NCBI GenBank assembly: GCA_030018495.1 | Contig: JASEFS010000016.1 | Location: 1-64,000, forward strand | Reading direction: 5' to 3' | Length of the DNA: 64,000 nucleotides | From: Deltaproteobacteria bacterium | GTDB taxonomy: Bacteria > Desulfobacterota > Desulfobaccia > Desulfobaccales > 0-14-0-80-60-11 | The notes under the pieces: model-generated | Databases searched by the model: none | What the model was told of the DNA's origin: nothing | What the model saw: only the letters and a program-made list of their open reading frames with translations | Shown: positions 1 through 64,000 of the stretch, piece after piece | How the letters are laid out: the number at the start of each line of letters is the position of its first letter | How positions within the stretch are numbered: the first letter of the stretch is position 1 | Made by a program: the position numbers and the translations under genes

Positions 1-112
1 GGGGCCAGGGGCCGACGGCCCCTGCCCCCTCTCCCAAACCCTCTCCCCCAACCCCTATATGGGGGGTTGGGAGCCTTCCCCCAATGAGCCTTCCCCCAAT
101 TACGGCCTTCCG
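1..112. repeat. C-rich REP-type palindrome downstream of rpmF
   Basis: CCCTCTCC/CCCCAACC-rich sequence with an inverted repeat (47-55 against 63-71, loop containing TATA), followed by two tandem copies of a 15-bp GCCTTCCCCCAAT-type unit (75-105). It belongs to the same C-rich REP-like family seen near 16.1, 17.0, 17.4, 26.0, 54.7 and 57.5 kb. It may also end the rpmF transcript, but there is no T-run. Confidence 0.6.
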
Positions 113-114
113 GA

Positions 115-300
115 TTACTCAGCCGCCTCGGGCACCACCAGCCGCCCCTTGTAAAAGCCGCAGGCCGGGCAGGCGTGGTGCGGCAGGCGGGGTTCGTTGC
201 ACTTGGGGCAGGTTGACAGGTTCGGCAGGTTGGTCAGCCGATAGTGGGACCGCCTTTTGTTCCGGCGGGAGATGGAATGCCTTCGTTTCGGTAAGGGCAC
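115..300 (-). CDS. rpmF: 50S ribosomal protein L32
   Basis: A 61-residue basic protein starting MPLPKRRHSISRRNKRR, a typical L32 N-terminus (usual length 55-65 residues). It carries a zinc-ribbon-like CPKC...CPAC pair at about residues 33-48. It is a structural protein of the large ribosomal subunit. It sits 10 bp downstream of the yceD-family gene on the same strand, the conserved yceD-rpmF arrangement that in many bacteria continues into plsX-fabH; those genes, if present, lie off the left edge. Four cysteines suggest the zinc-binding form. Function is assigned with high certainty. Confidence 0.95.
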   Translation of the reverse strand: MPLPKRRHSISRRNKRRSHYRLTNLPNLSTCPKCNEPRLPHHACPACGFYKGRLVVPEAAE

Positions 301-310
301 GTGATTCTCC

Positions 311-856
311 TCATTTTTTCAATTTGGCCAGGGCCGCGGCCAGAGGGGACACGGTTTCCTCGGCCTCGCAACGGCAAGACTCGCGGTTAAGATCGGCCCC
401 GCAGCGGGGGCAAAGGCCTTTACAGGTCTCGGCGCACAACGGCTTCAGCGGCAGCATCAAAAGGACCTGCTCCCGAAGATATTTCTCCAGATCGACGACA
501 TCCCCCTGGTAGAAGTCCAGGTCCAATTCCTCCGCGGTCAGCTCCTCTTCGGCTACAGCGGGCTCGGGACCCGGCTCCAGGAGCAGGTCGAAATCCACGG
601 CCACCGGTTCGGCATAGGCCGCCAGGCAGCGGCTGCAACTCAGGGGCAAGGTCCCTTCCAGGTGCCCCCTGAGCAGAATCTCCTGGCCGTGTTTTTCCAG
701 ATGAATATTGCCGGAGATGGAGCCCGGTCCGGTAAACTCCAGCCCGGGCACTTCCTCCTGCCAGCGGCTGAACCAATCCGATTCCAGGTCAAGAGCCAAA
801 TCAAAACCTTCTTCCTTGATGTTGGCAATGTTGATTTCCCACGGTGATTCTTTCAT
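311..856 (-). CDS. yceD: YceD/DUF177 family protein (23S rRNA accumulation)
   Basis: A 181-residue acidic protein of the DUF177/YceD family, whose members are co-transcribed with rpmF and affect 23S rRNA accumulation. Visible features are the internal CSRC pair near residue 76 and the C-terminal cysteine-rich segment LCAETCKGLCPRCG with a further CRC, the metal-ligand-like tail seen in many family members. Start at the ATG at 856. The next gene upstream (feoB) is divergent, so the promoter for yceD-rpmF should lie in 857-1039. The exact biochemical role in this lineage is not known. Confidence 0.88.
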   Translation of the reverse strand: MKESPWEINIANIKEEGFDLALDLESDWFSRWQEEVPGLEFTGPGSISGNIHLEKHGQEILLRGHLEGTLPLSCSRCLAAYAEPVAVDFDLLLEPGPEPAVAEEELTAEELDLDFYQGDVVDLEKYLREQVLLMLPLKPLCAETCKGLCPRCGADLNRESCRCEAEETVSPLAAALAKLKK

Positions 857-1039
857 GATTATGCATCCGGGCCCGAAAATCCGGGCCGTAAATCAAAATA
901 TTTACTATAAATAATTATACTGAAGAGTCAAGGTTTTGGCACGCCTGAGGCGAAAAATATAATCGCTATTGCATCTCAGTTAAAATTAATATAGATATTG
1001 GCAACGCCACCAGGATATCTTGCATCTGAAAGGCCATTC

Positions 1040-2965
1040 ATGATCATCGCTTTCATCGGCCAGCCCAACTGCGGCAAAAGCACCATCTTTAACTATTTCA
1101 GCGGCTACAAGGCCATCATCTCCAATTTTCCGGGCACCACGGTGAAATATAACATCAGCCGGGGTGTCCTGGGGGGACGGGAGTTCACCTGCGTGGACCT
1201 GCCCGGCGTTTATTCTCTCACTTCCAGCGACCAAGCCGAATTGGAGTCCAGAAATTATCTTTTGAAGGAGGAGGCGGATGTCATCGTCAACGTCATCGAC
1301 GCCTCCCTTTTGGGGCGCAGCCTGGAATTGACGCTGGAGCTCATGAGCCTGGAGCGGCCCATGGTGGTGGCTTTGAACATGATGGACGAAGCGGCCCGCA
1401 AGGGCATCAGCTTGCAGCCCACCAAGCTTTCCCACCTCTTGGGGGTGCCCGTGGTGGTCACCGTGGCTTCCCAGGGCAAGGGCCTGACGGAACTTTTGGA
1501 GACCGCCATCGAGGCGGGCCAAGTTCAGGTGCGGCCCGTCCAGGTGGTCTTCAGCCGGGATGTGGAGGAGGAAATCGCCGAGCTCAGCGACAGCCTGGAC
1601 CCCAAATTGGCCGAGGATCTGCGGCTCCCCTGGCGCTTTTTTTTGGTCAAACTCCTGGAAGACGACCCTTATCTCTTGGAAGAGGTGGGGCGGCGGGATC
1701 CGGACCTAATACCTATTATTAAAAATTATCAAATAATCCTCTCCCAGAGCCACGGCCGCCCGCCGGAAACGGTCATCTCCTCGGAACGCCATGCGGTGGC
1801 CATGAACATCTTCGAGCAGGTGGCCCGGGTGATACCGGCCGAGAAGCCGTCCTTCCGGGACCGCCTGGATAAAATAGCCACTCACCGGTTTTGGGGCTAC
1901 GTCGTCCTTGTTTTGGTTTTAGGCCTCTTTTTTCAGGCTGTCTTCCGGTTGGGCCAGTACGCGGAAAATTTCTTTCTGACCTATCTCGAACTCACCCAAA
2001 AGCTGGTTCAGGGGTGGCTGGGGGCCGAAAGCCTGGGTTATTTCGTGGTGGGGGAAGGCCTGTTCATGGGTATTTTCGGCGGCATCGCCATCGTACTGCC
2101 GTATCTTCTCCCTTTTCTCCTGGGCCTGTCTTTGCTCGAGGACAGCGGCTACCTGCCCCGGGTCGCGTTCCTCATGGACAACCTCATGCACGCCCTGGGG
2201 CTGCACGGCAAGTCCATCATCCCCTTCATCCTGGGGTACGGCTGCAGCGTGCCCGCGGTCATGGCGGCCCGCATCCTGGAATCTCCTAGGGACCGCCTGG
2301 TAGTGTCCATGTTGGCGGTCCTGATCCCGTGTTCGGCCCGCTCCGTGATCATCTTCGCCCTGGTGGCCTATGCCATCGGCCCGTACTGGGCTCTGGGGGT
2401 ATATTTCTTCAACCTGCTGGTCATTGCGGTTCTGGGTCGCTTATCAACCCTTGTTCTTCCTGAGGTATCTCCAGGTCTTATAATGGAAATTCCTGAATAC
2501 CGGCTCCCCACCTGGCACAACGTCTGGCAAAAATCCTGGCGGAGCCTGAAGGATTTTATCGTGGTGGCCTGGCCCATTCTCATTGTCGGCAGCACGGTAT
2601 TGTCTTTGCTCAAATATTACGGGCTGGAAGCCGCGGTAAATAACCTGCTCCGGCCCCTTACCGACCTTCTGGGTCTGCCCGCGGCGGTGGGCACCACTCT
2701 GATTTTCGGCATCATGCGCAAGGAACTCTCGCTCATCATGCTGAATGAAGCCTTGGGCACCACGAAGCTCGAAACCGTGCTCAGCCACGCGCAGCTACTC
2801 ACTTTCACCATCTTTGTCCTGTTCTATATCCCCTGCGCCTCCACCATAGCCGCGTTAGGCCGGGAGACCGGCTGGAAAGGGGCGTTCCTGGCGGTGGTGT
2901 TCTCCCTGAGCCTGGCTCTCTCTCTAGCCCTCCTCACCCGGGGACTGGGAACGATTATCTGGTAG
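1040..2965 (+). CDS. feoB: Ferrous iron transporter FeoB
   Basis: About 641 residues. An N-terminal GTPase domain has G1 GQPNCGKST (residues 7-15), a switch-I threonine in PGTTVKY, G3 DLPG and G4 NMMD. It is followed by a helical linker and a C-terminal membrane domain of several hydrophobic helices (about 270-640) with the FeoB Gate segments (GYGCSVPAV and IPC...). It imports Fe(II) across the inner membrane. The ATG at 1040 is chosen because the G-domain begins at once (MIIAFIGQPN); an in-frame ATG at 998 would add 14 unrelated residues. No feoA is adjacent, so FeoA may be encoded elsewhere. No convincing Fur box could be read upstream. Confidence 0.95.
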   Translation: MIIAFIGQPNCGKSTIFNYFSGYKAIISNFPGTTVKYNISRGVLGGREFTCVDLPGVYSLTSSDQAELESRNYLLKEEADVIVNVIDASLLGRSLELTLELMSLERPMVVALNMMDEAARKGISLQPTKLSHLLGVPVVVTVASQGKGLTELLETAIEAGQVQVRPVQVVFSRDVEEEIAELSDSLDPKLAEDLRLPWRFFLVKLLEDDPYLLEEVGRRDPDLIPIIKNYQIILSQSHGRPPETVISSERHAVAMNIFEQVARVIPAEKPSFRDRLDKIATHRFWGYVVLVLVLGLFFQAVFRLGQYAENFFLTYLELTQKLVQGWLGAESLGYFVVGEGLFMGIFGGIAIVLPYLLPFLLGLSLLEDSGYLPRVAFLMDNLMHALGLHGKSIIPFILGYGCSVPAVMAARILESPRDRLVVSMLAVLIPCSARSVIIFALVAYAIGPYWALGVYFFNLLVIAVLGRLSTLVLPEVSPGLIMEIPEYRLPTWHNVWQKSWRSLKDFIVVAWPILIVGSTVLSLLKYYGLEAAVNNLLRPLTDLLGLPAAVGTTLIFGIMRKELSLIMLNEALGTTKLETVLSHAQLLTFTIFVLFYIPCASTIAALGRETGWKGAFLAVVFSLSLALSLALLTRGLGTIIW

Positions 2966-3209
2966 AATCCTGCCGAATGCACGGGCGAGACGCTGGTGCC
3001 CTCGGCAGCATTGCTGCTGCCGGCCCTTTTCAGACCTGAAAGCAGAGGGGCCTGCGTAAAGTGCGCCCTGCGCGCCCTTATTCTTCCCGGTGCGTCCATC
3101 AAAAGCTTAATGGTCAACTTTCCCGCCTGCTCTGGAAAAACACCTGCCGCCGGGATAGTTAATCCCAAAGTCAAAAAGAGAACACCTTTAAGATTGGAAC
3201 AGGTTCGAC

Positions 3210-4010
3210 ATGCCGACGATAAGCTTGTCGCCGCGCCTGGCTGAGGAATATTGCCACCTTTTTGATACCTGCGTCATCAATGCCGGCCGCATGGCTGAAG
3301 TAGAAGGCATTTTGGCGAAAATAGAGCAGCATAGACGCCGCTATGACGCGGTGGCCGAGGCTTTGTCAATGCCCTGGTATGTTATTGCGGTGATTCACAG
3401 CCTGGAGTCATCGCTTAGTTTCGCCAGGCACCTGCATAACGGCGATCCTCTTGACGCCAGAACGGTTCGGGTGCCCGCCGGCCGCCCCAAAACCGGCAGC
3501 CCTCCCTTTACCTGGGAAGAGAGCGCCATTGATGCCCTGAAATATCATGAACTGGACGCCTGGCAGGACTGGTCTTTGCCCGGCCTGCTGTATAAATTGG
3601 AGGAATATAACGGCTGGGGCTACCGCCTCTATCATCCCCACATCCTATCCCCCTACCTGTGGAGTTGTTCAAATCACTATCAACGAGGCAAGTACCTGGC
3701 TGACGGCGTCTGGTCGGAGACGGCCGTCTCAAGGCAAACCGGAGCCGCAGTTTTGCTGAAAGCACTGGCCGAAAAAGGCGCTGTCAGGTTCTCCGGAGTT
3801 GCGGCTGCCGACCCTGCTGTTTCGGCAAAACCATTTCTGGTTTATTCCATGAATGAATGGTCCGCGTACGCCCAGGAACTGCAAATCTTCTTGAACAAAT
3901 TTCCTGGGAATTCTGTGAAAGTGGACGGATTTCCTGGAAATGAAACTTCCGAGGCGTTCAGGAGAGTGACGGGCTTTTATCTGAAAGGGGACCCCAGGGC
4001 TCAGGCATGA
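3210..4010 (+). CDS. Lysozyme-family (COG5526-like) protein with peptidoglycan-binding tail
   Basis: 266 residues. The N-terminal two-thirds carries the pattern of the COG5526 lysozyme family: VIHSLESSLSF with a candidate catalytic Glu near residue 69, HLHNGDPL, PAGRP, FTWEESAIDAL, YNGWGYR and SPYLWS. The C-terminal part (about 205-262) resembles a PG_binding_1 fold (QIFLNKFPG...KVDGFPGNET). No signal peptide is visible. The family is common in phage lysis cassettes, but there are no holin or structural phage genes here, so this is a lone gene. It is convergent with waaA and overlaps its 3' end by 10 bp. Role in wall turnover is inferred. Confidence 0.75.
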   Translation: MPTISLSPRLAEEYCHLFDTCVINAGRMAEVEGILAKIEQHRRRYDAVAEALSMPWYVIAVIHSLESSLSFARHLHNGDPLDARTVRVPAGRPKTGSPPFTWEESAIDALKYHELDAWQDWSLPGLLYKLEEYNGWGYRLYHPHILSPYLWSCSNHYQRGKYLADGVWSETAVSRQTGAAVLLKALAEKGAVRFSGVAAADPAVSAKPFLVYSMNEWSAYAQELQIFLNKFPGNSVKVDGFPGNETSEAFRRVTGFYLKGDPRAQA

Positions 4011-5416
4011 GTTGGTGACCTTTGCCCGAACAACCCGCCGATCAGCTCAGCCTGTCGCCTGGCCGCGCCCTGGTGCGGCAGAAGGGAGGCCCTGGCCCGG
4101 GCACCCATTTCCCGGCGCAAGGCAGGATTATCTAAAAGGGTTTTGGCCTCAACCGACAGCGACTCGGCGTCCCGCACCATAATGCCGGCCCGGGCTTCCT
4201 CCAGGATCTCCTGAGCCCAGCGGAAATTGGAGAGGTGCGGACCGTACAGGGGCGCCACCCCCCAAGCCGCAGGCTCCAGAATGTTCTGGCCGCCATGCGG
4301 CACCAGGGAGCCACCCACAAAGGCCAGGTCAGCCACGCTGTACAGGTTCATGAGGTCGCCGATGGTGTCAATGATTACCACCGGTTGCGCCCGACGTTCA
4401 GTCCCTGCCTTGAGGCGGTGCCACCGTTGACAAGCCAAACCTTTTTGCCGGATCAGCTTTTCCAGCTCCCCGGCCCGTTCGGGATGCCGGGGCGCCAGCA
4501 GCAGCACCAGGGCAGGGCAGGGGGTCCGAAGCTGCTCATACGCGGCAAGCACCGCCTCATCCTCACCGGGATGGGTGGATGCGGCCAAAAAGACCGGCTG
4601 TCCGTCGAGATTGAGCTTTTCTCTCATAGCCGATGAGACGGAGCCGTCCTGGCCGCCGATTTTTGCCTGGACGTCTGAGGTTTCGGAGTCCTTGACAACT
4701 GAAACTGCCTGAGAGGGCAGGGGGGCGCCGGGCTGCGTCTCCGCCTGCCGCGCCAGCAGCCGCTCGATCTTGAGGTTGCCGGTCAGGTGCACTTTTCCCT
4801 CACCTAATCCCAAGCAGCGCAGACGGTCGTAATCCCGGCGCGAACCCGCTGCAATGGCGTCAAATAATTGATAAATTTCAATTACATATCGCTTAAACAG
4901 GGAGAATCTGCGAAAAGACTTATCCGACAGGCGGGCGTTCAGGAGGGCCAGGCGCACCCCCCGCCGATGGGCGCTGATGAGGAAATTGGGCCATAATTCC
5001 GATTCCAGGGCGATGAAGATGTCCGGTTTGAGGTGGTTCAGGTAGCGCTGCACGGCCCAGGGCACGTCCAGGGGAAAGTAGCACACGTACGCGCCCAGGG
5101 GCTCCAGGTGCCGCCGGGCCTGGGCTTGGCCGGTTTCAGTGCCGGTGGTGACAATGAAAGACGCGTCTGGGAAAAGGTTCTTGAGTTCGCGCAGCAGGGG
5201 AGGGGCGCTCAAGATTTCGCCCACCGACACCCCGTGCAGCCAAATGCGGGGAGTGCCTTCGGAAGGGCTGCCGTTGGCCAGTTTAAGGCCCAGTCGCTCC
5301 GCAAAACTTTCCCCTTGGCCCCTGCTTCTCAGGTGCCACCAGAAATAAGGCCAGCCAAGCAGGCCGGCCTTCAGTGAGGCTATGAAATATATTAAATATA
5401 ATAGATACTTATCCAT
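4001..5416 (-). CDS. waaA: 3-deoxy-D-manno-octulosonic acid (Kdo) transferase
   Basis: 471 residues; GT-B glycosyltransferase that transfers Kdo from CMP-Kdo to lipid IVA, the first inner-core step of LPS synthesis. Recognisable features are an N-terminal membrane anchor, WLHGVSVGE with the conserved active-site Glu, the VTTGTETG and LESELWPN segments, and the C-terminal GGSLVPHGGQNILEPAAWG CMP-sugar-binding region. Somewhat longer than the usual 420-430 residues because of an insertion near 240-275 (QPGAPLPSQAVSVVKDSE region). Its presence shows a Gram-negative envelope. Start at the ATG at 5416, followed downstream by the convergent lysozyme-like gene. Confidence 0.94.
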   Translation of the reverse strand: MDKYLLYLIYFIASLKAGLLGWPYFWWHLRSRGQGESFAERLGLKLANGSPSEGTPRIWLHGVSVGEILSAPPLLRELKNLFPDASFIVTTGTETGQAQARRHLEPLGAYVCYFPLDVPWAVQRYLNHLKPDIFIALESELWPNFLISAHRRGVRLALLNARLSDKSFRRFSLFKRYVIEIYQLFDAIAAGSRRDYDRLRCLGLGEGKVHLTGNLKIERLLARQAETQPGAPLPSQAVSVVKDSETSDVQAKIGGQDGSVSSAMREKLNLDGQPVFLAASTHPGEDEAVLAAYEQLRTPCPALVLLLAPRHPERAGELEKLIRQKGLACQRWHRLKAGTERRAQPVVIIDTIGDLMNLYSVADLAFVGGSLVPHGGQNILEPAAWGVAPLYGPHLSNFRWAQEILEEARAGIMVRDAESLSVEAKTLLDNPALRREMGARARASLLPHQGAARRQAELIGGLFGQRSPTHA

Positions 5417-5435
5417 CTAGAAATGATATTGCTTA

Positions 5436-5924
5436 TTAACAATCGGCTGCTCCTGGCTCCAGGGCGCCGGACCCGCGGGCCAGCCATGCCTCCCGCACCT
5501 TTAAATAATCCGCCAAAATAAGGGCATGATCAAAAGCTAATTTATCCGGCAGAGCCGCCGGCGGAAAAATACCGAGATTAGCGGCGTCCGAGGCGGCCTT
5601 GGGTCGGCCGGCGCCCCTCGCCACGTAAACGGTGGTGATGGCATGTTGGCGGGGGTCTCGCTCCGGGTCCGAATACGTGTGAAACTGGCCCAGCAGCTTC
5701 ACCTTTAAGCCGGTTTCTTCCCGAGCTTCCCGGAGTGCAGCCTCCTCCAAACTTTCCCCGTATTCGACGAAGCCTCCCGGCAAGGCCCAACCGTACGGCG
5801 GCTTGGCCCGCTCAATGAGCACTAGTCCTTGTTCGTGCTCAATAATGATGTCCACCGTAGGTATCGGATTTTTGTGCCGCCGGGTGACATGGCCGCACTT
5901 GGGGCATTTTTCTTCGACAATCAT
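5436..5924 (-). CDS. Nudix hydrolase with N-terminal zinc-ribbon-like segment
   Basis: 162 residues. The Nudix box is complete: [23 protein letters not shown] at about residues 51-73. A short CPKCGH pair near the N-terminus (residues 7-12) precedes it, a layout seen in ADP-ribose or NADH pyrophosphatase-like Nudix proteins. Substrate cannot be fixed from sequence. It lies 20 bp upstream of waaA on the same strand and downstream of the DUF2939-like gene, so these three may share a transcript. Confidence 0.88.
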
Positions 5925-5953
5925 TTAGTTTACATAATATATATTATCAGACG

Positions 5954-6523
5954 TCAAAAGAGTTCCCGCTTTAATAATCTTTTGAGGTCCTGATACTGAA
6001 TGGCGACCACACGCCATTCTTTCATGGATTGGTCCCAGGCCATACTGAAGCGGAACGGCTCTCCGGTATGCGGGTCCAGAATTTTCACCTGGGCGACGTC
6101 TCCCTGCCTGTCGATATGCGCGGTAGTCGCCGCCGCCGCCAAAGCCAAAACTTCGGTTCTGCTCAATTCCTGCAAATAGCGCTCAATCGCGGCTTTCACT
6201 TGCTTGTCAAATTTTTCCACCAACTTAGGCAGGACAAACTTGGCCACTTTGGTGCCCAGACGGCGGCTCAGGCGGTCCCACTCATCCAGGTCCGGCTTGT
6301 CCGGCCCTGCCAGGTCTGTACAGCCGGCATCCACCATATTGTTGGCAATCTCTTGTAAATCCAAGTACTTAAAAAATTTGTCCATATTGCCGGTTTGAAT
6401 TGCCAGGACCATTTGCTGCAAAGCATAGCGGGGCGAATTCAGCCAGCGCCAGTAAAGCGCGCCGGTGACCCCGGCGGTCAGGAGAACCACCGCAGAAAAT
6501 ATGATTATGGCGGATCGCTTCAT
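5954..6523 (-). CDS. Membrane-anchored DUF2939-like protein
   Basis: 189 residues with one N-terminal hydrophobic segment (residues 5-25, likely uncleaved anchor or signal peptide) followed by SPRYALQQMVLAIQTGNMDK, resembling the start of DUF2939 proteins (an alternating 'S-P-x-Y-A-L...A-I...D' pattern). The rest should be periplasmic. It has no catalytic motif that I recognise. Divergent from the short gene at 6611. Confidence 0.6.
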   Translation of the reverse strand: MKRSAIIIFSAVVLLTAGVTGALYWRWLNSPRYALQQMVLAIQTGNMDKFFKYLDLQEIANNMVDAGCTDLAGPDKPDLDEWDRLSRRLGTKVAKFVLPKLVEKFDKQVKAAIERYLQELSRTEVLALAAAATTAHIDRQGDVAQVKILDPHTGEPFRFSMAWDQSMKEWRVVAIQYQDLKRLLKRELF

Positions 6524-6610
6524 CGTTTCCTTAGAGAGTCAGATTTTCGGTTGAAAGATGGCAGAAAAATTTCATATGTATTATACGCTAGACGAGCGCG
6601 AGTGGACATT

Positions 6611-7003
6611 ATGCAGAGAGAAAAATTCCTTTCCCGCCATCATCTGCCCAACGGCTTGGTCATGGAATTATGGGATTTGTCCAGGCACACCGCGGGCGAC
6701 CGCTGGCAGGTAACCGTTGAGGTGCGCGTCTCGATCCCCATATCGCGCCAAAACCTGCCGGCCGCTTATCAGGACAGGTTCGACGATATCGTGGCCGCAC
6801 TGGGGCCGCAAATAACCTTCACCAAACAGGAAGTCAGGAATTTTATCGGCGAAAAAGAGGTCCCGGCTCTGGTCAGGAAGATCGAGGCGGAATTGTTCGC
6901 GTCTATCAGCAGCTATTTGGGGCACCCCGAATTTGCGCCGCGTTTTATCCTGAAAACCTTTAAAGACGTACAAGAGCGGCAGCGTTGGTATCCGCCGGAA
7001 TAA
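6611..7003 (+). CDS. Conserved hypothetical protein, 130 aa
   Basis: A soluble 130-residue protein starting MQREKFLSRHHLPNGLV. No recognisable domain; it has mixed alpha/beta composition and no signal peptide or cysteine motif. The reading frame is open upstream to 6395, but that part overlaps the divergent neighbour and its composition is unlike a protein, so the ATG at 6611 is preferred although its ribosome-binding site is weak. It ends 21 bp before rlmI and is probably co-transcribed with it. Confidence 0.6.
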   Translation: MQREKFLSRHHLPNGLVMELWDLSRHTAGDRWQVTVEVRVSIPISRQNLPAAYQDRFDDIVAALGPQITFTKQEVRNFIGEKEVPALVRKIEAELFASISSYLGHPEFAPRFILKTFKDVQERQRWYPPE

Positions 7004-7024
7004 TTTCTTCCGAAAAGAGAAAAA

Positions 7025-8197
7025 ATGCCCCTTCCACCTGCAATCAGGCTGACCGGCAAAGGCAGGCGCTGGCGCTTGAGCGGCCACCCCTGGATTTACC
7101 GGGATGACCTCGCGGCTGAGCCCGACCTTGCGGCCGGCGAACTCGTCAGAGTCGAGAGCCCTCGCGGCGAGTTTTTGGGTCAGGCCTTTTACAGCGCCTT
7201 ATCACGCATCGCGCTCCGCTTTGTCACTTTTGATTCGGAAGCCGTGGATGATAACTTTTGGGCTGCCAGGCTTGACAATGCCCTGGCCCTGCGCGCCCGG
7301 GTGGTTCGGGATACCGACGCCTGTCGCTTGATTTACGGCGAAGCCGACGGCTTCCCCGGGCTGGTGGTGGATTCCTATGCTGGGCATTTGGCCGTCCAGG
7401 TCCTCCATCCCGGCATGGAGCGCCGCTTGCCGGACCTTATTAACCTCTTCAAGGTCCGCCTTGCCCCTGCGTCCATAACCTTGCGCCAGGACGCGGAAGT
7501 ACGCCGCCTGGAGGGCCTTCCTCTGGAGGAGGTCCAAACCGTGTGGGGCAATGTGCCTGATCCGCTGGTGGTGCAGGAAGGCCCGGTGCGCTGCCTGGTG
7601 GATATCCGGGCCGGTCAAAAAACCGGCCTGTTCCTGGATCAGCGGGAAAACCGCCTGGCAGCCGGTTTTCTCGCCAGAGGAGAAATTCTGGACGCGTTTG
7701 CCTATCAAGGCGGCTTCGCCCTCCACTTGGCCGCGGGAGCGAAAAAGGTCACTCTGGTGGAAAGCTCGGCCGCTGCCTTGGCTATGGCCCAGGAAAACGC
7801 TCGCCTGAACGGCATCGCTAACTTTGAGCCGGTGCGCGCCAATGTATTCTCATTTTTGAAGAAAGCCGTGCAGGAAGGCCGCCGCTACGATGTCATCGTG
7901 CTGGACCCGCCGGCTTTCGCCAAGAGCCGCCGGGACCGGCCGGCCGCGCTGAAAGGCTACCTGGAGCTTAATCGCCGGGCCTTCCAGCTCCTGCGGCCCC
8001 AGGGTCTGCTCGTCACCTGCTCCTGCTCTTATAATGTAAGAGAAGAAGAGTTTCTTGATCTTGTCCGCCAGGCTGCGGCCCTGGAGGGGCGACAGGCACG
8101 CCTCCTGGAGCGCCGGGGCGCAGCCCGGGACCACCCTGCCCTTCTGTCCCTTCCCGAAAGCCTTTACCTCAAGTGCTTGTTCGTCGAAATATTTTAG
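7025..8197 (+). CDS. rlmI: Class I SAM-dependent 23S rRNA m5C methyltransferase, RlmI family
   Basis: 390 residues: N-terminal PUA domain (about 1-80, with HPWIYRDD), central RlmI-specific beta-rich domain, and C-terminal Rossmann methyltransferase with the SAM loop ILDAFAYQGGFALHLA, the acidic LVESS strand, LDPPAFAKS, and the catalytic-Cys motif TCSCS. Family members methylate C1962 of E. coli 23S rRNA. Length matches the family (about 390-400). Preceded closely by the small 6611 gene. Confidence 0.92.
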   Translation: MPLPPAIRLTGKGRRWRLSGHPWIYRDDLAAEPDLAAGELVRVESPRGEFLGQAFYSALSRIALRFVTFDSEAVDDNFWAARLDNALALRARVVRDTDACRLIYGEADGFPGLVVDSYAGHLAVQVLHPGMERRLPDLINLFKVRLAPASITLRQDAEVRRLEGLPLEEVQTVWGNVPDPLVVQEGPVRCLVDIRAGQKTGLFLDQRENRLAAGFLARGEILDAFAYQGGFALHLAAGAKKVTLVESSAAALAMAQENARLNGIANFEPVRANVFSFLKKAVQEGRRYDVIVLDPPAFAKSRRDRPAALKGYLELNRRAFQLLRPQGLLVTCSCSYNVREEEFLDLVRQAAALEGRQARLLERRGAARDHPALLSLPESLYLKCLFVEIF

Positions 8198-8654
8198 CGT
8201 TTGGATTTCGTGGACTAAAGAAATTATCATTAAACAAGAAATTTGAAGAAGGGCATAAAGAAAGGTAAAGTTTTTATTCTTTCATAAGAAAAATTTATTC
8301 CTTATCGCCAGCCCTCTACCGCCTTGCTAAACGGGTAGTCAGCGCCGGCAATTTTGTCTTGGTTCCTGAAATAATGCGAATGCTGCTTCCCTAATTATTC
8401 AGACCGCCTCCCTCCTGGCTGAAAGATTTGGGCGTACTTAATTGAGGGTTTAAAAGTGATCCCTTACTGCTTTCAGCGATTTTCTCCTCCGGCAAGGCAA
8501 GGGTAAACCCTTGCCCTGGCTGAGATCGCCGCTCTACGGGCCTCTCAGAGCGTCGCTCCCGGAAACCCGCGCTGAGCGCGGCTTTGCGGCATCATCTTGC
8601 CTATACCATCATCTTCATTGACTTCATCTGCAGGTTCTCATAGAATCCGTTCCC
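8198..8654. other. Intergenic region, no gene seen
   Basis: 457 bp between rlmI and the M15-like gene. It is AT-rich just after rlmI, then holds short palindromes such as CAAGGGTAAACCCTTG (8497-8512). No RNA gene, tandem repeat or clear promoter was recognised. Confidence 0.5.
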
Positions 8655-9731
8655 ATGATTCGCTCAGCTCTCGGATGGCGGCTGGTCTTGATTCTGGCCC
8701 TCGCCCTTGTTATTTTCATTGCGCCCGCGGCTGCCGGGAAGTCTATCACCCGGAAGTATCCTTCCCGGCCCTTCATCCTTGAACCTGCCCTGGCGCCGAA
8801 CGCGGCCCGCATCCTCCCCAAGATTGCGCTAAGTTATGAACCCGGGCTGTCAGCCGACGCCCGGGACCGGGACATGCTCCAGAAAATCGCCTTGGCCAAA
8901 AGCCTCCTGGACCTGAGGCGGCCGGTGGAGCTGCGGCATCAATCCCTGGCCATCATCAACGCCCACGAACGCGAGCCGTCCTGGGAATTCCTCCGCCTTC
9001 AAAGGTGGCCCGACGGCGACAGGGTGGGGGTGGTTCTGAGCGCGCCGGTGTGGGTGCCCGCCACTGCCACGCGGGTGGTGACCTACGCGGGCTTCGAGGA
9101 GAAATGGCAGACCGTGGCCCGCACCCTGCCTCGGCCCGACGGCTTTGTCTGGTTCGCCCCCCGGCTGGCGGATATCAACAACAAGGCCGGCTACCGGGCC
9201 GAGCGCATCCAGGTGGAAATCAACAGCAAGTTCGCGCCCCTGGCGGCTTTGCTGTTGGAATACATCTTCCGGGAAGGCTGGTATGAGACGGACAAACGCC
9301 TGCCCCTCATGGTGGTCCGGGGCGGCGAGGACACCTACGCGGCCAGCGGCTATTCACGGCCCGTGACCGCGGACTGTTTGAGCTTTCCCGACGATCACGG
9401 CGACTCCCTGGACGCCGTGGTGGTGGCCTGCTCTTTCGCCAATCTGGCCGAACTTTACCACGGCCGCCACAGCGCCGGCTCCAACCATCGCCTGGGCCTG
9501 GCCCTGGACTTAAATGACTTTAATTTCAACGGCGTGGTCGACGGCCCCCCCAACCCCATCAGCCGGGCCTCGCGGCAGCATAACCGGGACGCCATGCACC
9601 GCCTGGACGCCCGGCACCTGCCGGCCTGGGTTTTCCGGGCCGCCAAATGGCTGGGCCTGCGCCTGCCCCAGGAATGGACGTACTACGGCTACCACACCGA
9701 CTGGCAGCACCTGGATGTGGGGACGAAATGA
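8655..9731 (+). CDS. Exported peptidase M15-like (D-Ala-D-Ala carboxypeptidase-like) protein
   Basis: 358 residues with a signal peptide (hydrophobic core about 9-26, AAAG cleavage region). The last third has the M15/VanY zinc-ligand pattern: SNHRLGLALDLNDF (S-x-H-x-x-G-x-A-x-D) near residue 275, and a terminal HTDWQHLDV supplying the third ligand region. The N-terminal 200 residues match nothing I recognise. Likely acts on periplasmic peptidoglycan, but the middle of the protein is long for a simple carboxypeptidase and the substrate is unproven. Confidence 0.7.
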   Translation: MIRSALGWRLVLILALALVIFIAPAAAGKSITRKYPSRPFILEPALAPNAARILPKIALSYEPGLSADARDRDMLQKIALAKSLLDLRRPVELRHQSLAIINAHEREPSWEFLRLQRWPDGDRVGVVLSAPVWVPATATRVVTYAGFEEKWQTVARTLPRPDGFVWFAPRLADINNKAGYRAERIQVEINSKFAPLAALLLEYIFREGWYETDKRLPLMVVRGGEDTYAASGYSRPVTADCLSFPDDHGDSLDAVVVACSFANLAELYHGRHSAGSNHRLGLALDLNDFNFNGVVDGPPNPISRASRQHNRDAMHRLDARHLPAWVFRAAKWLGLRLPQEWTYYGYHTDWQHLDVGTK

Positions 9732-10063
9732 GTTTGATTCTTTAGGCAGAGAGAAAACATTTACCTGCGAACTTTGAATTCATGCCTGCCGCACAGGCGG
9801 GACGCCTGTGCCACCGGAAGTTTGCTCATTCCTGAGGTGATCCTGCTCAGGGGTATAGTCTGAAGTCATTTACTTTAAAAAAATAAAGGCTGAACTCAAA
9901 GAATGGCAAATGCAGGCTAAATCCTTCGGCTACAGAATGGGAATTAGGATTGGCCGGGCGATTTATTTTTTATGTTCGACTTTTCACAATAAATAGCTTA
10001 ATCTAGAATCTGGTAAGGATTGATTCTCTCCGCGAGGAAGCTTCCATATTTAGTCATAGTTCC
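9732..10063. other. Intergenic region with CACAGGC palindrome
   Basis: About 330 bp. It contains a palindrome around 9788-9812 (GCACAGGCGGGACGCCTGTGCCACC) of a family repeated at 15.06, 22.0, 37.04, 45.2, 45.3 and 54.9 kb. The sequence becomes AT-rich before purF. A purine riboswitch was looked for and not recognised. Confidence 0.5.
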
Positions 10064-11548
<1,485 letters not shown>

Positions 11549-11683
11549 CAGTTTTATTTGAGGGGGGATTGGGGGAGCGTGACTCCGCGCCCCCACAGTC
11601 CAATCCGCGTTATATCATTAGGGAAATCCCATGAGCGGAAACAAATTCCACATAACTTCACACGTCAAGCACAAGGAGCTGTC

Positions 11684-12784
11684 ATGTCAAGCAAAATCAC
11701 CTTAAGCGTCATCAAGGCCGATGTGGGCGGATATGTGGGCCACTCCGCCATGCATGAGGCGCTCCTCGCGGAGGCCCGTACCTGTTTGGACGCAGCCAAA
11801 TCCAGACTGCTCATTGATTTCCACGTAACCGGGTGCGGCGACGATCTGGAACTCATCATGACCCACGACAAAGGCGTGGATAATTCGGAAATCCACGGCC
11901 TGGCCTGGAAGGTCTTTGAAAACTGCACCGCCAAGGCCAGAGAGCTGAAACTCTACGGCGCGGGCCAGGACTTGCTGGCGGACGCTTTTTCCGGGAACGT
12001 CAGGGGCATGGGGCCGGGGGTGGCCGAGATGGAGTTCGAGGAACGCACCGCCGAACCCATCGTTATCTTCATGGCCGACAAAACCTCGGCCGGGGCCTGG
12101 AACCTGCCGCTCTACAAGATGTTCGCCGACCCCTTCAACACCGCGGGCCTCATCATCGCGCCCACCATGCACGACGGTTTCCGTTTTGAGGTGCACGACG
12201 TCAAGGGGCATAAGCGCATCTTCTTCGACTGCCCGGAGGAGTCCTACGACCTTTTAGTCTTCATCGGCGCCTCGGGCCGCTACGTCATCAAGGCGGTGTA
12301 TGCCAAAGACGGCGAGATCGCCGCGGTCAGCTCCACCGAGCGCCTGGCCCTGATCGCCGGCAAGTACGTGGGCAAAGACGACCCCGTGTGCGTGGTGCGC
12401 AGCCAGGGCAAGTTTCCGGCCGTGGGCGAGGTGCTGGAGCCTTTCACCATGCCCCATATCGTGGAGGGTTGGATGCGGGGCTCCCATTACGGGCCGCTTC
12501 TGCCGGTGCCCTTCCATCACTCCGGCCCCACCCGCTTCGACGGCCCGCCCCGGGTCATCGCCGCAGGTTTTCAACTGGCGAACGGGTCTCTCGTGGGCCC
12601 CCGGGACATGTTCGACGACCCTGCCTTTGACCGCGTGCGGGAGCGCACCAACGACCTGGCCGAACAGCTCCGCCGCCACGGCCCCTTTGAGCCCCACCGC
12701 CTGCCTATGGAGGAGATGGAGTACACCACTCTGCCCCAGGTCATGGACAAGCTCAAAGAGCGCTGGGAGAAGCTGCCGGGGTAA
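11684..12784 (+). CDS. Fructose-1,6-bisphosphate aldolase/phosphatase (archaeal type V)
   Basis: 366 residues starting MSSKITLSVIKADVGGYVGH, the N-terminus of the bifunctional FBP aldolase/phosphatase. This enzyme converts DHAP plus GAP to fructose 6-phosphate with one active site and is regarded as a gluconeogenic, often thermophile or autotroph enzyme. Other family segments seen are HDKGVDN, FMADKTSAGAWNLPLYKMFADPFNTAGL (split over residues about 135-165) and GSHYGPLLPVP. The start at 11684 is set by a good AAGGAG 5 bp upstream; the open frame reaching back to 11558 is not needed. Follows purF by 135 bp. Confidence 0.92.
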   Translation: MSSKITLSVIKADVGGYVGHSAMHEALLAEARTCLDAAKSRLLIDFHVTGCGDDLELIMTHDKGVDNSEIHGLAWKVFENCTAKARELKLYGAGQDLLADAFSGNVRGMGPGVAEMEFEERTAEPIVIFMADKTSAGAWNLPLYKMFADPFNTAGLIIAPTMHDGFRFEVHDVKGHKRIFFDCPEESYDLLVFIGASGRYVIKAVYAKDGEIAAVSSTERLALIAGKYVGKDDPVCVVRSQGKFPAVGEVLEPFTMPHIVEGWMRGSHYGPLLPVPFHHSGPTRFDGPPRVIAAGFQLANGSLVGPRDMFDDPAFDRVRERTNDLAEQLRRHGPFEPHRLPMEEMEYTTLPQVMDKLKERWEKLPG

Positions 12785-12788
12785 GAAC

Positions 12789-12812
12789 GGTTTTTGGTTT
12801 TCTGTTTTCTGT
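12789..12812 (+). repeat. Heptamer tandem repeat (GTTTTTG/GTTTTCT)
   Basis: Three units immediately after the FBP aldolase/phosphatase stop codon, oriented as GTTTTCT in gene sense, as at most other gene 3' ends in the window. Confidence 0.75.
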
Positions 12813-12847
12813 AAAAAAAACATACAAAAGTTGGTAATGTATCATTC

Positions 12848-14803
12848 ATGACTCCCAAACGCCCTGTTTATCCCTTTGCCGCTTTAGTCGGTCAGGACTT
12901 GCTCAAGAAGGCCCTTATCCTGAACGCCGTCAACCCCAAGCTGGGCGGGGTCCTGGTGCGGGGCGAAAAAGGCACCGCCAAGTCCACCGCGGCCCGGGGT
13001 TTGGCCGAGCTGCTGCCGCCCATCGCCACGGTGGCCAACTGCCCTTTCCACTGCGACCCCGAAGACCAGGCCCTCATGTGCGACGACTGCCGCAAGCGCC
13101 GTGAGGCCGGCGAATCCCTGCCGGGGCGCGCCCGGCCCATGCCCGTGGTGGACCTGCCCCTGGGCACCACCGAGGACCGCCTGCTGGGCACCATCGACCT
13201 GGAGAAGGCCGTCAAGACCGGCGAGAAGCACTTCGAGCCGGGCCTGCTGGCCCACGCCCACCGGGGCATCCTCTACGTGGACGAAGTGAATCTGTTGGAC
13301 GACCACCTGGTGGACGTGCTCCTGGACGCCGCGGCCATGGGCGTCAACGTGGTGGAGCGGGAAGGCATTTCGTTTTCCCACCCGGCCCGCTTCATCCTGG
13401 TGGGCACCATGAACCCCGAGGAAGGGGAGCTCAGGCCCCAACTGCTGGACCGCTTCGGCCTGTGCGTCGAGATTACCGGCCTGAAAAACTATGAGGACCG
13501 CATGGCCGTAGTGGAGCGGCGCCTGGCCTACGAAGATGATCCCGAAAAGTTCGCCCGCGAGTGGGAGCCCGAACAGGAGCGGCTGCGCGGGAACATCCTG
13601 GCAGCCCGGCAGCGCTTGGCGGAAGTAGGCTTCGACCCCGCCATCCTGCGCCTCATCACCGCGGTCTGCCTGGAGCAGGGGGTGGACGGCCACCGGGCCG
13701 ACATCTACATGCTCAAAACGGCCCAGACCCTGGCCGCGTTCCACGGGCGGGGCCGGGTCGGGGTGGAGGACGTCAAAGAGGCCGCGTTTCTGGTGCTCCC
13801 CCACCGCCTGCGCAAGAAGCCTTTCGGCGAGGCCGGCATTGACCGGCAGAATCTGGAAGAGATTTTTCAAAAGCACCGGGAGGAGCAGGAGCGGGCTTAT
13901 ACGCCGCCGGGGCCCGCCGCGGTCGAACCTGACTCCCGGAGCGAAGAGACCCGCAGCATCGGCGAAGTGACCGCGGCGCCGGCCGACCCCTTTCCGGTCA
14001 AACCCCTGGAGTTCGCCCCGGACCGGCAGGACCGCCAAGCCCCGGGCAGCCGCACCCGGGCCAAAAGCCGGGACCAGACCGGGCGCTACGTGCGCTCCGG
14101 CCTCACCCGCCCCCCGGTTCCGGACCTGGCCCTGGACGCCACCCTCAGGGCCGCGGCCCCCTACCAAAACCTGCGGGACAAAGGCAACCTGGCTGTGGCC
14201 ATCGCGGACGCGGACCTGCGCTACAAGGTGCGGGAAAAGCGCATCGGCCGGCACATACTCTTTGTGGTGGACGCCTCCGGCTCCATGGGCGCGGACGAGC
14301 GCATGGCCGAAACCAAGGCCGCCATCCTCTCGCTGCTCCTGGACGCCTATCAGAAGCGGGAGCGGGTGGGGCTCATCGCGTTCCGGGGCGAAACCGCCGA
14401 AGTGCTCCTGCCCTTCACCAACAGCGTGGACAACGCGGCCAGGCGCCTGGCGGTGCTGCCCACCGGCGGCAAGACGCCCCTGCCCGCGGGCCTGGCGTTG
14501 GCCTGCGACTTAATAAAGAAAGAGAAAGCCGGCCACCCCCAGGACGCCTTTCTGCTGGTGCTCATCACCGACGGCAAGGCCAACATCTCCTTGACCGGCA
14601 AGCCGCCCATGGCCGAGGTCAAGGAGCTGGCGGCCCGCATCCGCTCCCTGGGCATCGACGCCATGATCCTGAATACCGAGCGCTACTGGCACGAAGCCAG
14701 CAACCTGCCGGAAATCAGCCGGATCATGGGCGCCTCCCATTACACCATCGAGAAGCTCAGGGCCGGGGACGTGGTGGCCCGCATCGGCGCGGCTTTAAAG
14801 TGA
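12848..14803 (+). CDS. Fused I+D-type metallochelatase subunit (Mg/Co-chelatase AAA+/vWA)
   Basis: 651 residues. N-terminal AAA+ ATPase has Walker A GEKGTAKST (about 39-47), Walker B ILYVDEVNLLDD and the sensor GTMNPEEGELRPQLLDRFGL. There is a Pro/Arg-rich acidic linker (about 345-430). The C-terminal von Willebrand A domain has the MIDAS motif DASGSM (about 477-482). This ChlI-ChlD fusion is the form annotated as putative cobaltochelatase, assisting a CobN-type subunit in inserting metal into a tetrapyrrole. No CobN or ChlH gene is nearby, so the partner and metal are unknown. A clear terminator follows. Confidence 0.9.
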   Translation: MTPKRPVYPFAALVGQDLLKKALILNAVNPKLGGVLVRGEKGTAKSTAARGLAELLPPIATVANCPFHCDPEDQALMCDDCRKRREAGESLPGRARPMPVVDLPLGTTEDRLLGTIDLEKAVKTGEKHFEPGLLAHAHRGILYVDEVNLLDDHLVDVLLDAAAMGVNVVEREGISFSHPARFILVGTMNPEEGELRPQLLDRFGLCVEITGLKNYEDRMAVVERRLAYEDDPEKFAREWEPEQERLRGNILAARQRLAEVGFDPAILRLITAVCLEQGVDGHRADIYMLKTAQTLAAFHGRGRVGVEDVKEAAFLVLPHRLRKKPFGEAGIDRQNLEEIFQKHREEQERAYTPPGPAAVEPDSRSEETRSIGEVTAAPADPFPVKPLEFAPDRQDRQAPGSRTRAKSRDQTGRYVRSGLTRPPVPDLALDATLRAAAPYQNLRDKGNLAVAIADADLRYKVREKRIGRHILFVVDASGSMGADERMAETKAAILSLLLDAYQKRERVGLIAFRGETAEVLLPFTNSVDNAARRLAVLPTGGKTPLPAGLALACDLIKKEKAGHPQDAFLLVLITDGKANISLTGKPPMAEVKELAARIRSLGIDAMILNTERYWHEASNLPEISRIMGASHYTIEKLRAGDVVARIGAALK

Positions 14804-14881
14804 GCCGGAAATTAGGGGTGGGGACAATCCGGGCCCGGAAGAAATCCCCGATACTTCAATAATACTCTTTCTCTCTGTGAC

Positions 14882-14908
14882 AGGCGGGGCATGATGCCCC
14901 GCCTTTTA
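14882..14908 (+). terminator. Rho-independent terminator of the chelatase gene
   Basis: Nine-bp GC-rich stem AGGCGGGGC / GCCCCGCCT with a 5-nt loop, followed by TTTTATTG. Confidence 0.85.
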
Positions 14909-15029
14909 TTGTTATAACCCTGCGAAGATCTTCCAAATGCCCGCACAAATCTTCCTAATAGAAAATAATTCTTCCGGAAGGAGAAGTTTCTTCCGGATAA
15001 ATAAGGTGCAGTTTGCCCTGAAGAGCTAA

Positions 15030-15175
15030 CCCGGATAATTCACCAAGGACCGATGGACTCGGTGGCACAGGCTTTCCAGCCTGTGCAAAAAACACTCTGC
15101 TTTTTCGAACTTTCCGTTTTAATTATATATTCAATGCGTTGCCGCATATTTTCAAAAGCTCATGGATAAAGTGGG
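15030..15175. repeat. 147-bp dispersed repeat, copy 1
   Basis: Matches 54849-54995 in direct orientation with about ten differences. It runs from CCCGGATAATTCAC to AAAGTGGG and holds the palindrome GCACAGGCTTTCCAGCCTGTGC. It has no ORF and no obvious terminal inverted repeats. The rest of the gap (14909-15029 and 15176-15251) shows nothing recognisable. Confidence 0.85.
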
Positions 15176-15275
15176 CTAAGTTCCTCAAATCAATAGCGCT
15201 CTCCTTAAGCGAATCCTGGCACCGTTCTTGTTATTACCATGAACAAACCAAATGCGCAGGAGGCAGAGAATTATT

Positions 15276-15917
15276 ATGAAACGATTGCTGATAGTGGCGG
15301 CGGCCGCCCTGCTGGCGGCCTTGATGGCAACGGGTGCCTGGGCTTTCACCGTGCAGGTTCTGCCTGATTGCGATTGCACCTCGGACAGCACCTTCACCTT
15401 CAAAGTGATCGTCGAAACCGCAGCCGGCGAGACCCTTTCCGATGTAAAAGTCCAGGGCGGCACCAGCGGCTGGACCACGTTTCTGGCCTATGGCGAGGCT
15501 GGCAGCTGCACTTCCGAGGGCGTGATCCTGCCGCCTGACGGCGATTATGCCAAGCCGCGGCCGAACAAGAACAAGATAGCCAAGGGCAAGAACACCCGAG
15601 TCGCGTGCTTCTTTATCCCTTCTCTGGGCGGCGACGACGCAGCCTCCCAGGAATTTAAAATCACCGTCAGCGGCGACCCTGCCGCCGCGGGTGAGGAGTG
15701 TCCCAACGTCAACGGCCACTGGAGCGCCTCGGCTATCAATGCGGACGGCGAGGGCGTCGAGGCCCAGGCCAAGGACATGTCCGGCACTGAGCTAACCAAA
15801 GATATTCAGGTTTGGAATGAAGCCCTTCAGGATTATGAGACAATAACTGTCCCCGAAACCAATACCCCTGAGCTGACCACCTGCGACTTTGCCGACTTCT
15901 GCCAGGCACCCGAATAG
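15276..15917 (+). CDS. Exported hypothetical protein, 213 aa
   Basis: Signal peptide at residues 1-24 (MKRLLIVAAAALLAALM, cleavage after AWA). The mature part has several cysteines (DCDCTS, GSCTS, VACFF, EECPN, TTCDFADFC), suggesting periplasmic disulfides, and a beta-rich composition. No family was recognised. The ATG at 15276 is preferred (AGGAGG at 15258-15263); an ATG at 15252 is also possible. Followed by a strong terminator, so it is a single-gene unit. Lies among two other exported proteins of the 15-19 kb region. Confidence 0.72.
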   Translation: MKRLLIVAAAALLAALMATGAWAFTVQVLPDCDCTSDSTFTFKVIVETAAGETLSDVKVQGGTSGWTTFLAYGEAGSCTSEGVILPPDGDYAKPRPNKNKIAKGKNTRVACFFIPSLGGDDAASQEFKITVSGDPAAAGEECPNVNGHWSASAINADGEGVEAQAKDMSGTELTKDIQVWNEALQDYETITVPETNTPELTTCDFADFCQAPE

Positions 15918-15940
15918 ACTTGAAGAGACCGACTGCCCTG

Positions 15941-15970
15941 AAGGCCGGGCCAAAAACCCGGCCTTTTTTA
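15941..15970 (+). terminator. Rho-independent terminator
   Basis: Nine-bp stem AAGGCCGGG / CCCGGCCTT, loop CCAAAAA, then TTTTT. Confidence 0.9.
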
Positions 15971-16118
15971 TTTTCAGTCAGCCATGGCGGCAGGCTGATA
16001 GTTCCCGGCCGCGTGCTGCCTTAATCCGCCCCGGCAGGAAAGGGCGCAATCAATCCGGCTGACCGCAACACCTGTTTTGGAAGTGCCGCATGGCAAAACC
16101 GCAAGCCGTTTCACCTTT

Positions 16119-16171
16119 CCTCTTCCCCCTTGGGGGGAGAGGATTGAGGTGAGGGGGGTTGAACCCCCAAC
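16119..16171. repeat. C-rich REP-type palindrome
   Basis: CCTCTTCCCCC / GGGGGGAGAGG palindrome followed by GATTGAGGTGAGGGGGG, then GGGGGTTGAACCCCC. The segment GGATTGAGGTGAGGGGGG recurs at 17461-17478. Confidence 0.75.
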
Positions 16172-16180
16172 CCTCCATTA

Positions 16181-16999
16181 TCAGGGGCGGTCCCCTTCTG
16201 CTTCCCCCTCCGGGTCGCGGCTGTCCACCACTACCCGCAAAGTGGCCTCCTCGCCCGCCAGGAGGCGCTCGAGGCGCCAGGTGATCAGGGTGTCATCGGC
16301 GTCGTCCTCCGGCTCCCGGGCCAGGACCTGCCCGGCATCGGCCTGGAAATCCAGGACCGGGCCCGCCAGCGGCACCCAGTCGCCGGCGTACCCCTGAAAC
16401 ACCGCCCCGCGAACCTCTTTCAAGGCCTTGGCCCGGATGACATATTCCCAGGACCCTGCCGCCGGCCCCGGCGAGGCGTCGCCTGCGGCCTCGATGAAGC
16501 CCATGGACAGGTTTTCGTCCGCCCAAGCCCTGTTTCTGACCACCAGGGGGACCGCGGGGCTCAGGGAGGCCCGGTAGCACACCCGGCCGTCGTCATGGCC
16601 GGAGAAGCCCGCCCGCAGATAGAAGGTCCGGCTCTCCAGACTAAGGGTGTGGTCCGCAACCGCAAAGTCGCCCCCCGGGCCGGGCCGGCCCGCCGCCAGC
16701 ACCTGCCAGGGGCCCTGGGGGGTTTCGGCCATCTCGATCTGCACCCGGCCGCGTTCAACCGGCGCGCGGCCCGCGTCCCGGACGCGGCCGGTGAGAGTGA
16801 GGGGCTGCCCCGGGTCAACGGGGTTGCTCGACAGGATTATGGCGCAGGTGGTGGCCCGGTAAAAGGTAAGCTCGGCCCCGGCCGGCGCCGCGGCCAGGAT
16901 TAGTCCCAGGACGGCCAGAAGGCCGAGAAGCCGGCCGCGATGTCTGCCGGCAGTTTCACTTGGGCGGAGATTGGCAGACAGTCTACTTTTTCCCCTCAC
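16181..16999 (-). CDS. Exported beta-rich hypothetical protein
   Basis: About 272 residues if the in-frame GTG at 16999 is the start. A signal-peptide-like stretch (GRLLGLLAVLGLILAAAPAGA) is followed by a domain reminiscent of bacterial Ig-like or DUF11-type repeats (SSNPVDPGQPLTLTGRV, then a second beta domain ending in LLAGEEATLRVVVDSRDPEG). No ATG lies between the signal peptide and the upstream REP. The GTG sits inside the REP palindrome with GAGAGG upstream, so the translation start may depend on the repeat. The frame stays open far upstream through an 18-bp tandem array, which is probably not coding. Surface or periplasmic location inferred. Confidence 0.55.
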   Translation of the reverse strand: MRGKSRLSANLRPSETAGRHRGRLLGLLAVLGLILAAAPAGAELTFYRATTCAIILSSNPVDPGQPLTLTGRVRDAGRAPVERGRVQIEMAETPQGPWQVLAAGRPGPGGDFAVADHTLSLESRTFYLRAGFSGHDDGRVCYRASLSPAVPLVVRNRAWADENLSMGFIEAAGDASPGPAAGSWEYVIRAKALKEVRGAVFQGYAGDWVPLAGPVLDFQADAGQVLAREPEDDADDTLITWRLERLLAGEEATLRVVVDSRDPEGEAEGDRP

Positions 17000-17035
17000 C
17001 CTGTCCCTCTCCCCAGGGGGGAGAGGGGATAGGAG
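16988..17035. repeat. C-rich REP-type palindrome
   Basis: CCCCTCACCCTGTCCCTCTCCCC followed by GGGGGGAGAGGGG, the same family as 16119 and 17439. It overlaps the probable start of the 16181-16999 gene. Confidence 0.7.
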
Positions 17036-17100
17036 CCCGAAAACTCTTGAACCGCAGGTCTTTCTCAGGGCGGTCCGACATAGCGTTTGAGACAAAACCT

Positions 17101-17380
17101 CGAACCGTTTGAAAAACGCAGGCCGTTGCAAAAAAGTAGGCCGCTCTAAATATGCAGGCCGCTGCCTGAACGCGGGCCCTTGCCTGAACTTGAGCCACTC
17201 CTTGAGTGAGGACCGTTGTAAAAACGTGGGCCATTGCCTGGATACGTTCCGTTGCAAGAAAGAGGGCTGTGGCCGGAAAACGGGCCACTTCAAGAGCGCG
17301 GGCCGTTGCCTGGGGAAGGGCCGTTGCAAGAAAAGGGGCCGTTGCCTGAGGAAGAGCCGTTGAATAAAGGAAGGCCGTTC
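17101..17380. repeat. 18-bp imperfect tandem repeat array
   Basis: About 15 contiguous units of 18 bp with consensus close to GCCGTTGCCTGAANNNGG. Because the unit is six codons, all frames give hexapeptide repeats: GRCLxx on the + strand and xFLQRP on the - strand. Units differ by substitution more than by length. Flanked on both sides by C-rich REP palindromes. There are no spacers, so it is not a CRISPR. Whether it is ever translated is unknown. Confidence 0.8.
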
Positions 17381-17438
17381 CGCCCCTCCCCCTCGTCTCG
17401 CCCCTTGCCTGAATGAGAGCGGTTCCGCTCCTCCCCTT

Positions 17439-17478
17439 CCTCTCCCCCCCTGGGGGGAGAGGATTGAGGTGAGGGGGG
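17439..17478. repeat. C-rich REP-type palindrome
   Basis: CCTCTCCCCCCC / GGGGGGAGAGG plus the GATTGAGGTGAGGGGGG tail shared with 16119-16171. Confidence 0.75.
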
Positions 17479-17545
17479 CTATGCCGCGGCTCAGGCTGAC
17501 TGCCGGCTGCTGCCTGCTGACTGCTCCCAAGCGATGCCTCTGCAT

Positions 17546-17794
17546 GATTCCCTCCGGTGGCGAAATGGAGGGTCAACTCCCCGCCCTGGCTGGCATCCCT
17601 TCCGGCCGGCCCCTGAAGAGTCCGGCACCTGGCGCGGCTGAATCAACCGCTCTCTCGGCTCTTTTGCCAAAGCCGTGCCTTATCGCTAATTAGCTGATAT
17701 TTATATTTTATTTAAACAGCGGCGGGCTGGCGGCGTTCATGGTTCTGGACATTACCAGGCCATGAATGCCAGGAAAGCGGAACATGGGGAGGCG
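17546..17794. other. Non-coding gap
   Basis: About 250 bp between the REP and the heptamer blocks, with an AT-rich patch at 17690-17715. No gene, RNA or promoter was recognised. Confidence 0.4.
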
Positions 17795-17982
17795 GGTTTT
17801 GGGTTTTTGGTTTCTGGTTTTTGGTTTCTGGTTTTTGGTTTTAGGTTTTTAGTTTTGGGCTTATGGTTTGATCCTGGTTCGGTTTAGAAGGGAAATTACC
17901 CGGAAATTAAAGCCTCAACCCCGGCCCGTTTGCCTAATCCACCCGCCGGAGTTTTTCACCGAAAACCGAAAACCGAAAACCG
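17795..17982. repeat. Inverted pair of heptamer repeat blocks (no ORF inside)
   Basis: Left block 17795-17869 has about ten GTTTTTG/GTTTCTG units. Right block 17958-17982 is CCGAAAA x3. They face each other across about 90 bp. This is the same head-to-head geometry as the two IVP-containing elements at 38.4 and 40.0 kb, but the interior holds no reading frame. Confidence 0.7.
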
Positions 17983-18031
17983 CCTTTAAGCCGGGCTTGG
18001 CGAAACCCTCCCCACACCTTGCCGCCTTTCC

Positions 18032-18064
18032 ACCGAAAACCGAAAACAGAAAACAGAAAACTGT
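18032..18064 (-). repeat. Heptamer tandem repeat
   Basis: CACCGAAAACCGAAAACAGAAAAC... on the + strand (GTTTTCT/GTTTTCG in the sense of the - strand gene at 18149), just beyond that gene's terminator. Confidence 0.75.
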
Positions 18065-18067
18065 CTT

Positions 18068-18102
18068 TTAAAAAAAAGGCGCCCGGCATTGCACCAGGCG
18101 CC
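18068..18102 (-). terminator. Rho-independent terminator of the 18149 gene
   Basis: Read on the - strand: GGCGCCTGG / CCGGGCGCC stem (one U-G pair), 7-nt loop, then a run of eight or more T. Confidence 0.85.
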
Positions 18103-18148
18103 CGATGATAAAGATCTAGAGCGGGCAAACCCCGCACCTGTTAGTGCG

Positions 18149-19309
18149 TTACTTTTTCTTCCCGACCGAGACCACCACCTGGTGCGCGGGGGCACATTCG
18201 CCCTCATCCAACCAGACCCGGATGGTATAGGTCCCGTTGGTCACGGTGCTCAAATTCCAGTTATAGACATACTGACCATCTGAGTAGCGCATGACGTTGC
18301 CGTAATCGAAGTTCAGCCCGGCTGTGGCGTTCTCTGGATCCGTCCCGACGATTGCCGGTGTACCTTCCTCGAAGTAAACGAGCGCGGTGGCATCAGGCAC
18401 TGGGACGCCGTTCGCATCCACTATCTTGACCTTCACCGGACCGCACTTGCCTGTCAGGATGGTGGAGCCATCGGCATTGATGGGCGGCTGGAAGCCCAGG
18501 AAAAGATATTGAACACCGAGTTTACCCCCGGAGGCTTGTGAGCCCTGCAGGCAGTTGTCATCCGACGTCCATGCGGCAGAAAGAGCGTGGTCGCCCACCG
18601 TAAGTTGGCTGGGGTTGTAGTCCAGGGTCGCTACCCCAGAGTTATTTGTTTTCGCCGATCCGACGTAATTATTGTCAACATAGAAATCGATATTTTTGCC
18701 GGAGAGCGGGGTACCGTCGATGGTCTTTGTCAGCGTGGCGGTCAATGACACTTTGGTGGCATGATAAATCACGCATTCGGGGGTCCCGAGTTCCAGGGTG
18801 GTTCCCTCAGGCTCGCACTGGGGAGCGACTACCGTGAAGTTTATAAAGATAAAATCAGATTGAAGGTTACCATCTTTGTTACTGTCCTCGGCAAGGACCT
18901 TCACTTGGAAGGGGACATTAACCGCAGGAGCAATTTCCGGAACAGTGATCGTTGCCGACTCATCATTCTTACTCCCTCTTTCGCTAAATGTTACAGATGT
19001 GGAAAGCCCGGCGACGGTAACTGGAGTCGGTCCAATAGTTGTTGTGACGGTTAGGTTGACCGTTCGTGAGTATTTCGTAGATGTTTGTCCTGACCCTGTC
19101 GCTTCCAACCCAAAACTAAGATCGATGGTATCACCAGGTTTTACGGTTTGGGTTAGAGTGTAATTTCCGCTTTGTCCTGACTGAGTTGAGCTCGGGTTGG
19201 TTTGGACGTTTGTAAAAGTAACCTTATCCGGGTTTGCTGCCCAAACACCCGAAACAATGCCCAGCACCAGCAACCCGGCCAACAACAACACCATGCCTTT
19301 GCTCTTCAT
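18149..19309 (-). CDS. Exported Ig-like domain protein
   Basis: 386 residues with a clear signal peptide (MKSKGMVLLLAGLLVLGIV... cleavage after VWA). The mature part is Thr/Ser/Gly/Asn-rich and beta-strand-like. A middle region (about 165-265) resembles bacterial Ig-like (Big_3/Big_5-type) domains with LTATLTKTIDGTPLSGKNI and AWTSDDNCLQGS. The C-terminal TNGTYTIRVWLDEGECAPAHQVVVSVGKKK end resembles PxKD-type terminal domains. Four cysteines. The RBS is strong (GGAGGAG 8-9 bp before the ATG at 19309). Likely periplasmic or surface; ligand unknown. Stands alone between a terminator and a long non-coding region. Confidence 0.72.
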   Translation of the reverse strand: MKSKGMVLLLAGLLVLGIVSGVWAANPDKVTFTNVQTNPSSTQSGQSGNYTLTQTVKPGDTIDLSFGLEATGSGQTSTKYSRTVNLTVTTTIGPTPVTVAGLSTSVTFSERGSKNDESATITVPEIAPAVNVPFQVKVLAEDSNKDGNLQSDFIFINFTVVAPQCEPEGTTLELGTPECVIYHATKVSLTATLTKTIDGTPLSGKNIDFYVDNNYVGSAKTNNSGVATLDYNPSQLTVGDHALSAAWTSDDNCLQGSQASGGKLGVQYLFLGFQPPINADGSTILTGKCGPVKVKIVDANGVPVPDATALVYFEEGTPAIVGTDPENATAGLNFDYGNVMRYSDGQYVYNWNLSTVTNGTYTIRVWLDEGECAPAHQVVVSVGKKK

Positions 19310-20100
19310 GTGTTTTTCTCCTCCTCGTGCAATTGGTTTCCCGTGGAAAGAATGGGTTATGGTTGCAGGGCTTCATCGTGCTGCCCGAAGCCGCCCCGCC
19401 GTCTGCCGTGAATTTCCTCCTCCTTATTGGTACGTGGTTTCCTGAACCGGGCGCCGGGCAACAGGCACAGCAACTCCTTGGCGATAGCTGCCACCAAGAG
19501 TGCTTAATTGTCAGGATTTTTGGCATTATTGAGCGTTATGCCAGCAGCCCCTCACCTCCTATCGTTTTTCCTTGAGCCTCACCTCCCGTCCCCGAAATAG
19601 CGGTCGAACCTTTTTCTCCACAACCCGTGCCAAATGGTTAATTATTTGAATTTAATGGAAATTAATGCCATTAAGACCGGGGTTTTGTTCAAGAGCCGGA
19701 ACATGGGAAAAACCTGGAAATCAGCCCGGAATCACGTTATTCAGGGCCGCGGGCGCGGCTTTCGGGTGCCGGCGGCCGAGGTGTTTCCGCTGCATACCTC
19801 ATGGTTTCAAGGCTTGCAGGCCGGGGCGCGGCGGCAGCAAAGGCGCCGCGGCCGTGTTCCGCGGTCAAAACATCCTCTCGACCAAAATGTTAATCAAGGT
19901 TAACGTTTGCGGTTCGCCGCGGCTGTTTTCGGTGATTCATGCGCTTCTCTGCCCAACATCCTGTGCAGGCTAGGGCATGTATCAGCGGATATGGAAAAAA
20001 GAAAATCAGGGGGAACTTGATTTTCCGCGGCGAATCCCTGGTCTTAGGTGGGCGCAAAATCAACCAAAACCAAGTTCTGCAGTTCTATAATTAAAAGACA
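19310..20100. other. Long non-coding region upstream of the Ig-like protein gene
   Basis: About 790 bp. Short reading frames such as 19634-19903 (+) lack an RBS and protein-like composition. On the - strand there are several AGGAGG-like tracts (near 19420, 19550 and 19580) with no good ORF after them. It could carry a long 5' leader, but no known riboswitch could be matched by eye. Confidence 0.45.
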
Positions 20101-20379
20101 GTTTTCTGTTTTCTGTTTTCTGTTTTCAGTAGGAAAAGCCGGGTAAAAAAAGAAAAGGCGAAGGACGGCGGGGGAAGAATCTTCACCTTTTCCCCCTTTC
20201 GCCTCTTCGCCTTAGACCTAAAAAGGAGTTAAATCTTGATCAGCCCCGCGTTCAGCTTGGCGGCCGTTAAGAGACGGTTTTCTGTTTTCTGTTTTCAGTT
20301 AAGAAAAAAGAAAAGGCGAAGGGTCTTCACCTTTTCCCCCTTTCGCCTTTTCCCCTTTTCGCCTTTTCCCCTTTTCGCC
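20101..20379. repeat. Tandem duplication of heptamer block, CCTTTTCG repeat and folD 3' end
   Basis: Two consecutive units. Unit 1: GTTTTCT x4 (20101-20129), AAAGGCGAAGG...CTTCACCTTTTCCCCC tract (20150-20217) and a folD-like tail (20229-20268) ending in an in-frame TAA. Unit 2: GTTTTCT x3 (20276-20298), the same C/T tract (20303-20379), then the real folD 3' end. The copied tail encodes AAKLNAGLIKI-stop like FolD, with only synonymous changes. Confidence 0.85.
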
Positions 20380-21282
20380 TTAGATCTTAATCAGCCCCGC
20401 ATTCAGCTTGGCGGCCATGACGGTGTTTTTCATGAGCATGGTGATGGTCATGGGGCCCACGCCGCCGGGCACCGGGGTGATGAAGGAGGCCTTTTCCTTG
20501 ACCGCGTCGAAGTCCACGTCGCCGGCCAGGATGGCTTTGCCGGTCTTTTCGCTCACCCCGATGCGGTTGACGCCCACGTCGATGACACACGCGCCTTCCT
20601 TGACCCAGTCGGCCTGCACGTACTTGGGCACGCCCGCGGCCACCACCAGGATGTCGGCCCGGCGGCAGTGCTCAATCATCTTGTCCTTGGGGGTGCCGGT
20701 GTGCACGCAGGTCACGGTGGCGTTGGCGCCCTGGCGCTTCTGGATCATGATGGCCACCATGGGTTTGCCCACGATGTTGGAGCGGCCCACCACCACGCAC
20801 TCCTTGCCCTTGGGGTCGCCGTAGGCCCGCACGATGAGCTCCTGGCAGCCCGCGGGGGTGCAGGGCAAAAAGGCGTAGTTGCCGATGAGGATGCGGCCCA
20901 CGTTCACCGGATGGAACGCGTCCACGTCCTTGTCCGGGTTGATGGCGTAAAGCACCTTGTTGGAGTCGATATGCTTGGGCAGGGGCAGCTGCACCAGGAT
21001 GCCGTGGATTTTGGGGTCGTTGTTGTACTTGTCCAACAGCTTCAGCAGGGCCTCTTCGGTGATGTCCGGGGGCTGGTTGTCCTGGACGGAGTAAAACCCC
21101 AGTTCGTGGGAGGTCTTCTGCTTGGCGGTGACGTAGCTGACGCTGGCCGGGTCTTCGCCCACCAGAATGGTGACCAGGCCGGGGGTAAGATTGTGTTTGG
21201 CCTTGAGCTCATCGACTTCCTGCTTTAATTCAGCGCGTATCTGAGCGGCCACTTCGGCCCCTTTAATCAAAGTCGCAGCCAT
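20380..21282 (-). CDS. folD: Methylenetetrahydrofolate dehydrogenase/cyclohydrolase
   Basis: 300 residues, normal for FolD; bifunctional enzyme interconverting methylene-, methenyl- and 10-formyl-THF in one-carbon metabolism. Signatures: SYVTAKQKTSHELGF with the catalytic Lys, QLPLPKHID, DVDAFHPVNVGR, CTPAGC, VVGRSNIVGKP for the dinucleotide fold, VIDVGVNR and the terminal TPVPGGVGPMT. The ATG at 21282 is chosen because AAGGAG lies about 10 bp upstream; an in-frame ATG at 21357 adds 25 non-conserved residues. In anaerobes with a Wood-Ljungdahl pathway it serves the methyl branch; that use is inference. Its last 12 codons are duplicated downstream. Confidence 0.95.
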   Translation of the reverse strand: MAATLIKGAEVAAQIRAELKQEVDELKAKHNLTPGLVTILVGEDPASVSYVTAKQKTSHELGFYSVQDNQPPDITEEALLKLLDKYNNDPKIHGILVQLPLPKHIDSNKVLYAINPDKDVDAFHPVNVGRILIGNYAFLPCTPAGCQELIVRAYGDPKGKECVVVGRSNIVGKPMVAIMIQKRQGANATVTCVHTGTPKDKMIEHCRRADILVVAAGVPKYVQADWVKEGACVIDVGVNRIGVSEKTGKAILAGDVDFDAVKEKASFITPVPGGVGPMTITMLMKNTVMAAKLNAGLIKI

Positions 21283-21541
21283 GAAAGGGTCTCCTTCCTT
21301 GTGATTTTTTTCGCGTATGGCCATTTTTACCATCATTTTCTCTGGAGCGTCAATCAAAAATTCATCCTAGTGCTCCTAATCTTCCGGTCCTTTTTGCAGG
21401 AAAAACCGGCTGCCAAGAGAACCATGGTAAGTTTGCGGGCCCCATGGCTTGGCCGCGAAAGAAAAGTTGCAAAACGATTTTTAATCAGCCCATGGGTTCA
21501 AGTTAATTCCGTTTTTGACGAAATAGGAATAAGGGCATGAC

Positions 21542-21865
21542 ATGAAAAGGCGGATCGAGCGGCGGGTGAAGCGTTATCCGGTGCGGCTGCCGGTAAAGGA
21601 ATTGAACGGCAGGCCGGCCGACGGCACCTTTGTAGTGGATCTAAGTTCCCTGGGGGCCCGTCTGGAAACGGACACTCCGCTCGCGCCCCGCAATTTGGTG
21701 GAGTTCACCGTCATCCTGCCCGACCATGAAATTGAGACGCGGCTTTATGGGCGGGTGATATGGCTGCGCCCCTTGCTGCACTTTCCGGGCCGCTTCAACC
21801 TGGGGCTCTGTTTCTTCGGCCCCAACTGGGACATCGACCGCCTGGCCCGCACCGGCAAATTGTAA
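21542..21865 (+). CDS. PilZ domain protein (probable c-di-GMP receptor)
   Basis: 107 residues, a stand-alone PilZ domain. The N-terminal arginine cluster RRIERRVKRYPVR matches the RxxxR motif, and VVDLSSLGARLE matches D/NxSxxG about 20 residues later, the two c-di-GMP-binding signatures. No other domain, so it would act as a diffusible effector. Partner unknown; no flagellar or cellulose genes adjoin. Confidence 0.85.
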   Translation: MKRRIERRVKRYPVRLPVKELNGRPADGTFVVDLSSLGARLETDTPLAPRNLVEFTVILPDHEIETRLYGRVIWLRPLLHFPGRFNLGLCFFGPNWDIDRLARTGKL

Positions 21866-21870
21866 AGGCA

Positions 21871-21899
21871 GTTTTCTGTTTTCTGTTTTCCGTTTTCTG
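21871..21899 (+). repeat. Heptamer tandem repeat
   Basis: Four GTTTTCT-type units starting 6 bp after the PilZ gene stop codon. Confidence 0.8.
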
Positions 21900-21989
21900 C
21901 TCTTGGTTTGATGGTGTGCAGCAAGTGTTCCTGTGAGCGAGCGATATATTTCATCTTAACTTGATGCTTATAAGGGTTGAGAAAGCCAG

Positions 21990-22016
21990 GTGGCACAGGC
22001 GTCTCGCCTGTGCTGA
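21990..22016. repeat. CACAGGC palindrome
   Basis: GCACAGGCG-TCT-CGCCTGTGC, 9-bp arms, between the PilZ gene and lysC. Confidence 0.75.
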
Positions 22017-22169
22017 AATTTGTTAAGCTTATAGCTTATAGCCCTAAATCCTGCCAGCTTCCTGCGAAAATTTACCATTTGATTTTTCACTTTGGTTCTC
22101 AATCAGACCTCGCCATAACTCTCCTTGATATCACGGAAATTTATCTTCCTTGCCTTGGCTGTTTTCGGG

Positions 22170-22175
22170 TATAAT
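22170..22175 (+). promoter_or_regulatory. Putative -10 element of lysC
   Basis: TATAAT preceded by GGG, 33 bp upstream of the GTG start. A good -35 at the right spacing was not found (TTGCCT is only 14 bp away). Confidence 0.4.
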
Positions 22176-22207
22176 AAAAATTTAAAATTTTTAAGGGTGA
22201 ATTTGCT

Positions 22208-23443
22208 GTGGCGTTAATTGTGCAAAAATATGGCGGCACCTCGGTGGCCGACCCCGACCGCATCGCCAATGTGGCCAACCGGGTGACCAAGGGCTGGCGG
22301 GACGGCAACAAGATGGTGGTGGTGCTCTCGGCCATGGCCGGAGAAACCGACCGTCTCATACGTTTGTCCAAAGAGCTGGCCGACCCCCCGGATCCTCGGG
22401 AACTGGATGTGCTGCTGGCCACCGGAGAGCAGGTCACCGTGTCGCTCTTCAGCATGTTCCTTCGCTCCCAGGGGCTTGAGGCCACTTCTCTCCTGGGCCA
22501 CCAGGCCTGTATCTATACGGACCGTTCCTACGGCCGGGCCCGCATCATCGGCATCGACACCACCCGCATCCGGGAGGAGTTGAAAAAGGGGCGCATCGTC
22601 ACCGTGGCCGGTTTTCAGGGCGTGGATGAAATCGGCAACATCACCACCCTGGGCCGCGGCGGCTCGGACACCACCGCGGTGGCCGTGGCCGCGGCGCTCA
22701 AGGCCGACCTCTGCGAAATTTATACCGACGTGGAGGGCATCTACACCACCGACCCCAGGATTTATTCCAAAGCCCGCCTGCTGGACAAGATCTCCTATGA
22801 CGAGATGCTGGAAATGGCCTCTTTGGGGGCCAAGGTCCTGGAAATCCGTTCAGTGGGCTTTGCCAAACAATATAACGTGCCGCTCCGGGTGCGCTCCACC
22901 TTCAGCAATCACCCCGGCACTTTGGTATGTAAAGAGGATGCAGAAATGGAAGCTATTCCAGTATCCGGCGTGGCCTTCAGCACCAACGAAGCCCGGGTCA
23001 GCATTACCCGCGTCCCTGACCGGCCGGGCATTGCCGCCCGCTTTTTCGGTCCGGTGGCCAAGGCCAACATTGTCGTCGATTTGATCATTCAAAATACCAG
23101 CATCGACGGTTTCACCGATCTGACCTTCACGGTTCCCAAGGGCGATCTTGCCAAAACCCTGGAACTCGTCGGCCAGGTTGCCAAAGAAATCGGCGCTGAA
23201 AAAGTCCTGAGCGACGAGCACATTGCCAAGGTTTCCATCATCGGCGTGGGCATGCGCAATCATTCCGGCATTGCCTCCCGTATGTTCTCCGCGCTGGCCG
23301 ACGCCGGCATTAATATTATGATGATCAGCACCTCGGAAATAAAAATTTCCAGCGTCATTGAAGACAAGTACCTGGAACTGGCGGTGCGGGTACTCCACGA
23401 CGCTTTCGGGCTGGAACAGGCCCGGCCCACGGTACAGGCTTAA
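22208..23443 (+). CDS. lysC: Aspartate kinase
   Basis: 411 residues; phosphorylates aspartate at the head of the Lys/Thr/Met/Ile pathway. The N-terminal kinase domain begins [14 protein letters not shown] and has [11 protein letters not shown] and [13 protein letters not shown]. Two C-terminal ACT domains (about 265-335 and 345-400, the second with [12 protein letters not shown]) mark a feedback-regulated enzyme of the usual 400-410 residue class. Start is GTG at 22208 with AAGGGTGA 8 bp upstream. A hairpin terminator follows, and cimA, which also feeds isoleucine synthesis, is next. Confidence 0.95.
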
Positions 23444-23490
23444 GCTATAGGCTTTAGGCTTGAAGCTTACAGCCTATAGCTTATAGCTTT
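23442..23490 (+). terminator. Hairpin terminator after lysC
   Basis: Twelve-bp inverted repeat AAGCTATAGGCT / AGCCTATAGCTT (23442-23453 and 23471-23482), then TATAGCTTTTT. A related ATAGCTTATAG motif occurs at 22026-22041, so this may also be a repeat family member. Confidence 0.65.
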
Positions 23491-23539
23491 TTGCTCCCAC
23501 CTTCTGCTGGTGGGGTTTAATAGAAAAGGACTTGATTAA

Positions 23540-25120
23540 ATGCGGTTGGTAAAAATCTACGACACCACGCTCCGGGACGGCACCCAGGCCGAAGACTTCA
23601 ATATCTCCCTGTGGGATAAAATCAGAATTGCCCAAAAGCTCTCGCAGTTGGGAGTGCATTACCTGGAAGGGGGCTGGCCCGGCGCCAACCCCAAGGATCG
23701 GGACTTCTTCACGGAGATCCGCAACTACGACCTGGGGATCACCCGGGTGGCGGCCTTCGGCAGCACCCATCACAAAGACCGCCAGCCCGATGCCGACTCC
23801 AACATGCAGGAACTCCTCATCAGCCGGGCCCCGGTGTTCACCATATTCGGCAAGTCCTCAGTGTTCCAGGTGAAGGAGATCCTCAAAACCACCCTGGAGC
23901 GCAACCTGGAGCTGATCACCAGCTCGCTCTCCTATCTCAAGCCCAAGGCTGAAGAGCTTTTTTATGACGCCGAGCACTTTTTCGACGGCTTCAAGGAAGA
24001 CCGGGAGTATGCCCTGCGCTCCCTTCAGGCGGCCATCGACGGCGGCGCCCAGGTGCTGGTGCTGTGCGACACCAACGGCGGCACCCTGACTTCCGAGCTT
24101 GTCGATATCATCAAGGCGGTGCAGGAGCGCTTCCCCGGCTTTCCCCTGGGAATCCACGCCCACAATGACAGCGAGCTCGCGGTGGCCAACTCCCTGGCCG
24201 CGGTGGAACTGGGCTGCGACCACGTACAGGGCACCATCAACGGCGTGGGCGAGCGCTGCGGCAACGCCAACCTGTGCTCCATCATTCCCGGCCTCAAGCT
24301 CAAAATGGGGCTGGACTGCATCAGCGACGCGAATCTCAAGCGCCTGGCCGAAGCCTCCCGCTTCGTCTATGAATTGGCCAATATGCGGCCCAACCGCTAC
24401 CAGCCCTACGTGGGCCGGAGCGCCTTCGCGCACAAGGGCGGCGTGCATGCCGACGCGGTCAAGAAAAATCCCAGGGCTTACGAACATATTACCCCTGAAA
24501 CAGTGGGCAACACCCGACACATCCCGGTTTCCGATCAATCCGGCAAAGCCAGCATTCTCATGAAGGCCCGGGACTTCGGCCTGGAACTCCACCCCAACGA
24601 ACCCAAGGTGCGCCTGGCTTTGGAAAAGGTCAAGGATTTGGAGGCCCAGGGCTACCAGTTCGAAGGCGCCGAGGCCTCTTTGGAGATGCTGCTGCGGGCG
24701 GCGCTGGGGCAATACAAAGAATACTTCCGGCTCATGAGCTACCGCATCCTGGATCAGAAGGTGGGGGATGAAGAGGCCCCGGTCCCCGAAGCCACCATCC
24801 GGGTCAGGGTGGGGGTTCACGAAGTGCACACCGCGGCCCAGGGCAACGGCCCGGTGAATGCCCTGGACAAGGCCCTGAAGAAGGCCCTGCTGCGCTTTTA
24901 TCCGCGGCTTGAGGAAATGCGCCTGGAGGATTACAAGGTCCGGGTTCTGCCCGGCTTCGGCGGCACCGGCGCCAAGGTCCGGGTCCTCATCGAATCCCGG
25001 GACGCGCACAACCGCTGGGGCACCGTGGGGGTCTCCCACGATATCATCGAGGCTTCCTGGCAGGCCCTGGTAGACGGCATCAACTATAAGCTCTTCAAGG
25101 ATGAACAGCGGCCGCAATAG
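23540..25120 (+). CDS. cimA: (R)-citramalate synthase
   Basis: 526 residues; condenses pyruvate and acetyl-CoA to citramalate for threonine-independent isoleucine synthesis. The DRE-TIM metallolyase domain starts IYDTTLRDGTQAEDF (family variant of RDGxQ), with GIHAHNDSELAVANS (HxH metal ligands) and GVGERCGNANL. The C-terminal LeuA-type allosteric domain spans about 395-520. The length and Q-A-E-D variant fit the CimA subfamily (TIGR00977) better than 2-isopropylmalate synthase. RBS AAAAGGA upstream of the ATG. Probably acts with lysC in branched/aspartate amino-acid supply. Confidence 0.93.
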   Translation: MRLVKIYDTTLRDGTQAEDFNISLWDKIRIAQKLSQLGVHYLEGGWPGANPKDRDFFTEIRNYDLGITRVAAFGSTHHKDRQPDADSNMQELLISRAPVFTIFGKSSVFQVKEILKTTLERNLELITSSLSYLKPKAEELFYDAEHFFDGFKEDREYALRSLQAAIDGGAQVLVLCDTNGGTLTSELVDIIKAVQERFPGFPLGIHAHNDSELAVANSLAAVELGCDHVQGTINGVGERCGNANLCSIIPGLKLKMGLDCISDANLKRLAEASRFVYELANMRPNRYQPYVGRSAFAHKGGVHADAVKKNPRAYEHITPETVGNTRHIPVSDQSGKASILMKARDFGLELHPNEPKVRLALEKVKDLEAQGYQFEGAEASLEMLLRAALGQYKEYFRLMSYRILDQKVGDEEAPVPEATIRVRVGVHEVHTAAQGNGPVNALDKALKKALLRFYPRLEEMRLEDYKVRVLPGFGGTGAKVRVLIESRDAHNRWGTVGVSHDIIEASWQALVDGINYKLFKDEQRPQ

Positions 25121-25121
25121 T

Positions 25122-25153
25122 GGTTTTCTGTTTTCTGTTTTCTGTTTTCGGTG
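25122..25153 (+). repeat. Heptamer tandem repeat
   Basis: GTTTTCT x3 then GTTTTCGGTG, directly after the cimA stop codon. It shows the GGTGRGAA end shared with several other blocks. Confidence 0.8.
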
Positions 25154-25294
25154 AGAAACGTTTTTGGCAAGGTTGATTTCCGGATGGTTGTTGAACCGAG
25201 CGAAGAGAACAAATAACGGTGGGGCGGGCCTCTGTGCCCGCCAACGCTGCTTATGACTTCTCCTGATGAACCGTTTTAGACATTTTCGCCTTTT

Positions 25295-25849
25295 ATGAAT
25301 TTGCCCTGTTTCAGCCGGAGTCAGGTTGGGGTAATTCTTCTCTTAGGCGCTACTCTGTTTATGGTTTACGCCTGGCGGGCAAATTTCTGGCAACCCCCCT
25401 CCCCTGCCGCCGCCCCGCCTAAAAACCTGATCTTCATAGAAGTCGCCGGGGCAGTCGCCAATCCGGGAGTTTACTCCTTCCCCACCTCCCCTACCCTGCC
25501 CGAGGTCATGGACAAGGCCGGCGGCCCTGTGGACGCGGCCCAGGCAAAGACCGCCCTGCCGTCGGGCAGCCGCGTCGAAGCCGACCGAGCCGGAAGCTGC
25601 CGCGTGGGCCGCATGGCCGGACGCCGGCTCCTCACTTTAGGCCTCCCTATAAACCTCAACGAAGCCACGGCAGAGGACCTGGAGGCGCTGCCCGGCGTCG
25701 GGCCGGTTCTGGCTGAGCGCATTATCGCTTATCGGCGGGCTCACGGCCCCTTCCGCCGCGTCGACGACCTAAAGGAGGTTTCCGGCCTCGGCCCCGAAAG
25801 CCTGGAGCAGCTCAGACCCCATCTCACCCTTGAGACTCCTAATAACTAA
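25295..25849 (+). CDS. comEA: ComEA-like helix-hairpin-helix protein
   Basis: 184 residues: one N-terminal membrane segment (about 11-28), a SLBB-like domain (IEVAGAVANPGVYSFP...LPEVMDKAGG) and two helix-hairpin-helix motifs at the C-terminus (INLNEATAEDLEALPGVGPVLAERIIAYR and FRRVDDLKEVSGLGPESLEQLRP, each spread over about 30 residues). This is the ComEA layout: a periplasm-facing, membrane-anchored dsDNA-binding protein used in DNA uptake. No other competence gene is in the window. Two cysteine/arginine-rich residues in the linker are not conserved features that I know. Confidence 0.85.
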   Translation: MNLPCFSRSQVGVILLLGATLFMVYAWRANFWQPPSPAAAPPKNLIFIEVAGAVANPGVYSFPTSPTLPEVMDKAGGPVDAAQAKTALPSGSRVEADRAGSCRVGRMAGRRLLTLGLPINLNEATAEDLEALPGVGPVLAERIIAYRRAHGPFRRVDDLKEVSGLGPESLEQLRPHLTLETPNN

Positions 25850-25964
25850 TACCGATTTGCTTTCAAGAGAATAGAACCGGCACCGCACTGGCGGGGAGAA
25901 CACGCGGATACTTTATTACGAAAATAACTTTCTGACTGCAACTCGGCATCAAAGGCTTTTAAAA

Positions 25965-26161
25965 ACCCCCCTCACCTTAGTCCTCTCCCCCCCAAGGGGG
26001 GAGAGGAGCAGACGGAGGGCGGCCTCGAGGTAGGGCGGGAAAGCGAAGCACATCCCGCCTTGGGCTTTAAGATTGCACAGGTGAGGCCACCTATGCTGTC
26101 AGCCCTTTTTCATGGTTTTGAGAGGGCCAAAGCCTCGCTGCTCACTGACCACTGACCACTG
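25965..26161. repeat. Repeat cluster: REP, composite repeat copy A, CACTGAC heptamers
   Basis: CCCCTCACC...CTCTCCCCCCC/GGGGGGAGAGG REP (25968-26008). The composite GTAGGGCGGGAAAGCGAAG...CATCCCGCC...GCACAGGTGAGG (26030-26090) continues to TTTTCATGGTTTTGAGA (26106-26123). A short ACTGACC heptamer run (26146-26160) follows. Composite copies B and C are at 45176 and 56599. Confidence 0.75.
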
Positions 26162-26164
26162 CTT

Positions 26165-26968
26165 TTAAGGCTGCACTTTCCACATCCACAAAAACGCGGC
26201 CACGTCCATGTGGTTGTTCAACTCCGCCATTTTCATGGCATTGAGGCCGTACTTGTTTTTCGCCCTGGCATCCGCGCCTTTGGACAGAAGCACCTTGATC
26301 ACTTCCAGATAGCCGTTTTTGGCCGCCAACATCAACGCGGTATTGTCATCCTTGTCTTTGGCGTTCACTTCGGCATGCCGCTCCACCAGGGCCTCCACCA
26401 CCTTGAGGTGCCCTTTCTCCGCGGCCTGCATGAGCACGGTGCGCTTGTCCTTATCCCGGTAGTTGGCATTGGCGCGGTTGGCCAAAAGATATTGCACCAC
26501 CTTGAGGTGGTCGTTTTGGGCGGCCAGCATCAGCGCGGTCTCCTCGTTTTTATCCCTGGCATTGACGTCTGCCCCTTTCTCCACCAGCAGTTTCACCACC
26601 GGCAGCAGACCCTGGGCCGCCGCGTGCATCAGGGCGGTGCGCTGATCCTGGTCCCCCGCGTTCACCCGGGCGCCGTTTTCCAGCAGCACCTCCATAACCT
26701 TCAGGTGCTGCCCTTGGGCAGCAAGCATGAGTGGGGTTCGGCCGGCTTCATCGGTCGTGTTGGGGTCAACCCCTACGTCCAGCAAAATGCGCACCTCCCC
26801 CATCCGGCCCCCGGCCGCCGCGGCCAGCAGGTTGGCTTCGCCTTCGTCCGGCTTGGCCGGCGTCTGGGCTTCTGGCGTTTTGCTGAAAGGCAGAGTCTTT
26901 GCGCCGCAGGCGCATACAAAGAAGATCAAAACAGTTATCCCCAGAACTGCTCTTACGGCCCGCACCAT
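26165..26968 (-). CDS. Ankyrin-repeat lipoprotein
   Basis: 267 residues. A signal sequence ends in VCAC, a plausible lipobox with Cys at about residue 22 or 24, followed by a Pro/Glu-rich linker and about six tandem ankyrin repeats of 33 residues (repeated AxLLEKGADVNARDKxxxTALMLAAxxGHLxVV pattern, about residues 50-260). Periplasmic scaffold, partner unknown. The ATG at 26968 is supported by CCGGAG 8 bp upstream; the 27040 start adds a non-signal leader. Single gene divergent from the DUF488 gene. Confidence 0.88.
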   Translation of the reverse strand: MVRAVRAVLGITVLIFFVCACGAKTLPFSKTPEAQTPAKPDEGEANLLAAAAGGRMGEVRILLDVGVDPNTTDEAGRTPLMLAAQGQHLKVMEVLLENGARVNAGDQDQRTALMHAAAQGLLPVVKLLVEKGADVNARDKNEETALMLAAQNDHLKVVQYLLANRANANYRDKDKRTVLMQAAEKGHLKVVEALVERHAEVNAKDKDDNTALMLAAKNGYLEVIKVLLSKGADARAKNKYGLNAMKMAELNNHMDVAAFLWMWKVQP

Positions 26969-27216
26969 CGCGATATCTCCGGAACATTGAATTTTTCTCG
27001 TTTGATTCTTAATCTTTACATGAGACAACAATATTGACAAGAGTATAAGCGGATATTGCTGGGAACATGAAACAGCTTATTTTGAGTGCAGGGCTGGGGG
27101 GGCCGCGGGCTTTCTGAGCTCTCCTGGATATCCGCTCCCAACCGCCGCTTCCATATTTCTGGAACACGGCCATCTTGCGGGGACCGGCTGGAAGCCGGTG
27201 CTCCCAAAAAGCCAGA

Positions 27217-27735
27217 ATGAAATCTTCCGGCCTGACCATCTGGACCATCGGCCACAGCAATCAGCCTCTGGCGCGGTTGGTGGAGTTGTTGCGGACCCAC
27301 AAAATTCAGGTGGTGGCTGACGTGCGCAGCCGCCCTTACAGCCGCTTTGCCCCCCAATTCAACCGCCAGGCCCTGGCCAAGGCCCTGCCTGAACATGACC
27401 TCCGCTACCTGTTCCTGGGCAAGGAACTGGGCGGCAAACCGCAGGAACCCGCCTTTTACCTGGCGGACGGCAGCCTGGACCCGGAACGGTTCACGGCCCG
27501 GCCCGAATTTCAGCGCGGTTTGAAGCGGCTCCTGGGCGAAGCGGCGCATTTCCGGGTCAGTCTCATGTGCAGCGAAGCGGACCCGTTGAAGTGCCACCGC
27601 AGCCTGCTCCTGGCTCCTGAATTGGTCAAACGCGGCGTCAAAGTTCTTCATATCCTCCCGGACGGCGGCCTCCTGGAGCACCGGGAGGCGCACTTGCCGC
27701 AGGTGCGCAAGCCCCGGCAACTGAAGCTTTTTTGA
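27217..27735 (+). CDS. DUF488 family protein
   Basis: 172 residues with the DUF488 pattern: TIWTIGHSN near the N-terminus, VADVRSRPYSRFAPQFNRQAL, LGKELGG and MCSEADPLKCHR with two cysteines. The family is widespread and of unknown biochemical function; the CSE..CHR element resembles a metal or catalytic site. Start at 27217 because conserved sequence begins within 10 residues. It lies 44 bp upstream of tsaD and probably shares its transcript. Confidence 0.85.
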   Translation: MKSSGLTIWTIGHSNQPLARLVELLRTHKIQVVADVRSRPYSRFAPQFNRQALAKALPEHDLRYLFLGKELGGKPQEPAFYLADGSLDPERFTARPEFQRGLKRLLGEAAHFRVSLMCSEADPLKCHRSLLLAPELVKRGVKVLHILPDGGLLEHREAHLPQVRKPRQLKLF

Positions 27736-27779
27736 AAAATTTCCTCCCGAATCTTCATAAAGCTTGTTAAATTTTATTG

Positions 27780-28778
27780 ATGCTGGTTTTGGGCATAGAA
27801 ACCTCGTGTGATGAAACTGCAGCCGCGGTGGTGGCTGAGGGCCGCCATATCTTATCCAGCGTGGTAAGCACCCAGTTCGAGCTCCACGCCCAATACGGCG
27901 GGGTGGTGCCGGAAATCGCCGCCCGCCGCCACCTGGAGAACATCCTGCCGGTGATCCGGGCGGCTCTCGACCAGGCCGGCGTCACTCTTCAGGATCTGGA
28001 CGGCTTGGCCGTCACTCAGGGGCCGGGCCTCATCGGCGCCCTGGTCATCGGCATGGCCGTGGGCAAAGCCCTGGCCTATACCATGGCAAAGCCGCTGGCC
28101 GGAGTGCATCATCTCAAAGCGCACATCGCCTCGATTTTCCTGACGGCAACCCGGCCCGAGTTCCCCTTTGTGGCCTTGGTGGTCTCCGGCGGCCACACCA
28201 ACCTGTACCACGTCAGGAGCTTTCTCGACATGGACCTCATCTCCCGCAGCCGGGACGATGCCGCAGGAGAGGCCTTCGATAAAGTGGCCAAGCTCATGGG
28301 GCTGGGCTACCCCGGCGGGGTTGTGATTGAAGCCCTGGCCGCCCGCGGCAATCCGGAGGCTTACCCCCTGCCCCGGCCCCGCATCGCCGAAGAGCCCCTG
28401 ACTTTCAGCTTCAGCGGCTTAAAAACCGCGGTGGCCTATCTCCTGAAAAAACAGCCGGAAATCCTCCAGGAAAACGGCTCCCGGGCGGACCTGGCCGCCA
28501 GCTTTCAGGAGGCGGTGGTGGAATCCCTGGTGAGCCGGGCCTGGCTGGCCCTGGAAGCCGTGAGCTGCCGGCAGCTTTTGGTCGCGGGCGGCGTGGCCGC
28601 CAACAGCCGCCTGCGCGGCGCGCTTGCGGACCAGGCCCGGGCCACCGGCACCGCCCTCTTTCTGCCGCCCCTGTCACTGTGCACCGACAACGCCGCCATG
28701 GTCGCAGCCCTGGGCTATTATCTCCTCAAAAGCGGTGAACGCCTTGATTTGTCTGCCGATGTATTTTCCCGGGGTTGA
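27780..28778 (+). CDS. tsaD: tRNA N6-adenosine threonylcarbamoyltransferase
   Basis: 332 residues; transfers threonylcarbamoyl to A37 of ANN-decoding tRNAs with TsaB/TsaE. ASKHA-fold signatures: MLVLGIETSCDETAAAVV, metal-binding HHLKAH near residue 110, VSGGHTNL, DAAGEAFDKVAKLMGLGYPGG, FSFSGLKTA and VAGGVAANSRLR. Length is standard. Start at the ATG 27780; the preceding in-frame TTG is ignored. Confidence 0.96.
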   Translation: MLVLGIETSCDETAAAVVAEGRHILSSVVSTQFELHAQYGGVVPEIAARRHLENILPVIRAALDQAGVTLQDLDGLAVTQGPGLIGALVIGMAVGKALAYTMAKPLAGVHHLKAHIASIFLTATRPEFPFVALVVSGGHTNLYHVRSFLDMDLISRSRDDAAGEAFDKVAKLMGLGYPGGVVIEALAARGNPEAYPLPRPRIAEEPLTFSFSGLKTAVAYLLKKQPEILQENGSRADLAASFQEAVVESLVSRAWLALEAVSCRQLLVAGGVAANSRLRGALADQARATGTALFLPPLSLCTDNAAMVAALGYYLLKSGERLDLSADVFSRG

Positions 28779-28797
28779 CCCGCCCGGCCGAAACTTT

Positions 28798-28826
28798 TTG
28801 GGACAAGCGTTTAACTACAGTATAAT
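28798..28826 (+). promoter_or_regulatory. Putative sigma70 promoter of pncB-dedA
   Basis: TTGGGA, 17-bp spacer, TATAAT (28821-28826), about 95 bp upstream of the pncB start. Confidence 0.55.
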
Positions 28827-28921
28827 ATTGGGAATGAGCCTTCCTCACTCACCCGGCGCCTTAAGCAAGACCACCCAGGCATCTTTTATCATCCCCCTCA
28901 GGCCCCGATCAGGAGGTGGTT

Positions 28922-30295
28922 ATGGCTGAAAAGCCTTTAGGCGAACGCTTCGCCCTGCTCACGGACCTCTATCAGCTCACTATGGCGGCCTGCTACTTTG
29001 ATCAGGACATGCACGACGAAGCCACCTTCAGCCTGTTCATCCGCAAGTATCCGGACCATCGGGGCTATTTTGTGGCCGCCGGCCTGGAGGAGGCCCTCAA
29101 CTACCTGGCCACCCTGCGTTTCACCGAGGAAGACCTGGCTTACCTTGAATCCACCGGTCTTTTTCAAACCCGCTTTCTGGATTTTCTCAAGACCGTGCGG
29201 TTCACCGGCGAAGTTTTCGCGTTGCCCGAAGGCGGCATTTTCTTCAAGGACGAACCCCTCCTGGAGGTCACCGCGCCCATCATCGAGGCCCAACTGGTGG
29301 AGACTTTTATCATCAACGCGATGAGCCTTCAGACGCTTATCGCCACCAAGGCCTCGCGCTCCGTGCACGCGGCCCAGGGGCGGCCCATCGTGGATTTTTC
29401 CCTGCGCCGCACCCAGGGCACGGATGCCGGCCTCAAGGTGGCCCGGGCCTCATATCTGGTAGGCTTTCTCGGCACCAGCAACGTCCTGGCCGGGAAGCTG
29501 TACGACATCCCTATCTTCGGGACCATGGCCCACTCCTATATCACCAGCTTTAAGGACGAAATCGAGGCGTTCCGGGTCTTTGCCAAAAATTTCCCGAACA
29601 TCACCACACTGCTCATCGACACCTATGACAATTACGTGGGCGCCCGGAAGGCCGCCGAAGTCGCCAGGGAGATGGAATCCCGTGGCCAGCGCCTGCGCGC
29701 CGTGCGCCTGGACAGCGGCGATATCGCCGAAATCAGTAAAAAGGTGCGACAAATCCTTGCCGAAGAAGGCGTGGGGTACGCCAAAATTCTGGCCAGCGGC
29801 GGGTTTGACGAATACAAGATCGCCAGGGTTTTGGCCGCCGGCGGTGAAGTGGACCAACTGGCCGTGGGCACCAAAATGGGCGTCTCCGCCGACGCCCCTT
29901 ACTTCGACATCGCCTATAAAATGGTGAAATACGCCGGCCGACCGGTGATGAAGCTGTCCACCGGCAAGAGGACCCTGGTGGATCAAAAACAGGTTTTCAG
30001 GTTTTACGACGACCAGGGTAATATGGCCCGGGATGTCATCGCCTTGCGTCAGGAAGAATTGCCCGGCGGTCAGCCCTTGCTGGAAAAAGTCATGGACCGG
30101 GGCCGCGTCACCAAACAATTGCCTGATCTCAAGCAAAGCCGCGATTATTTCGCGTCGCAGTTCACCTCGCTGCCGCAAGCTTATAAAGATATTGAAAATC
30201 CCGCCGCGTATCCGGTAAGTTTAAGTGCGGGTCTGGAGAAGTTGCAGAGCCGCATTGAGCAGGAAATCCTCGAGCGGGAATTGGGGGAAAGCTGA
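28922..30295 (+). CDS. pncB: Nicotinate phosphoribosyltransferase
   Basis: 457 residues; makes nicotinate mononucleotide from nicotinate and PRPP in NAD salvage. Signatures: LLTDLYQLTMA near the N-terminus, IVDFSLRRTQGTDAGL with the active-site His replaced by the LRRTQG context typical of this subgroup, FGTMAHSY, DTYDN, VRLDSGDI, ASGGFDEYKI and GTKMGVSADAP. Start at ATG 28922, 5 bp after a perfect AGGAGGT; the earlier GTG overlaps the RBS. Starts a run of close or overlapping + strand genes (dedA, phosphorylase, DUF1786, MBL). Confidence 0.93.
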   Translation: MAEKPLGERFALLTDLYQLTMAACYFDQDMHDEATFSLFIRKYPDHRGYFVAAGLEEALNYLATLRFTEEDLAYLESTGLFQTRFLDFLKTVRFTGEVFALPEGGIFFKDEPLLEVTAPIIEAQLVETFIINAMSLQTLIATKASRSVHAAQGRPIVDFSLRRTQGTDAGLKVARASYLVGFLGTSNVLAGKLYDIPIFGTMAHSYITSFKDEIEAFRVFAKNFPNITTLLIDTYDNYVGARKAAEVAREMESRGQRLRAVRLDSGDIAEISKKVRQILAEEGVGYAKILASGGFDEYKIARVLAAGGEVDQLAVGTKMGVSADAPYFDIAYKMVKYAGRPVMKLSTGKRTLVDQKQVFRFYDDQGNMARDVIALRQEELPGGQPLLEKVMDRGRVTKQLPDLKQSRDYFASQFTSLPQAYKDIENPAAYPVSLSAGLEKLQSRIEQEILERELGES

Positions 30296-30302
30296 CACTC
30301 AC

Positions 30303-30914
30303 ATGGGAATCACAGAAACGATCTGCGTTTACAATACCTTGTTTATCCAAAAATGCAGCTACATCGGGGTCTTCGTGCTCATGGCCCTGGAGAGCATGAT
30401 CGCGCCGGTGCCCAGCGAACTGGTGATGCCTTTCGCCGGATTCCTCATTTTCACCGGCCATTTCGATCCGGTCTGGGTAATGGCGGCCAGCAGCCTGGGG
30501 TCTCTTGTCGGCTCCCTGATTTCCTACGGCATGGGCGTCCTGGGGGAGCCCGTAGTGCAGCGTTACGGGCGTTATCTGCTGCTGAACCAACACCACTTGG
30601 AATGGACCAAAAAATTTTTTGACCGCCACGGCGGCAAGACCATCTTCATATCCCGCTTTATTCCCGTGGTGCGCCATCTTATCTCCATTCCCGCGGGCAC
30701 GGCCCGCATGCCGCTGGCACCTTTCATCCTGTTTACCGCAGTCGGGGCTACCATGTGGAACGGCTTTCTCACCTACTGCGGCGTGCGGCTCAAGGAAAAC
30801 TGGCGCCTGATTCAGGAATACACCCATTTTCTCGATTTTCTGGTGCTTGCCGCCCTCCTGGCCGCGGCCGCCTATTTCCTCTGGAAAGTAAAAAACTCAC
30901 GGAACGCGGCATGA
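30303..30914 (+). CDS. DedA/SNARE-associated family membrane protein
   Basis: 203 residues with several membrane helices. DedA motifs: ALESMIAPVPSELVMPFAG (about 26-44) and FISRFIPVVRHLISIPAG (about 119-136) with the conserved Arg and Gly-Pro-type pattern. Family members are inner-membrane undecaprenyl-phosphate or phospholipid transporters (DedA superfamily). ATG at 30303, 5 bp after pncB. Its TGA overlaps the ATG of the next gene (ATGA), suggesting translational coupling. Confidence 0.9.
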   Translation: MGITETICVYNTLFIQKCSYIGVFVLMALESMIAPVPSELVMPFAGFLIFTGHFDPVWVMAASSLGSLVGSLISYGMGVLGEPVVQRYGRYLLLNQHHLEWTKKFFDRHGGKTIFISRFIPVVRHLISIPAGTARMPLAPFILFTAVGATMWNGFLTYCGVRLKENWRLIQEYTHFLDFLVLAALLAAAAYFLWKVKNSRNAA

Positions 30915-31810
30915 CAAAAAAGGTAAAGATACTAAGGGAAGGGGGCCAGGAGTCTCAGCTCCATGCACCCTTTTTCGAATCCCGTCCCTCAACCCCATAT
31001 CGGGAGCACGGCCTTCCAGCCCGTGCGCCACAGGCAAAATGCCTGCGCTTCCCGTACAACCCCGACAGTCCTGCCCTCATCAACCCGGTGCGGGAGCCGG
31101 GAGAAGAAGCGGTGGCGGCCCGGGTCGTACTGGTCTCCACGAAGTCGGACTTTCAGCTTTTGGGCCGCTTGCTCGGCGCCAAGCAGCCGCCCCGCCGCCT
31201 CTGGGACTGCGCGCTGCGCTCCGGGTCATGGGCGGCAAAGCCGATGGCGGTGGCCGGGCCGGTCCTGGGAGCGCCTTATGCCGCCATGGTGCTGGAAAAG
31301 CTCATCGCCTTGGGAGCCAAGGCGGTGATTTTTCTGGGGTGGTGCGGCTCTCTGCAGAACGGTCTGCCGGTGGGTTCCCTGGTGCTGCCCGCAGCCGTGC
31401 TGGGGGAAGACGGCGTTTCGCCTCATTATCAAGCCGGTGAAACTGATATTTTGCCTGATCCCGCACTCCGTTGCGCTTTGGAGCGATTTTTGTCCGCCGA
31501 TCTGCCTGAAGGAATTTCCTGGCGTTCCGGCCCGGTCCTGACCACTGACGCTTACTACCGGGAAACCGCAGAGATGGTGCAGCATTATCAGCATCATGGC
31601 GCGCTGGCGGTGGATATGGAACTGGGCGCCCTCCTGGCCGTCGGGCGCTTTCGGGGATTGCCGGTGGCCGGACTGCTGGCGGTTTCCGATGAGCTTTTCA
31701 GCTTGAGTTGGCGTTCGGGTCATCGATCATCCCGCCTGCGCCAGGCCCGGGAAACTGCGGCCCGCGTTTCCCTGGCGGCGCTGGCGGCCTGGGAAGAAGA
31801 TCATGCTTGA
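30911..31810 (+). CDS. Nucleoside phosphorylase-superfamily protein with palindrome-derived N-terminal segment
   Basis: 299 residues. The PNP/UDP phosphorylase fold covers about 75-290: VAGPVLGAPYAAMVLEKLIALGAKAVIFLGWCGSLQ, LVLPAAVLGEDG, TTDAYYRE, HGALAVDMELGALL and GLLAVSDE. VDMELGALL supplies the nucleoside-binding Met-Glu. Residues about 25-45 (REHGLPARAPQAKC) are translated from a GCACGGCCTTCCAGCCCGTGC / CAGGCAAAATGCCTG palindrome (30995-31047), so the N-terminus carries inserted repeat. Overlaps dedA by 4 bp and the DUF1786 gene by 8 bp. Substrate not determined; candidates are MTA/SAH, purine nucleosides or uridine. Confidence 0.8.
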   Translation: MTKKVKILREGGQESQLHAPFFESRPSTPYREHGLPARAPQAKCLRFPYNPDSPALINPVREPGEEAVAARVVLVSTKSDFQLLGRLLGAKQPPRRLWDCALRSGSWAAKPMAVAGPVLGAPYAAMVLEKLIALGAKAVIFLGWCGSLQNGLPVGSLVLPAAVLGEDGVSPHYQAGETDILPDPALRCALERFLSADLPEGISWRSGPVLTTDAYYRETAEMVQHYQHHGALAVDMELGALLAVGRFRGLPVAGLLAVSDELFSLSWRSGHRSSRLRQARETAARVSLAALAAWEEDHA

Positions 31811-32867
31811 AGGTCCTCTCCTGACCATCGATGTGGGCGGCGGCACCCAGGACCTGTTCCTTTGGCAGGCCGGCCAGGCGGTGGAAAACGCCGTCAAGAT
31901 GGTAGTCCCGGCCCCCACCCAAATTGCCGCCAGGCGCATTCAGCGTTGCACTTCTCAGAAAGCCGCTATTTTCCTCACCGGCCGCCTCATGGGGGGCGGA
32001 GCCGTATCCCAGGCGGTGCGCCGTCATCTGGCCCGGGGGCTTAAGGCTTATGCCCGGCCTGAAGTGGCCTTGACTCTCCATGACAATCTCCAGGCAGTGC
32101 GGCAGTGGGGCGTCATCCTGGCTGAAACTGCGCCGCCGGAAGCCGTGGAGATAACTTTGGGCGACGTCGACCCGGAGGTTCTGCAAAAAATCTGCGACAC
32201 CTTTGCCATTCCCTTTCCCAGGCATTTTGCTGTAGCCGTCCAGGATCACGGCTTTAATCCCGGCGGCAGCAACCGCCTTTTCCGCTTCCAGCACTGGGAA
32301 AGGGTCCTGGCCCAGGGAAGCCGCCTGGCTGACCTGGCATACTTTGAGCCGCCGGAGTATCTCACCCGGATGAAAGCAGTAGCCGCGACCCTGCCCGGAG
32401 CCCTGTTGATGGACACCTGCACCGCCGGAGTTCGGGGCGCGCTTCTGGAGGACGGGGCCCGTAAGCAGCGTGACCGGGGCCTAACTGTCGTCAACCTGGG
32501 CAACGCCCACACCTTTGCCGCCTTGATTCAGGGGGACCGCCTCTTGGGCGTGTATGAACACCATACCGGGCTGTTGAATTCTGAAAAACTTTTCAATCAC
32601 TTGCGCCGTTTTCAAGCCGGAGAACTCACCAACGAAGAAATTTTCAGTGACAACGGGCACGGCTGCGCCTATGCACCGGATTACTCCCCCGGACATTTCT
32701 TTGCTTTCACAGTTTTCACCGGCCCTCAGCGCCGCTTGGCCAGGGGCTGGCCCGACGGCATCTTCGCAGCTCCCTTCGGCGACATGATGCTCACCGGCTG
32801 CTTCGGCCTGGCAGACGCCTTTTTCGAGGCAAAAAAAATTCCCCTTTCCTTGGGGGAGCCTTTATAA
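31803..32867 (+). CDS. DUF1786 (COG4012) actin-like ATPase-fold protein
   Basis: 354 residues. It opens with LLTIDVGGGTQDLFLW, the phosphate-1-like loop of actin/Hsp70-fold proteins, and has MDTCTAGVRGALL and VVNLGNAHTFAALIQGDRLLGVYEHHTG as a second phosphate-like region. This fits the DUF1786/COG4012 family, which has no assigned reaction. The 8-bp overlap with the phosphorylase gene argues that the two products work together. The family is commoner in archaea and anaerobic bacteria (from memory). Confidence 0.8.
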   Translation: MLEGPLLTIDVGGGTQDLFLWQAGQAVENAVKMVVPAPTQIAARRIQRCTSQKAAIFLTGRLMGGGAVSQAVRRHLARGLKAYARPEVALTLHDNLQAVRQWGVILAETAPPEAVEITLGDVDPEVLQKICDTFAIPFPRHFAVAVQDHGFNPGGSNRLFRFQHWERVLAQGSRLADLAYFEPPEYLTRMKAVAATLPGALLMDTCTAGVRGALLEDGARKQRDRGLTVVNLGNAHTFAALIQGDRLLGVYEHHTGLLNSEKLFNHLRRFQAGELTNEEIFSDNGHGCAYAPDYSPGHFFAFTVFTGPQRRLARGWPDGIFAAPFGDMMLTGCFGLADAFFEAKKIPLSLGEPL

Positions 32868-32894
32868 TAGCGAAGATCATCGAAAGGGCGCGCC

Positions 32895-33776
32895 ATGGAG
32901 ATCCGATTTTGGGGCACCCGGGGCTCCATCCCTTCACCCGGACCCCAGACGCTGCATTTCGGCGGCAACACCACTTGCGTGGAAATCCTCCTGGACTCCG
33001 GCCGGCGTATCATCATTGATGCCGGGACCGGCATCCGGGTCTTGGGGGAACATCTGAAAACCAGCACTGCCACGGTCCGGATGCATCTCCTCCTGACTCA
33101 CAACCATTGGGACCACCTTCTGGGCCTGCCGTTTTTCGACCCCATCTACCGTGAAGATACGGAAATTCTTATAGACGGCTGGCCGCTGGCCTTTCAGGCC
33201 CTTACCCGGGTGTTCGACGATCACATGGGAGACGGCTTTTTTCCAGTGGCCTTCGATCAGCTCAAAGCCCGCATCAGCTTCATCAACCGCCTGGCCCGGG
33301 GGCCGCTGGTATTGGATGATGTGCTGATCGAGGCCATGCCCGTTAACCATCCCCAGGGCTGCCTCGGCTTTCGCCTGCGGGAAGGGAACCACACTTTGGT
33401 ATTTATTACGGACAACGAACTGGGCCACGACGAGGGGCGACGCTTCCGGGATTTTGTCAGATTCGCCCAGGATTGCCATTTGCTGATTCATGATGCCCAA
33501 TATCTGCCTGAGGAAATGCCGGAGCACCGGGGCTGGGGCCACTCCACTTATGAAGAAGCGGTGCGTCTGGCAGTGGAGGCCAAGGCCAAGCGGTTGGTTC
33601 TTACCCACCATGATCCGGGCCGCAGCGACGCCGAAGTCAAACTCATCCTGCAAGCCGCTCGGAAACTGGTCTCAGGCAAGCGCGGTTCTCCGAAAATAGA
33701 TGCTGCCCGGGAGGGGGCCAGCTATCGCCTCCCGGAAGTCCATCCTGAGGCCCGCCGCCAGGCTGCTTCGCCCTGA
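32895..33776 (+). CDS. Metallo-beta-lactamase-fold hydrolase
   Basis: 293 residues. It starts MEIRFWGTRGSIPSPG, typical of an MBL subfamily that includes cAMP/c-di-nucleotide phosphodiesterase-like and RNase Z-like enzymes. Metal ligands: THNHWDHLLG (HxHxDH), NHPQG, TDNELGHD and a C-terminal LTHHDP. Soluble, no signal peptide. Some relatives are response-regulator outputs, but no receiver domain is present. Follows DUF1786 by 27 bp and probably ends the operon. Confidence 0.85.
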   Translation: MEIRFWGTRGSIPSPGPQTLHFGGNTTCVEILLDSGRRIIIDAGTGIRVLGEHLKTSTATVRMHLLLTHNHWDHLLGLPFFDPIYREDTEILIDGWPLAFQALTRVFDDHMGDGFFPVAFDQLKARISFINRLARGPLVLDDVLIEAMPVNHPQGCLGFRLREGNHTLVFITDNELGHDEGRRFRDFVRFAQDCHLLIHDAQYLPEEMPEHRGWGHSTYEEAVRLAVEAKAKRLVLTHHDPGRSDAEVKLILQAARKLVSGKRGSPKIDAAREGASYRLPEVHPEARRQAASP

Positions 33777-33856
33777 ACCAACGGCCTCTTCAATTCAGCC
33801 CCCTTTAAAGCCGCGGATAAAATGCTAAAGAAAATTGCCTATCAGGAGAAGCATGG

Positions 33857-34129
33857 ATGAACTGGCAGGTGTTCTGGATTACTTTGGGAACTGTTTTTCT
33901 GGCGGAAATGGGCGACAAAACTCAGCTCGCCGCGTTGTCCATGACCGCGGATACCCGGGCCCCGGTGGCGGTTTTCCTGGGAGCCTCCCTGGCCCTTTGC
34001 CTGGCCACCCTGCTGGGGGTGGTTTTCGGCGGCGTCCTGTCTCATTATGTCCCGCAGCACATCATTAAAAAAGCCGCGGGGATTGCCTTCATTGCTATCG
34101 GCGGTTTGATTCTCTTGGGAAAATGGTGA
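33857..34129 (+). CDS. TMEM165/GDT1 (UPF0016) half-length membrane protein
   Basis: 90 residues with three hydrophobic helices and the family signature EMGDKTQLAAL (residues 17-27). GDT1 proteins are Mn2+/Ca2+ exporters and usually carry two ExGDKT repeats in about 190 residues. This one has a single repeat and ends cleanly, the known half-size form thought to dimerise. There is no second half in the next 200 bp. RBS AGGAGA 7 bp before the ATG. Confidence 0.85.
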   Translation: MNWQVFWITLGTVFLAEMGDKTQLAALSMTADTRAPVAVFLGASLALCLATLLGVVFGGVLSHYVPQHIIKKAAGIAFIAIGGLILLGKW

Positions 34130-34332
34130 TTTTATCCAGGGCAGACATTGCCCGCCTTGGGCAAGAAACTGGAACCGCTTTAAGATTGCTGTTAGGCCCG
34201 ATACTTGCCCGGAAGATTTGCCTTCCTCTTTTTTTCTCCTGAATTTTTGGTAAACTGTACGTCAACCGTTTGTCTATATTAGGCTTTTTTTTTGCCGCGG
34301 AACCGGCTGCCGGACTGCGGCTCCTTATCGAT

Positions 34333-34896
34333 ATGGCAGATTCCCGGTCCGCTCCCGCACCCAACTTGGTACTCATCGGTTATCGGGCCACCGGCAAAAG
34401 TTCTGTCGGCAGGGATTTGGCCGACCGCCTCAACCGTCCCTTTGTGGACCTGGACGAAGTCCTGGTCCAGGAGGCCGGCCGCGCCATTGTCGATATTGTG
34501 GCCCAGGGCGGTTGGGAAGATTTTCGCCGGCGGGAGAAGGAACTGGCGCAACGCTTCAGCCGCACCGGAGGCAAGGTTTTGGCCAGCGGCGGCGGCGTGG
34601 TCCTGGACCAGGAAAATGTCCAGGTCCTAAGGGAAAGCGGCATTTTAATCTGGCTCAAAGCCGACCCCCAGGTCATCAGGCAGCGCCTGGGGCTGGATGC
34701 CGCCACCCAGGCCTTCAGGCCCAGTTTGACCGGGGCCGACGCTCTGGCCGAAGTGGAGGAAGTGCTGGCCCAGCGGGAGCCCCTCTACCGGGACGCGGCG
34801 CATTTTGTCATCGATACCACAAAATTGTCCATCCCTGAAGTGGTGGATCGCATTTTACAGGCAATAGCCGAATACGGGCTGCCAAATTTTGTGTGA
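34333..34896 (+). CDS. aroK: Shikimate kinase
   Basis: 187 residues; phosphorylates shikimate. Walker A GYRATGKSS, the acidic shikimate-binding VDLDEVL, the arginine in WEDFRRREKEL, SGGGVV and lid region RPSLTG. The ATG at 34333 is chosen since conserved sequence begins about 12 residues later; a TTG at 34270 is possible. First gene of an aromatic amino-acid cluster with aroC and tyrA. Confidence 0.93.
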   Translation: MADSRSAPAPNLVLIGYRATGKSSVGRDLADRLNRPFVDLDEVLVQEAGRAIVDIVAQGGWEDFRRREKELAQRFSRTGGKVLASGGGVVLDQENVQVLRESGILIWLKADPQVIRQRLGLDAATQAFRPSLTGADALAEVEEVLAQREPLYRDAAHFVIDTTKLSIPEVVDRILQAIAEYGLPNFV

Positions 34897-34962
34897 CATC
34901 TATGCTGGCAATCTCCACCCTAAAACATCCGGCCACTGACCACCGGCCACTGGCAGCTGACC

Positions 34963-36015
34963 ATGTCGGGTAACACCTTCGGGCGCATTTTCCGGGTGAC
35001 CACCTGGGGTGAATCCCACGGCCCCGCAGTGGGGGCCGTTATTGACGGCTGCCCTCCCCGCTTGGCGCTGAGCCCGGCTGATATCGACCGGGAACTGGCC
35101 CGGCGCCGCCCCGGCGTGCAGGCTCATGCCACGAGTCGCCGGGAGGCGGATAAGGTGGAAATATTATCCGGCGTTTTCGAAGGCCTTACCACCGGGACGC
35201 CCATAAGCCTGCTCATCTACAATAAAGACGTGCGCAGCCAGGACTATGAGGCGTTCAAGAATCTCTACCGTCCCGGCCACGGCGACATCACCTACCAGGC
35301 CAAGTACGGCATCCGGGACTACAAGGGCGGCGGACGGGCGTCGGCCCGGGAAACCGCCGCGCGGGTGGCCGCAGGGGCCGTGGCCCAGAAAATCCTTGAC
35401 CGGGAAAGCATCCAGGTGCTGGCATATACCCTGGAATTGGGCGGCGTCAAGGCCCAGCGCCTGGTGGAGGCCGCGATCTGGGACAATCCGTATTTTTGCG
35501 CGGACCCGGACGCGGTTGAGGCTATGAGCCGCCGCATCGCCGAGGTGAAAAGTCAGGGCGATTCTCTTGGGGGCGTTGTGGAAGTGCGGGTCAAAAACTG
35601 TCCCGCGGGTCTGGGTGAGCCGGTTTTTGACAAACTGGACGCGGCTCTGGCCCACGCGGTCATGTCCGTGGGCGCGGTTAAGGGCGTGGAAATCGGCGCC
35701 GGCTTCGCCGCGGCCCGGATGCTGGGAAGTGAAAACAACGACACCATCCTGCCGTCCGGTTTCGCGTCCAACAACGCCGGCGGCATCCTGGCCGGCATTT
35801 CCAACGGCGACGACATCATCATCCGGGCCGCTGTCAAACCCATCCCATCCATCGCCCGGGAGCAGCAAACCGTCGACACCCAGGGCCGACCGCGTCCCCT
35901 CAGCATTAAGGGCCGCCACGACATCAGCGCCATCCCGCGCATCGTGCCCGTGCTCGCGGCCATGGTGCGCCTCACCCTGGCCGACTTCCTCCTCCGCCAG
36001 AGGGCAATTGCATGA
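34963..36015 (+). CDS. aroC: Chorismate synthase
   Basis: 350 residues; converts EPSP to chorismate using reduced FMN. Signatures: GRIFRVTTWGESHGPAVG, RRRPGVQAHATSRREADKVE, GHGDITYQAKYGIRDYKGGGRASARETA (across about residues 105-132) and GILAGISNGDDIIIRAAVKPIPSI. Full length. The upstream gap has short CCACTGACC heptamer-like repeats (34932-34960). Its stop overlaps the tyrA start (ATGA). Confidence 0.96.
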   Translation: MSGNTFGRIFRVTTWGESHGPAVGAVIDGCPPRLALSPADIDRELARRRPGVQAHATSRREADKVEILSGVFEGLTTGTPISLLIYNKDVRSQDYEAFKNLYRPGHGDITYQAKYGIRDYKGGGRASARETAARVAAGAVAQKILDRESIQVLAYTLELGGVKAQRLVEAAIWDNPYFCADPDAVEAMSRRIAEVKSQGDSLGGVVEVRVKNCPAGLGEPVFDKLDAALAHAVMSVGAVKGVEIGAGFAAARMLGSENNDTILPSGFASNNAGGILAGISNGDDIIIRAAVKPIPSIAREQQTVDTQGRPRPLSIKGRHDISAIPRIVPVLAAMVRLTLADFLLRQRAIA

Positions 36016-36944
36016 CATTAAACAAGGATTTGAAAAGAATTGGGGAAGGGAGCCAGGGGTCACCGCCCCCTGCCCCCTCCCCCAATCCCCCTCCCCCAAC
36101 CCCTTACAGGGCGTTGGAAGGGGAGTTTGAGGGGAGGGCGGGGAATTTGCAATCCTCCGGCCCTCCCCTCAACGAAAACAAGCCGGAACCCGTAACCGTC
36201 GGCCTCATCGGCGGGGCCGGGGTTATGGGCCAGTGGCTCAAGCGTTTCTTCGAAAGTCAGGGTCTCATCGTGTTGGTGGCTGACCTTGACACCCGGCAGA
36301 CTTCCCAGGAGGTGGCCCGGGTTGCGGATGTGGTGATTTTGTGCGTTCCCATTCCCGAAGTGGCCAAAGTGGCCCGGGAAGTCGCGCCGCATCTCAAGCC
36401 CGACGCCGCGCTCATGGACATCACCTCGGTCAAGCAGAGCCCCATGGCCGCCATGCTGTCGGCCTTCTCCGGCGAAGTGGTGGGCACCCACCCCCTTTTC
36501 GGCCCGGGTGAGGAGAGCATCAACGGCCGCACCGTGGTTCTCTGTCAGGGCCGGGGAGAGCGCTGGTTCAACTGGCTCAGGGACCTCTTCACCCGCTCCG
36601 GGGCCAAAGTAAAGGTCACCACCCCCACGGAGCACGACCGCCTTATGGCCGTGGTGCAGGGGCTGGCGCATTTCATCCTGATCGCCCTGGGAACCGCCAT
36701 CCGGGAGCTGGGCGTGCCGTTGGCAGACCTGGAGGATTTCGCCACCCCCACTTTTGCCACGCTGCACAACCTGACCCGCCGCCTGATAAGCCAGGATGCC
36801 AAATTATACGCCTGCATCCAATTGCAGAATCCCGCCAACCGGGTCGCGTTGCGGGCCCTGGAGGACGCGGTGGCCGATATTCTTTACTGCATTCAGCGCC
36901 AGAATGTGGACGGCCTGGTGCGGCTGATCGAAGGGATTCGGTAG
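36012..36944 (+). CDS. tyrA: Prephenate dehydrogenase with repeat-derived N-terminal extension
   Basis: 310 residues; NAD(P)-dependent oxidative decarboxylation of prephenate towards tyrosine. The Rossmann fold starts VGLIGGAGVMGQWLKRFF (about residue 63), followed by VVILCVPIPEV, ALMDITSVK, GTHPLFGPG (substrate site) and a helical C-terminal domain. No chorismate mutase or ACT domain. The first 60 residues are low complexity (GSPPPAPSPNPPPPTP) and are encoded by a C-rich REP-type palindrome (36060-36150), so an intergenic repeat has become an N-terminal tail. ATGA overlap with aroC. Confidence 0.88.
   Translation: MTLNKDLKRIGEGSQGSPPPAPSPNPPPPTPYRALEGEFEGRAGNLQSSGPPLNENKPEPVTVGLIGGAGVMGQWLKRFFESQGLIVLVADLDTRQTSQEVARVADVVILCVPIPEVAKVAREVAPHLKPDAALMDITSVKQSPMAAMLSAFSGEVVGTHPLFGPGEESINGRTVVLCQGRGERWFNWLRDLFTRSGAKVKVTTPTEHDRLMAVVQGLAHFILIALGTAIRELGVPLADLEDFATPTFATLHNLTRRLISQDAKLYACIQLQNPANRVALRALEDAVADILYCIQRQNVDGLVRLIEGIR
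36060..36150. repeat. C-rich REP-type palindrome inside tyrA 5' end
   Basis: CCCCCTGCCCCCTCCCCCAATCC...CAACCCCTTACAGGGCGTTGGAAGGGGAGTTTGAGGGGAGG. It closely resembles the palindrome at 1-73 and keeps the tyrA frame open. Confidence 0.7.
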
Positions 36945-36949
36945 AGATT

Positions 36950-36964
36950 GGTTTTCTGTTTTCG
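36950..36964 (+). repeat. Heptamer repeat, two units
   Basis: GGTTTTCTGTTTTCG, 6 bp after the tyrA stop. Confidence 0.6.
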
Positions 36965-37029
36965 ACATCTCCAATGACTTTAATTTGCATCGGTTTACTG
37001 GAAAATTCTCCATTCGCGTCAACCTCTGA

Positions 37030-37053
37030 TGGCCCAGGCGTCGCGCCTGGGCT
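37030..37053. repeat. CCCAGGCG palindrome
   Basis: GCCCAGGCG-TCG-CGCCTGGGC, a variant of the CACAGGC palindrome family. Confidence 0.7.
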
Positions 37054-37099
37054 CAATTCAGAGTTTTTTGTTTATGTCATTGACCCATAGGAGCGATTC

Positions 37100-38377
37100 A
37101 TGCTGGATCTGCGGTTTGTGAGAGAAAACCTTGAAAAAGTTCAGGAGGCCTTAAAGAAACGCGGTCTGGATATCTCCTTGGACGAATTCGCGGCCAGGGA
37201 CCGGGAGCGCCGGGCCGTATTATCCCGCCTGGATGACTTGCGCCATCAGAGGAACACCCTTTCCGAAGAAGTCGGGCAAAAGAAAAAAAACGGTCTCCAT
37301 ACCGAGGCTCAGCCTCTCATTGATAAGGTCAAGGAAATCAACCAGCAGATCAAAACCCTGGAAGCCCAGGCGGACGAATTCGACCCCTGGGTAAGGGACT
37401 TCCTGAGCAATCTTCCCAATCTCCCGGATGCCAGCGTCCCGGTGGGCGCCACCAGCGATGACAATCCGGTGGTGAAGACCTGGGGCGAAAAACCGGTTTT
37501 CGAATTCGAACCCCGGGCCCACTGGGACATCGGCGAGGCACTCGGCATCATAGACTTCGAACGGGCCGCCAAGATCACCGGCGCCCGCTTCGCGCTTCTC
37601 AAAGGCGCCGGTTCGCTGATGGAGCGGGCCCTCATCAACTTCATGCTGGACCTTCACACCCGCCGCCACGGCTATACGGAAGTGTGGCCCCCTTTTATGA
37701 CGAATCGCGCCGCCATGACCGGCACCGGCCAGCTCCCCAAATTCGAACACGACCTGTTCAAGCTGGAAGGCTGGGACTACTTTCTGGTGCCCACCGCGGA
37801 AGTGCCCGTGACCAACATCCATCGGGAGGAAATTTTGAGCGAAGCCGACCTCCCCATCTACTACACCGCGTACACCCCATGCTTCCGCTCCGAAGCCGGC
37901 TCTTACGGCAAGGACGTCCGGGGGCTCATCCGCCAGCATCAGTTCGATAAGGTGGAACTGGTGAAATTTGTCCTTCCGGAAAATTCCTTTGATGAGCTGG
38001 AAAAGCTCCTGGTCAACGCCGAAACGGTCCTTCAGGAATTGGGTCTGCACTATCAAGTGGTGACCTTATGCACCGGAGATATGGGTTTTGCCGCGGCCAA
38101 AACCTATGACATCGAAGTCTGGCTGCCGGGCCAGAATCTCTACCGGGAAATCTCTTCGTGCAGCAATTTCACCGATTACCAGGCCCGCCGCGCCAATATC
38201 CGCTTCCGCCGCAAGGAGGGCGCGGGCACTGAATTCGTCCACACCTTAAACGGCTCCGGCCTGGCGGTGGGCCGCACCATGGTGGCCATCCTGGAGCAGT
38301 GCCAGCAAGCCGACGGCAGCGTGGTTATTCCGGAAAAGTTGAGGCCGTATATGGGCGGGATGGAAAGAATCGGGTAA
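37100..38377 (+). CDS. serS: Seryl-tRNA synthetase
   Basis: 425 residues, class II synthetase. N-terminal coiled-coil arm (about 1-105) starts [22 protein letters not shown]. Motif 2 is [21 protein letters not shown] and motif 3 is [21 protein letters not shown] is also seen. Normal length. In organisms using selenocysteine this enzyme also charges tRNA-Sec with serine, relevant to the UGA-containing genes of this window. Confidence 0.97.
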
Positions 38378-38843
38378 GACGGTTTTTGGTTTTTGGTTTT
38401 TGGTTTTTGGTTTTCTTATATTTTGCTCGACAGGCCTTTAACCATTTTCATTATTCTTTCCAAAATCTCCATCAGATATTCAAATATTTCTGTCGATAAG
38501 TAGTTGACCTCCTTTGAAATTATCAAATGTGTCTCTAATTCTGCGGCAGAGCCAAAAGCGACGGAGAGAAACTGTTTGAATTCCTTAGGGGAACTCCTGG
38601 CCTGCCCTTCCGCAATATTGGCTGGAATTGAAACAGCCGCCCGCCTTACTTGATTTGTCAAGCCATAGAGTTCGGAAACCGGGAACTCATTGGTTATCCT
38701 ATAAATCTCCTTAACAAGTTCAATGGAAAGCTTCCAGACTTCGAGGTCGCGATAAGACCTCGATCTAAGTTTTTCCTTTTCCATGGAGACTTAAGTTCTT
38801 AGAAAACAAACCAAAAACCATAAACCAAAAACCAAAAACCGTC
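38378..38843. mobile_element. IVP element A: inverted heptamer repeats enclosing a four-helix-bundle gene
   Basis: Left end GACGGTTTTTGGTTTTTGG (38378-38415, five heptamers) is mirrored by the right end ...CCAAAAACCAAAAACCGTC (38801-38843). The outer GACGG/CCGTC also match, so the inverted repeat extends past the heptamers. The left end starts right after the serS stop; the right end overlaps the stop of the 38842 gene by about 2 bp. The interior is almost entirely the IVP gene and is clearly more AT-rich than its surroundings. No transposase is present. Mobility is inference. Confidence 0.6.
38416..38784 (-). CDS. Four-helix-bundle protein, IVP/S23 family
   Basis: 122 residues matching the TIGR02436 'four helix bundle' / 23S rRNA intervening-sequence protein family: SYRDLEVWKLSIELVKEIY, NQVRRAAVSIPANIAEGQ and EFKQFLSVAFGSAAELET. 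All helical, basic, no enzymatic motif. Family relatives lie in 23S rRNA intervening sequences of Leptospira and Coxiella, and the DGR accessory protein Avd has the same fold. The stop codon abuts the left heptamer block. AT-rich compared with neighbours, suggesting transfer. About 60% identical by eye to the 40054 gene. Confidence 0.88.
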   Translation of the reverse strand: MEKEKLRSRSYRDLEVWKLSIELVKEIYRITNEFPVSELYGLTNQVRRAAVSIPANIAEGQARSSPKEFKQFLSVAFGSAAELETHLIISKEVNYLSTEIFEYLMEILERIMKMVKGLSSKI

Positions 38844-39987
38844 ACTTCGCCGGTTTCACCTTATCATTCGGCCGAAACGGCCCGCCGCTCACTTCCGCGG
38901 CCACGGCCCCGGAACTGCCCAACAATTCGGTGACCCGCAGTTCGCCCTTCGCCACGTCCGCGCCGAACCCTAAACTGGCCTGAGTTTGGGGGTTAACCAC
39001 CTCTTTTCCGGCCTCCACCACTTTAAGGCGATCCCCCACCTTGAGGCCGGCGTTCTGGCCCAGGCTGAGGTATACCCTGTCGCCCTGGACGAACTCCACC
39101 CGGCCGAACCAGTCCATATTCACCAACTCGGCGTTCACCCTCAGGGCATTGTCCCGGGCGAAACGTTTTACCGCATCGATGGTGGCGCCTTCTGAACCCG
39201 CCGGCCCCAGCACGGAATCGACCTTGCGGCCGTAGTAGGTATCGTAAATATCCAGGGAGAGATATTCGCTGCCTGCCTTTTCCCCGCCCACGATGTTGGT
39301 CAGGACGATGGCCTGGACTCCCAGATGATCGCCCAGGGCGCGAATGTTCGTTGGCAGTGACAATTTCCCGTGCACCCCGGCCCTGGCCAGGGCCGCCCGC
39401 ACCTTATCCGGCGGCGCCACTTTAACATCTTTGTGCCGCCCTAACACTTCCGCCAGGCTGATGGCCAGGGTCTGATTTGCCCCGGCGTACCTGGAAGGAG
39501 TTTCCGGATTAGGAATAATGCCCACGGCTCGCCCGGTTATTCCCAAGCTCTCCCCGCGATAGCGGGCCGCATACCCGCCCAGGCCCTGTTCGCGCAAAAT
39601 GCGGTCCACTTCGGCCCGCACCATCTCCTGGAGCTTGTCCGGCGGCACGGTCTTGCCCGCGGCTTTGCCCTGCTCGGTGGCTATTTTCTTGGCCAGGGAC
39701 TCCATCAGGTAATCCTGGAACCCTTTATACTCCTTGCCCTTTTCCACATACATATATTCCGACTGCTCGGGAAGAATGAGATAGTATGGATTTCTGCTGC
39801 GGACATAGGGCTTGCCGTCCACCATAACCGTTTCCTGCTGCGACTCGGGGGGCGCGGTAACCTCGGCATCCTCTTCTCCGACGCCGTAGCCCGCCCACTG
39901 TTTCACGCTTTTCCACGCACCGCAATTGCTCACAAGCACCGCCAGGATTATTGCCAAGCCTAACCGCCAGTTAACCTTCTCGCGCAT
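38842..39987 (-). CDS. Exported FlgT-like (probable lipo)protein
   Basis: 381 residues with an N-terminal hydrophobic segment ending VLVSNC, a near-lipobox (Asn at -1 is unusual). There is an acidic/Glu-rich helical stretch at about 85-135. A CsgG/TolB-N-like middle region (LAEVLGRHKDVKVAPPDKVRAAL...LGDHLGVQAIVLTNIVGG) is followed by a C-terminal domain like FlgT-C (VYLSLGQNAGLKVGDRLKVV). Outer-membrane-associated assembly or regulatory role is inferred; no flagellar genes adjoin. The gene is bracketed by IVP element B upstream and element A downstream. Confidence 0.65.
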   Translation of the reverse strand: MREKVNWRLGLAIILAVLVSNCGAWKSVKQWAGYGVGEEDAEVTAPPESQQETVMVDGKPYVRSRNPYYLILPEQSEYMYVEKGKEYKGFQDYLMESLAKKIATEQGKAAGKTVPPDKLQEMVRAEVDRILREQGLGGYAARYRGESLGITGRAVGIIPNPETPSRYAGANQTLAISLAEVLGRHKDVKVAPPDKVRAALARAGVHGKLSLPTNIRALGDHLGVQAIVLTNIVGGEKAGSEYLSLDIYDTYYGRKVDSVLGPAGSEGATIDAVKRFARDNALRVNAELVNMDWFGRVEFVQGDRVYLSLGQNAGLKVGDRLKVVEAGKEVVNPQTQASLGFGADVAKGELRVTELLGSSGAVAAEVSGGPFRPNDKVKPAK

Positions 39988-40006
39988 TACAAGCTCCTGA
40001 TATCTT

Positions 40007-40458
<452 letters not shown>

Positions 40459-40465
40459 TTTTTAA

Positions 40466-40500
40466 ATGAAAAAGCCCACAGGGATATTACCCTGTGGGCT
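40466..40500 (-). terminator. Rho-independent terminator of the porin gene
   Basis: AGCCCACAGGG / CCCTGTGGGCT, 11-bp stem with 6-nt loop (40473-40500), followed on the - strand by TTTTCATTT. Confidence 0.88.
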
Positions 40501-40525
40501 TGTTAGGTGTCAACCGGTTTTCAGC

Positions 40526-41857
40526 TTAGAAGAAGAACCAGCCCGCGAACTGCACCCGGTGCGCATCGCCGGTATCTTCGAGCGTTGAAGTACCAACAAA
40601 GCCGCCATCATGGTAGTACTTGGCCCGGCTGTAGGCATAGCCTAAGCCGAACTTAACGGCCGTAACGGGACGGTAGTAAACGTTGGCGTTGATTTCCCAC
40701 CAGCTCTTGACCAGATCGTTGGCTGCTGAGTCGAAGCCGTTGACGCCGTAATTGGAAGCGCCGCCCCACAACACGTTGGCGAACCATTCGTTGGTGAAGT
40801 AGTAGTTGAGGGAGGCATAACCACCGTAGACGCGTTGCAGATTTCTGCGCAGGTAAATGTTTCCGGCTGCGTCAACACCGACAAGCGACAGGAAGGAATT
40901 GTTGATGTCGTTGCCGATGAAGTCCAGGCCCTGGCCCACATAGCCCTGCACCGTCAAAGCGGAGGTGCCGGCCAGATTCGCAGTGGCCGTGGGGATGATG
41001 GGGATGAACAGGGTGCCCTGCACCGCCCAATTGTTCCGGTATTTTTGATCAGTAGCTAATACGACGTCAGTCGGGTCAACGACAAACTCACCTGCCCGAT
41101 AACGGGTGCGCTGCCAGGCGGCCGCTACTTGGGCCGAAAAGGGCATGGGCCGGCCATAGAAGCCCGCCTTGCCCCAGAGGTCGCCGTCGTAGCGGATCTT
41201 GCCTTGGATCTGCGGGGTTTCCGAAGTCTGGCCCTCAAGACGCCCATTAGATATGGGATAAGCCGGGAAGAGAATATCGTCGTTCGTATCCGTGGCCTTA
41301 CCTATCAAACCGGCCAGGGTCAGCTTGTCATCCTTAGCCCAGCCTAAGCCGAAGTCCTGGCTGAGCCGCACCTGGGCTAACCGGTGGGTGGCCTGGCCAT
41401 GGCCCTGGAAGGGGCCGTCCTGGATGGACTCAGGATAGTACTCGCAGAAGAAATCCCAGTACTGGCCCATGAGCAGTTCGGTTTCCGGCCAGTTGAACCG
41501 GAAGAAGGCGTGGCGCAGCCGGGGCGTATAAGCGTGAGAAGCCGACTGGACGCCTTCCAGGTTCTGGTCGAAGTCCACTTCCAGGTAGCCGGTGGTCTTG
41601 GCGCCCCAGAGTTCCGGGCCCTTGATGGTGAAGTTGAAGCGGGAAGACTGAGATGTAAAATTGAGGCGGCCATGCTGCCCGTCAGGGTGGTTGTTGCGCA
41701 GCGGCACACTGACATTGTTTTTGTTCATGGCCGCCGAATCCCAGAACACGTGCAGCTTCAAATAGCCGCCCAGGGTGAACTCCGTGGCCGCGGACGCCGC
41801 CACGGGCAGGGCCAGCAGAGAGACAACTACCAGAAATGCAATAGTTTTTTTGTTCAT
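40526..41857 (-). CDS. Outer-membrane beta-barrel porin-like protein
   Basis: 443 residues. A signal peptide (1-23, cleavage near ASA-ATE) is followed by alternating aromatic/polar strands throughout (TLGGYLKLHVFWDS, ...SRFNFTIKGPELWGAKTTGYLEVDF, ...KFGLGYAYSRAKYY). It ends in Phe (QFAGWFFF), the C-terminal signature for outer-membrane insertion by Bam. The general DcaP/OprB-like look suggests a 16-18 strand porin; solute unknown. It has its own strong promoter and terminator, expected for an abundant porin. Confidence 0.82.
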   Translation of the reverse strand: MNKKTIAFLVVVSLLALPVAASAATEFTLGGYLKLHVFWDSAAMNKNNVSVPLRNNHPDGQHGRLNFTSQSSRFNFTIKGPELWGAKTTGYLEVDFDQNLEGVQSASHAYTPRLRHAFFRFNWPETELLMGQYWDFFCEYYPESIQDGPFQGHGQATHRLAQVRLSQDFGLGWAKDDKLTLAGLIGKATDTNDDILFPAYPISNGRLEGQTSETPQIQGKIRYDGDLWGKAGFYGRPMPFSAQVAAAWQRTRYRAGEFVVDPTDVVLATDQKYRNNWAVQGTLFIPIIPTATANLAGTSALTVQGYVGQGLDFIGNDINNSFLSLVGVDAAGNIYLRRNLQRVYGGYASLNYYFTNEWFANVLWGGASNYGVNGFDSAANDLVKSWWEINANVYYRPVTAVKFGLGYAYSRAKYYHDGGFVGTSTLEDTGDAHRVQFAGWFFF

Positions 41858-41975
41858 AAATCCCCCCTTAATTTTTGAGAGAGTTAAACCCCTTCTCCTT
41901 TCCGTGATGTTGCTTAATCTCTCAGTTTTCCGCTAAATGTATGCACCACCTCCTTTCACCCTTCGATTCCTCCGC

Positions 41976-42004
41976 ATCTTAAATACACCTGATATGTTTG
42001 TCAA
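41976..42004 (-). promoter_or_regulatory. Sigma70-type promoter of the porin gene
   Basis: On the - strand: TTGACA (42004-41999), exact 17-bp spacer, TAAGAT (41981-41976), about 120 bp upstream of the start codon. A second TTGTCA/TTGACA lies just upstream. Confidence 0.75.
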
Positions 42005-42123
42005 TAAAAAAATTGACAAAAAACGCCGTTTTTCAAAAGGCCTTGGCCCTAACCCACCCCCTTGAATTATATCGCCAGACGGCAGGATTTTCTTAAATCA
42101 GAAAACCGCCGAATTATTTCCCT

Positions 42124-42178
42124 CGTTCCCAAGCTCCGCTTGGGAACGCCTAATTGGAGTGCCAAGCTCAGCTTGGCC
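42124..42178. repeat. Two short perfect palindromes
   Basis: GTTCCCAAGC-TCC-GCTTGGGAAC (42125-42147) and GCCAAGC-TCA-GCTTGGC (42161-42177). They resemble the bacterial CCAAGCTCCGCTTGG-type intergenic palindromes. Confidence 0.7.
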
Positions 42179-42274
42179 GAAAGCCTGCGGCTGTATTTCA
42201 AAGACAAGCCAAAAAGTGCAGCGGGCAGCGTCCGCCCTGATATGCTTCCCCCGCAGCGTTCCCCTTTGATCCTC

Positions 42275-42306
42275 AACCGAAAACCAAAAACCAAAAACCA
42301 GAAACT
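42275..42306 (-). repeat. Heptamer repeat downstream of ispH-ubiA
   Basis: CCGAAAA/CCAAAAA units on the + strand, immediately after the - strand ispH-ubiA stop. Confidence 0.75.
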
Positions 42307-42310
42307 GCCT

Positions 42311-44050
42311 CTAAAACGGTCCGTAATAAGGGTCCCAGAAAAATGCCAAAATGCCGGCCAGAATCATGTTGGCCTCAACCAGGGATTCCAGCATCAAGCC
42401 GGGCTCCATCAGGCCTTTCCGGTAGATGGTAAGATAGCCCAGAGCATAGAGGCTGCACAAAGTGAGAACATAGCCCAGGGAGGTGACGAACCCGACCCGG
42501 GCAGACAAGAGCAGCACCACCATGAGAATGACGGAGCCGGCGGACAGAAGGTTCAGGGTGCGCCGGCGCCCCAGGGCGATGGCCAGGGTCTCCTTGCCCA
42601 CCACCCGGTCGCCCTCTATGGCCAGAATCTCAAACAAGCCGGAGCGGATGAAAATCAAGCCGGCCACAAAGAAAAACGCGATGCCCGTGGCCGGAGAAAA
42701 AGCCCGATCCGAGCACACCACCGGAATGAGCGCGGCCAGCACCCCCCAGGCCACCGCGGTGAACAGGGTTTTGGAGCCGGGGATTTCCTTCAAAGCCCCG
42801 ATCTTGGTGACTGTGGCTATTTTCTCCGGAATGATTTTCAGATTGTAGACCAATCCGATGGCGCTCATGGCCACGATAAAGAGAAAGGCCACCGGCCCCA
42901 GAATGAAGCCCAAGGTCAAGGCAAACGCCGCGGACAAGGCCCCGGTGATCAACAGGAAGCGCCGGTGCCGCCCGTAAAACATGGATTGCACCGGGTCATT
43001 GAGCTTGGACGCGGGATCGGTGAAATGATTGAGGATGTGCATGGCATAGACATAAAAGAAGGCCACGAAAAAGTATTTCCACAGCGGCTCCACCTGCTGC
43101 AGCAGGGACGAGGTGTAACTCAGGGACCCGGCTCCCAGGGCCACGAAGAGGTTGGACTTGAGCAGGAAGCGCCAGATGCGGTACAGGTAGTTGACCGCGG
43201 AGCCGGGCCGGAACACCCAGGCATGGGTCAGGGTGTTCACCACGTTGCTGATGAGCCAGTGGGGCGTGGAGGCCCCGGCGGTGACCCCCACCACCTTATA
43301 GCGGCTCATTTCCGCGAGGTTCAGCTCCTGATCGGTTTCCACGTGGTAGGTGGGCACGCCGGTGGCCTGGGAAATTTCCACCAGCCTCTGGGTGTTGCCG
43401 CTGTTGCGGCCGCCCACCACCACCAGGGCCTCCACCTGGGCGGCCAGCGCCTTGACTTCGGCCTGACGGGATGCGGTGGCGTCGCAAATGGTCTTGAAAA
43501 TGCGGGCCTCAGGGAAGCGCTTCTTGACCTCGGCCACCAGGCCGTCAAACTGCGCCTCGCTCTGGGTGGTCTGAGCCACCACGATGATACGTTCCAGTTC
43601 CGGCAGCGCCTGCACGTCCTCCAGGGAGGACACCACATAGCCCCGCCCCTGGGTATGCCCCAGCAGCCCCCTCACTTCCGGATGGTCCGCGTCACCGATG
43701 ATGAGGGTGGCGTAATCCTGGCGGGCCCAGCGCCTGATAATGGCCTGCACCCGGGCCACCCGGGGGCAGGTGGCGTCAATGATGCGGGCCCCGGTGGTCT
43801 CCAACTCCCGGCGCTCCTGGGGCGGTATGCCGTGCGCCCGGATGACCACCAGGCCATGGGCGGCACTCTCTCCCTGACCAAGGACGCGGATGCCCCGCTC
43901 TTTCAGGAGATCAAGCACCTGGGGGTTGTGAATCAGCGGCCCGTATGTATAAATCTCCGTCTGATTCTCGTTGATGGCTTTGAGAACCATCTCCAGGGCT
44001 CGCTTGACGCCCATGCAGAACCCGGCGGTCCTGGCAAGAATAACTTTCAT
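42311..44050 (-). CDS. ispH: IspH-UbiA fusion: HMB-PP reductase joined to a prenyltransferase-like membrane domain
   Basis: 579 residues. Residues 1 to about 280 are IspH (4-hydroxy-3-methylbut-2-enyl diphosphate reductase, last MEP step): the three Fe-S cysteines appear in TAGFCMGVKRAL, IDATCPRV and KTICDAT, with HNPQ, DADHPEVRG, TTQS and GASTPHWLI. Residues about 300-579 are a UbiA-family membrane prenyltransferase: eight or so hydrophobic helices, a first Asp motif variant NHFTDPASKLND, and the second motif AIEGDRVVGKETLAIALG. No stop or restart separates them. The fusion would place isoprenoid diphosphate production on the membrane beside a prenyl acceptor step. The CruF-like gene next door suggests carotenoid elongation. 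Confidence 0.88.
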   Translation of the reverse strand: MKVILARTAGFCMGVKRALEMVLKAINENQTEIYTYGPLIHNPQVLDLLKERGIRVLGQGESAAHGLVVIRAHGIPPQERRELETTGARIIDATCPRVARVQAIIRRWARQDYATLIIGDADHPEVRGLLGHTQGRGYVVSSLEDVQALPELERIIVVAQTTQSEAQFDGLVAEVKKRFPEARIFKTICDATASRQAEVKALAAQVEALVVVGGRNSGNTQRLVEISQATGVPTYHVETDQELNLAEMSRYKVVGVTAGASTPHWLISNVVNTLTHAWVFRPGSAVNYLYRIWRFLLKSNLFVALGAGSLSYTSSLLQQVEPLWKYFFVAFFYVYAMHILNHFTDPASKLNDPVQSMFYGRHRRFLLITGALSAAFALTLGFILGPVAFLFIVAMSAIGLVYNLKIIPEKIATVTKIGALKEIPGSKTLFTAVAWGVLAALIPVVCSDRAFSPATGIAFFFVAGLIFIRSGLFEILAIEGDRVVGKETLAIALGRRRTLNLLSAGSVILMVVLLLSARVGFVTSLGYVLTLCSLYALGYLTIYRKGLMEPGLMLESLVEANMILAGILAFFWDPYYGPF

Positions 44051-44054
44051 AACG

Positions 44055-44281
44055 CGGTTTTCGGTTTTCAGTTTTCGGTTTTCGGTTTAAAAATGTAGCC
44101 GCAGGCTTTAGCCTGCGTTATCTCTTTTCTATTATTTTGTATTTTCCGAGATTTTTTTCTGATGCTCAGGGCCGCTTGCGAAAATTTCGCGGTTAGGTAG
44201 ATCTTATCAAAATGATGATTGTTTTGGCTATGGCCGCCGACGTTTTTCACCAAAAACCAAAAACTAAAAACTAAAAACCAC
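44055..44281. repeat. Inverted pair of heptamer blocks (no ORF inside)
   Basis: GTTTTCG x5 (44055-44088) faces CCAAAAA/CTAAAAA x4 (44249-44281) across about 160 bp that holds only a small GCAGGC-TTTA-GCCTGC palindrome. Same geometry as the IVP elements but empty. It occupies the divergent promoter region of ispH-ubiA and the CruF-like gene. Confidence 0.65.
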
Positions 44282-44293
44282 TTTCAAAAAATA

Positions 44294-45073
44294 ATGGACC
44301 TCCTCCAGCTAACCTGGGGCACCCTCATCCTCCGCCCCTATGTCTTCATCTTCCTGGCCTGCTACCTGGCCCTGGCCATACTGCACCTGGGACTGGGCCG
44401 CGCCCTGGCCTTCCTTGTCTTAGGCTATCTGGTGGCCTGGACCGTGGAATTCTCCTCCATCCACACCGGCTTTCCCTTCGGCCTCTATATTTACATCCCC
44501 GCCACCGAGGACCGGGAGCTGTGGATTGCCGGAGTGCCTTTCATGGACTCCCTCTCTTACGTATTCCTGGCCTATGCCGGCTTCACCATGGCGCTGCCGG
44601 CCCTGGGCCGCTCCGGCCAGGGAGGGCGATTTCATCCCGAAGATGAAAAGTCTTTGTGGAATTCCTGGCGGGTCGCCGTTTTAGGCGCGGTCCTGACCAT
44701 GACCCTGGACATCGTCATCGACCCGGTGGCCCTGCGGGGCTACCGCTGGTTTCTGGGCCAGATTTACGGCTACCCGGAATACGGCGTCTATTTCGGCGTG
44801 CCCTTGACCAACTTTGCGGGCTGGTTTTTGGTGGCCTTTGTGTTATTAATTCTCCTGCAGGTCTTGAATACCCGCCTGCCCGCGTCCGGCTGGTGGACGC
44901 GGGGCCGCCGCCGGTTCGCGGGCCAAGCCTTCCTGGGACCCGCCCTCTACCTGGGCATTCTGGCTTTCAACCTCTTCATGACCTTCTGGATCGGCGAATA
45001 CACCCTGGGCTGGGTCGGGGTTTTTATTTACGCGCCTTTTCTCACGTGGCTGGCCTTGAAAACGCTTCCTTGA
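44294..45073 (+). CDS. CruF/DUF422-like carotenoid biosynthesis membrane protein
   Basis: 259 residues, six to seven hydrophobic helices. DUF422/CruF pattern: AWTVEFSSIHTGFPFGLYIY (conserved E and H), GVPFMDSLSYVFLAY, TLDIVIDPVALRGYRW and GVPLTNFAGWFLV. CruF hydrates terminal double bonds of carotenoids, and its archaeal relatives follow the UbiA-type lycopene elongase. Divergent from the IspH-UbiA fusion, it fits a C50-like or hydroxylated carotenoid step, though no phytoene synthase or desaturase is in the window. ATG 44294 chosen because upstream codons fall in the heptamer repeat. Confidence 0.8.
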   Translation: MDLLQLTWGTLILRPYVFIFLACYLALAILHLGLGRALAFLVLGYLVAWTVEFSSIHTGFPFGLYIYIPATEDRELWIAGVPFMDSLSYVFLAYAGFTMALPALGRSGQGGRFHPEDEKSLWNSWRVAVLGAVLTMTLDIVIDPVALRGYRWFLGQIYGYPEYGVYFGVPLTNFAGWFLVAFVLLILLQVLNTRLPASGWWTRGRRRFAGQAFLGPALYLGILAFNLFMTFWIGEYTLGWVGVFIYAPFLTWLALKTLP

Positions 45074-45175
45074 CAGTTTGGAGGACCTTAGGTTTGCTAC
45101 CTTTAGATTTTCCTTATGAAAATTTATCCGTCCCGGACCCCTTTCGTAGGCGCGGTTCGCGAACCGCTCCCACGG

Positions 45176-45356
45176 CGTAGGGCGGGAAAGCGAAGCGCAT
45201 CCCGCCTTTAGCATTAAAATGGGCACAGGTGAGGACCTGTGCCACCAATTCTTTTCATGGTTTTGAGAAAGCCAGCGGCTCATGAGCGACTGTAAATAAG
45301 TATTCCTCCTAAAACATAATAATCCCGGTGGCACAGGCGTCCCGCCGGTGCTTCTA
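45176..45356. repeat. Composite repeat copy B plus CACAGGC palindromes
   Basis: GTAGGGCGGGAAAGCGAAGC..CATCCCGCC (45177-45209), GCACAGGTGAGGACCTGTGCC, TTTTCATGGTTTTGAGA, then GGTGGCACAGGCGTCCCGCC (45329 on). Copies A and C are at 26030 and 56599. Confidence 0.78.
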
Positions 45357-45375
45357 GGGACGGCGGCGGGAGAGA

Positions 45376-46182
45376 TTAAGCAGTCAGAAGCGGGAGCAAA
45401 AGCTCCATTGCCCGGGCCAGATTGCGCGCCGCCCCGCGGCTGCGCCGCCAGAAATGCAAAAGCTGCAACACCCGCCGGGGATCCCGCGCCAGCCAACCAA
45501 GGGCCATTCCCACTCCCGGGGTCCTGTTAGCATTTAGCGCCTCAGTCAGGAAAGCCGGAATTTCCTCCCCGGCCGCGTCCGTCACGGCGCGCATTCCCAA
45601 AAAAGGCACCCCATGCGCCCCGGCCACTGCCGCCACCGCGGCGGTCTCCAGGTCCAGCACGGGATGCCTCAGACGCCGCAAAGCCGGGAGGGGGTCCGCT
45701 TTGCCAAGGATGACAGGTGCAGTCACGATGCTGCCGGCCATGACCGGCAGTCCGGCGTCAGCCAGGCGCTTGACCAGGTCGGCGGCGGCAAACGGAACCG
45801 GGGGAGGCGCTGCCTCCCGCATTTCCCCGGTCTCGGGGGCATACTGCCAGTATGAACCTCCCAAGACAACAGCCCCAGGAGGGACTTCCGGAGTCAGGCC
45901 GCCCCCGAAGCCCACGGACAGCAGCACTCGGGGGCGCCCTACAGCAAGCAGTTGCTCAGCCGCGCCCCGGGCCGCGGCTTCCCCCACCCCCGAGACAGCC
46001 GCCAGCCCCCTCGCCTCCCCTGCCTCAAACTCCCAGGCCGGAAAGTTCAGGTCAGGCCGACGCCCGGCCTTCACCAGACGCAAAAAAGGCCGCACTTCAT
46101 AAATGAGCGCGGCCAGCATGGCAATAATTAAGGGTTGTTCTTTTGAATCAGCGGCGGAAGAGCCTGCCGGGGCCTCCGCCAT
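45376..46182 (-). CDS. Nucleoside phosphorylase-superfamily protein (HpnG/MTA-SAH nucleosidase-like)
   Basis: 268 residues. The PNP/UDP family core shows IAMLAALIYEVRPFLR, AVSGVGEAAARGAAEQLL, LLSVGFGGGLTPE, PVLDLETAAVAAVAGAHGVPFLGMRAVTDAA; the LDLETAA Glu is the nucleoside ligand. The MxAALxxEVRPF opening and size recall the hopanoid-associated phosphorylase HpnG and MqnB-type futalosine hydrolases. Given the isoprenoid neighbours, HpnG-like is a reasonable guess, but squalene-hopene cyclase is not in the window. The ATG at 46182 overlaps the stop of the upstream membrane-protein gene. Confidence 0.72.
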   Translation of the reverse strand: MAEAPAGSSAADSKEQPLIIAMLAALIYEVRPFLRLVKAGRRPDLNFPAWEFEAGEARGLAAVSGVGEAAARGAAEQLLAVGRPRVLLSVGFGGGLTPEVPPGAVVLGGSYWQYAPETGEMREAAPPPVPFAAADLVKRLADAGLPVMAGSIVTAPVILGKADPLPALRRLRHPVLDLETAAVAAVAGAHGVPFLGMRAVTDAAGEEIPAFLTEALNANRTPGVGMALGWLARDPRRVLQLLHFWRRSRGAARNLARAMELLLPLLTA

Positions 46183-46184
46183 GG

Positions 46185-46916
46185 CTACTTGGGAGCCGGC
46201 AGGGAGCGGTTTCCGGAATCCGGCGGCACCAGTTCGGCATCGGTGGAGACAGGCTTGCCCACCTGTTTGGCCCGGCGCCACCGCTTGCCGCCCTGCACCA
46301 GGAGGTTGCCGCTCTTGTGCAGGACGGTGCGGTCATCCAGGATGATGAGCCCGTGCTTGTCCGAAATGTCGGCATAATACTGATACTTCATCTGCTTCTG
46401 GTTGAGGCGGTATTTGAAAAACAGGAAAAAGAGCATGTAGATGACCACGATGACGCCCAAGCCGCCCAGCACCCAGCTCAAAAAGATAAAGGTGTTCTGA
46501 GTCAGAGACGACAGCCAGGCCATTATGTGGTTCATGTTGTAGATGGCGAAAATCGTCACCAGGAGCAGAAAGAGGATGGCCAGCATGGGCAGCCGGCGCA
46601 CCTGACGCACCACCGCATCCAACTGGTTTTCGGGGTAGCCTTCCTCCTCCTTGGGCGACGGCTCCTCGCCCAAAAAGTAGTTGAATCCGGAAATTATAAC
46701 TCCCATAAGGAAGGTGAAGACGATGGGGAAGGCAAAGGCGACGAACAGGTATTCCCGCCAGGGGAAGGGGGTATAGACGCGATGGTATTTATCATCCGCG
46801 GCCCACAGGGCCACCACGATGAAGATGACGATCTCCAGGATGCCGATCAGCTTGAGGTAGTCGAAGAAAAGCTTCTTGCGGTCGGCTTTATTGAAATAAG
46901 TGGCGATTCTTGACAT
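46185..46916 (-). CDS. Conserved membrane protein with cytoplasmic basic tail
   Basis: 243 residues starting MSRIATYFNKADRKK. About four membrane helices at roughly 20-40, 55-80, 110-130 and 140-170; the C-terminal 70 residues are hydrophilic with ISDKHGLIILDDRTVLHKSGNLLV. No family recognised. Translationally coupled to the phosphorylase gene downstream. It lies downstream of the seleno-cytochrome/dsrE genes on the same strand, with a 286-bp gap. The region 46917-47201 upstream shows no gene. Confidence 0.6.
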   Translation of the reverse strand: MSRIATYFNKADRKKLFFDYLKLIGILEIVIFIVVALWAADDKYHRVYTPFPWREYLFVAFAFPIVFTFLMGVIISGFNYFLGEEPSPKEEEGYPENQLDAVVRQVRRLPMLAILFLLLVTIFAIYNMNHIMAWLSSLTQNTFIFLSWVLGGLGVIVVIYMLFFLFFKYRLNQKQMKYQYYADISDKHGLIILDDRTVLHKSGNLLVQGGKRWRRAKQVGKPVSTDAELVPPDSGNRSLPAPK

Positions 46917-47201
46917 GCCAAACCCTTCGGGCGGTTTTTTGCTGTTAAAAAAATAACAGACAAAGCCCGAGCGGTCAATGATTTTGTCGGAACCGACGCC
47001 ACAGGCGCAGGAAGATCGTTTGAAAGAACAGGCCTTAACGGGAGCATAAGGCCGGCCACCGCGCACCTCTAGCGGGCTATCTGGCAGCCTGGTTCAATGC
47101 TGCCAAAGCCAATGAAATGGAACCGCCGTTTTCCTGGCCCGTCCGGAAGATATCCGCTCCGGAAGGACGCCGCCAGGAAATTTATCCAGCCTTAGGGCCG
47201 G

Positions 47202-47558
47202 CTAGAAGGTCATCGTTTGATATTCGGCTATCAAATCGATGAGATACGGCGCCCCTAATATGCTGACCCCCGGAATCATTTCATCGGGGGTTAAATATCT
47301 GTGATCCACTCAGGCCTTGCAGGCCACAATCTCACATTTTTCCTGTATCAAATAATCGATAAACGGCTTCATTTCTTCGCCGGTGGCCGCGCGCACGCCT
47401 TCGGCCATGCCCAGTTGGGCCCAGTGAATGGCGTCGTCCACCAGGAAGACCTTGACGTCATGCCCCTTTTCTCGGGCCACTTTGGCGAACTGCCAGGCCC
47501 GGGTGGCGCGCCCGGCCTTCTCGAAGCCGTTGGAAATGATAAAAAGCATTTTCGCCAT
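47202..47558 (-). CDS. DsrE-family selenoprotein (in-frame UGA at residue 83, CxxU motif)
   Basis: 118 residues if UGA at 47310-47312 is read as selenocysteine. Residues 1-82 are a DsrE/DsrF-like fold (MAKMLFIISNGFEKAGRA, GHDVKVFLVDDAIHWA). The sequence then reads IVACKA-U-VDHRYLTPDEMIPGVSILG and ends at TAG 47202. The post-UGA part is what a DsrE protein needs to be complete, and the UGA takes the place of a redox Cys in C-x-x-C. A hairpin lies 25 nt after the UGA. The RBS GGAGGTGATC sits just before ATG 47558. DsrE-like selenoproteins are known. It follows the seleno-cytochrome gene by 87 bp, so probably one operon. Stopping at UGA would give a truncated fold. Confidence 0.8.
47266..47291 (-). 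promoter_or_regulatory. Candidate bacterial SECIS hairpin of dsrE
   Basis: ACCCCCG / CGGGGGU, 7-bp stem with 12-nt loop AUGAAAUGAUUC; the loop starts 26 nt 3' of the UGA, inside the usual SelB window, with a G near the 5' side of the loop. Confidence 0.6.
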
Positions 47559-47645
47559 TTGATCACCTCCTTTACCGAAATTTTTAGAATGCAAAGACTT
47601 CAGCCTTAAAGTTCAGTTACTTAGGCGGCCTCGCCCTCTCCTAGC

Positions 47646-50204
47646 TTACTCCCCGCCTTCTTCCTGCTTCTCTGCCGGTTGCTCCTGAGCCGCAACCTCC
47701 TTGTACCACTCCGAGTGGTGCTTTTTGGCCCACTTGCGGCCCACCTTGCCGTCCACCAGGGCCCGCCAGGTGCCCGGGTTGGCGATGGTGCCCAGGTACG
47801 CGTGAGCGATCACCGCGGCCACGAAGATAACCGCCACGAGGCCGTGCATGGTGGACATCAAGCAGTTAAACGTCAGCGGCAGGCTGTTCTTGAAGATCAG
47901 GAGCACGCCGGTCGCACCCATAAAGAGGCTCAAGGCGGCGGTCAGCCATACAAAGATCTTTTGTCCCGCGTTCAGCCGGCCCGCCGGGACTTCCACCTCA
48001 GTGCCGCTGAAGTAGCCGCCATGCTTCTTCAGCCATTCCCTGTCGTAGGGCGCGAACCTGGCGTCCCTGGCCCAGAGGATGACGCTCACCGCCGAGGCAG
48101 CCAGGAAGATAAGGCCGGTGACCCAGTGAAAGATCACCGCGCCGGCGGGCGAGTCGAAAAACATCCTGAGCATGGACACATTATTATAGAAGAAGATATA
48201 ACCGGTGAACGTCAGCAGCAAAAAGGCGATCATCCGGACCAGATGCGTCCAGCGCTCCGCCAGGCTGAAGCGTTGAATCACCGCGGGCTCGGCGTAGAAA
48301 TCCGCGCCCTTTGGCCCCATGCCGGTGTAGTGCAGGGTGATGGCGAATACCAGGAGGAGCAGGAATATGCTCACATAGGGCGTGAGATACATCTGGTGAA
48401 ACTGGTTCACATAAAAGGCCCAGGGCTGGCAGCCGAAGAACCTCCCGGAGCTCTGGGTGACGGGCTTGCCGCCGGGGCCGAACATGTCGGTAACAATCTG
48501 GCCCTTGAACATATGGGCCTCAGCGGAGTGGCAGTCGCCGCAGCCGTTTGCGCCCAAAGCCAGGCTGGCCGGGGCCACGTTGTGGTTGATGTTGAACCCC
48601 TCCAGGTGGCCGGCCCAGGTGTCGTCCTGCCGGCTTGCCACCTCCCCCTTATCGTCCAGAAAATAGAGCCTGCCGCCCTTATGGAAAAAGGGTTTGACTT
48701 GCTGAAAGCGCTTGTTGCCCTGAAGGGTTTCCGTGAGAGCCGCCAGCGCGGTTTTGATCTGCTCGGGGGTGTGCAACTCCGGCCTTTGGGGGTTTTTGGG
48801 CTGAAGCTGCGCCTTGGCTTTTTCATAGCCTTTTTTAAGCTCCCGGGCAAACAAGGGGTAATGAATGCCGTCCTTGTCTTGGTTGGTGAAGAACACCGCT
48901 TTCAGCACGTTCACCGGCCAAAGCTTGCCGTGTTCGTCCCTCTGGTACTGAGGGTGCCAGGTGAACTCCTGGCCGATTTTTTTGGCGCCCGGCGGCGGCA
49001 TCATTTTGGCGTAATTAACCATGCCGCCGGTGGTGACATCGAAGCCTTCGCCAGCAGCCCGGTGCAGGGCCGGGATGTGGCAGACTTCGCAGGCCAGCTT
49101 GTCCAGATGGTTGGGGCGGATCTTCATGTGCGCCGGCCGGGGCGCGCCCATGTAGCCCTGTTCGTGGCACTGGCCGCAGGTCTTTATGGTGTTGTCCAGG
49201 TCGTCCCGCACCGTGGAGACGTTTTCATCCCCTTTGGCGAAGTTGTGCATGTCGTCGATGGCCGGGTGGCAATGAGCGCAGTTCATGCCCTGGAGGTTGT
49301 GGACATCGTGGTTGACCCGGTCGTCCCAGGAAAAGCCCCGCTTCTTGACATCCGACAGGCCGTGGCAGAAGACGCAGTTCTCCGCGGGCGGCGGATAGGC
49401 CAGGTCCAGGACGATTCGGCCGTCATTATTGAACAGCCGGGTGTTGTACGATACCACCGGCTGTTGGTCTTCTCTTACAAAACCCGTCACTTGGCCGATG
49501 CCCGAAGCCGCGGTGCCGGCCCACTTGTAATTCAGCATCTTGAGCTGCCGGGTGCGCTCTTTGAAATCATAGCCCGGCAGGTGGCAGATGAAGCAGTCCG
49601 CCTCCACCACGCCGGTTTTGTCCCAGCGGCTCTGGAAATAGTCGCCGTCCAGGCTCTGCGCCAGCCCGGGGTTGGCCTGCAGCCGGGCGCTGTAGCGCTG
49701 GCCGTCCCGGTCGTACTCCAGGCCGCCGCCCCCCGGATGGCAGGAGCCGCAAGAAGGCTGGGTGATGTTTTGGGGGTCTATGGGTCCGACGCTGATCCAG
49801 GCCCACGGGGTGAGGTCAATCTGATCGGGATGGTCATTCTTCTTTTTCGCCAACTGGCGAAAGGAGGGCGGTCAGAACTTGCCCATCATGCCGTCGGACA
49901 GAACCCAGGGCTTTTTCTTGTCGAAATCGTCCTTGATCCGGTCCCAGCCCTGCTGGAAATGATAGCCCTTGGTGATCTTGTCATAGTCGTGGCAGGCCCC
50001 GCAGGTCTGGCGGGAGCTGTAAGGCTGGTCGGCGTTCTCGCCGGTCAGCGGGTTGATGATCCTGCCGTCCTCGGTCTTGAGGTGGAAAGGCACGCAAGCC
50101 CGTTCCTTGGCAATCACCGGCGACGGCGTCAAGAGGGCCGATAGGCCCGCCAGCGCCAAAATCGCCGCCATGCCGATGAGCAAGCTGACCGCAAAGCGTC
50201 TCAT
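47646..50204 (-). CDS. CbcL-like octaheme c / membrane cytochrome b, selenoprotein with UGA at residue 111
   Basis: 852 residues when UGA (49872-49874) is read through. Signal peptide at residues 1-32. Eight CxxCH heme-c sites: CGACH (68-72) before the UGA, then CGSCH (152-156), CFICH, CVFCH, CAHCH, CGQCH, CEVCH and CGDCH after it. A C-terminal membrane domain of four to five helices follows (from about residue 615), with His residues typical of a formate-dehydrogenase-gamma/HydC diheme cytochrome b. This matches the layout of Geobacter CbcL, an inner-membrane quinol oxidase passing electrons to periplasmic cytochromes. The Sec context is GMMGKF-U-PPSFRQLAKKK. The first 110 residues carry the only signal peptide and the rest carries none, so both must be one protein. 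A strong hairpin follows the UGA. Confidence 0.82.
49845..49862 (-). promoter_or_regulatory. Candidate bacterial SECIS hairpin of the cytochrome gene
   Basis: UUUCGCC-AGUU-GGCGAAA: perfect 7-bp stem, tetraloop with G at position 2, loop beginning 17 nt after the UGA. This is close to the textbook bacterial SECIS geometry. Confidence 0.75.
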
Positions 50205-50560
50205 GGCAATAGTATTCCTCCCAGATCCAGGTTCAGAAATAAATAAAGCAGGTACGGCGAAAGCCGTGAGACCGATGAAGCTCGAAATTTGCCTTTTATG
50301 TTAGCATAAGTGCATATTTGCGGGCCATTGCAAATGAAGCTTTATTATACAAAATTTTTCAAAAAAGGATTGCAAAAGATAAGGCGCCACCCCACGGCCC
50401 GCGTCGGGCGGCCCCGCGTCTTTCAGGCTTTGTAAAAAATCTTGGACCTATTTCGGATAAATCATCGAAGAGTGAAATGTTTTATGATAATTTAAAGATG
50501 CTTTAACCGCCCGGTCTTGCGGATAATTAGTTGCGGTTGGGGACTTGGAGGTTGGTTGGC
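50205..50560. other. Divergent intergenic region
   Basis: About 355 bp between the seleno-cytochrome (-) and the CAP gene (+). AT-rich stretch at 50296-50370. The cytochrome RBS GGGAGG is visible. No confident promoter pair or repeat was read. Confidence 0.45.
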
Positions 50561-51109
50561 ATGCAAAGAATCAGCCGGGTTTGGTGGATTTCGGCTTTGG
50601 TGGTGACGGTTTTGTTTATCATGCAGCCCGCTTCGGCCCAACGCATCAAGCGCTACCGGGAGCGGCCAGAAACCCAGGGCATAGAATTCCTCGTGGAGGT
50701 TGAAAAAGGAGTGTTCAAGCTGACCAACGAGATGCGCCGCAAAAACGCCCTGCCGCCGCTGACGGACGAACGGCTGCTGCGCGATATCGCCCGGGACCAC
50801 TCCGTGGATATGCTCATGAAGAAATTCTTCAGCCATGTCAATCCTGACGGGAAAAGTCCTCATGAGCGCATCATCAGTGAGTATCCATATGCGCTGACCG
50901 CCACCGGGGAAAACATTTGGGGCGCCGACGGTTCGGAGCCTCTGGACACCGGGCGGTTGGCCCGCATTATTGTGGACACCTGGATGTCCAGCCCCGGACA
51001 TCGTCAAAATATTCTCAATTCCAATTTCACGGATATCGGGGTGGGAGTCGCCGCGGTCGGCAAGCAGATCCGCGCCACCCAGGTTTTTGCTCGGATCAAA
51101 AACCAATAG
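50561..51109 (+). CDS. Exported CAP/SCP-domain protein
   Basis: 182 residues. A signal peptide (about 1-27, cleavage after ASA) is followed by a CAP (cysteine-rich secretory/SCP, PF00188-type) domain: FKLTNEMRRKNALPPLTDERL, FFSHVNPDGKSPHERI, TATGENIWG, IVDTWMSSPGHRQNILN and DIGVGVA. The two conserved His and Glu of the CAP cavity are present. Start at ATG 50561 behind TTGGAGGT. Periplasmic; function of bacterial CAP proteins is generally unknown. Confidence 0.88.
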   Translation: MQRISRVWWISALVVTVLFIMQPASAQRIKRYRERPETQGIEFLVEVEKGVFKLTNEMRRKNALPPLTDERLLRDIARDHSVDMLMKKFFSHVNPDGKSPHERIISEYPYALTATGENIWGADGSEPLDTGRLARIIVDTWMSSPGHRQNILNSNFTDIGVGVAAVGKQIRATQVFARIKNQ

Positions 51110-51306
51110 CATAATCAGGCCTCCCGCTTTCATCCGGCTGACGAAATTTTCCCGGCCGCCCTGAGGCTAAGATTTTGTTGAAACCGGTGCTGCTTAATTG
51201 TGCAACTACCGGGAAGCAACATTAACGTATGGCTTGCTCGCCAGTCTTGCACTCTTGCGAGCCTTGAAAAAACCGCTTATGTCTCTCTTAAGAAAGGAGG
51301 ATGACG

Positions 51307-52296
51307 ATGGCCAAAGTAGCGATTAACGGCATGGGGCGCATCGGCAGGGCCGCGCTCAAGATTATTATGGAGAAGCCTTCTCTGGACCTAGTGGCAGTCA
51401 ACGACCTGATGCCTCTGGACAATCTGGTGTACCTGCTCAGGTACGACACCGTGTATGGCAGATATGGCAAAGAGGTGAAAATCGACGGCGGCGACCTGAT
51501 GGTGGGCGGCAAGAAAATCAAATTTCTCAGCGTCAAAGATCCCACCCAGCTCCCCTGGAAAGACATGGGGATCGAAGTGGTGTTTGAATGCACCGGGGTG
51601 TTTACCAACACCGAGGGCCTCAACAAGCACGTCCAGGCCGGCGCCCAATATGTGGTTTTGTCGGCTCCTCCCAAGGACACGATGTGCACTATCGTGCATG
51701 GCGTCACCCAGCCGCCCGCGGGCCAGCAGGTGTTTTCCTGCGCCAGTTGCACCACCAACTGCATTGCGCCCGTAGTGGAGATCCTGGGACGCCGCATCGG
51801 CATCAAAAAAGCCATCATGACCACCATTCATGCCTACACCTCTTCCCAGCTCATTGTGGACGGCCCTGCCAAGAAGTTCGCCCGGGGCCGGGCGGGCGCG
51901 GCCAACTTTGTGCCCACCAGCACCGGCGCGGCCAAGGCCACTACCGACATCCTGCCGGAATTTAAAGGCAAATTTGACGGCGTGGCGGTGCGGGGTCCGG
52001 TGGCCTGCGGCTCTTTGGCGGACATCGTCATGGTGATGGAAAGATCCACCACTGCCGAAGAGGTGAACAACATCCTCCGGGAAGAGGCTGAAAGCCCTCG
52101 CTATAAAGACATTTTGGGCGTAGCCGAAGACCCCCTGGTCTCCTCCGACATCATCAAGGACCCCCGGGCCTCGGTGGTGGAGCTTTCCATGACCCAGGTG
52201 GTGGACGGCGACCTCCTCAAAGTCATGACCTGGTACGACAACGAATGGGGCTATACCAACCAGATGATCCGCGAAGCCCTGCGGCTGGTGGGATAA
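51307..52296 (+). CDS. gap: Glyceraldehyde-3-phosphate dehydrogenase
   Basis: 329 residues; NAD-dependent oxidation of GAP. N-terminal KVAINGMGRIGRAALK (Met in place of the usual Phe in GFGRIGR), catalytic Cys in SCASCTTNCIAP, GRAGAANFVPTSTGAAKA and WYDNEWGYTNQM. Start at ATG 51307: the AGGAGG of the RBS ends at 51300, directly against the earlier ATG at 51301, so the second ATG has proper spacing. No pgk or tpi adjacent. Confidence 0.95.
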   Translation: MAKVAINGMGRIGRAALKIIMEKPSLDLVAVNDLMPLDNLVYLLRYDTVYGRYGKEVKIDGGDLMVGGKKIKFLSVKDPTQLPWKDMGIEVVFECTGVFTNTEGLNKHVQAGAQYVVLSAPPKDTMCTIVHGVTQPPAGQQVFSCASCTTNCIAPVVEILGRRIGIKKAIMTTIHAYTSSQLIVDGPAKKFARGRAGAANFVPTSTGAAKATTDILPEFKGKFDGVAVRGPVACGSLADIVMVMERSTTAEEVNNILREEAESPRYKDILGVAEDPLVSSDIIKDPRASVVELSMTQVVDGDLLKVMTWYDNEWGYTNQMIREALRLVG

Positions 52297-52497
52297 AAAT
52301 CAGGGGTCAGGGATCAGGGATTCAGTAATATTAGCTTGATGTAATCTTACTTATCTCCTGGCCCCTGACCCCTGACCCCGGATCCCTTTCTTTAAAAAAA
52401 TTACCGGGCGACAAGGCGAAAGGGCGAAAAGGGGAAAAGGATAAGACATCCAGACCTCCCCTTTTCCGCCTTTTACCCTTTTCGCCTTTTGCCCCTG
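52297..52497. repeat. Paired inverted heptamer/octamer repeats between gap and the GH15 gene
   Basis: Outer pair: CAGGGGTCAGGGATCAGGG (52301-52319) against CCCCTGACCCCTGACCCC (52362-52379), heptamer based, able to form a hairpin. Inner second pair: AAGGCGAAAGGGCGAAAAGGGG (52413-52434) against CCCCTTTTCCGCC...CCCTTTTCGCC (52459-52489). The latter is the CCTTTTCG family also at 20.1-20.4 and 57.6 kb. Confidence 0.75.
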
Positions 52498-52506
52498 GAA
52501 TCCTTT

Positions 52507-54564
52507 ATGCCCCGCGACATCCCCGTCGGCAACGGCAAGCTGCTTATCTGCTTTGATCGGCACTATGCCATCCGGGACCTCTATTTCCCCCATGTGGGGC
52601 AGGAAAATCATGTCTCCGGGAGTTTCTGCCGCATGGGCGTGTGGGCGGAAGGGGAGTTCTCCTGGGTGGGCGAAGATTGGCAGCGGGAGTTCGTTTATGA
52701 AGCTGACACCCTGGTGACCAATGTCCGGCTCGTGCATCAGGGTTTGGGCCTCCTTTTGCTCTGCCGGGACGCGGTGGATTTTCATGAAGATGTCTTTATA
52801 CGGGAAGCGCAGGTGGAAAATTTGCGCCCGGACAAGCGGGAAATCCGCCTCTTCTTCTCTTTGGACCTGAATATTTCAGGCAACAGCGTCGGCGACACCG
52901 CGGCCTTCGACCCCAAGAGCGGCGGTGTGGTTCATTACAAGGGGGCCCGCTATTTCCTGGCCAACGGCTGGGCCGCGGACCGGCAGGGTCTGGACCAGTT
53001 CGCCACCGGCGAGAAAGGCGTGGCCGGCCGGGAGGGCACCCACAAAGACGCGGAAGACGGGGTGCTCTCCGGCAACCCCATCGCGCAGGGTTCGGTGGAC
53101 TCCGTCATCGGCCTGAAGCTGATCCTGGAGGGCCTGTCCCGGGAAACCGCCTACTTCTGGCTGGGAGCCGCCGGCAACTGGGAGGAATTACACCGCCTGG
53201 ACGCCCTGGTGAAGTACAAGCATCCGGCCAACCTGCTCAAGCGCACCGCGGATTTCTGGAGCCTCTGGGTGCGCAAGGAATCTCCGCCCTTGGGAATCCT
53301 GCCGGAGAAGGTCGGGGAACTTTATCACCGCAGCCTGCTCATTCTGCGCACCCAGATAGATTGGGCCGGCGGCATCCTGGCCGGCAACGACTCTGACGTC
53401 ATCCACTTCAACCGGGATACATATTCTTATATATGGCCCCGGGACGCCGCGCTCATCGCCCATGCCCTGGACCGGGCCGGCCATCCCACCAGCTCCCGCA
53501 ATTTCTTCCGTTTCATCGCCCGGCTGCTGCAGCCGGAAGGCTGCCTGCTGCACAAATATAATCCGGACGGGACGCTGGCCTCCTCCTGGCATCCCTGGTT
53601 CGAACTTGGTCAAGTCCAACTCCCCATCCAGGAGGACTCCACCGCGCTGGTGCTTTGGGCCTTGTGGCACCACTTCGTGTTTTACCGTGACCTTGATTTC
53701 ATCAAGCCCCTGTACCGCCCCCTGGTCAAAAAGGCGGCTGACTTCATGTGTCAGTATCGGGACGCGCAGACAGGCCTGCCCGCGGCCAGCTATGATCTGT
53801 GGGAGGAGCGGCGGGGCATCTTCAGCTTCACGGTGGGTGCGGTCTTCGGCGGGCTCACCGCGGCGTCGCTTTTCTGCATGGTCTTCGGCGAAAACGACAA
53901 GGCCGAACACTACCGGCAGGTGGCCGCGGAAATTCGCGACGCGGCTTCCGCCCATCTCTGGCGGCCGGAGGCCGACCGCTTCTGCCGCATGGTGCGGCGG
54001 GGTGATTCAGGCGGTCTGGAAGTTGATCTGACCTGCGACGCCAGCCTCTGGGGCCTGTTCGCCTTCGGCCTGTACATGGCGGACGACCCGAGAATTTCCG
54101 CCACCATGGAGGCGCTCAAGGATAAGCTCTGGCTGAAGACGCCGGTGGGCGGCCTGGCCCGTTATGAAGCTGATCCTTATCATCGCGTCAGCCCCGAGAC
54201 GCCCGGCAATCCCTGGTTCATCTGCACCCTGTGGCTGGCCGACCACCTCATCGAGCGCGGCGGCGAGGCCGATTTGCAAGAAGCCCTGGAGATCCTCACC
54301 TGGGTGGCCGACCATGCGCTGCCCTCGGGCGTGCTGGCCGAACAGCTCAATCCCCTGACCGGGGAGCCTCTGTCCGTTTCCCCTCTCAGTTGGAGCCATG
54401 CCACTTATATCTCCACCATCCACCGCTATCTCGACCGCTTGGCTGCACAAGAACAGGTTCCCGAGCTCAAGGCCGCATTTGCTCCATATCTCAAGCGGGA
54501 AGACTGGATCGAGCGCCTCTACGCCCAGACCTGCGACGCCATTCACGGCATCTGCAAATTTTAG
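52507..54564 (+). CDS. Glycoside hydrolase family 15 (glucoamylase-like) protein
   Basis: 685 residues. N-terminal beta-sandwich domain (about 1-260, beginning PRDIPVGNGKLLICFDRHYAIRDLYFPHVGQENH), then an (alpha/alpha)6 barrel with TYSYIWPRDAALIAHALDRAG, YLW/DLWEERRG (catalytic acid region), a Glu-rich active-site loop and GLARYEADPYHR...GNPWFICTLWLADH. Cytoplasmic (no signal peptide), as for the bacterial/archaeal GH15 clade that includes glucoamylase, glucodextranase and trehalase. Likely glycogen or maltodextrin turnover. Start at ATG 52507; the PRDIPVGNG segment begins straight after. Confidence 0.9.
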   Translation: MPRDIPVGNGKLLICFDRHYAIRDLYFPHVGQENHVSGSFCRMGVWAEGEFSWVGEDWQREFVYEADTLVTNVRLVHQGLGLLLLCRDAVDFHEDVFIREAQVENLRPDKREIRLFFSLDLNISGNSVGDTAAFDPKSGGVVHYKGARYFLANGWAADRQGLDQFATGEKGVAGREGTHKDAEDGVLSGNPIAQGSVDSVIGLKLILEGLSRETAYFWLGAAGNWEELHRLDALVKYKHPANLLKRTADFWSLWVRKESPPLGILPEKVGELYHRSLLILRTQIDWAGGILAGNDSDVIHFNRDTYSYIWPRDAALIAHALDRAGHPTSSRNFFRFIARLLQPEGCLLHKYNPDGTLASSWHPWFELGQVQLPIQEDSTALVLWALWHHFVFYRDLDFIKPLYRPLVKKAADFMCQYRDAQTGLPAASYDLWEERRGIFSFTVGAVFGGLTAASLFCMVFGENDKAEHYRQVAAEIRDAASAHLWRPEADRFCRMVRRGDSGGLEVDLTCDASLWGLFAFGLYMADDPRISATMEALKDKLWLKTPVGGLARYEADPYHRVSPETPGNPWFICTLWLADHLIERGGEADLQEALEILTWVADHALPSGVLAEQLNPLTGEPLSVSPLSWSHATYISTIHRYLDRLAAQEQVPELKAAFAPYLKREDWIERLYAQTCDAIHGICKF

Positions 54565-54654
54565 GGAAAGCCCCTTTCATTAGGAAATTCGGGCTTGCTC
54601 AATTCAGCCCCTATCATACGAATTTGACCTCAAAGATCGAGCAATCAAATCCAA

Positions 54655-54835
54655 CCTCCCCCTCACCCCAACCCTCTCCCCCCTGTTTGGGGGAGAGGGA
54701 GTTTAAGTTGCCGCGGTAAATTCCCTTTCCATTGAGGGTTGTATTTCCAGCCGGAGAGCAGGCCGGTGTCTTTGTTTAAGTTGCCGCGGTAAATTCCCTC
54801 TCCCTTGAGGGAGAGGGTTAGGGTGAGGGTGACAA
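54655..54835. repeat. C-rich REP palindromes with 30-bp direct repeat
   Basis: CCCCTCACCCCAACCCTCTCCCCC...GGGGGAGAGGG (54658-54699), then two direct copies of GTTTAAGTTGCCGCGGTAAATTCCCT (54701-54726 and 54773-54798), the second continuing into CCTCTCCCTTGAGGGAGAGGG. Confidence 0.8.
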
Positions 54836-54848
54836 GTTACTGATTTAG

Positions 54849-54995
54849 CCCGGATAATTCACTAAGGACCGAAGGACTCGGTGGCACAGGCTTTCCAGCC
54901 TGTGCAAAAAACACTCCGCTGTTTCGAACCTTCCGTTTTAATTACATATTTCAATGCGTTGCCGCATATTTTGAAAAGCTCATGAAGAAAGTGGG
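54849..54995. repeat. 147-bp dispersed repeat, copy 2
   Basis: Direct-orientation counterpart of 15030-15175, about 93% identical by eye, containing the same GCACAGGC-TTTCCA-GCCTGTGC palindrome. Confidence 0.85.
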
Positions 54996-55054
54996 TCAGG
55001 CGATCACTATTCCAGAGGCAATGCTCTATGTCTGACGTGCAATCAGTATTCTAT

Positions 55055-55084
55055 TTGAATTATTTTTTGTTTAGATAATATAAT
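55055..55084 (+). promoter_or_regulatory. Putative promoter of msrA
   Basis: TTGAAT, 18-bp spacer, TATAAT, 55 bp upstream of the start codon in an AT-rich stretch. Confidence 0.6.
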
Positions 55085-55138
55085 GTAGGAAACAGCTTTC
55101 CATGCCTGTCCGTTTTTAGCATACTAAAGGATCAACCT

Positions 55139-55993
55139 ATGATTTCCCGATTTGCCGCTGTCCTGAGCATTGCCGTAACGCTCGCCTGTCTGCCTATCCC
55201 GGTTATCGGGAGCGGCTTGGATGCAATGCATAACGGCGACATGATTGCAGATATGAAGGAGAATAAAGCCATGGCTGCAAGCCTTCGCAAACCGTCGGCG
55301 CCGCCCGTTGATGCGGCGCAGCCGGATAAATTTGAAACCGCCACCTTTGCCCTGGGGTGATTCTGGACTCCCGATGCCCAGTTCGGGGCCATCGACGGCG
55401 TTATTCGCACCCGGGTGGGGTACTCAGGCGGCACCCAAAAGAATCCCACTTATCACAGCCTGGGGGATCATACCGAAACCATCCAGATGGACTTCGATCC
55501 CGCCAAAATTTCCTATGCCCGGCTTTTGGAGATATTTTGGGCCAGCCATCAGCCGACGGAGAACCCCTGGTCCCGACAGTACATGAAAGCCGTCTTTTAT
55601 CACGATGAAGCGCAAAAGCGACAGGCGGAGGCATCCCGGGAAAAAGTGGCCGCCAAGCTGGGGAGCCGGGTAACCACGCAGATTCTGCCGGCCACGCCGT
55701 TTTATTTGGCGGAAGATTATCACCAGAAATATGCCCTCAGGCGGAGAGCTCCGGAAATTGTCCGGGAATATCGTGCCATTTACCCCGATATGAGCGACTT
55801 TGTGAATTCAACGGCGGTTGCCCGGATCAACGGCTATTTGGGAGGGTTCGGCGACTTCGCCCTGTTCCAAGCCGAGATGGACCTTCTGGGCCTTTCCCCG
55901 GCCGGCCGGGAAAAAGTTTCGGCTATGAAGCATCTGCGCCGGGGCGACGACAGGAACAGGCCGGCTGTTTCTTCGGGGGCCTGTCCGCTTTAA
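55139..55993 (+). CDS. msrA: Exported peptide methionine sulfoxide reductase A, selenoprotein (UGA at residue 74)
   Basis: 284 residues with UGA 55358-55360 read as selenocysteine. An N-terminal signal peptide (MISRFAAVLSIAVTLACLP) and linker are followed by ATFALG-U-FWTPDAQFGAIDG: the UGA replaces the catalytic Cys of the GCFW motif. The frame then continues through GYSGGTQKNPTYHSLGDHTE, FWASHQPT and a full MsrA domain to TAA 55993. The usual Glu of GCFWGxE is Asp here. A hairpin follows the UGA. Sec-MsrA proteins are known in Chlamydomonas and some anaerobic bacteria and are faster than Cys forms. It would repair oxidised Met in periplasmic proteins. AAAGGA precedes ATG 55139. A chance nonsense mutation exactly at the catalytic codon is unlikely. 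Confidence 0.85.
55369..55388 (+). promoter_or_regulatory. Candidate bacterial SECIS hairpin of msrA
   Basis: UCCCGA-UGCCCAGU-UCGGGG: 6-bp stem (one U-G), 8-nt loop with G at position 2, loop starting 15 nt after the UGA. The stem is short, but position and loop fit. Confidence 0.6.
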
Positions 55994-56032
55994 TGCGGTC
56001 ATCGTCTTTCGGTTTTGAATTTTGGAGGCGGT

Positions 56033-56485
56033 TCAACCGGTGGGATAAACTTCCCTTACTTCCTGAAAGCGGGTGACCAGGATGTACTTCTCCACCGCGA
56101 CCCTAAGCAGGGCGCAGTCCGGGGAAGAAGCAAATTCCTCCAGATAAGGGTGCTTGGCGAGATAAATCTTTAGATAATCCTGGCGATCCCGGCCTTGCAG
56201 TTCCCAGGTTTTGCCCAGCGCCGTGACCGCCGCGGCCTTGGAAAAATCCGCGGGCTCGTTGGCCCGGTTGTCCACCAGCAGCGCCACCCGGGGCTCCGCC
56301 AAGAGGTTGGCGAACTTGCGGGTGGGTCGGGTAGTGGCTAAGATGAGGTATTTGAGATCATCGGTGGCCGCGAAGGCCATGAGACTGGTATAGGGCTGGC
56401 CGTGGTCCTGGGTGGCCAGCACCGCCAGACTTTGGGAGGCCAACAGGCTTTTTACGAGATCGAGGCTCTCCTTTGAATCAGTCAT
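56033..56485 (-). CDS. Pyridoxamine 5'-phosphate oxidase-like flavin-binding protein
   Basis: 150 residues of the split-beta-barrel PNPOx-like fold: SLAVLATQDHGQPYTSLMAFAATDDLKYLILATTRPTRKFANL (residues about 17-59), EPRVALLVDNR and AAAVTALGKTWEL. Such proteins bind FMN, F420 or heme; the exact cofactor is not readable. Convergent with msrA. The family is often annotated as general stress/PNPOx protein. Confidence 0.82.
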   Translation of the reverse strand: MTDSKESLDLVKSLLASQSLAVLATQDHGQPYTSLMAFAATDDLKYLILATTRPTRKFANLLAEPRVALLVDNRANEPADFSKAAAVTALGKTWELQGRDRQDYLKIYLAKHPYLEEFASSPDCALLRVAVEKYILVTRFQEVREVYPTG

Positions 56486-56598
56486 GTGGCCTCCTCTGCA
56501 ATAATTTCGGTTTCATGCTTATCCTACAGGCCCACTGCTCTCTGTTACAAAAAGTACATGACGCCGGCCTCGCGGGTCACCCTAAAAACATAAATGAC

Positions 56599-56660
56599 GT
56601 AGGGCGGGAAAGCGAAGCGCATCCCGCCTTGGGCATTAAAATGGCACAGGTGAGGACGTC
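56599..56660. repeat. Composite repeat copy C
   Basis: GTAGGGCGGGAAAGCGAAGC..CATCCCGCC, TTGGGCATTAAAATG, GCACAGGTGAGGACGT, as in copies A (26030) and B (45176). Followed by CACTCCTCACTG heptamer-like sequence. Confidence 0.78.
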
Positions 56661-56767
56661 TTCTGCTCGCCTTCCACTTCTCACTGCTTACCGCTCACTC
56701 CTCACTGATTTATGATATATGAAATGGCATACTTCCAAAACTTCTTAATCAGCGGGCGGGCGCGGCC

Positions 56768-57502
56768 GTGAGCTTCTCTTTTAATAACCCTGGCGACCCA
56801 ATGGGCAAGTCCCGGATGGTGCAGCGGCATTTCAGCGCCATTGCGGCCCGGTACGACTTGGCCAACGACATCCTGAGCTTCGGCCTGCAGCGGCAATGGA
56901 AGCGGCTGGCGGTCCGGCTGCTGGACCCGCAACCGGGGGACGCGGTGTTGGACGTGTGCGGCGGCACCGCGGATCTGGCTATTTTGTCCGCCGCGGCCAT
57001 GGGCCTCCGGGGACAAGTGCTGGTCTATGACTTTAACCGGGAAATGCTGGAAACCGGCTTGGGCAAGGCCTCCCGGGACTCATCGGGAAGCAGTCTGACG
57101 TTTATTCAAGGAGACGCGGAAGCCATTTCTTTGAAAGACAACAGCGTGAATGCGGCCATCGTAGGGTTCGGCGTGCGCAACCTGACGCACCTGGCGCAGG
57201 GTTTCCAGGAGATGCACCGGGTCCTGAAACCCGGCGGACGCATGGTGTGTCTGGAATTTTCCCAGCCTCCGGCCAAATGGTTCCGCCTGCTTTACGACCT
57301 CTATTCCCATGCGGCTATTCCGCTGGTGGGCAGAATTCTGGCCGGCTCCTGGGAAGCCTACACTTATCTTACCGGCTCCATCCGGCAGTTCCCGGGTCCC
57401 GTTGAACTGTCGGCTGTAATTGAAAACAGCGGGTTTACCGAAGTGACCTACCGCCCCCTGACCGGCGGCATTGCGGTGCTTCACCGAGGGGTGAAGCCTT
57501 AA
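56768..57502 (+). CDS. ubiE: Demethylmenaquinone C-methyltransferase
   Basis: 244 residues (GTG start; ATG 56801 is an alternative). UbiE/MenG signatures: FSAIAARYDLANDILSFGLQRQWKR, SAM motif VLDVCGGTADLA, DFNREML, GDAEAISLKDNSVNAAIVGFGVRNL, RVLKPGGRMVCLEFSQP. Last step of menaquinone synthesis. In a strict anaerobe this should make menaquinone, the likely electron carrier for the CbcL-like cytochrome at 47.6-50.2 kb. Confidence 0.92.
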   Translation: MSFSFNNPGDPMGKSRMVQRHFSAIAARYDLANDILSFGLQRQWKRLAVRLLDPQPGDAVLDVCGGTADLAILSAAAMGLRGQVLVYDFNREMLETGLGKASRDSSGSSLTFIQGDAEAISLKDNSVNAAIVGFGVRNLTHLAQGFQEMHRVLKPGGRMVCLEFSQPPAKWFRLLYDLYSHAAIPLVGRILAGSWEAYTYLTGSIRQFPGPVELSAVIENSGFTEVTYRPLTGGIAVLHRGVKP

Positions 57503-57522
57503 GGGGCTAACAAAATAAGGCA

Positions 57523-57665
57523 AAAGATTCACCCTCACCCTGCCCTCTCCCTCAAGGGAGAGGGAACAAAAAAACTTGGTTTTTGGGTCAAATTTCTTGT
57601 TTCACCACTTTCGCCCTTTACCTTTTCGCCTCTTCCCCTTTTTCCCTTTTCGCCTTTTCGCTTTT
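57523..57665. repeat. C-rich REP palindrome and CCTTTTCG repeat tract
   Basis: CACCCTCACCCTGCCCTCTCCCTC/GAGGGAGAGGG palindrome (57529-57566), then a TTTCGCCCTTTACCTTTTCGCCTCTTCCCC... tract (57607-57665) like those at 20.1-20.4 and 52.4 kb. Confidence 0.75.
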
Positions 57666-57675
57666 TTCAAACCCC

Positions 57676-59253
57676 TCACTCCAACTCCCGCATCAACCTC
57701 CCGGCCTCGTCCGGCCCCCAGGTGCCGGCGGGATAGGGATGGATGAGGCGCTCCAGGAAAGCGCAGGTTTCGCATTCCTCAATCAGGGGGCTGAAGTAGG
57801 CCCAGCACATTTCCACCCCATCCTGTCGCCAAAAGAGCATATGGTCGCCCTGAATGCAATCGATGAGGGACTTTTCATACGCGTCCATAATGGGGCCGCG
57901 GTAGTTCTGGTAATAATTGAAATCCATGGTCACGGCCCTAAGGCACACCACCGCGCCGGGATTTTTGGTCTCAAAGGTCAGGGTGATCTTTTCTTCCGGA
58001 TGTATCCCCAATATCAGCCGGTTCGCGGCGATGGGCCCCATCTGGATGTCTTCGAACATGGAGTGGGGCACTTTCTTGAAATGGATGATCAGTTCGGTGC
58101 GCTTTTCCGGCAGACGCTTGCCGGAGACCAAGTAAAAAGGCACCCCCTGCCAGCGCCAGTTGTCAATGAACACCCGCATGATCGCAAAGGTCGGGGTCAG
58201 GGAATCGGGGCTCACGCCCTTCTCTTCCCGGTAGCCCGGCACGGGCTGACCGTCGATTTCTCCCGCCGCATACTGGCCTAAAATAAGATTTTCTTCGGAA
58301 TTGGGGTCCGTAATGGGCTTCAAGGAGCGAAACACCTTCATTTTTTCGTCCCGCACCTGCTCGGCTTCAAAGCGGGACGGCGGCTCCAGGGCCGTGAGGC
58401 TCAAGAGCTGCATCATGTGGTTCTGGAACATGTCCCGGAGGACCCCGGCCTCCTCATAGTAGCCCGCCCGGTGCCCCACGCCGATTCTTTCAGCGGCGAT
58501 GATGCCTACGCGGTCGATAAAGCCCCGGTTCCAGATGGGCTCGAAAATGGCGTTGGCAAAGCGGAAAATCAGGATGTTTTGCACCGTTTCCTTGGCCATG
58601 TAGTGGTCGATGCGGAAAATCTGGTGTTCTTCAAAGCTCCGGTGCATGGCTCGGTTGAGTTCCCGGGCGGAGTTAAGGTCATGCCCGAAAGGCTTCTCCA
58701 CCACGATGCGGACCCACCCCTGCCCTGCCCCGCCCTCCTTACTTAAGCCGGCCTCCCCGAGCCTAAGGCTGATGACCGGATACATGGAAGGCGGCACGGC
58801 CAGATAGAAGAGGCGGCTGCCGCCGATGCCGAACTGCCGGTCGTGTTCGGCCAAAGCTTCGCCAAGGGCCTGATACGAGGCCGCAGCCTGGTAATCCATA
58901 TCATAGTAAAACAAGGCCGGGGCGAATTCGGGCCAGCGGCTCATATCGACGGCTTCCTGGCCGGCGACGGCCTCCTGCATGCGCCTCTGAAATTCCTCCC
59001 GGCTCCAGTCCGTGCGCGCCACCCCCACAATACAGCAGGGCTCGGGCAACGCGCCCCTCAGGAACAGGTTATAGAGAGCCGGCATGAGTTTGCGCGCCGT
59101 CAGGTCCCCCGAGGCTCCGAAGATGACCAGGATGCAGGGGTCCAGCTTGCCTTCGAACAGGCACGCCTGCACGGGAAGGCCCAGATCAGGCGCCTCGCCC
59201 TCCACCACTGCGCCCGGCGGTTTAGCGACCGGCTCCCGGGGGTTAATCATCAT
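57676..59253 (-). CDS. zwf: Glucose-6-phosphate 1-dehydrogenase
   Basis: 525 residues; first step of the oxidative pentose phosphate pathway. VIFGASGDLTARKLMPALYNL nucleotide fold, VEKPFGHDLNSA, the active-site RIDHYMAKETVQN, and a C-terminal RMxDEA-like region (GDHMLFWRQDGVE). The N-terminal extension of about 35 residues is longer than usual. The start codon overlaps the rpe stop (ATGATGA-type), so translation is probably coupled. Last gene of the gnd-pgl-...-rpe-zwf run. Confidence 0.95.
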   Translation of the reverse strand: MMINPREPVAKPPGAVVEGEAPDLGLPVQACLFEGKLDPCILVIFGASGDLTARKLMPALYNLFLRGALPEPCCIVGVARTDWSREEFQRRMQEAVAGQEAVDMSRWPEFAPALFYYDMDYQAAASYQALGEALAEHDRQFGIGGSRLFYLAVPPSMYPVISLRLGEAGLSKEGGAGQGWVRIVVEKPFGHDLNSARELNRAMHRSFEEHQIFRIDHYMAKETVQNILIFRFANAIFEPIWNRGFIDRVGIIAAERIGVGHRAGYYEEAGVLRDMFQNHMMQLLSLTALEPPSRFEAEQVRDEKMKVFRSLKPITDPNSEENLILGQYAAGEIDGQPVPGYREEKGVSPDSLTPTFAIMRVFIDNWRWQGVPFYLVSGKRLPEKRTELIIHFKKVPHSMFEDIQMGPIAANRLILGIHPEEKITLTFETKNPGAVVCLRAVTMDFNYYQNYRGPIMDAYEKSLIDCIQGDHMLFWRQDGVEMCWAYFSPLIEECETCAFLERLIHPYPAGTWGPDEAGRLMRELE

Positions 59254-59915
59254 TGGTCCTTGTCGATTATTTCTCTTAGACGGCGCACATTCTCGAAGAT
59301 GTCGTTCGCATTAAAAATGCCCGAACCCGAGACAAAAACGTCCACTCCGGCTTTCACCAGAGCGTCCGCGGTATCCAGTTTCACCCCCCCGTCCACCTGG
59401 AGGAGCGTGTTCAAACCACGGTCATCGATCATCTGCCGCAGGCGCCGGATTTTGGGCAGCATGGCGGGAATGAATTCCTGGCCGCCGAAACCGGGATTCA
59501 CCGTCATCAGGAGCACCATGTCCGAGACATCCAGGACATACTCCAGGGTGTCCAGAGAGGTGCTCGGGTTGAGGGTCGCAGTGGCCTTCGCCCCCAATTC
59601 CCGGATGCGGTTCAACTGGCGGTCCAGATGAATGGTGGCTTCCACCTGGATGCCCAGCCAGTCGGCCCCGGCATCCACGAAGGCCTCCAGGTAGCGCTCC
59701 GGCCGGTCTATCATCAGGTGCACGTCCAGAGGCAGGTTCGTGACCTTGCGGATGGCCTTGACCACCGGCACGCCGATGGTGATATTGGGGACGAACACCC
59801 CATCCATGACGTCCACGTGGATCCAGTCCACCCCGGCCTCTTCGGCCTTATGAATTTCTTCCGCCAGCCTGACGAAATCCGCGGAGAGAATAGAGGCTGA
59901 AATTTTCTTTTTCAT
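59250..59915 (-). CDS. rpe: Ribulose-phosphate 3-epimerase
   Basis: 221 residues, TIM barrel: SASILSADFVRLAEEI, WIHVDVMDGVFVPNITIG, LDVHLMIDRPERYL, VLLMTVNPGFGGQEF, LLQVDGGVKLD and FVSGSGIF. Interconverts ribulose 5-P and xylulose 5-P. Between zwf and a small ORF on the same strand. Confidence 0.96.
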   Translation of the reverse strand: MKKKISASILSADFVRLAEEIHKAEEAGVDWIHVDVMDGVFVPNITIGVPVVKAIRKVTNLPLDVHLMIDRPERYLEAFVDAGADWLGIQVEATIHLDRQLNRIRELGAKATATLNPSTSLDTLEYVLDVSDMVLLMTVNPGFGGQEFIPAMLPKIRRLRQMIDDRGLNTLLQVDGGVKLDTADALVKAGVDVFVSGSGIFNANDIFENVRRLREIIDKDQ

Positions 59916-59933
59916 CGAGGGGTGACGTCCTTT

Positions 59934-60119
59934 TCACATTCTGAGGATAAGAGACGGCGGCAGCGACGCAGCTTTTGGGCCTATAAAAGCAGAGCTATGG
60001 TTGTGGCCGGTCCCATAAGGGGGAGCCAGCGAGCTTCGCCACCAGGCCGCCCCGGCGGCGGCGGCCAGAGTGATAACGATAATTAGCATCGTCGCCAGAC
60101 GCCTGTTTCTGCTTTCCAT
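59934..60119 (-). CDS. Small single-pass membrane/secreted ORF, 61 aa
   Basis: MESRNRRLATMLIIVITLAAAAGAAWW... is a positively charged start plus one hydrophobic helix, then a Pro/Ser/His-containing tail. GGAG lies 5 bp before the ATG, and the ORF fits exactly between the flavoprotein gene and rpe. No homologue recognised. It may be a genuine small protein. Confidence 0.45.
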   Translation of the reverse strand: MESRNRRLATMLIIVITLAAAAGAAWWRSSLAPPYGTGHNHSSAFIGPKAASLPPSLILRM

Positions 60120-60217
60120 AATTTCTCCATATTGTCAAATGGATTAATGGGTTCGCGCCAAAAAGCGGTTGCACCGGGCAGTTGCGGCGGTTTAGGAATC
60201 CGGCTCCGGGTCGGCTT

Positions 60218-61534
60218 TTAAAAAGCGAAATATTCTACAGAAACGCGGGAATCTGGGACCTTCAGGTCCTGCAAGGCGCTGATCACCGCTTCCAACATAC
60301 CCGGCGGTCCGGCCACATAAAACATGGCCTGGTCCAGCCGCTCGCGGCCGCACAGACGCCGGAGTTTCTCCTGGTCCAGGCGGCCTTTTTCGCCCTGCCA
60401 GTCACCCTCCGGGCGGCTGAGGACGTGAACCACGCTAAGGTCCGGAGCCGCGCCCGCCTCCATCTCCGCCAGTTCGGCCCGAAACGCTATGTCGGCTTCC
60501 CGGCGATTGGCATAAAGCAGCAAAACCCGCTTGTCGGCCCGCGTGTCCCGCATATGGCGCAGATTGCTCATAAAAGGCGTGATGCCGATGCCCCCGGCAA
60601 TAAAAACCAAATCCCGCACCTCCGGGCGCATGACGTGGGAGAAAATCCCGAAAGGAGCATGTATCACCGCCCGGTCACCCGGTTCGGTCTGGCCGATGGT
60701 GGAAGTAAAGTCTCCCAGCTCTTTGATGGTGGAAGTATGGAAATCCTTTTCAGCCGGACTTGAGGAAATGGTGAAATGGTGCTCCTCCTCAGGCAAGCCC
60801 CGCCCCCGCAGCAGGGTTACGAATTGCCATTGCCCCGGATGAAAATCGAACCGCTGCCGGCCCTCGGGCGGCGCAAATTTCAAGGTCCAGACCCCTTCTG
60901 CTTCCGGGGTTACTTCCATTATCCGATATGGATGCTGCCTCAGAAGTTGTGGACGCACCAGCCGGTGATAGGCAAACAAGCCGACGGCCAGGGCTATGAG
61001 AGCGAGCCACCAGACGCGGAGCGGCAGCGAGTCGGCCAGATCGCCGCCCGTATACCAACTGTGCACGAAAGCTCCGGCCAAAATCAGGGACCCGGAGATA
61101 TCGTGACCCAGGCGCCAGGTTTCAAATTTGACGCCGATTCTGTCCCTAAAAATCGACATAAACGCGTTGGCCAAAAGTAAAAGAAAAGTCAAGCGGCCCA
61201 CCCAGATGTACCAGGGTAGGTCCAAAAAGGTGACCAGAGGCCACTTCCGGCCGCCCCAGGCCAGGAGGAAAGGATGGAGCAAAAGAAGAGAGCCTGCCAG
61301 GATCGCCATATTGCGGTGAAACGGAAAAACGTTGTTGAGCCCGAAATTTCTGTCCACTATTCTGAGGCGGGCTGCCAGCACCACCTGCATTATCAGAATG
61401 GCGAAGGCTGTCAGGGCAAAATGTCTGCCTGTATCATAAATAATGCTGTGGTAGGTCTGAGGAGAGGACAGGGATAAAACGATTAAAGGCGACAGAATTG
61501 CCGCCAGATAACCAAGAATTAATGAATATGCCAC
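60218..61534 (-). CDS. Ferric-reductase-like transmembrane flavoprotein (FNR superfamily)
   Basis: 438 residues. An N-terminal six-helix ferric-reductase-type membrane domain with paired His (FPFHRNMAILAG, LLLHPFL, LGHDISGSLILAGAFVHSW) is likely to bind two hemes. The cytoplasmic FNR module has FHPGQWQFV, HHFTISSSP (flavin), FIAGGIGITPF (NAD(P)H) and YVAGPPGMLEAV. Transfers electrons from NAD(P)H through flavin to heme and then to an acceptor outside. Set among NADPH-producing genes (gnd, zwf), which suggests NADPH as donor; the acceptor is unknown. Confidence 0.87.
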   Translation of the reverse strand: MAYSLILGYLAAILSPLIVLSLSSPQTYHSIIYDTGRHFALTAFAILIMQVVLAARLRIVDRNFGLNNVFPFHRNMAILAGSLLLLHPFLLAWGGRKWPLVTFLDLPWYIWVGRLTFLLLLANAFMSIFRDRIGVKFETWRLGHDISGSLILAGAFVHSWYTGGDLADSLPLRVWWLALIALAVGLFAYHRLVRPQLLRQHPYRIMEVTPEAEGVWTLKFAPPEGRQRFDFHPGQWQFVTLLRGRGLPEEEHHFTISSSPAEKDFHTSTIKELGDFTSTIGQTEPGDRAVIHAPFGIFSHVMRPEVRDLVFIAGGIGITPFMSNLRHMRDTRADKRVLLLYANRREADIAFRAELAEMEAGAAPDLSVVHVLSRPEGDWQGEKGRLDQEKLRRLCGRERLDQAMFYVAGPPGMLEAVISALQDLKVPDSRVSVEYFAF

Positions 61535-61638
61535 TTAACCCCTCCTGCGGAAAAGACCTTTATTACTTTTAATAAGTCGAAAAAAGAGGTTTTCAACTTT
61601 TCCGCAGGACTTATTCGCGCCACAAACCGGCTTCATTT

Positions 61639-62400
61639 TTAGAGGCGAAGTTCACTGACCAGTTCCGCCGCGGCTTCGTCCACCAGCCAAAGCAGTTCCC
61701 CGCTCACCGGCCTGATGCTTTGGGCCGGCAGACGCTGGGGGTCGTAAGGACCTTCCAGCACCTCCTGCAAAGCTCTGGCTTTTTCCCGGCCTGCAACCAA
61801 AAAAAGCACGGTCTCAGACCGGTTAAAAACCGGGGTAGTTAAAGTAACCCGGTACAGGTCCTCGTCCGCCTTGTAAACCGCCACCGCCCAGCGCTCCTGT
61901 TCCATGAGAGCCGGGTCGCCGGGAAACAGGGAAGCAGTATGGCCGTCCTCCCCCATCCCCATGATTGCCAGGTCGAAGGTATGAAGACAGCCGCGGCAAT
62001 ATGATTTAAGCAAAGTCTCATAGGATTCCGCAGCGCTTGCGGGCGCGTCATGGCATCTTATCGGATGAACCTGATCTTCGGGCACCGGGACTGAGGCCAA
62101 AAACGCCCTGCGGGCCAACCTCGCGTTGCTTCTGGGATCATCTTCAGGTACGCAGCGCTCATCCCCCCAGAAAAAATGAACCTTTTTCCAGTCAACCCGC
62201 TCCCGGTAGGGGGCCCGGGCCAGAAGTTCATAGAAGCCTACGGGACCCGAACCTCCAGACAAGGCCACGCTGAAGCGTCCGTGCAGTTTAACGGCTTCGG
62301 CAGACCGCGTCGCGAACAATTCAGCCGCAGCCCGGCTCAAGGTCTCATAATCAGGATAGATGTGCAGACGGACAGGCCCGATTTCCCGCCGGCTTATCAT
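61639..62400 (-). CDS. pgl: 6-phosphogluconolactonase
   Basis: 253 residues, DevB/Pgl family: VALSGGSGPVGFYELLA, FFWGDERCVPEDDPRSNARLARRAFL (across residues about 80-106), FDLAIMGMGEDGHTASLFPG. Hydrolyses 6-phosphogluconolactone between Zwf and Gnd. ATG 62400 forms an ATGA overlap with the gnd stop; the TTG at 62412 is less likely. Confidence 0.93.
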   Translation of the reverse strand: MISRREIGPVRLHIYPDYETLSRAAAELFATRSAEAVKLHGRFSVALSGGSGPVGFYELLARAPYRERVDWKKVHFFWGDERCVPEDDPRSNARLARRAFLASVPVPEDQVHPIRCHDAPASAAESYETLLKSYCRGCLHTFDLAIMGMGEDGHTASLFPGDPALMEQERWAVAVYKADEDLYRVTLTTPVFNRSETVLFLVAGREKARALQEVLEGPYDPQRLPAQSIRPVSGELLWLVDEAAAELVSELRL

Positions 62401-63815
62401 ATCTTTTCCCAATCGGTGTGAAATTGCCCTTCCTTATCAAGCCGCTCGTAAGTGTGCGCTCCGAAATAATCCCGCTGGGCCTGGATCAGGTTGGCCGGCA
62501 GCCACTCGCTGCGGTAACCGTCAAAGTAAGCCAGGGACACCGCCAGTCCAGGGACGGGGATGCCCCAGCCTACGGCGGTCTTGACGACCTCCCGCCAGTC
62601 CGCCTGCCGCTCCATGAGTTTTTTTGCGAATTGCGGATCAAGCAGCAAATTCGGCAGATCCGGCTTGGCCCGATACGCCGCGCGGATACCCTCCAGAAGA
62701 CCGGCCCGGATGATGCACCCGCCCCGCCAGACCTTGGCCACGGACTCCAGATTTATCCCGTAATTATACACAAGGGAGGCCTCGCGCAGTTGGGCCAGCC
62801 CCTGCGCGAAGGTCACCAACATGGAGGCGAATAAGGCGTTCTTCATCTGTGTGATGAACCTGTCCCGGTCGCCGACGAACTTTATTTCCGGGCCGTGCAG
62901 CACTTGGCTGGCTTCCCGGCGCTCAGCCTTATGGCTGGACAACCCCCGCATGGCTACCGCGATGTCGATGGAAGGAGTGGGCACCATGAGGTCCATGGCA
63001 TCCCAGGAAGTCCACTTGCCGGTGCCTTTCTGCTTGGCCGCATCCAGGATCAGGTCAACCAGCGGCCGGTCTGTGGCAGTATCACGATATTTGAATATTT
63101 TCGCAGTAATCTCAATAAGATAGGAATTCAACTCCTCCTGGTTCCATCTGGAGTAGATCTCCGCCAGTTCGTCGACGGAAAGGCCGGCCCCGCGTTTCAG
63201 CAGATCGTAACTCTCCGCGATGAGCTGCATGAGACCGTATTCCACGCCGTTGTGTACCATTTTGGTGTAATGCCCCGCAGAGCCGGCCCCGATATAAGCA
63301 ACACAAGGTTCGCTGTTTGCTTTGGCCGCAATGGCGTTAAATATGGCTTGCACCCGATCATAGCCCTTTCGGGAGCCGCCCGGCATCAAACTGGGGCCGT
63401 GTCGGGCCCCCGCCTCTCCGCCGGAGATGCCCATACCTACGAAAAACAGATTGCGGTTAGCCAGGACTTTGGCTCGGCGGTTAGTGTCAATAAAATGGGA
63501 ATTGCCGGCATCGATGACGGTGTCTCCGGGGTCCAGGAAGAGCAAAAGCTCTTTCAGCACCATATCCACCGGCGGGCCGGACTGCACCAGGATAATAATG
63601 GCCCTGGGCTTCGGCTGAAGGTCAATGAATTCAGCTATGGAATAGGCGGGGTAAATGGCCCGATTGCCAACTTCGTGTTCAATAAAATTACGAGTAACGC
63701 CTGCGGTGCGATTATAAACTGCCACGGCGGCGCCCCGGTCGGCGATATTCAACGCCAGGTTGCGGCCCATCACGCCCAGGCCCGCCAACCCGATTTCAAT
63801 TTCCGGAAACTTCAT
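62397..63815 (-). CDS. gnd: 6-phosphogluconate dehydrogenase (decarboxylating)
   Basis: 472 residues. IGLAGLGVMGRNLALNIADRG Rossmann start, VYNRT (NADP-type), FVGMGISGGEAGARHGPSLMPGG, KMVHNGVEYGLMQLIAE with catalytic Lys, and a C-terminal GTGKWTSWDA...NLIQAQRDYFGAHTYER. Full-length dimeric type. Start at ATG 63815 with AGGGG upstream. Coupled to pgl. Confidence 0.95.
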   Translation of the reverse strand: MKFPEIEIGLAGLGVMGRNLALNIADRGAAVAVYNRTAGVTRNFIEHEVGNRAIYPAYSIAEFIDLQPKPRAIIILVQSGPPVDMVLKELLLFLDPGDTVIDAGNSHFIDTNRRAKVLANRNLFFVGMGISGGEAGARHGPSLMPGGSRKGYDRVQAIFNAIAAKANSEPCVAYIGAGSAGHYTKMVHNGVEYGLMQLIAESYDLLKRGAGLSVDELAEIYSRWNQEELNSYLIEITAKIFKYRDTATDRPLVDLILDAAKQKGTGKWTSWDAMDLMVPTPSIDIAVAMRGLSSHKAERREASQVLHGPEIKFVGDRDRFITQMKNALFASMLVTFAQGLAQLREASLVYNYGINLESVAKVWRGGCIIRAGLLEGIRAAYRAKPDLPNLLLDPQFAKKLMERQADWREVVKTAVGWGIPVPGLAVSLAYFDGYRSEWLPANLIQAQRDYFGAHTYERLDKEGQFHTDWEKI

Positions 63816-63911
63816 GCTCAAATCCCCTGAAGGAGAAATTTTGTCAATTTTGAGAATGGGAAAGGCCTTGGGTTCGATAACAGCCGGCCGCCTGCCGAGA
63901 CGTCGGCTTGA

Positions 63912-64000
63912 TTACCAGGGCTGCTCCTTAAATTTTTCCAATTCAGCCACTTTTTCCAGGCGGCGCTCAAACCGGTCATCCCCGGTATAGCGGGCCTTCA
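63912..64000 (-). CDS. C-terminal fragment of an unidentified gene (runs off the window)
   Basis: The last 29 codons read KARYTGDDRFERRLEKV then AELEKFKEQPW and stop at TAA 63912-63914. No family identified from this stub. It lies upstream of gnd on the same strand with a 96-bp gap, so another carbohydrate-pathway enzyme is possible but not shown. Confidence 0.5.
   Translation of the reverse strand, partial: KARYTGDDRFERRLEKVAELEKFKEQPW

Follow-up and report, generated by a model that had tools for sequence, protein, structure and literature searches.

Proteins of the DsrE/TusD type are known sulfur carriers that operate through one essential cysteine. In A. vinosum the sulfur-binding residue is DsrE-Cys78 (PMC3397948), and in the archaeon Metallosphaera cuprina the protein DsrE3A reacts with tetrathionate and hands thiosulfate to its partner TusA (PMC4175335). 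Selenoproteins with the DsrE fold have also been described: the consulted parts of PMC1088965 (table 3), PMC2398784 (where they appear as DsrE 1 and DsrE 2), PMC9312934 and PMC13188914 all give their motif as UxxC, and we found no report of a CxxU motif for DsrE in those portions of the open-access literature that were available.

Here we describe a DsrE gene that very probably encodes a selenoprotein with selenocysteine (Sec) at the second position of its motif. It lies in a window of 64,000 nucleotides, this being the whole stretch of DNA that was analysed, from a sulfite-reductase-bearing Desulfobacterota-type bacterium. We infer the actual insertion of Sec from the reading frame, the domain, the homologues, the decoding machinery and a conserved hairpin. 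The original prediction for this locus held that DsrE-like selenoproteins had already been reported, which is right for the fold and not for the position, the published ones being UxxC and not CxxU. As far as the sequences and the published extracts go, it is this position that is new: the sulfur-carrying Cys is kept and Sec would replace the second Cys, whereas the published DsrE selenoprotein motifs are UxxC.

Table 1. Coordinates of the features discussed, numbered from the first letter of the window
Feature	Position	Strand	Details
Putative DsrE-family selenoprotein gene	47202..47558	minus	118 aa with Sec; final stop TAG 47204-47202
DsrE start codon ATG	47558	minus	
In-frame TGA, codon 83 of DsrE	47312-47310	minus	Sec reading C80-K-A-U83
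Shine-Dalgarno GGAGG of the DsrE gene	47570-47566	minus	strong, read directly, 7 nt before ATG
Candidate bacterial SECIS hairpin of DsrE	47266..47291	minus	7-bp outer stem (6 bp in relatives), 3 further inner bp, bulge AU, apical loop AUGA
Octahaem cytochrome c (8 CxxCH) and FdhI-type cytochrome b fusion gene	47646..50204	minus	852 aa with Sec
In-frame TGA, codon 111 of the cytochrome	49872..49874	minus	GKF-U-PPS
Candidate SECIS hairpin of the cytochrome	49845..49862	minus	TTTCGCC AGTT GGCGAAA

The reading frame and its in-frame UGA

The original prediction described the DsrE gene correctly, leaving out only its strand (Table 1), and its central claim, that reading TGA as Sec completes a DsrE domain up to a normal stop, is borne out: the Pfam DsrE match (PF02635; 71.9 bits, cut-off 22.7) covers residues 3-118 and extends across the UGA, and the frame ends at an ordinary TAG. 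The UGA had been placed where the second Cys of a C-x-x-C motif is expected, and this too holds, with 10 distinct C-x-x-U genes found and C-x-x-C homologues numerous. Structure prediction with Sec read as Cys, also suggested there, returned a confident DsrE domain (pLDDT 96.1), in which a strand ends at residue 80 and a helix runs from residue 81. What had been omitted is the next gene upstream of DsrE, a second candidate Sec gene; both are easy to miss because ordinary annotation cuts or splits them at the UGA. Other frames with a single TGA (12848-14815, 3977-5416, 38791-39987, 34963-36021, 5930-6523 and 44219-45091) were considered and set aside, their TGA lying near the C-terminal end and having the look of an ordinary stop.

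Conservation of the UGA codon and of the frame beyond it

A scan of genome contigs with the DsrE protein, Sec again being read as Cys, returned 32 relatives. Matches were present in 31 of 99 related genomes and, at E 1e-6 or better, in 100 of 395 genomes across the phylum. The same TGA is present in the six closest relatives (L009-L014, 71-79% identity), of which L009 comes from the isolate Desulfoferrobacter suflitae DRH4. Seven other distinct genes of the same clade, taken from separate assemblies including that of DRH4, repeat both the TGA and the open frame past it, a recurrence which makes the pattern more than chance. In an 82-row alignment of the closer family, 72 rows have Cys and 10 have TGA at position 83, 69 have Cys and 13 have TGA at position 80, neither position shows any further residue, and Arg87 is present throughout (82/82). 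Such alternation, judged on this alignment, is the classical signature of Sec/Cys exchange. Sorted by motif, 100 distinct DsrE segments comprise 66 CxxC, 21 UxxC, 10 CxxU and three of neither kind, tallies that are not frequencies, since TGA-bearing matches were collected first and other matches incompletely; none of the 100 has Sec at both motif positions (UxxU).

These observations bear directly on two alternative readings. One is that the TGA reflects a sequencing error, a nonsense mutation or a pseudogene, the normal gene having a sense codon at this point. A single TGA of this kind is possible in a metagenome-type assembly, and broken DsrE copies do occur, in L033 and L039. However, the same TGA in 10 distinct genes, on separate contigs and in one isolate genome, largely refutes such an origin, protein conservation continues past the TGA, and the synonymous sites around it are frozen; we regard this reading as exceedingly improbable. 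The other is that the UGA is a real stop that yields a shortened DsrE of 82 aa, with any readthrough incidental. Selenoprotein decoding competes with termination, and a short product, which would contain the carrier Cys, may exist. Yet the last strands of the fold would be missing from such a product, according to the predicted model, and none of the 82 aligned relatives ends at this codon, the Cys forms likewise running past position 83. Homologues that end here, or conservation that stops here, were what the original prediction had itself named as counting against a Sec reading. That the shortened protein is the intended product is very improbable, and decoding of the UGA as Sec is the reading that we carry forward.

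A conserved hairpin downstream of the UGA

Shortly after the DsrE UGA lies a hairpin with a small apical loop that contains a G (AUGA), which is the form of a bacterial SECIS. Its outer stem reads ACCCCCG/CGGGGGU in the window and CCCCCG/CGGGGG in relatives. It had been predicted as a 7-bp hairpin 25 nt downstream; the hairpin is real and of that length, and the distance is about right for the loop, which follows the UGA by 26 nt, but the stem already starts at 19 nt. The stem-loop is kept in all eight genes of the close Sec clade, within a sequence that is nearly frozen between the UGA and the far end of the stem-loop, and all 72 cells of the comparison (nine pairs in eight sequences) are paired. 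Seven of the nine pairs are invariant and two vary on one side with pairing kept, as in a Pro-to-Leu change in L013 that leaves a U-G pair. No stem pair is changed on both sides across the eight sequences, and covariation therefore gives no support.

Synonymous sites close to the UGA are unusually constant: a single codon is used in four of 10 invariant-residue columns within codons +1 to +15, against one of 48 elsewhere (p 0.002), the zone having been picked after inspection of the alignment and its columns not being independent of descent. When folded alone, as the original prediction had recommended, the hairpin has a stability that is ordinary beside shuffled sequences (z -0.30, -0.44 and +0.80 for three lengths). 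An Rfam search of the window returned no match. Two genes with the motif CKAUADKR, L044 and L049, possess a different hairpin (CUCAUCG GUCC CGAUGAG), which means that the SECIS element is not common to all CxxU genes; its distinctness fits a putative separate gain of Sec.

Selenocysteine machinery of the host

The genome to which the window belongs is 99.97% complete and contains SelB, which the original prediction had proposed to look for, at 372.7 bits (cut-off 242). It also contains SelA (604 bits), tRNA-Sec (73.2 bits) and SelD (386.5 bits), the last with one in-frame TGA (L074, G000:C55:29319-30230), as in known Sec forms of SelD; none of the genome's sel matches is located on the window's contig. 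SelA was found in 23 of the 24 genomes tested: nine of nine other genomes with a CxxU DsrE, seven of seven control genomes with the Cys type, and seven of eight further genomes that have the upstream cytochrome type, the miss being G026. Its presence in the Cys-type controls means that loss of the Sec system does not account for the Cys forms.

The adjoining octahaem cytochrome

In the gene upstream of DsrE a TGA splits the ordinary reading. Read through, the frame encodes a protein with a leader, eight motifs of the form CxxCH and, at its C-terminus, a cytochrome b resembling formate dehydrogenase gamma, and places U111 between the first and second haem motifs. The candidate hairpin that follows is repeated nearly unchanged in 11 GKFU genes, and nine more distant GGR[WY]U genes have it in a close or shifted form. 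The Sec/Cys site is conserved in about 20 relatives; the U111 site has Cys in some relatives (L155, L162, L170) and neither residue in others (L163, L164, L166-L168, L171, L172), L158 and L169 standing outside this comparison as their available stretch does not cover the site. Freezing of synonymous sites is seen at this UGA as well, in five of 10 columns versus two of 17 for the GKFU set (p 0.065) and three of seven versus one of 37 for the GGR[WY]U set (p 0.0098).

With 35.1 bits against TIGR04315, far below the cut-off of 375, the haem domain is not a member of that family by score, and no octahaem family in NCBIfam release 20 matches the protein above its cut-off. ExtKL (NF040886), a known family of cytochrome selenoproteins, was considered for this gene and rejected, being absent from the NCBIfam matches up to E 1. 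One protein of TIGR04315, the octahaem tetrathionate reductase family, is listed as a GenBank-annotated selenoprotein in PMC13188914, and PMC1914089 concerns a different, five-haem case in Geobacter. Searches of the open-access literature for octaheme, multiheme or c-type cytochromes together with selenium found no account of the cytochrome protein, and its gene is possibly the stronger novelty of the two. In G026, the genome with no SelA match, the GKFU cytochrome (L183) is broken into two frames; decay after lost Sec decoding and incomplete assembly are both possible causes.

Pairing of the two genes and genomic context

The cytochrome stop and the DsrE ATG are 87 nt apart on the same strand, no terminator-like site was found on the minus strand of this gap, and the two genes are probably co-transcribed. 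DsrE lies within about 215 nt of the GKFU cytochrome in eight of 11 genomes (the host's own, G004, G007, G009, G011, G013, G015 and G016); in G022, G131 and G026 the stretches read around the cytochrome showed no DsrE. L021, outside that count, has a cytochrome fragment some 1.7 kb ahead of its DsrE, in the same orientation. Three of the eight cytochrome-adjoining DsrE have Sec and five have plain Cys, so that the pair, whatever its role, can do without Sec. DsrE is the second gene of the pair in the window, G004, G011 and G015, and the first in G007, G009, G013 and G016; this difference in order, and the fact that the window DsrE belongs to a different clade from the other seven, indicate that the association arose, or was retained, on more than one occasion.

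Elsewhere in the window's own clade the DsrE neighbours include TusA (near L010 and L103), a PhsA-like molybdoprotein with an FlpD/Hdr-type subunit (near L009) and a TIGR04315-like octahaem cytochrome (near L011), with a similar, unscored gene in L012. The common thread of these neighbourhoods is sulfur-compound redox; dsrA, dsrC and three TusA domains are present in the host's own genome. In L009 (2613-2963), L010 (2484-2924) and L014 (3-554) the CxxU DsrE is directly preceded by another, weakly DsrE-like gene, whose product may build a mixed complex by analogy with DsrEFH. To judge from its leader, the haem domain of the cytochrome should be outside the membrane, and DsrE is presumably cytoplasmic, so that any link between them would run through a pathway and not through direct contact.

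Position of the probable selenocysteine and evolution of the motif

In a profile alignment, C80 of the window DsrE is matched with a cysteine of A. vinosum DsrE (2hy5_A) which by count is residue 78, and CKAU with the CKTC of E. coli YchN. Taken with the strand-to-helix transition in the predicted model, this alignment identifies U83 as the second, resolving-type position. The structural matches to the model from Foldseek and VIA-align are led by YchN and other DsrE-fold entries; the best are of DsrE type, with 3mc3 at Z 17.3 and YchN (1jx7) at Z 17.0 over 114 residues, and TusBCD (2d1p_A) reaches Z 14.4.

A tree was made from those 82 of the 100 distinct segments that matched at E 1e-30 or better, the other 18 being dropped, over 120 alignment columns with the motif columns kept and U read as a gap. 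By its starred branches, many other forks being unresolved, CxxU and UxxC each require two changes or more; on the tree as it stands, the two motifs are separate changes. The window DsrE sits in an all-Sec clade of eight, and L044 and L049 sit among Cys forms. The phylum also holds a separate and common set of UxxC genes (mostly UIPC), with Sec at the sulfur-carrying position, comprising L104-L112, L102, L057, L061, L063 and others. L033 has, near position 604, a shortened DsrE start like that of the Sec clade (MNKMLFIISNGFEKAGRAT); an intact CKAC DsrE follows soon after, at 768-1127, and the shortened copy looks like the remnant of a replaced gene.

Proposed mechanism

In proposing how this protein might work, we start from decoding: SelB and tRNA-Sec, acting at the hairpin that closely follows, would read UGA codon 83 as Sec. 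C80, which corresponds to Cys78, the sulfur-carrying residue in DsrE/TusD, would take up a sulfane sulfur or a thiosulfate group, and U83, about one helical turn further on, would then attack to give a selenenylsulfide intermediate, from which sulfur would be released or passed on. The resolving position may be better served by selenium, and DsrE would be a redox-active sulfur relay, not a plain carrier. This relay chemistry, with its selenenylsulfide step, is drawn from the likeness to known carriers and is put forward tentatively, as a proposal of nearly even standing.

The same Cys-Sec pair could be read in two other ways. DsrE might carry no sulfur and work simply as a thiol-disulfide oxidoreductase for the neighbouring cytochrome or its haem-attachment partners; the gene does adjoin a cytochrome, and CxxU is described as a common redox motif (PMC13188914). 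Against this, DsrE lacks a leader and the known family members are cytoplasmic, while the haem domain would lie outside the membrane, and at the loci read no other Sec-clade member adjoins the GKFU cytochrome type; we consider the idea unlikely, though it keeps some weight. Alternatively, the pair might move selenium or reduce selenite in place of relaying sulfur, making DsrE a selenium carrier or selenium-handling protein. There is precedent in YedF, in which a TusA domain is joined to a DsrE domain with CGxC and which is linked to SelD (PMC5322559), and TusA-type genes occur near L010 and L103. However, the window protein is a DsrE protein without a TusA domain, the sel genes that were matched are on other contigs, and the neighbours of its relatives are sulfur-type or cytochrome genes (L009, L011); a selenium-handling role is decidedly unlikely.

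Returning to the sulfur relay, DsrE may share a sulfur-compound redox pathway with the membrane-bound octahaem cytochrome c-cytochrome b selenoprotein, and we infer both a sulfur-redox role and a working link to the cytochrome. A bolder version, and a slightly more doubtful one than the relay chemistry itself, is a two-selenoprotein respiratory module, in which the cytochrome Sec may bind or attack a sulfur compound at a haem and Sec-DsrE may relay the sulfur, with Sec at either DsrE position in separate lineages. The adjacent Sec-containing octahaem cytochrome suggests that selenium takes part in a sulfur-linked respiratory chain, of which we found no description.

Comparison with known systems

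E. coli YchN (1jx7) has the same fold, and its CKTC is the counterpart of CKAU, but YchN has Cys at both positions; nothing was found in the open-access literature on its function in connection with DsrE. The DsrE subunit of DsrEFH (2hy5_A) and TusBCD (2d1p) are likewise similar in fold, Cys78 of 2hy5_A being aligned with C80. However, 2hy5_A has Ala at the second position, where the window DsrE would have Sec, and works in a three-subunit complex. Within the window, the gene adjoins a cytochrome and no second DsrE, and a search of the genome with the window protein as query found one significant DsrE. The M. cuprina DsrE3A offers, as a carrier of the DsrE fold, a model for the possible role of C80; it is archaeal, Cys-based and named as another DsrE subgroup (PMC4175335). 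TIGR04315 is octahaem like the upstream gene, but the match is weak and the upstream gene has in addition a cytochrome b fusion.

A further comparison is with the UxxC DsrE-like selenoproteins from the Sargasso Sea, GOS and Desulfovibrio vulgaris (PMC13188914 Table 1, as available), which have the same PF02635 fold, one Sec and the same motif spacing. In these, as far as the extracts go, Sec comes first and replaces the sulfur-carrying Cys, whereas in the window DsrE it would come second, and the UxxC genes found here lie on separate branches from the window CxxU gene. If this reading is true, Sec at either active-site position would support two different chemistries on one DsrE scaffold, and Sec placed first or second, in the same fold and in related bacteria, would amount to a clean natural test of what each position does.

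Follow-up and report, generated by a model that had tools for sequence, protein, structure and literature searches.

The window, meaning the whole 64,000-nt stretch of DNA that we analyzed (Deltaproteobacteria bacterium, GenBank assembly GCA_030018495.1, contig JASEFS010000016.1, positions 1 to 64,000), bears on its minus strand a reading frame that is split by an in-frame TGA. An ATG at 50204 opens 110 codons that encode a signal peptide and one CxxCH heme site, and this stretch ends in a TGA at 49874-49872, which is codon 111. Past the TGA, the frame continues unchanged for another 741 codons until a TAA at 47646 and encodes seven further CxxCH sites and a C-terminal cytochrome b domain. If the TGA is read as selenocysteine (Sec), the whole frame (47646..50204) would yield an 852-aa protein with eight CxxCH sites in total, an octaheme c-type cytochrome joined to an FdnI-type cytochrome b, and orthologues of the same length share the in-frame TGA. 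A preliminary description of this DNA had noted the same split arrangement, and our analysis bears it out.

The putative signal peptide covers about residues 1-32 (50109..50204; this and all other window features discussed here lie on the minus strand). It was recognized from the sequence and coincides with a helix at residues 2-25 of the predicted structure, suggesting that the heme domain is periplasmic. Taken on its own, the part downstream of the TGA is a 735-aa ORF that starts at a TTG within the hairpin described below and has no signal peptide, so that export and heme loading of a separate 3′ part would be impossible, which argues against expression as two chains.

The heme 1 site (CGACH, residues 68-72; 49989..50003) is invariant in the family alignment, and the heme 2 site (CGSCH, residues 152-156; 49737..49751) is identified by alignments as the likely equivalent of the catalytic heme in OTR, the octaheme cytochrome discussed below. 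The remaining sites, recognized in the sequence and in the alignment, are heme 3 (CFICH, residues 204-208; 49581..49595), heme 4 (CVFCH, residues 277-281; 49362..49376), heme 5 (CAHCH, residues 309-313; 49266..49280), heme 6 (CGQCH, residues 343-347; 49164..49178), heme 7 (CEVCH, residues 372-376; 49077..49091), and heme 8 (CGDCH, residues 555-559; 48528..48542). The C-terminal FdnI-type cytochrome b domain, presumed to be quinone-reactive, occupies residues 643-838 (47691..48278). It matches the formate dehydrogenase gamma model TIGR01583 at 126 bits against a cut-off of 115.85, is also matched by PF01292, and has E. coli FdnI (1kqf chain C) as its best fold match in Foldseek (E 1.5e-9, TMt 0.85). 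Adjacent to the cytochrome gene is a conserved neighbor, an 82-aa gene of the DsrE family (47310..47558; PF02635, E 2.6e-11).

Decoding of the in-frame UGA

Within the same order, full-length relatives with 72-79% identity also carry an in-frame TGA, exactly one each except in G017. That G017 orthologue (L009, G017:C424) shows additional stops within its matched region, and the orthologue in G025 (L015/L023, G025:C234) is split over two frames, either of which would reflect assembly errors or decay. GTDB contigs added UGA forms from Fundidesulfovibrio agrisoli, Desulfoluna limicola, a Desulfobulbaceae MAG, a Candidatus Eisenbacteria MAG, and Ammonifex thiophilus, and a sample of the phylum added a more distant clade. 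A search of viral contigs for relatives gave no match. At the alignment column of codon 111 (49872..49874), UGA is found in 29 distinct sequences, counting the window's own and taking the full hairpin region, and Cys in eight (L017-L021, L057, L067, and L068). These UGA forms range from Desulfobaccales to Ammonifex (Bacillota) and the Eisenbacteria MAG. In a third clade, which lacks the b domain, members (L061-L066, L069, and L070) have Ser, Phe, Gln, or Ala at this column, suggesting that the fold can function with neither Sec nor Cys. On our tree, the three residue states at the column require only three changes; the tree is a quick one with some long branches and no inferred root, and we claim no direction of change from it.

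We weighed this conservation against the reading that translation really terminates at the TGA, or that the codon is due to a sequencing error or to damage in a pseudogene, such that the locus makes two proteins or none. The frame is mechanically split at a codon that is used elsewhere in the genome as a stop. Against this, the same TGA recurs in independently sequenced genomes from several phyla with the protein conserved on both sides of it, and silent positions of the hairpin that follows are under constraint. Conservation of the TGA among relatives rules out sequencing error, pseudogene formation, and two-protein expression, and we consider this whole class of explanation exceedingly improbable. 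Genome-wide reassignment of UGA was likewise rejected, as UGA ends three of the ten window reading frames checked.

Directly past the UGA lies a predicted bacterial SECIS hairpin, UUUCGCC-AGUU-GGCGAAA (49845..49862; TTTCGCC-AGTT-GGCGAAA as DNA), assigned from its folding, its conservation, and published constraints. Its 7-bp stem is perfect, and 16 nt separate the TGA from the loop, which begins 17 nt past the TGA. The bacterial SECIS model sets four constraints, namely a loop of 3-9 nt on a stem of 4-16 bp, a G in loop position 1 or 2, a spacing of 16-37 nt, and an MFE <= -7.5 (PMC13188914). The window hairpin, with an MFE of -9.7, fits the model on all four points, in agreement with the SECIS geometry first proposed for it; its folding energy by itself is mildly unusual (z -1.94). 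A search with Rfam SECIS_1 found no match anywhere, controls included, and an Rfam scan at the hairpin returned chance matches only.

Comparison across the family was more informative about the hairpin. An AGUU-loop hairpin is present in every UGA form and in no Cys form, and the inner four base pairs and the AGUU loop (AGUUG in three sequences) are kept in 29/29 UGA forms, among which pairs 5-7, farther out in the stem, vary more. Paired changes from CGCC/GGCG to CCGC/GCGG occur in L052, L056, and L059, and L042 has a compensated outer pair (T-A to C-G). The spacing after the UGA is 16 nt in the window clade. In the sister clade, which has two inserted codons, it is 22 nt; despite this insertion the hairpin stays at the coding sequence RQLA or PQLA and so shifts along with the codons that it overlaps. 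Within the hairpin, the codons are CAG-TTG-GCG in all 29 UGA forms, in genes where TTG accounts for 4-27% of Leu codons and GCG for 10-35% of Ala codons and where GC3 spans 0.36 to 0.95. By comparison, TTG is absent here from all six Cys forms that have QLA. Multiplying the codon frequencies naively gives ~1e-45, a figure that ignores shared ancestry and conveys the order of contrast only. In the 3.46-Mb genome, the pattern TGA-N(12-22)-CGCCAGTTGGCG has a single occurrence, at this gene.

The genome also encodes a tRNA-Sec with a UCA anticodon (73 bits), selB (373 bits), and selA (604 bits), all above cut-off, and its fdhA, which served as a positive control for decoding, has an in-frame UGA where one is expected, in the UHSS motif. 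A second formate-dehydrogenase-like gene with a UGA in the UHSS motif (G000:C10:78296-80308; L106-L109) lies over two reading frames, reflecting a frame shift or an assembly error. A tRNA-Sec is present in 23 of the 25 UGA-form genomes, the other two being drafts; this co-occurrence is weak evidence, since nearly all tested genomes, Cys-form ones included, have tRNA-Sec. The support for a selenoprotein is thus chiefly comparative, in that each of the 29 distinct UGA forms has this TGA and this hairpin, and we conclude that UGA-111 is almost certainly read as selenocysteine. The selenoprotein assignment in the preliminary description is thus strongly supported by the UGA or Cys at this column in relatives, the SECIS constraints, and the selA, selB, and tRNA-Sec genes of the genome.

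The octaheme domain and the position of Sec111

NCBIfam models gave only weak TIGR04314 and TIGR04315 matches to the window protein, as they do to most members of its family. A profile of the protein's own family aligned to the OTR profile by HHalign with a probability of 99.5 (E 8e-23) over a span from heme 3 to heme 7, and a profile of the c domain alone gave an alignment that begins at heme 2. Only local profile alignment was used here; global hhalign misplaced heme 1. The structure of Shewanella oneidensis OTR (SO4144, PDB 1SP3, TIGR04315) was reached neither by phmmer with a single sequence nor by a family-profile search, and the link to OTR was obtained via the TIGR04315 family and profile-profile comparison. 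A full-length structural model matched the PDB through its b domain only, and the c domain was therefore modeled alone (pLDDT 84.8, pTM 0.85). The only PDB match of this model at E<=0.001 was 1SP3 (E 2.4e-6, 470 columns), in a loose and remote superposition (TMt 0.40, rmsd 9.2 Å over the whole chain). The window protein resembles the OTR superfamily in its eight hemes and in a common profile and fold, and it resembles OTR itself in having eight CxxCH sites in like order, a similar Cys/Sec spacing, and a Lys aligned with Lys153. It differs from OTR in its TIGR04315 score (35.1 bits, below the curated cut-off of 375 bits), in a stretch from Sec to heme 2 that is longer by about 30 residues, and in its fused FdnI-type b domain. 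Very probably, the octaheme part is a divergent relative of OTR with Sec at the position of Cys64.

In the numbering of 1SP3 as printed, Cys64 is the Cys of INNFC before heme 2 and Lys153 is the Lys of GGGGDAVKHG. Sec111 lies 43 residues past the first Cys of heme 1 (43-45 in Sec forms) and Cys64 lies 42 past it; across both the window family and OTR, the Cys or Sec falls 39-45 residues past heme 1, is often preceded by an aromatic residue, and has heme 2 as the next heme. We match Sec111 to Cys64 by this distance from heme 1, by the aromatic residue in front, and by collinearity, the profile alignment starting only at heme 2. From Sec to heme 2, the distance is 38-41 residues in the window clade versus 10 in OTR, and model confidence in this stretch is moderate (pLDDT about 57-65). 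We take Cys64 to lie beside the heme 2 iron in the 1SP3 crystal, and Sec111 may likewise be close to heme 2. Heme 2 of OTR is its catalytic heme and is ligated by a conserved Lys (PMC11024163). Lys288 of the window protein (49341..49343) is aligned by profile with Lys153, the distal ligand of OTR heme 2, and is a Lys in all Sec and Cys members compared, so that it is probably the distal ligand of the heme 2 counterpart. The preliminary description had placed the Sec between hemes 1 and 2 as a redox or metal ligand, perhaps as a switch in an electron wire. That position stands and probably corresponds to OTR Cys64, but a Sec at this position, together with the Lys-ligated catalytic heme 2 of OTR, points to catalysis over a switch.

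OTRs proper offer independent support for this position. Among Desulfobacterota OTRs, about 30 of about 80 matches have an in-frame TGA, and in 13/13 that were read it falls exactly at the Cys64 position (L077, L081, L082, L087, L088, L091, L093, L095, L098, L100-L102, and L104, all TIGR04315). The hairpins of these genes are quite unlike the window hairpin in sequence, CUGGUGC-AGGU-GCACCAG being one example, so that Sec occupies the Cys position in several clades that have unrelated SECIS elements.

The same features speak to a different reading of the protein, in which it is a selenoprotein but a CbcL-like conduit: the b domain would oxidize menaquinol, the hemes would pass electrons to periplasmic carriers, and the Sec would be a structural element or redox switch with no substrate. 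CbcL, MtrH, and MtoC, which are inner-membrane quinone oxidoreductases, indeed combine an N-terminal multiheme c domain with a C-terminal HydC/FdnI-type b domain in one chain, a layout identical to that seen here (PMC6295460), and the heme number of their homologues varies from 3 to 23. Geobacter CbcL, however, is described as a conduit with nine hemes, all bis-His and low-spin (PMC9129911), and with neither a known substrate pocket nor a Sec, whereas the window protein has eight CxxCH sites and its family alignment holds only about six conserved His outside CxxCH for eight hemes. The window family also retains the OTR Lys, its octaheme domain matches OTR by profile and fold, and a conserved Sec or Cys at the OTR Cys64 position would be hard to explain in a wire. 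We therefore regard the conduit as quite unlikely, and the earlier label of CbcL-like is apt for the layout of the protein but not for its identity.

A candidate quinone-linked selenoenzyme

Leaving the exact substrate aside, we favor the interpretation that the protein is a quinone-linked, membrane-bound selenoenzyme of the OTR type with Sec in the pocket of the catalytic heme, and we consider this chain of steps as a whole reasonably probable. SelB and Sec-tRNA(UCA), guided by the SECIS directly past the codon, would insert Sec at UGA-111 to make one selenoprotein, which the signal peptide would export and to which eight hemes c would be attached in the periplasm. By analogy with its FdnI and CbcL relatives, the C-terminal domain would exchange electrons with the menaquinone pool, and a heme wire would carry them to the counterpart of OTR heme 2, with Lys288 as its probable distal ligand and Sec111 in place of OTR Cys64 in the pocket. 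There, the selenolate would probably act as a nucleophile on an S-S bond, whether of tetrathionate, thiosulfate, polysulfide, or a persulfide carried by DsrE, and the resulting Se-S adduct would be cleaved by two heme electrons. Such chemistry would be a selenium version of the route used by the thiosulfate dehydrogenase/tetrathionate reductase TsdA, which has been shown to form a Cys S-thiosulfonate intermediate (PMC5146829). TsdA serves as a working model in having a Cys at a c-type heme; unlike the window protein, it is a diheme enzyme of another family, and its Cys itself ligates the heme. Electrons may also flow the other way, as a quinone site of the FdnI type would be just as able to drive the reaction oxidatively.

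That the substrate is a sulfur compound we hold to be an even bet. At 12 loci in relatives, a number that includes copies of one genome, a DsrE homologue adjoins one of the two sides of the cytochrome, which hints at sulfur trafficking. Neighbors in the sister clade comprise ACR3, ArsC, thioredoxin and CcdA-like, or TauE/SafE-like genes, the last labeled from our reading of the sequence, as no family model matched, and include no sulfur-reductase genes. These arsenic or TauE/SafE-like neighbors suggest that substrates may vary. In one sister-clade locus (L116, G044:C10:58000-74000), the cytochrome at 5728-8385 is followed from 8645 by a second predicted selenocytochrome of the ExtKL type (NF040886), with an ACR3 arsenite efflux gene upstream and thioredoxin and CcdA-like genes downstream. 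Two Cys-form relatives (L123, 9990-10935; L125, 5033-5479) lie near or adjoin ArsC-type arsenate reductase genes.

An OTR-type selenoenzyme acting on an arsenic, selenium, or nitrogen oxyanion is a variant that overlaps with our favored interpretation, which leaves the substrate unfixed. Sister-clade genes (L116, L123, and L125) adjoin ACR3, ArsR-like, and ArsC genes, and OTR reduces nitrite and hydroxylamine in vitro (PMC11024163); the window clade, however, has a DsrE gene instead, and no ars genes lie beside the window gene, making this variant unlikely. The most specific form of our proposal we offer tentatively, as somewhat short of an even chance: a membrane respiratory seleno-heme reductase for sulfur compounds, in which a catalytic c-type heme has an encoded selenolate beside it, or is reversibly ligated by one, and is connected to the quinone pool within one polypeptide, Sec at the Cys64 position having been selected in several clades via unrelated SECIS elements. 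To our knowledge, such a pairing of a selenolate with a catalytic heme would be without chemical precedent in nature.

Sec in multiheme cytochromes is already on record, as prediction or annotation, for ExtKL, a GSU2204-type protein, and a GenBank-annotated TIGR04315 octaheme cytochrome (PMC13188914). ExtKL (cyt_C_like_Sec, NF040886), in which Sec was predicted in 2007 (PMC1914089), is likewise a multiheme c-type selenocytochrome of Desulfobacterota and Geobacter, but it has five hemes and carries its Sec past them in a C-terminal DGUPGTNR-type motif, and the window protein has no NF040886 family match. The annotated Sec OTR (TIGR04315, WP_331457571.1; PMC13188914 Table 1) is alike in Sec position, as judged from the Desulfobacterota Sec OTRs; Sec OTRs nevertheless form a separate family from the window proteins, with different SECIS elements (CUGGUGC-AGGU-GCACCAG and others) and without the FdnI-type fusion. 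A 2026 table of 119 selenoprotein families and subfamilies has no entry fitting the b-fused family (PMC13188914), and our literature search, mostly outside subscription journals, found no paper on Sec in it. The initial impression that no Sec had been described in this cytochrome class thus applies, as far as we found, to the b-fused family but not to other multiheme cytochromes. What appears to be new is the fusion of an OTR-like selenocytochrome with a quinone-reactive b domain, Sec in OTR proper having already been annotated in GenBank.

The natural function of OTR has been described as cryptic (PMC11024163), and the family reported here would add a selenoprotein family to this respiratory enzyme class. 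Its series of Sec, Cys, and Ser at one column provides a ready test of the role of Cys64 in the OTR pocket. Annotation that does not decode Sec splits the gene into a 110-aa one-heme fragment and a signal-less seven-heme protein, and as a result the enzyme has probably been overlooked in sulfate reducers and related bacteria.
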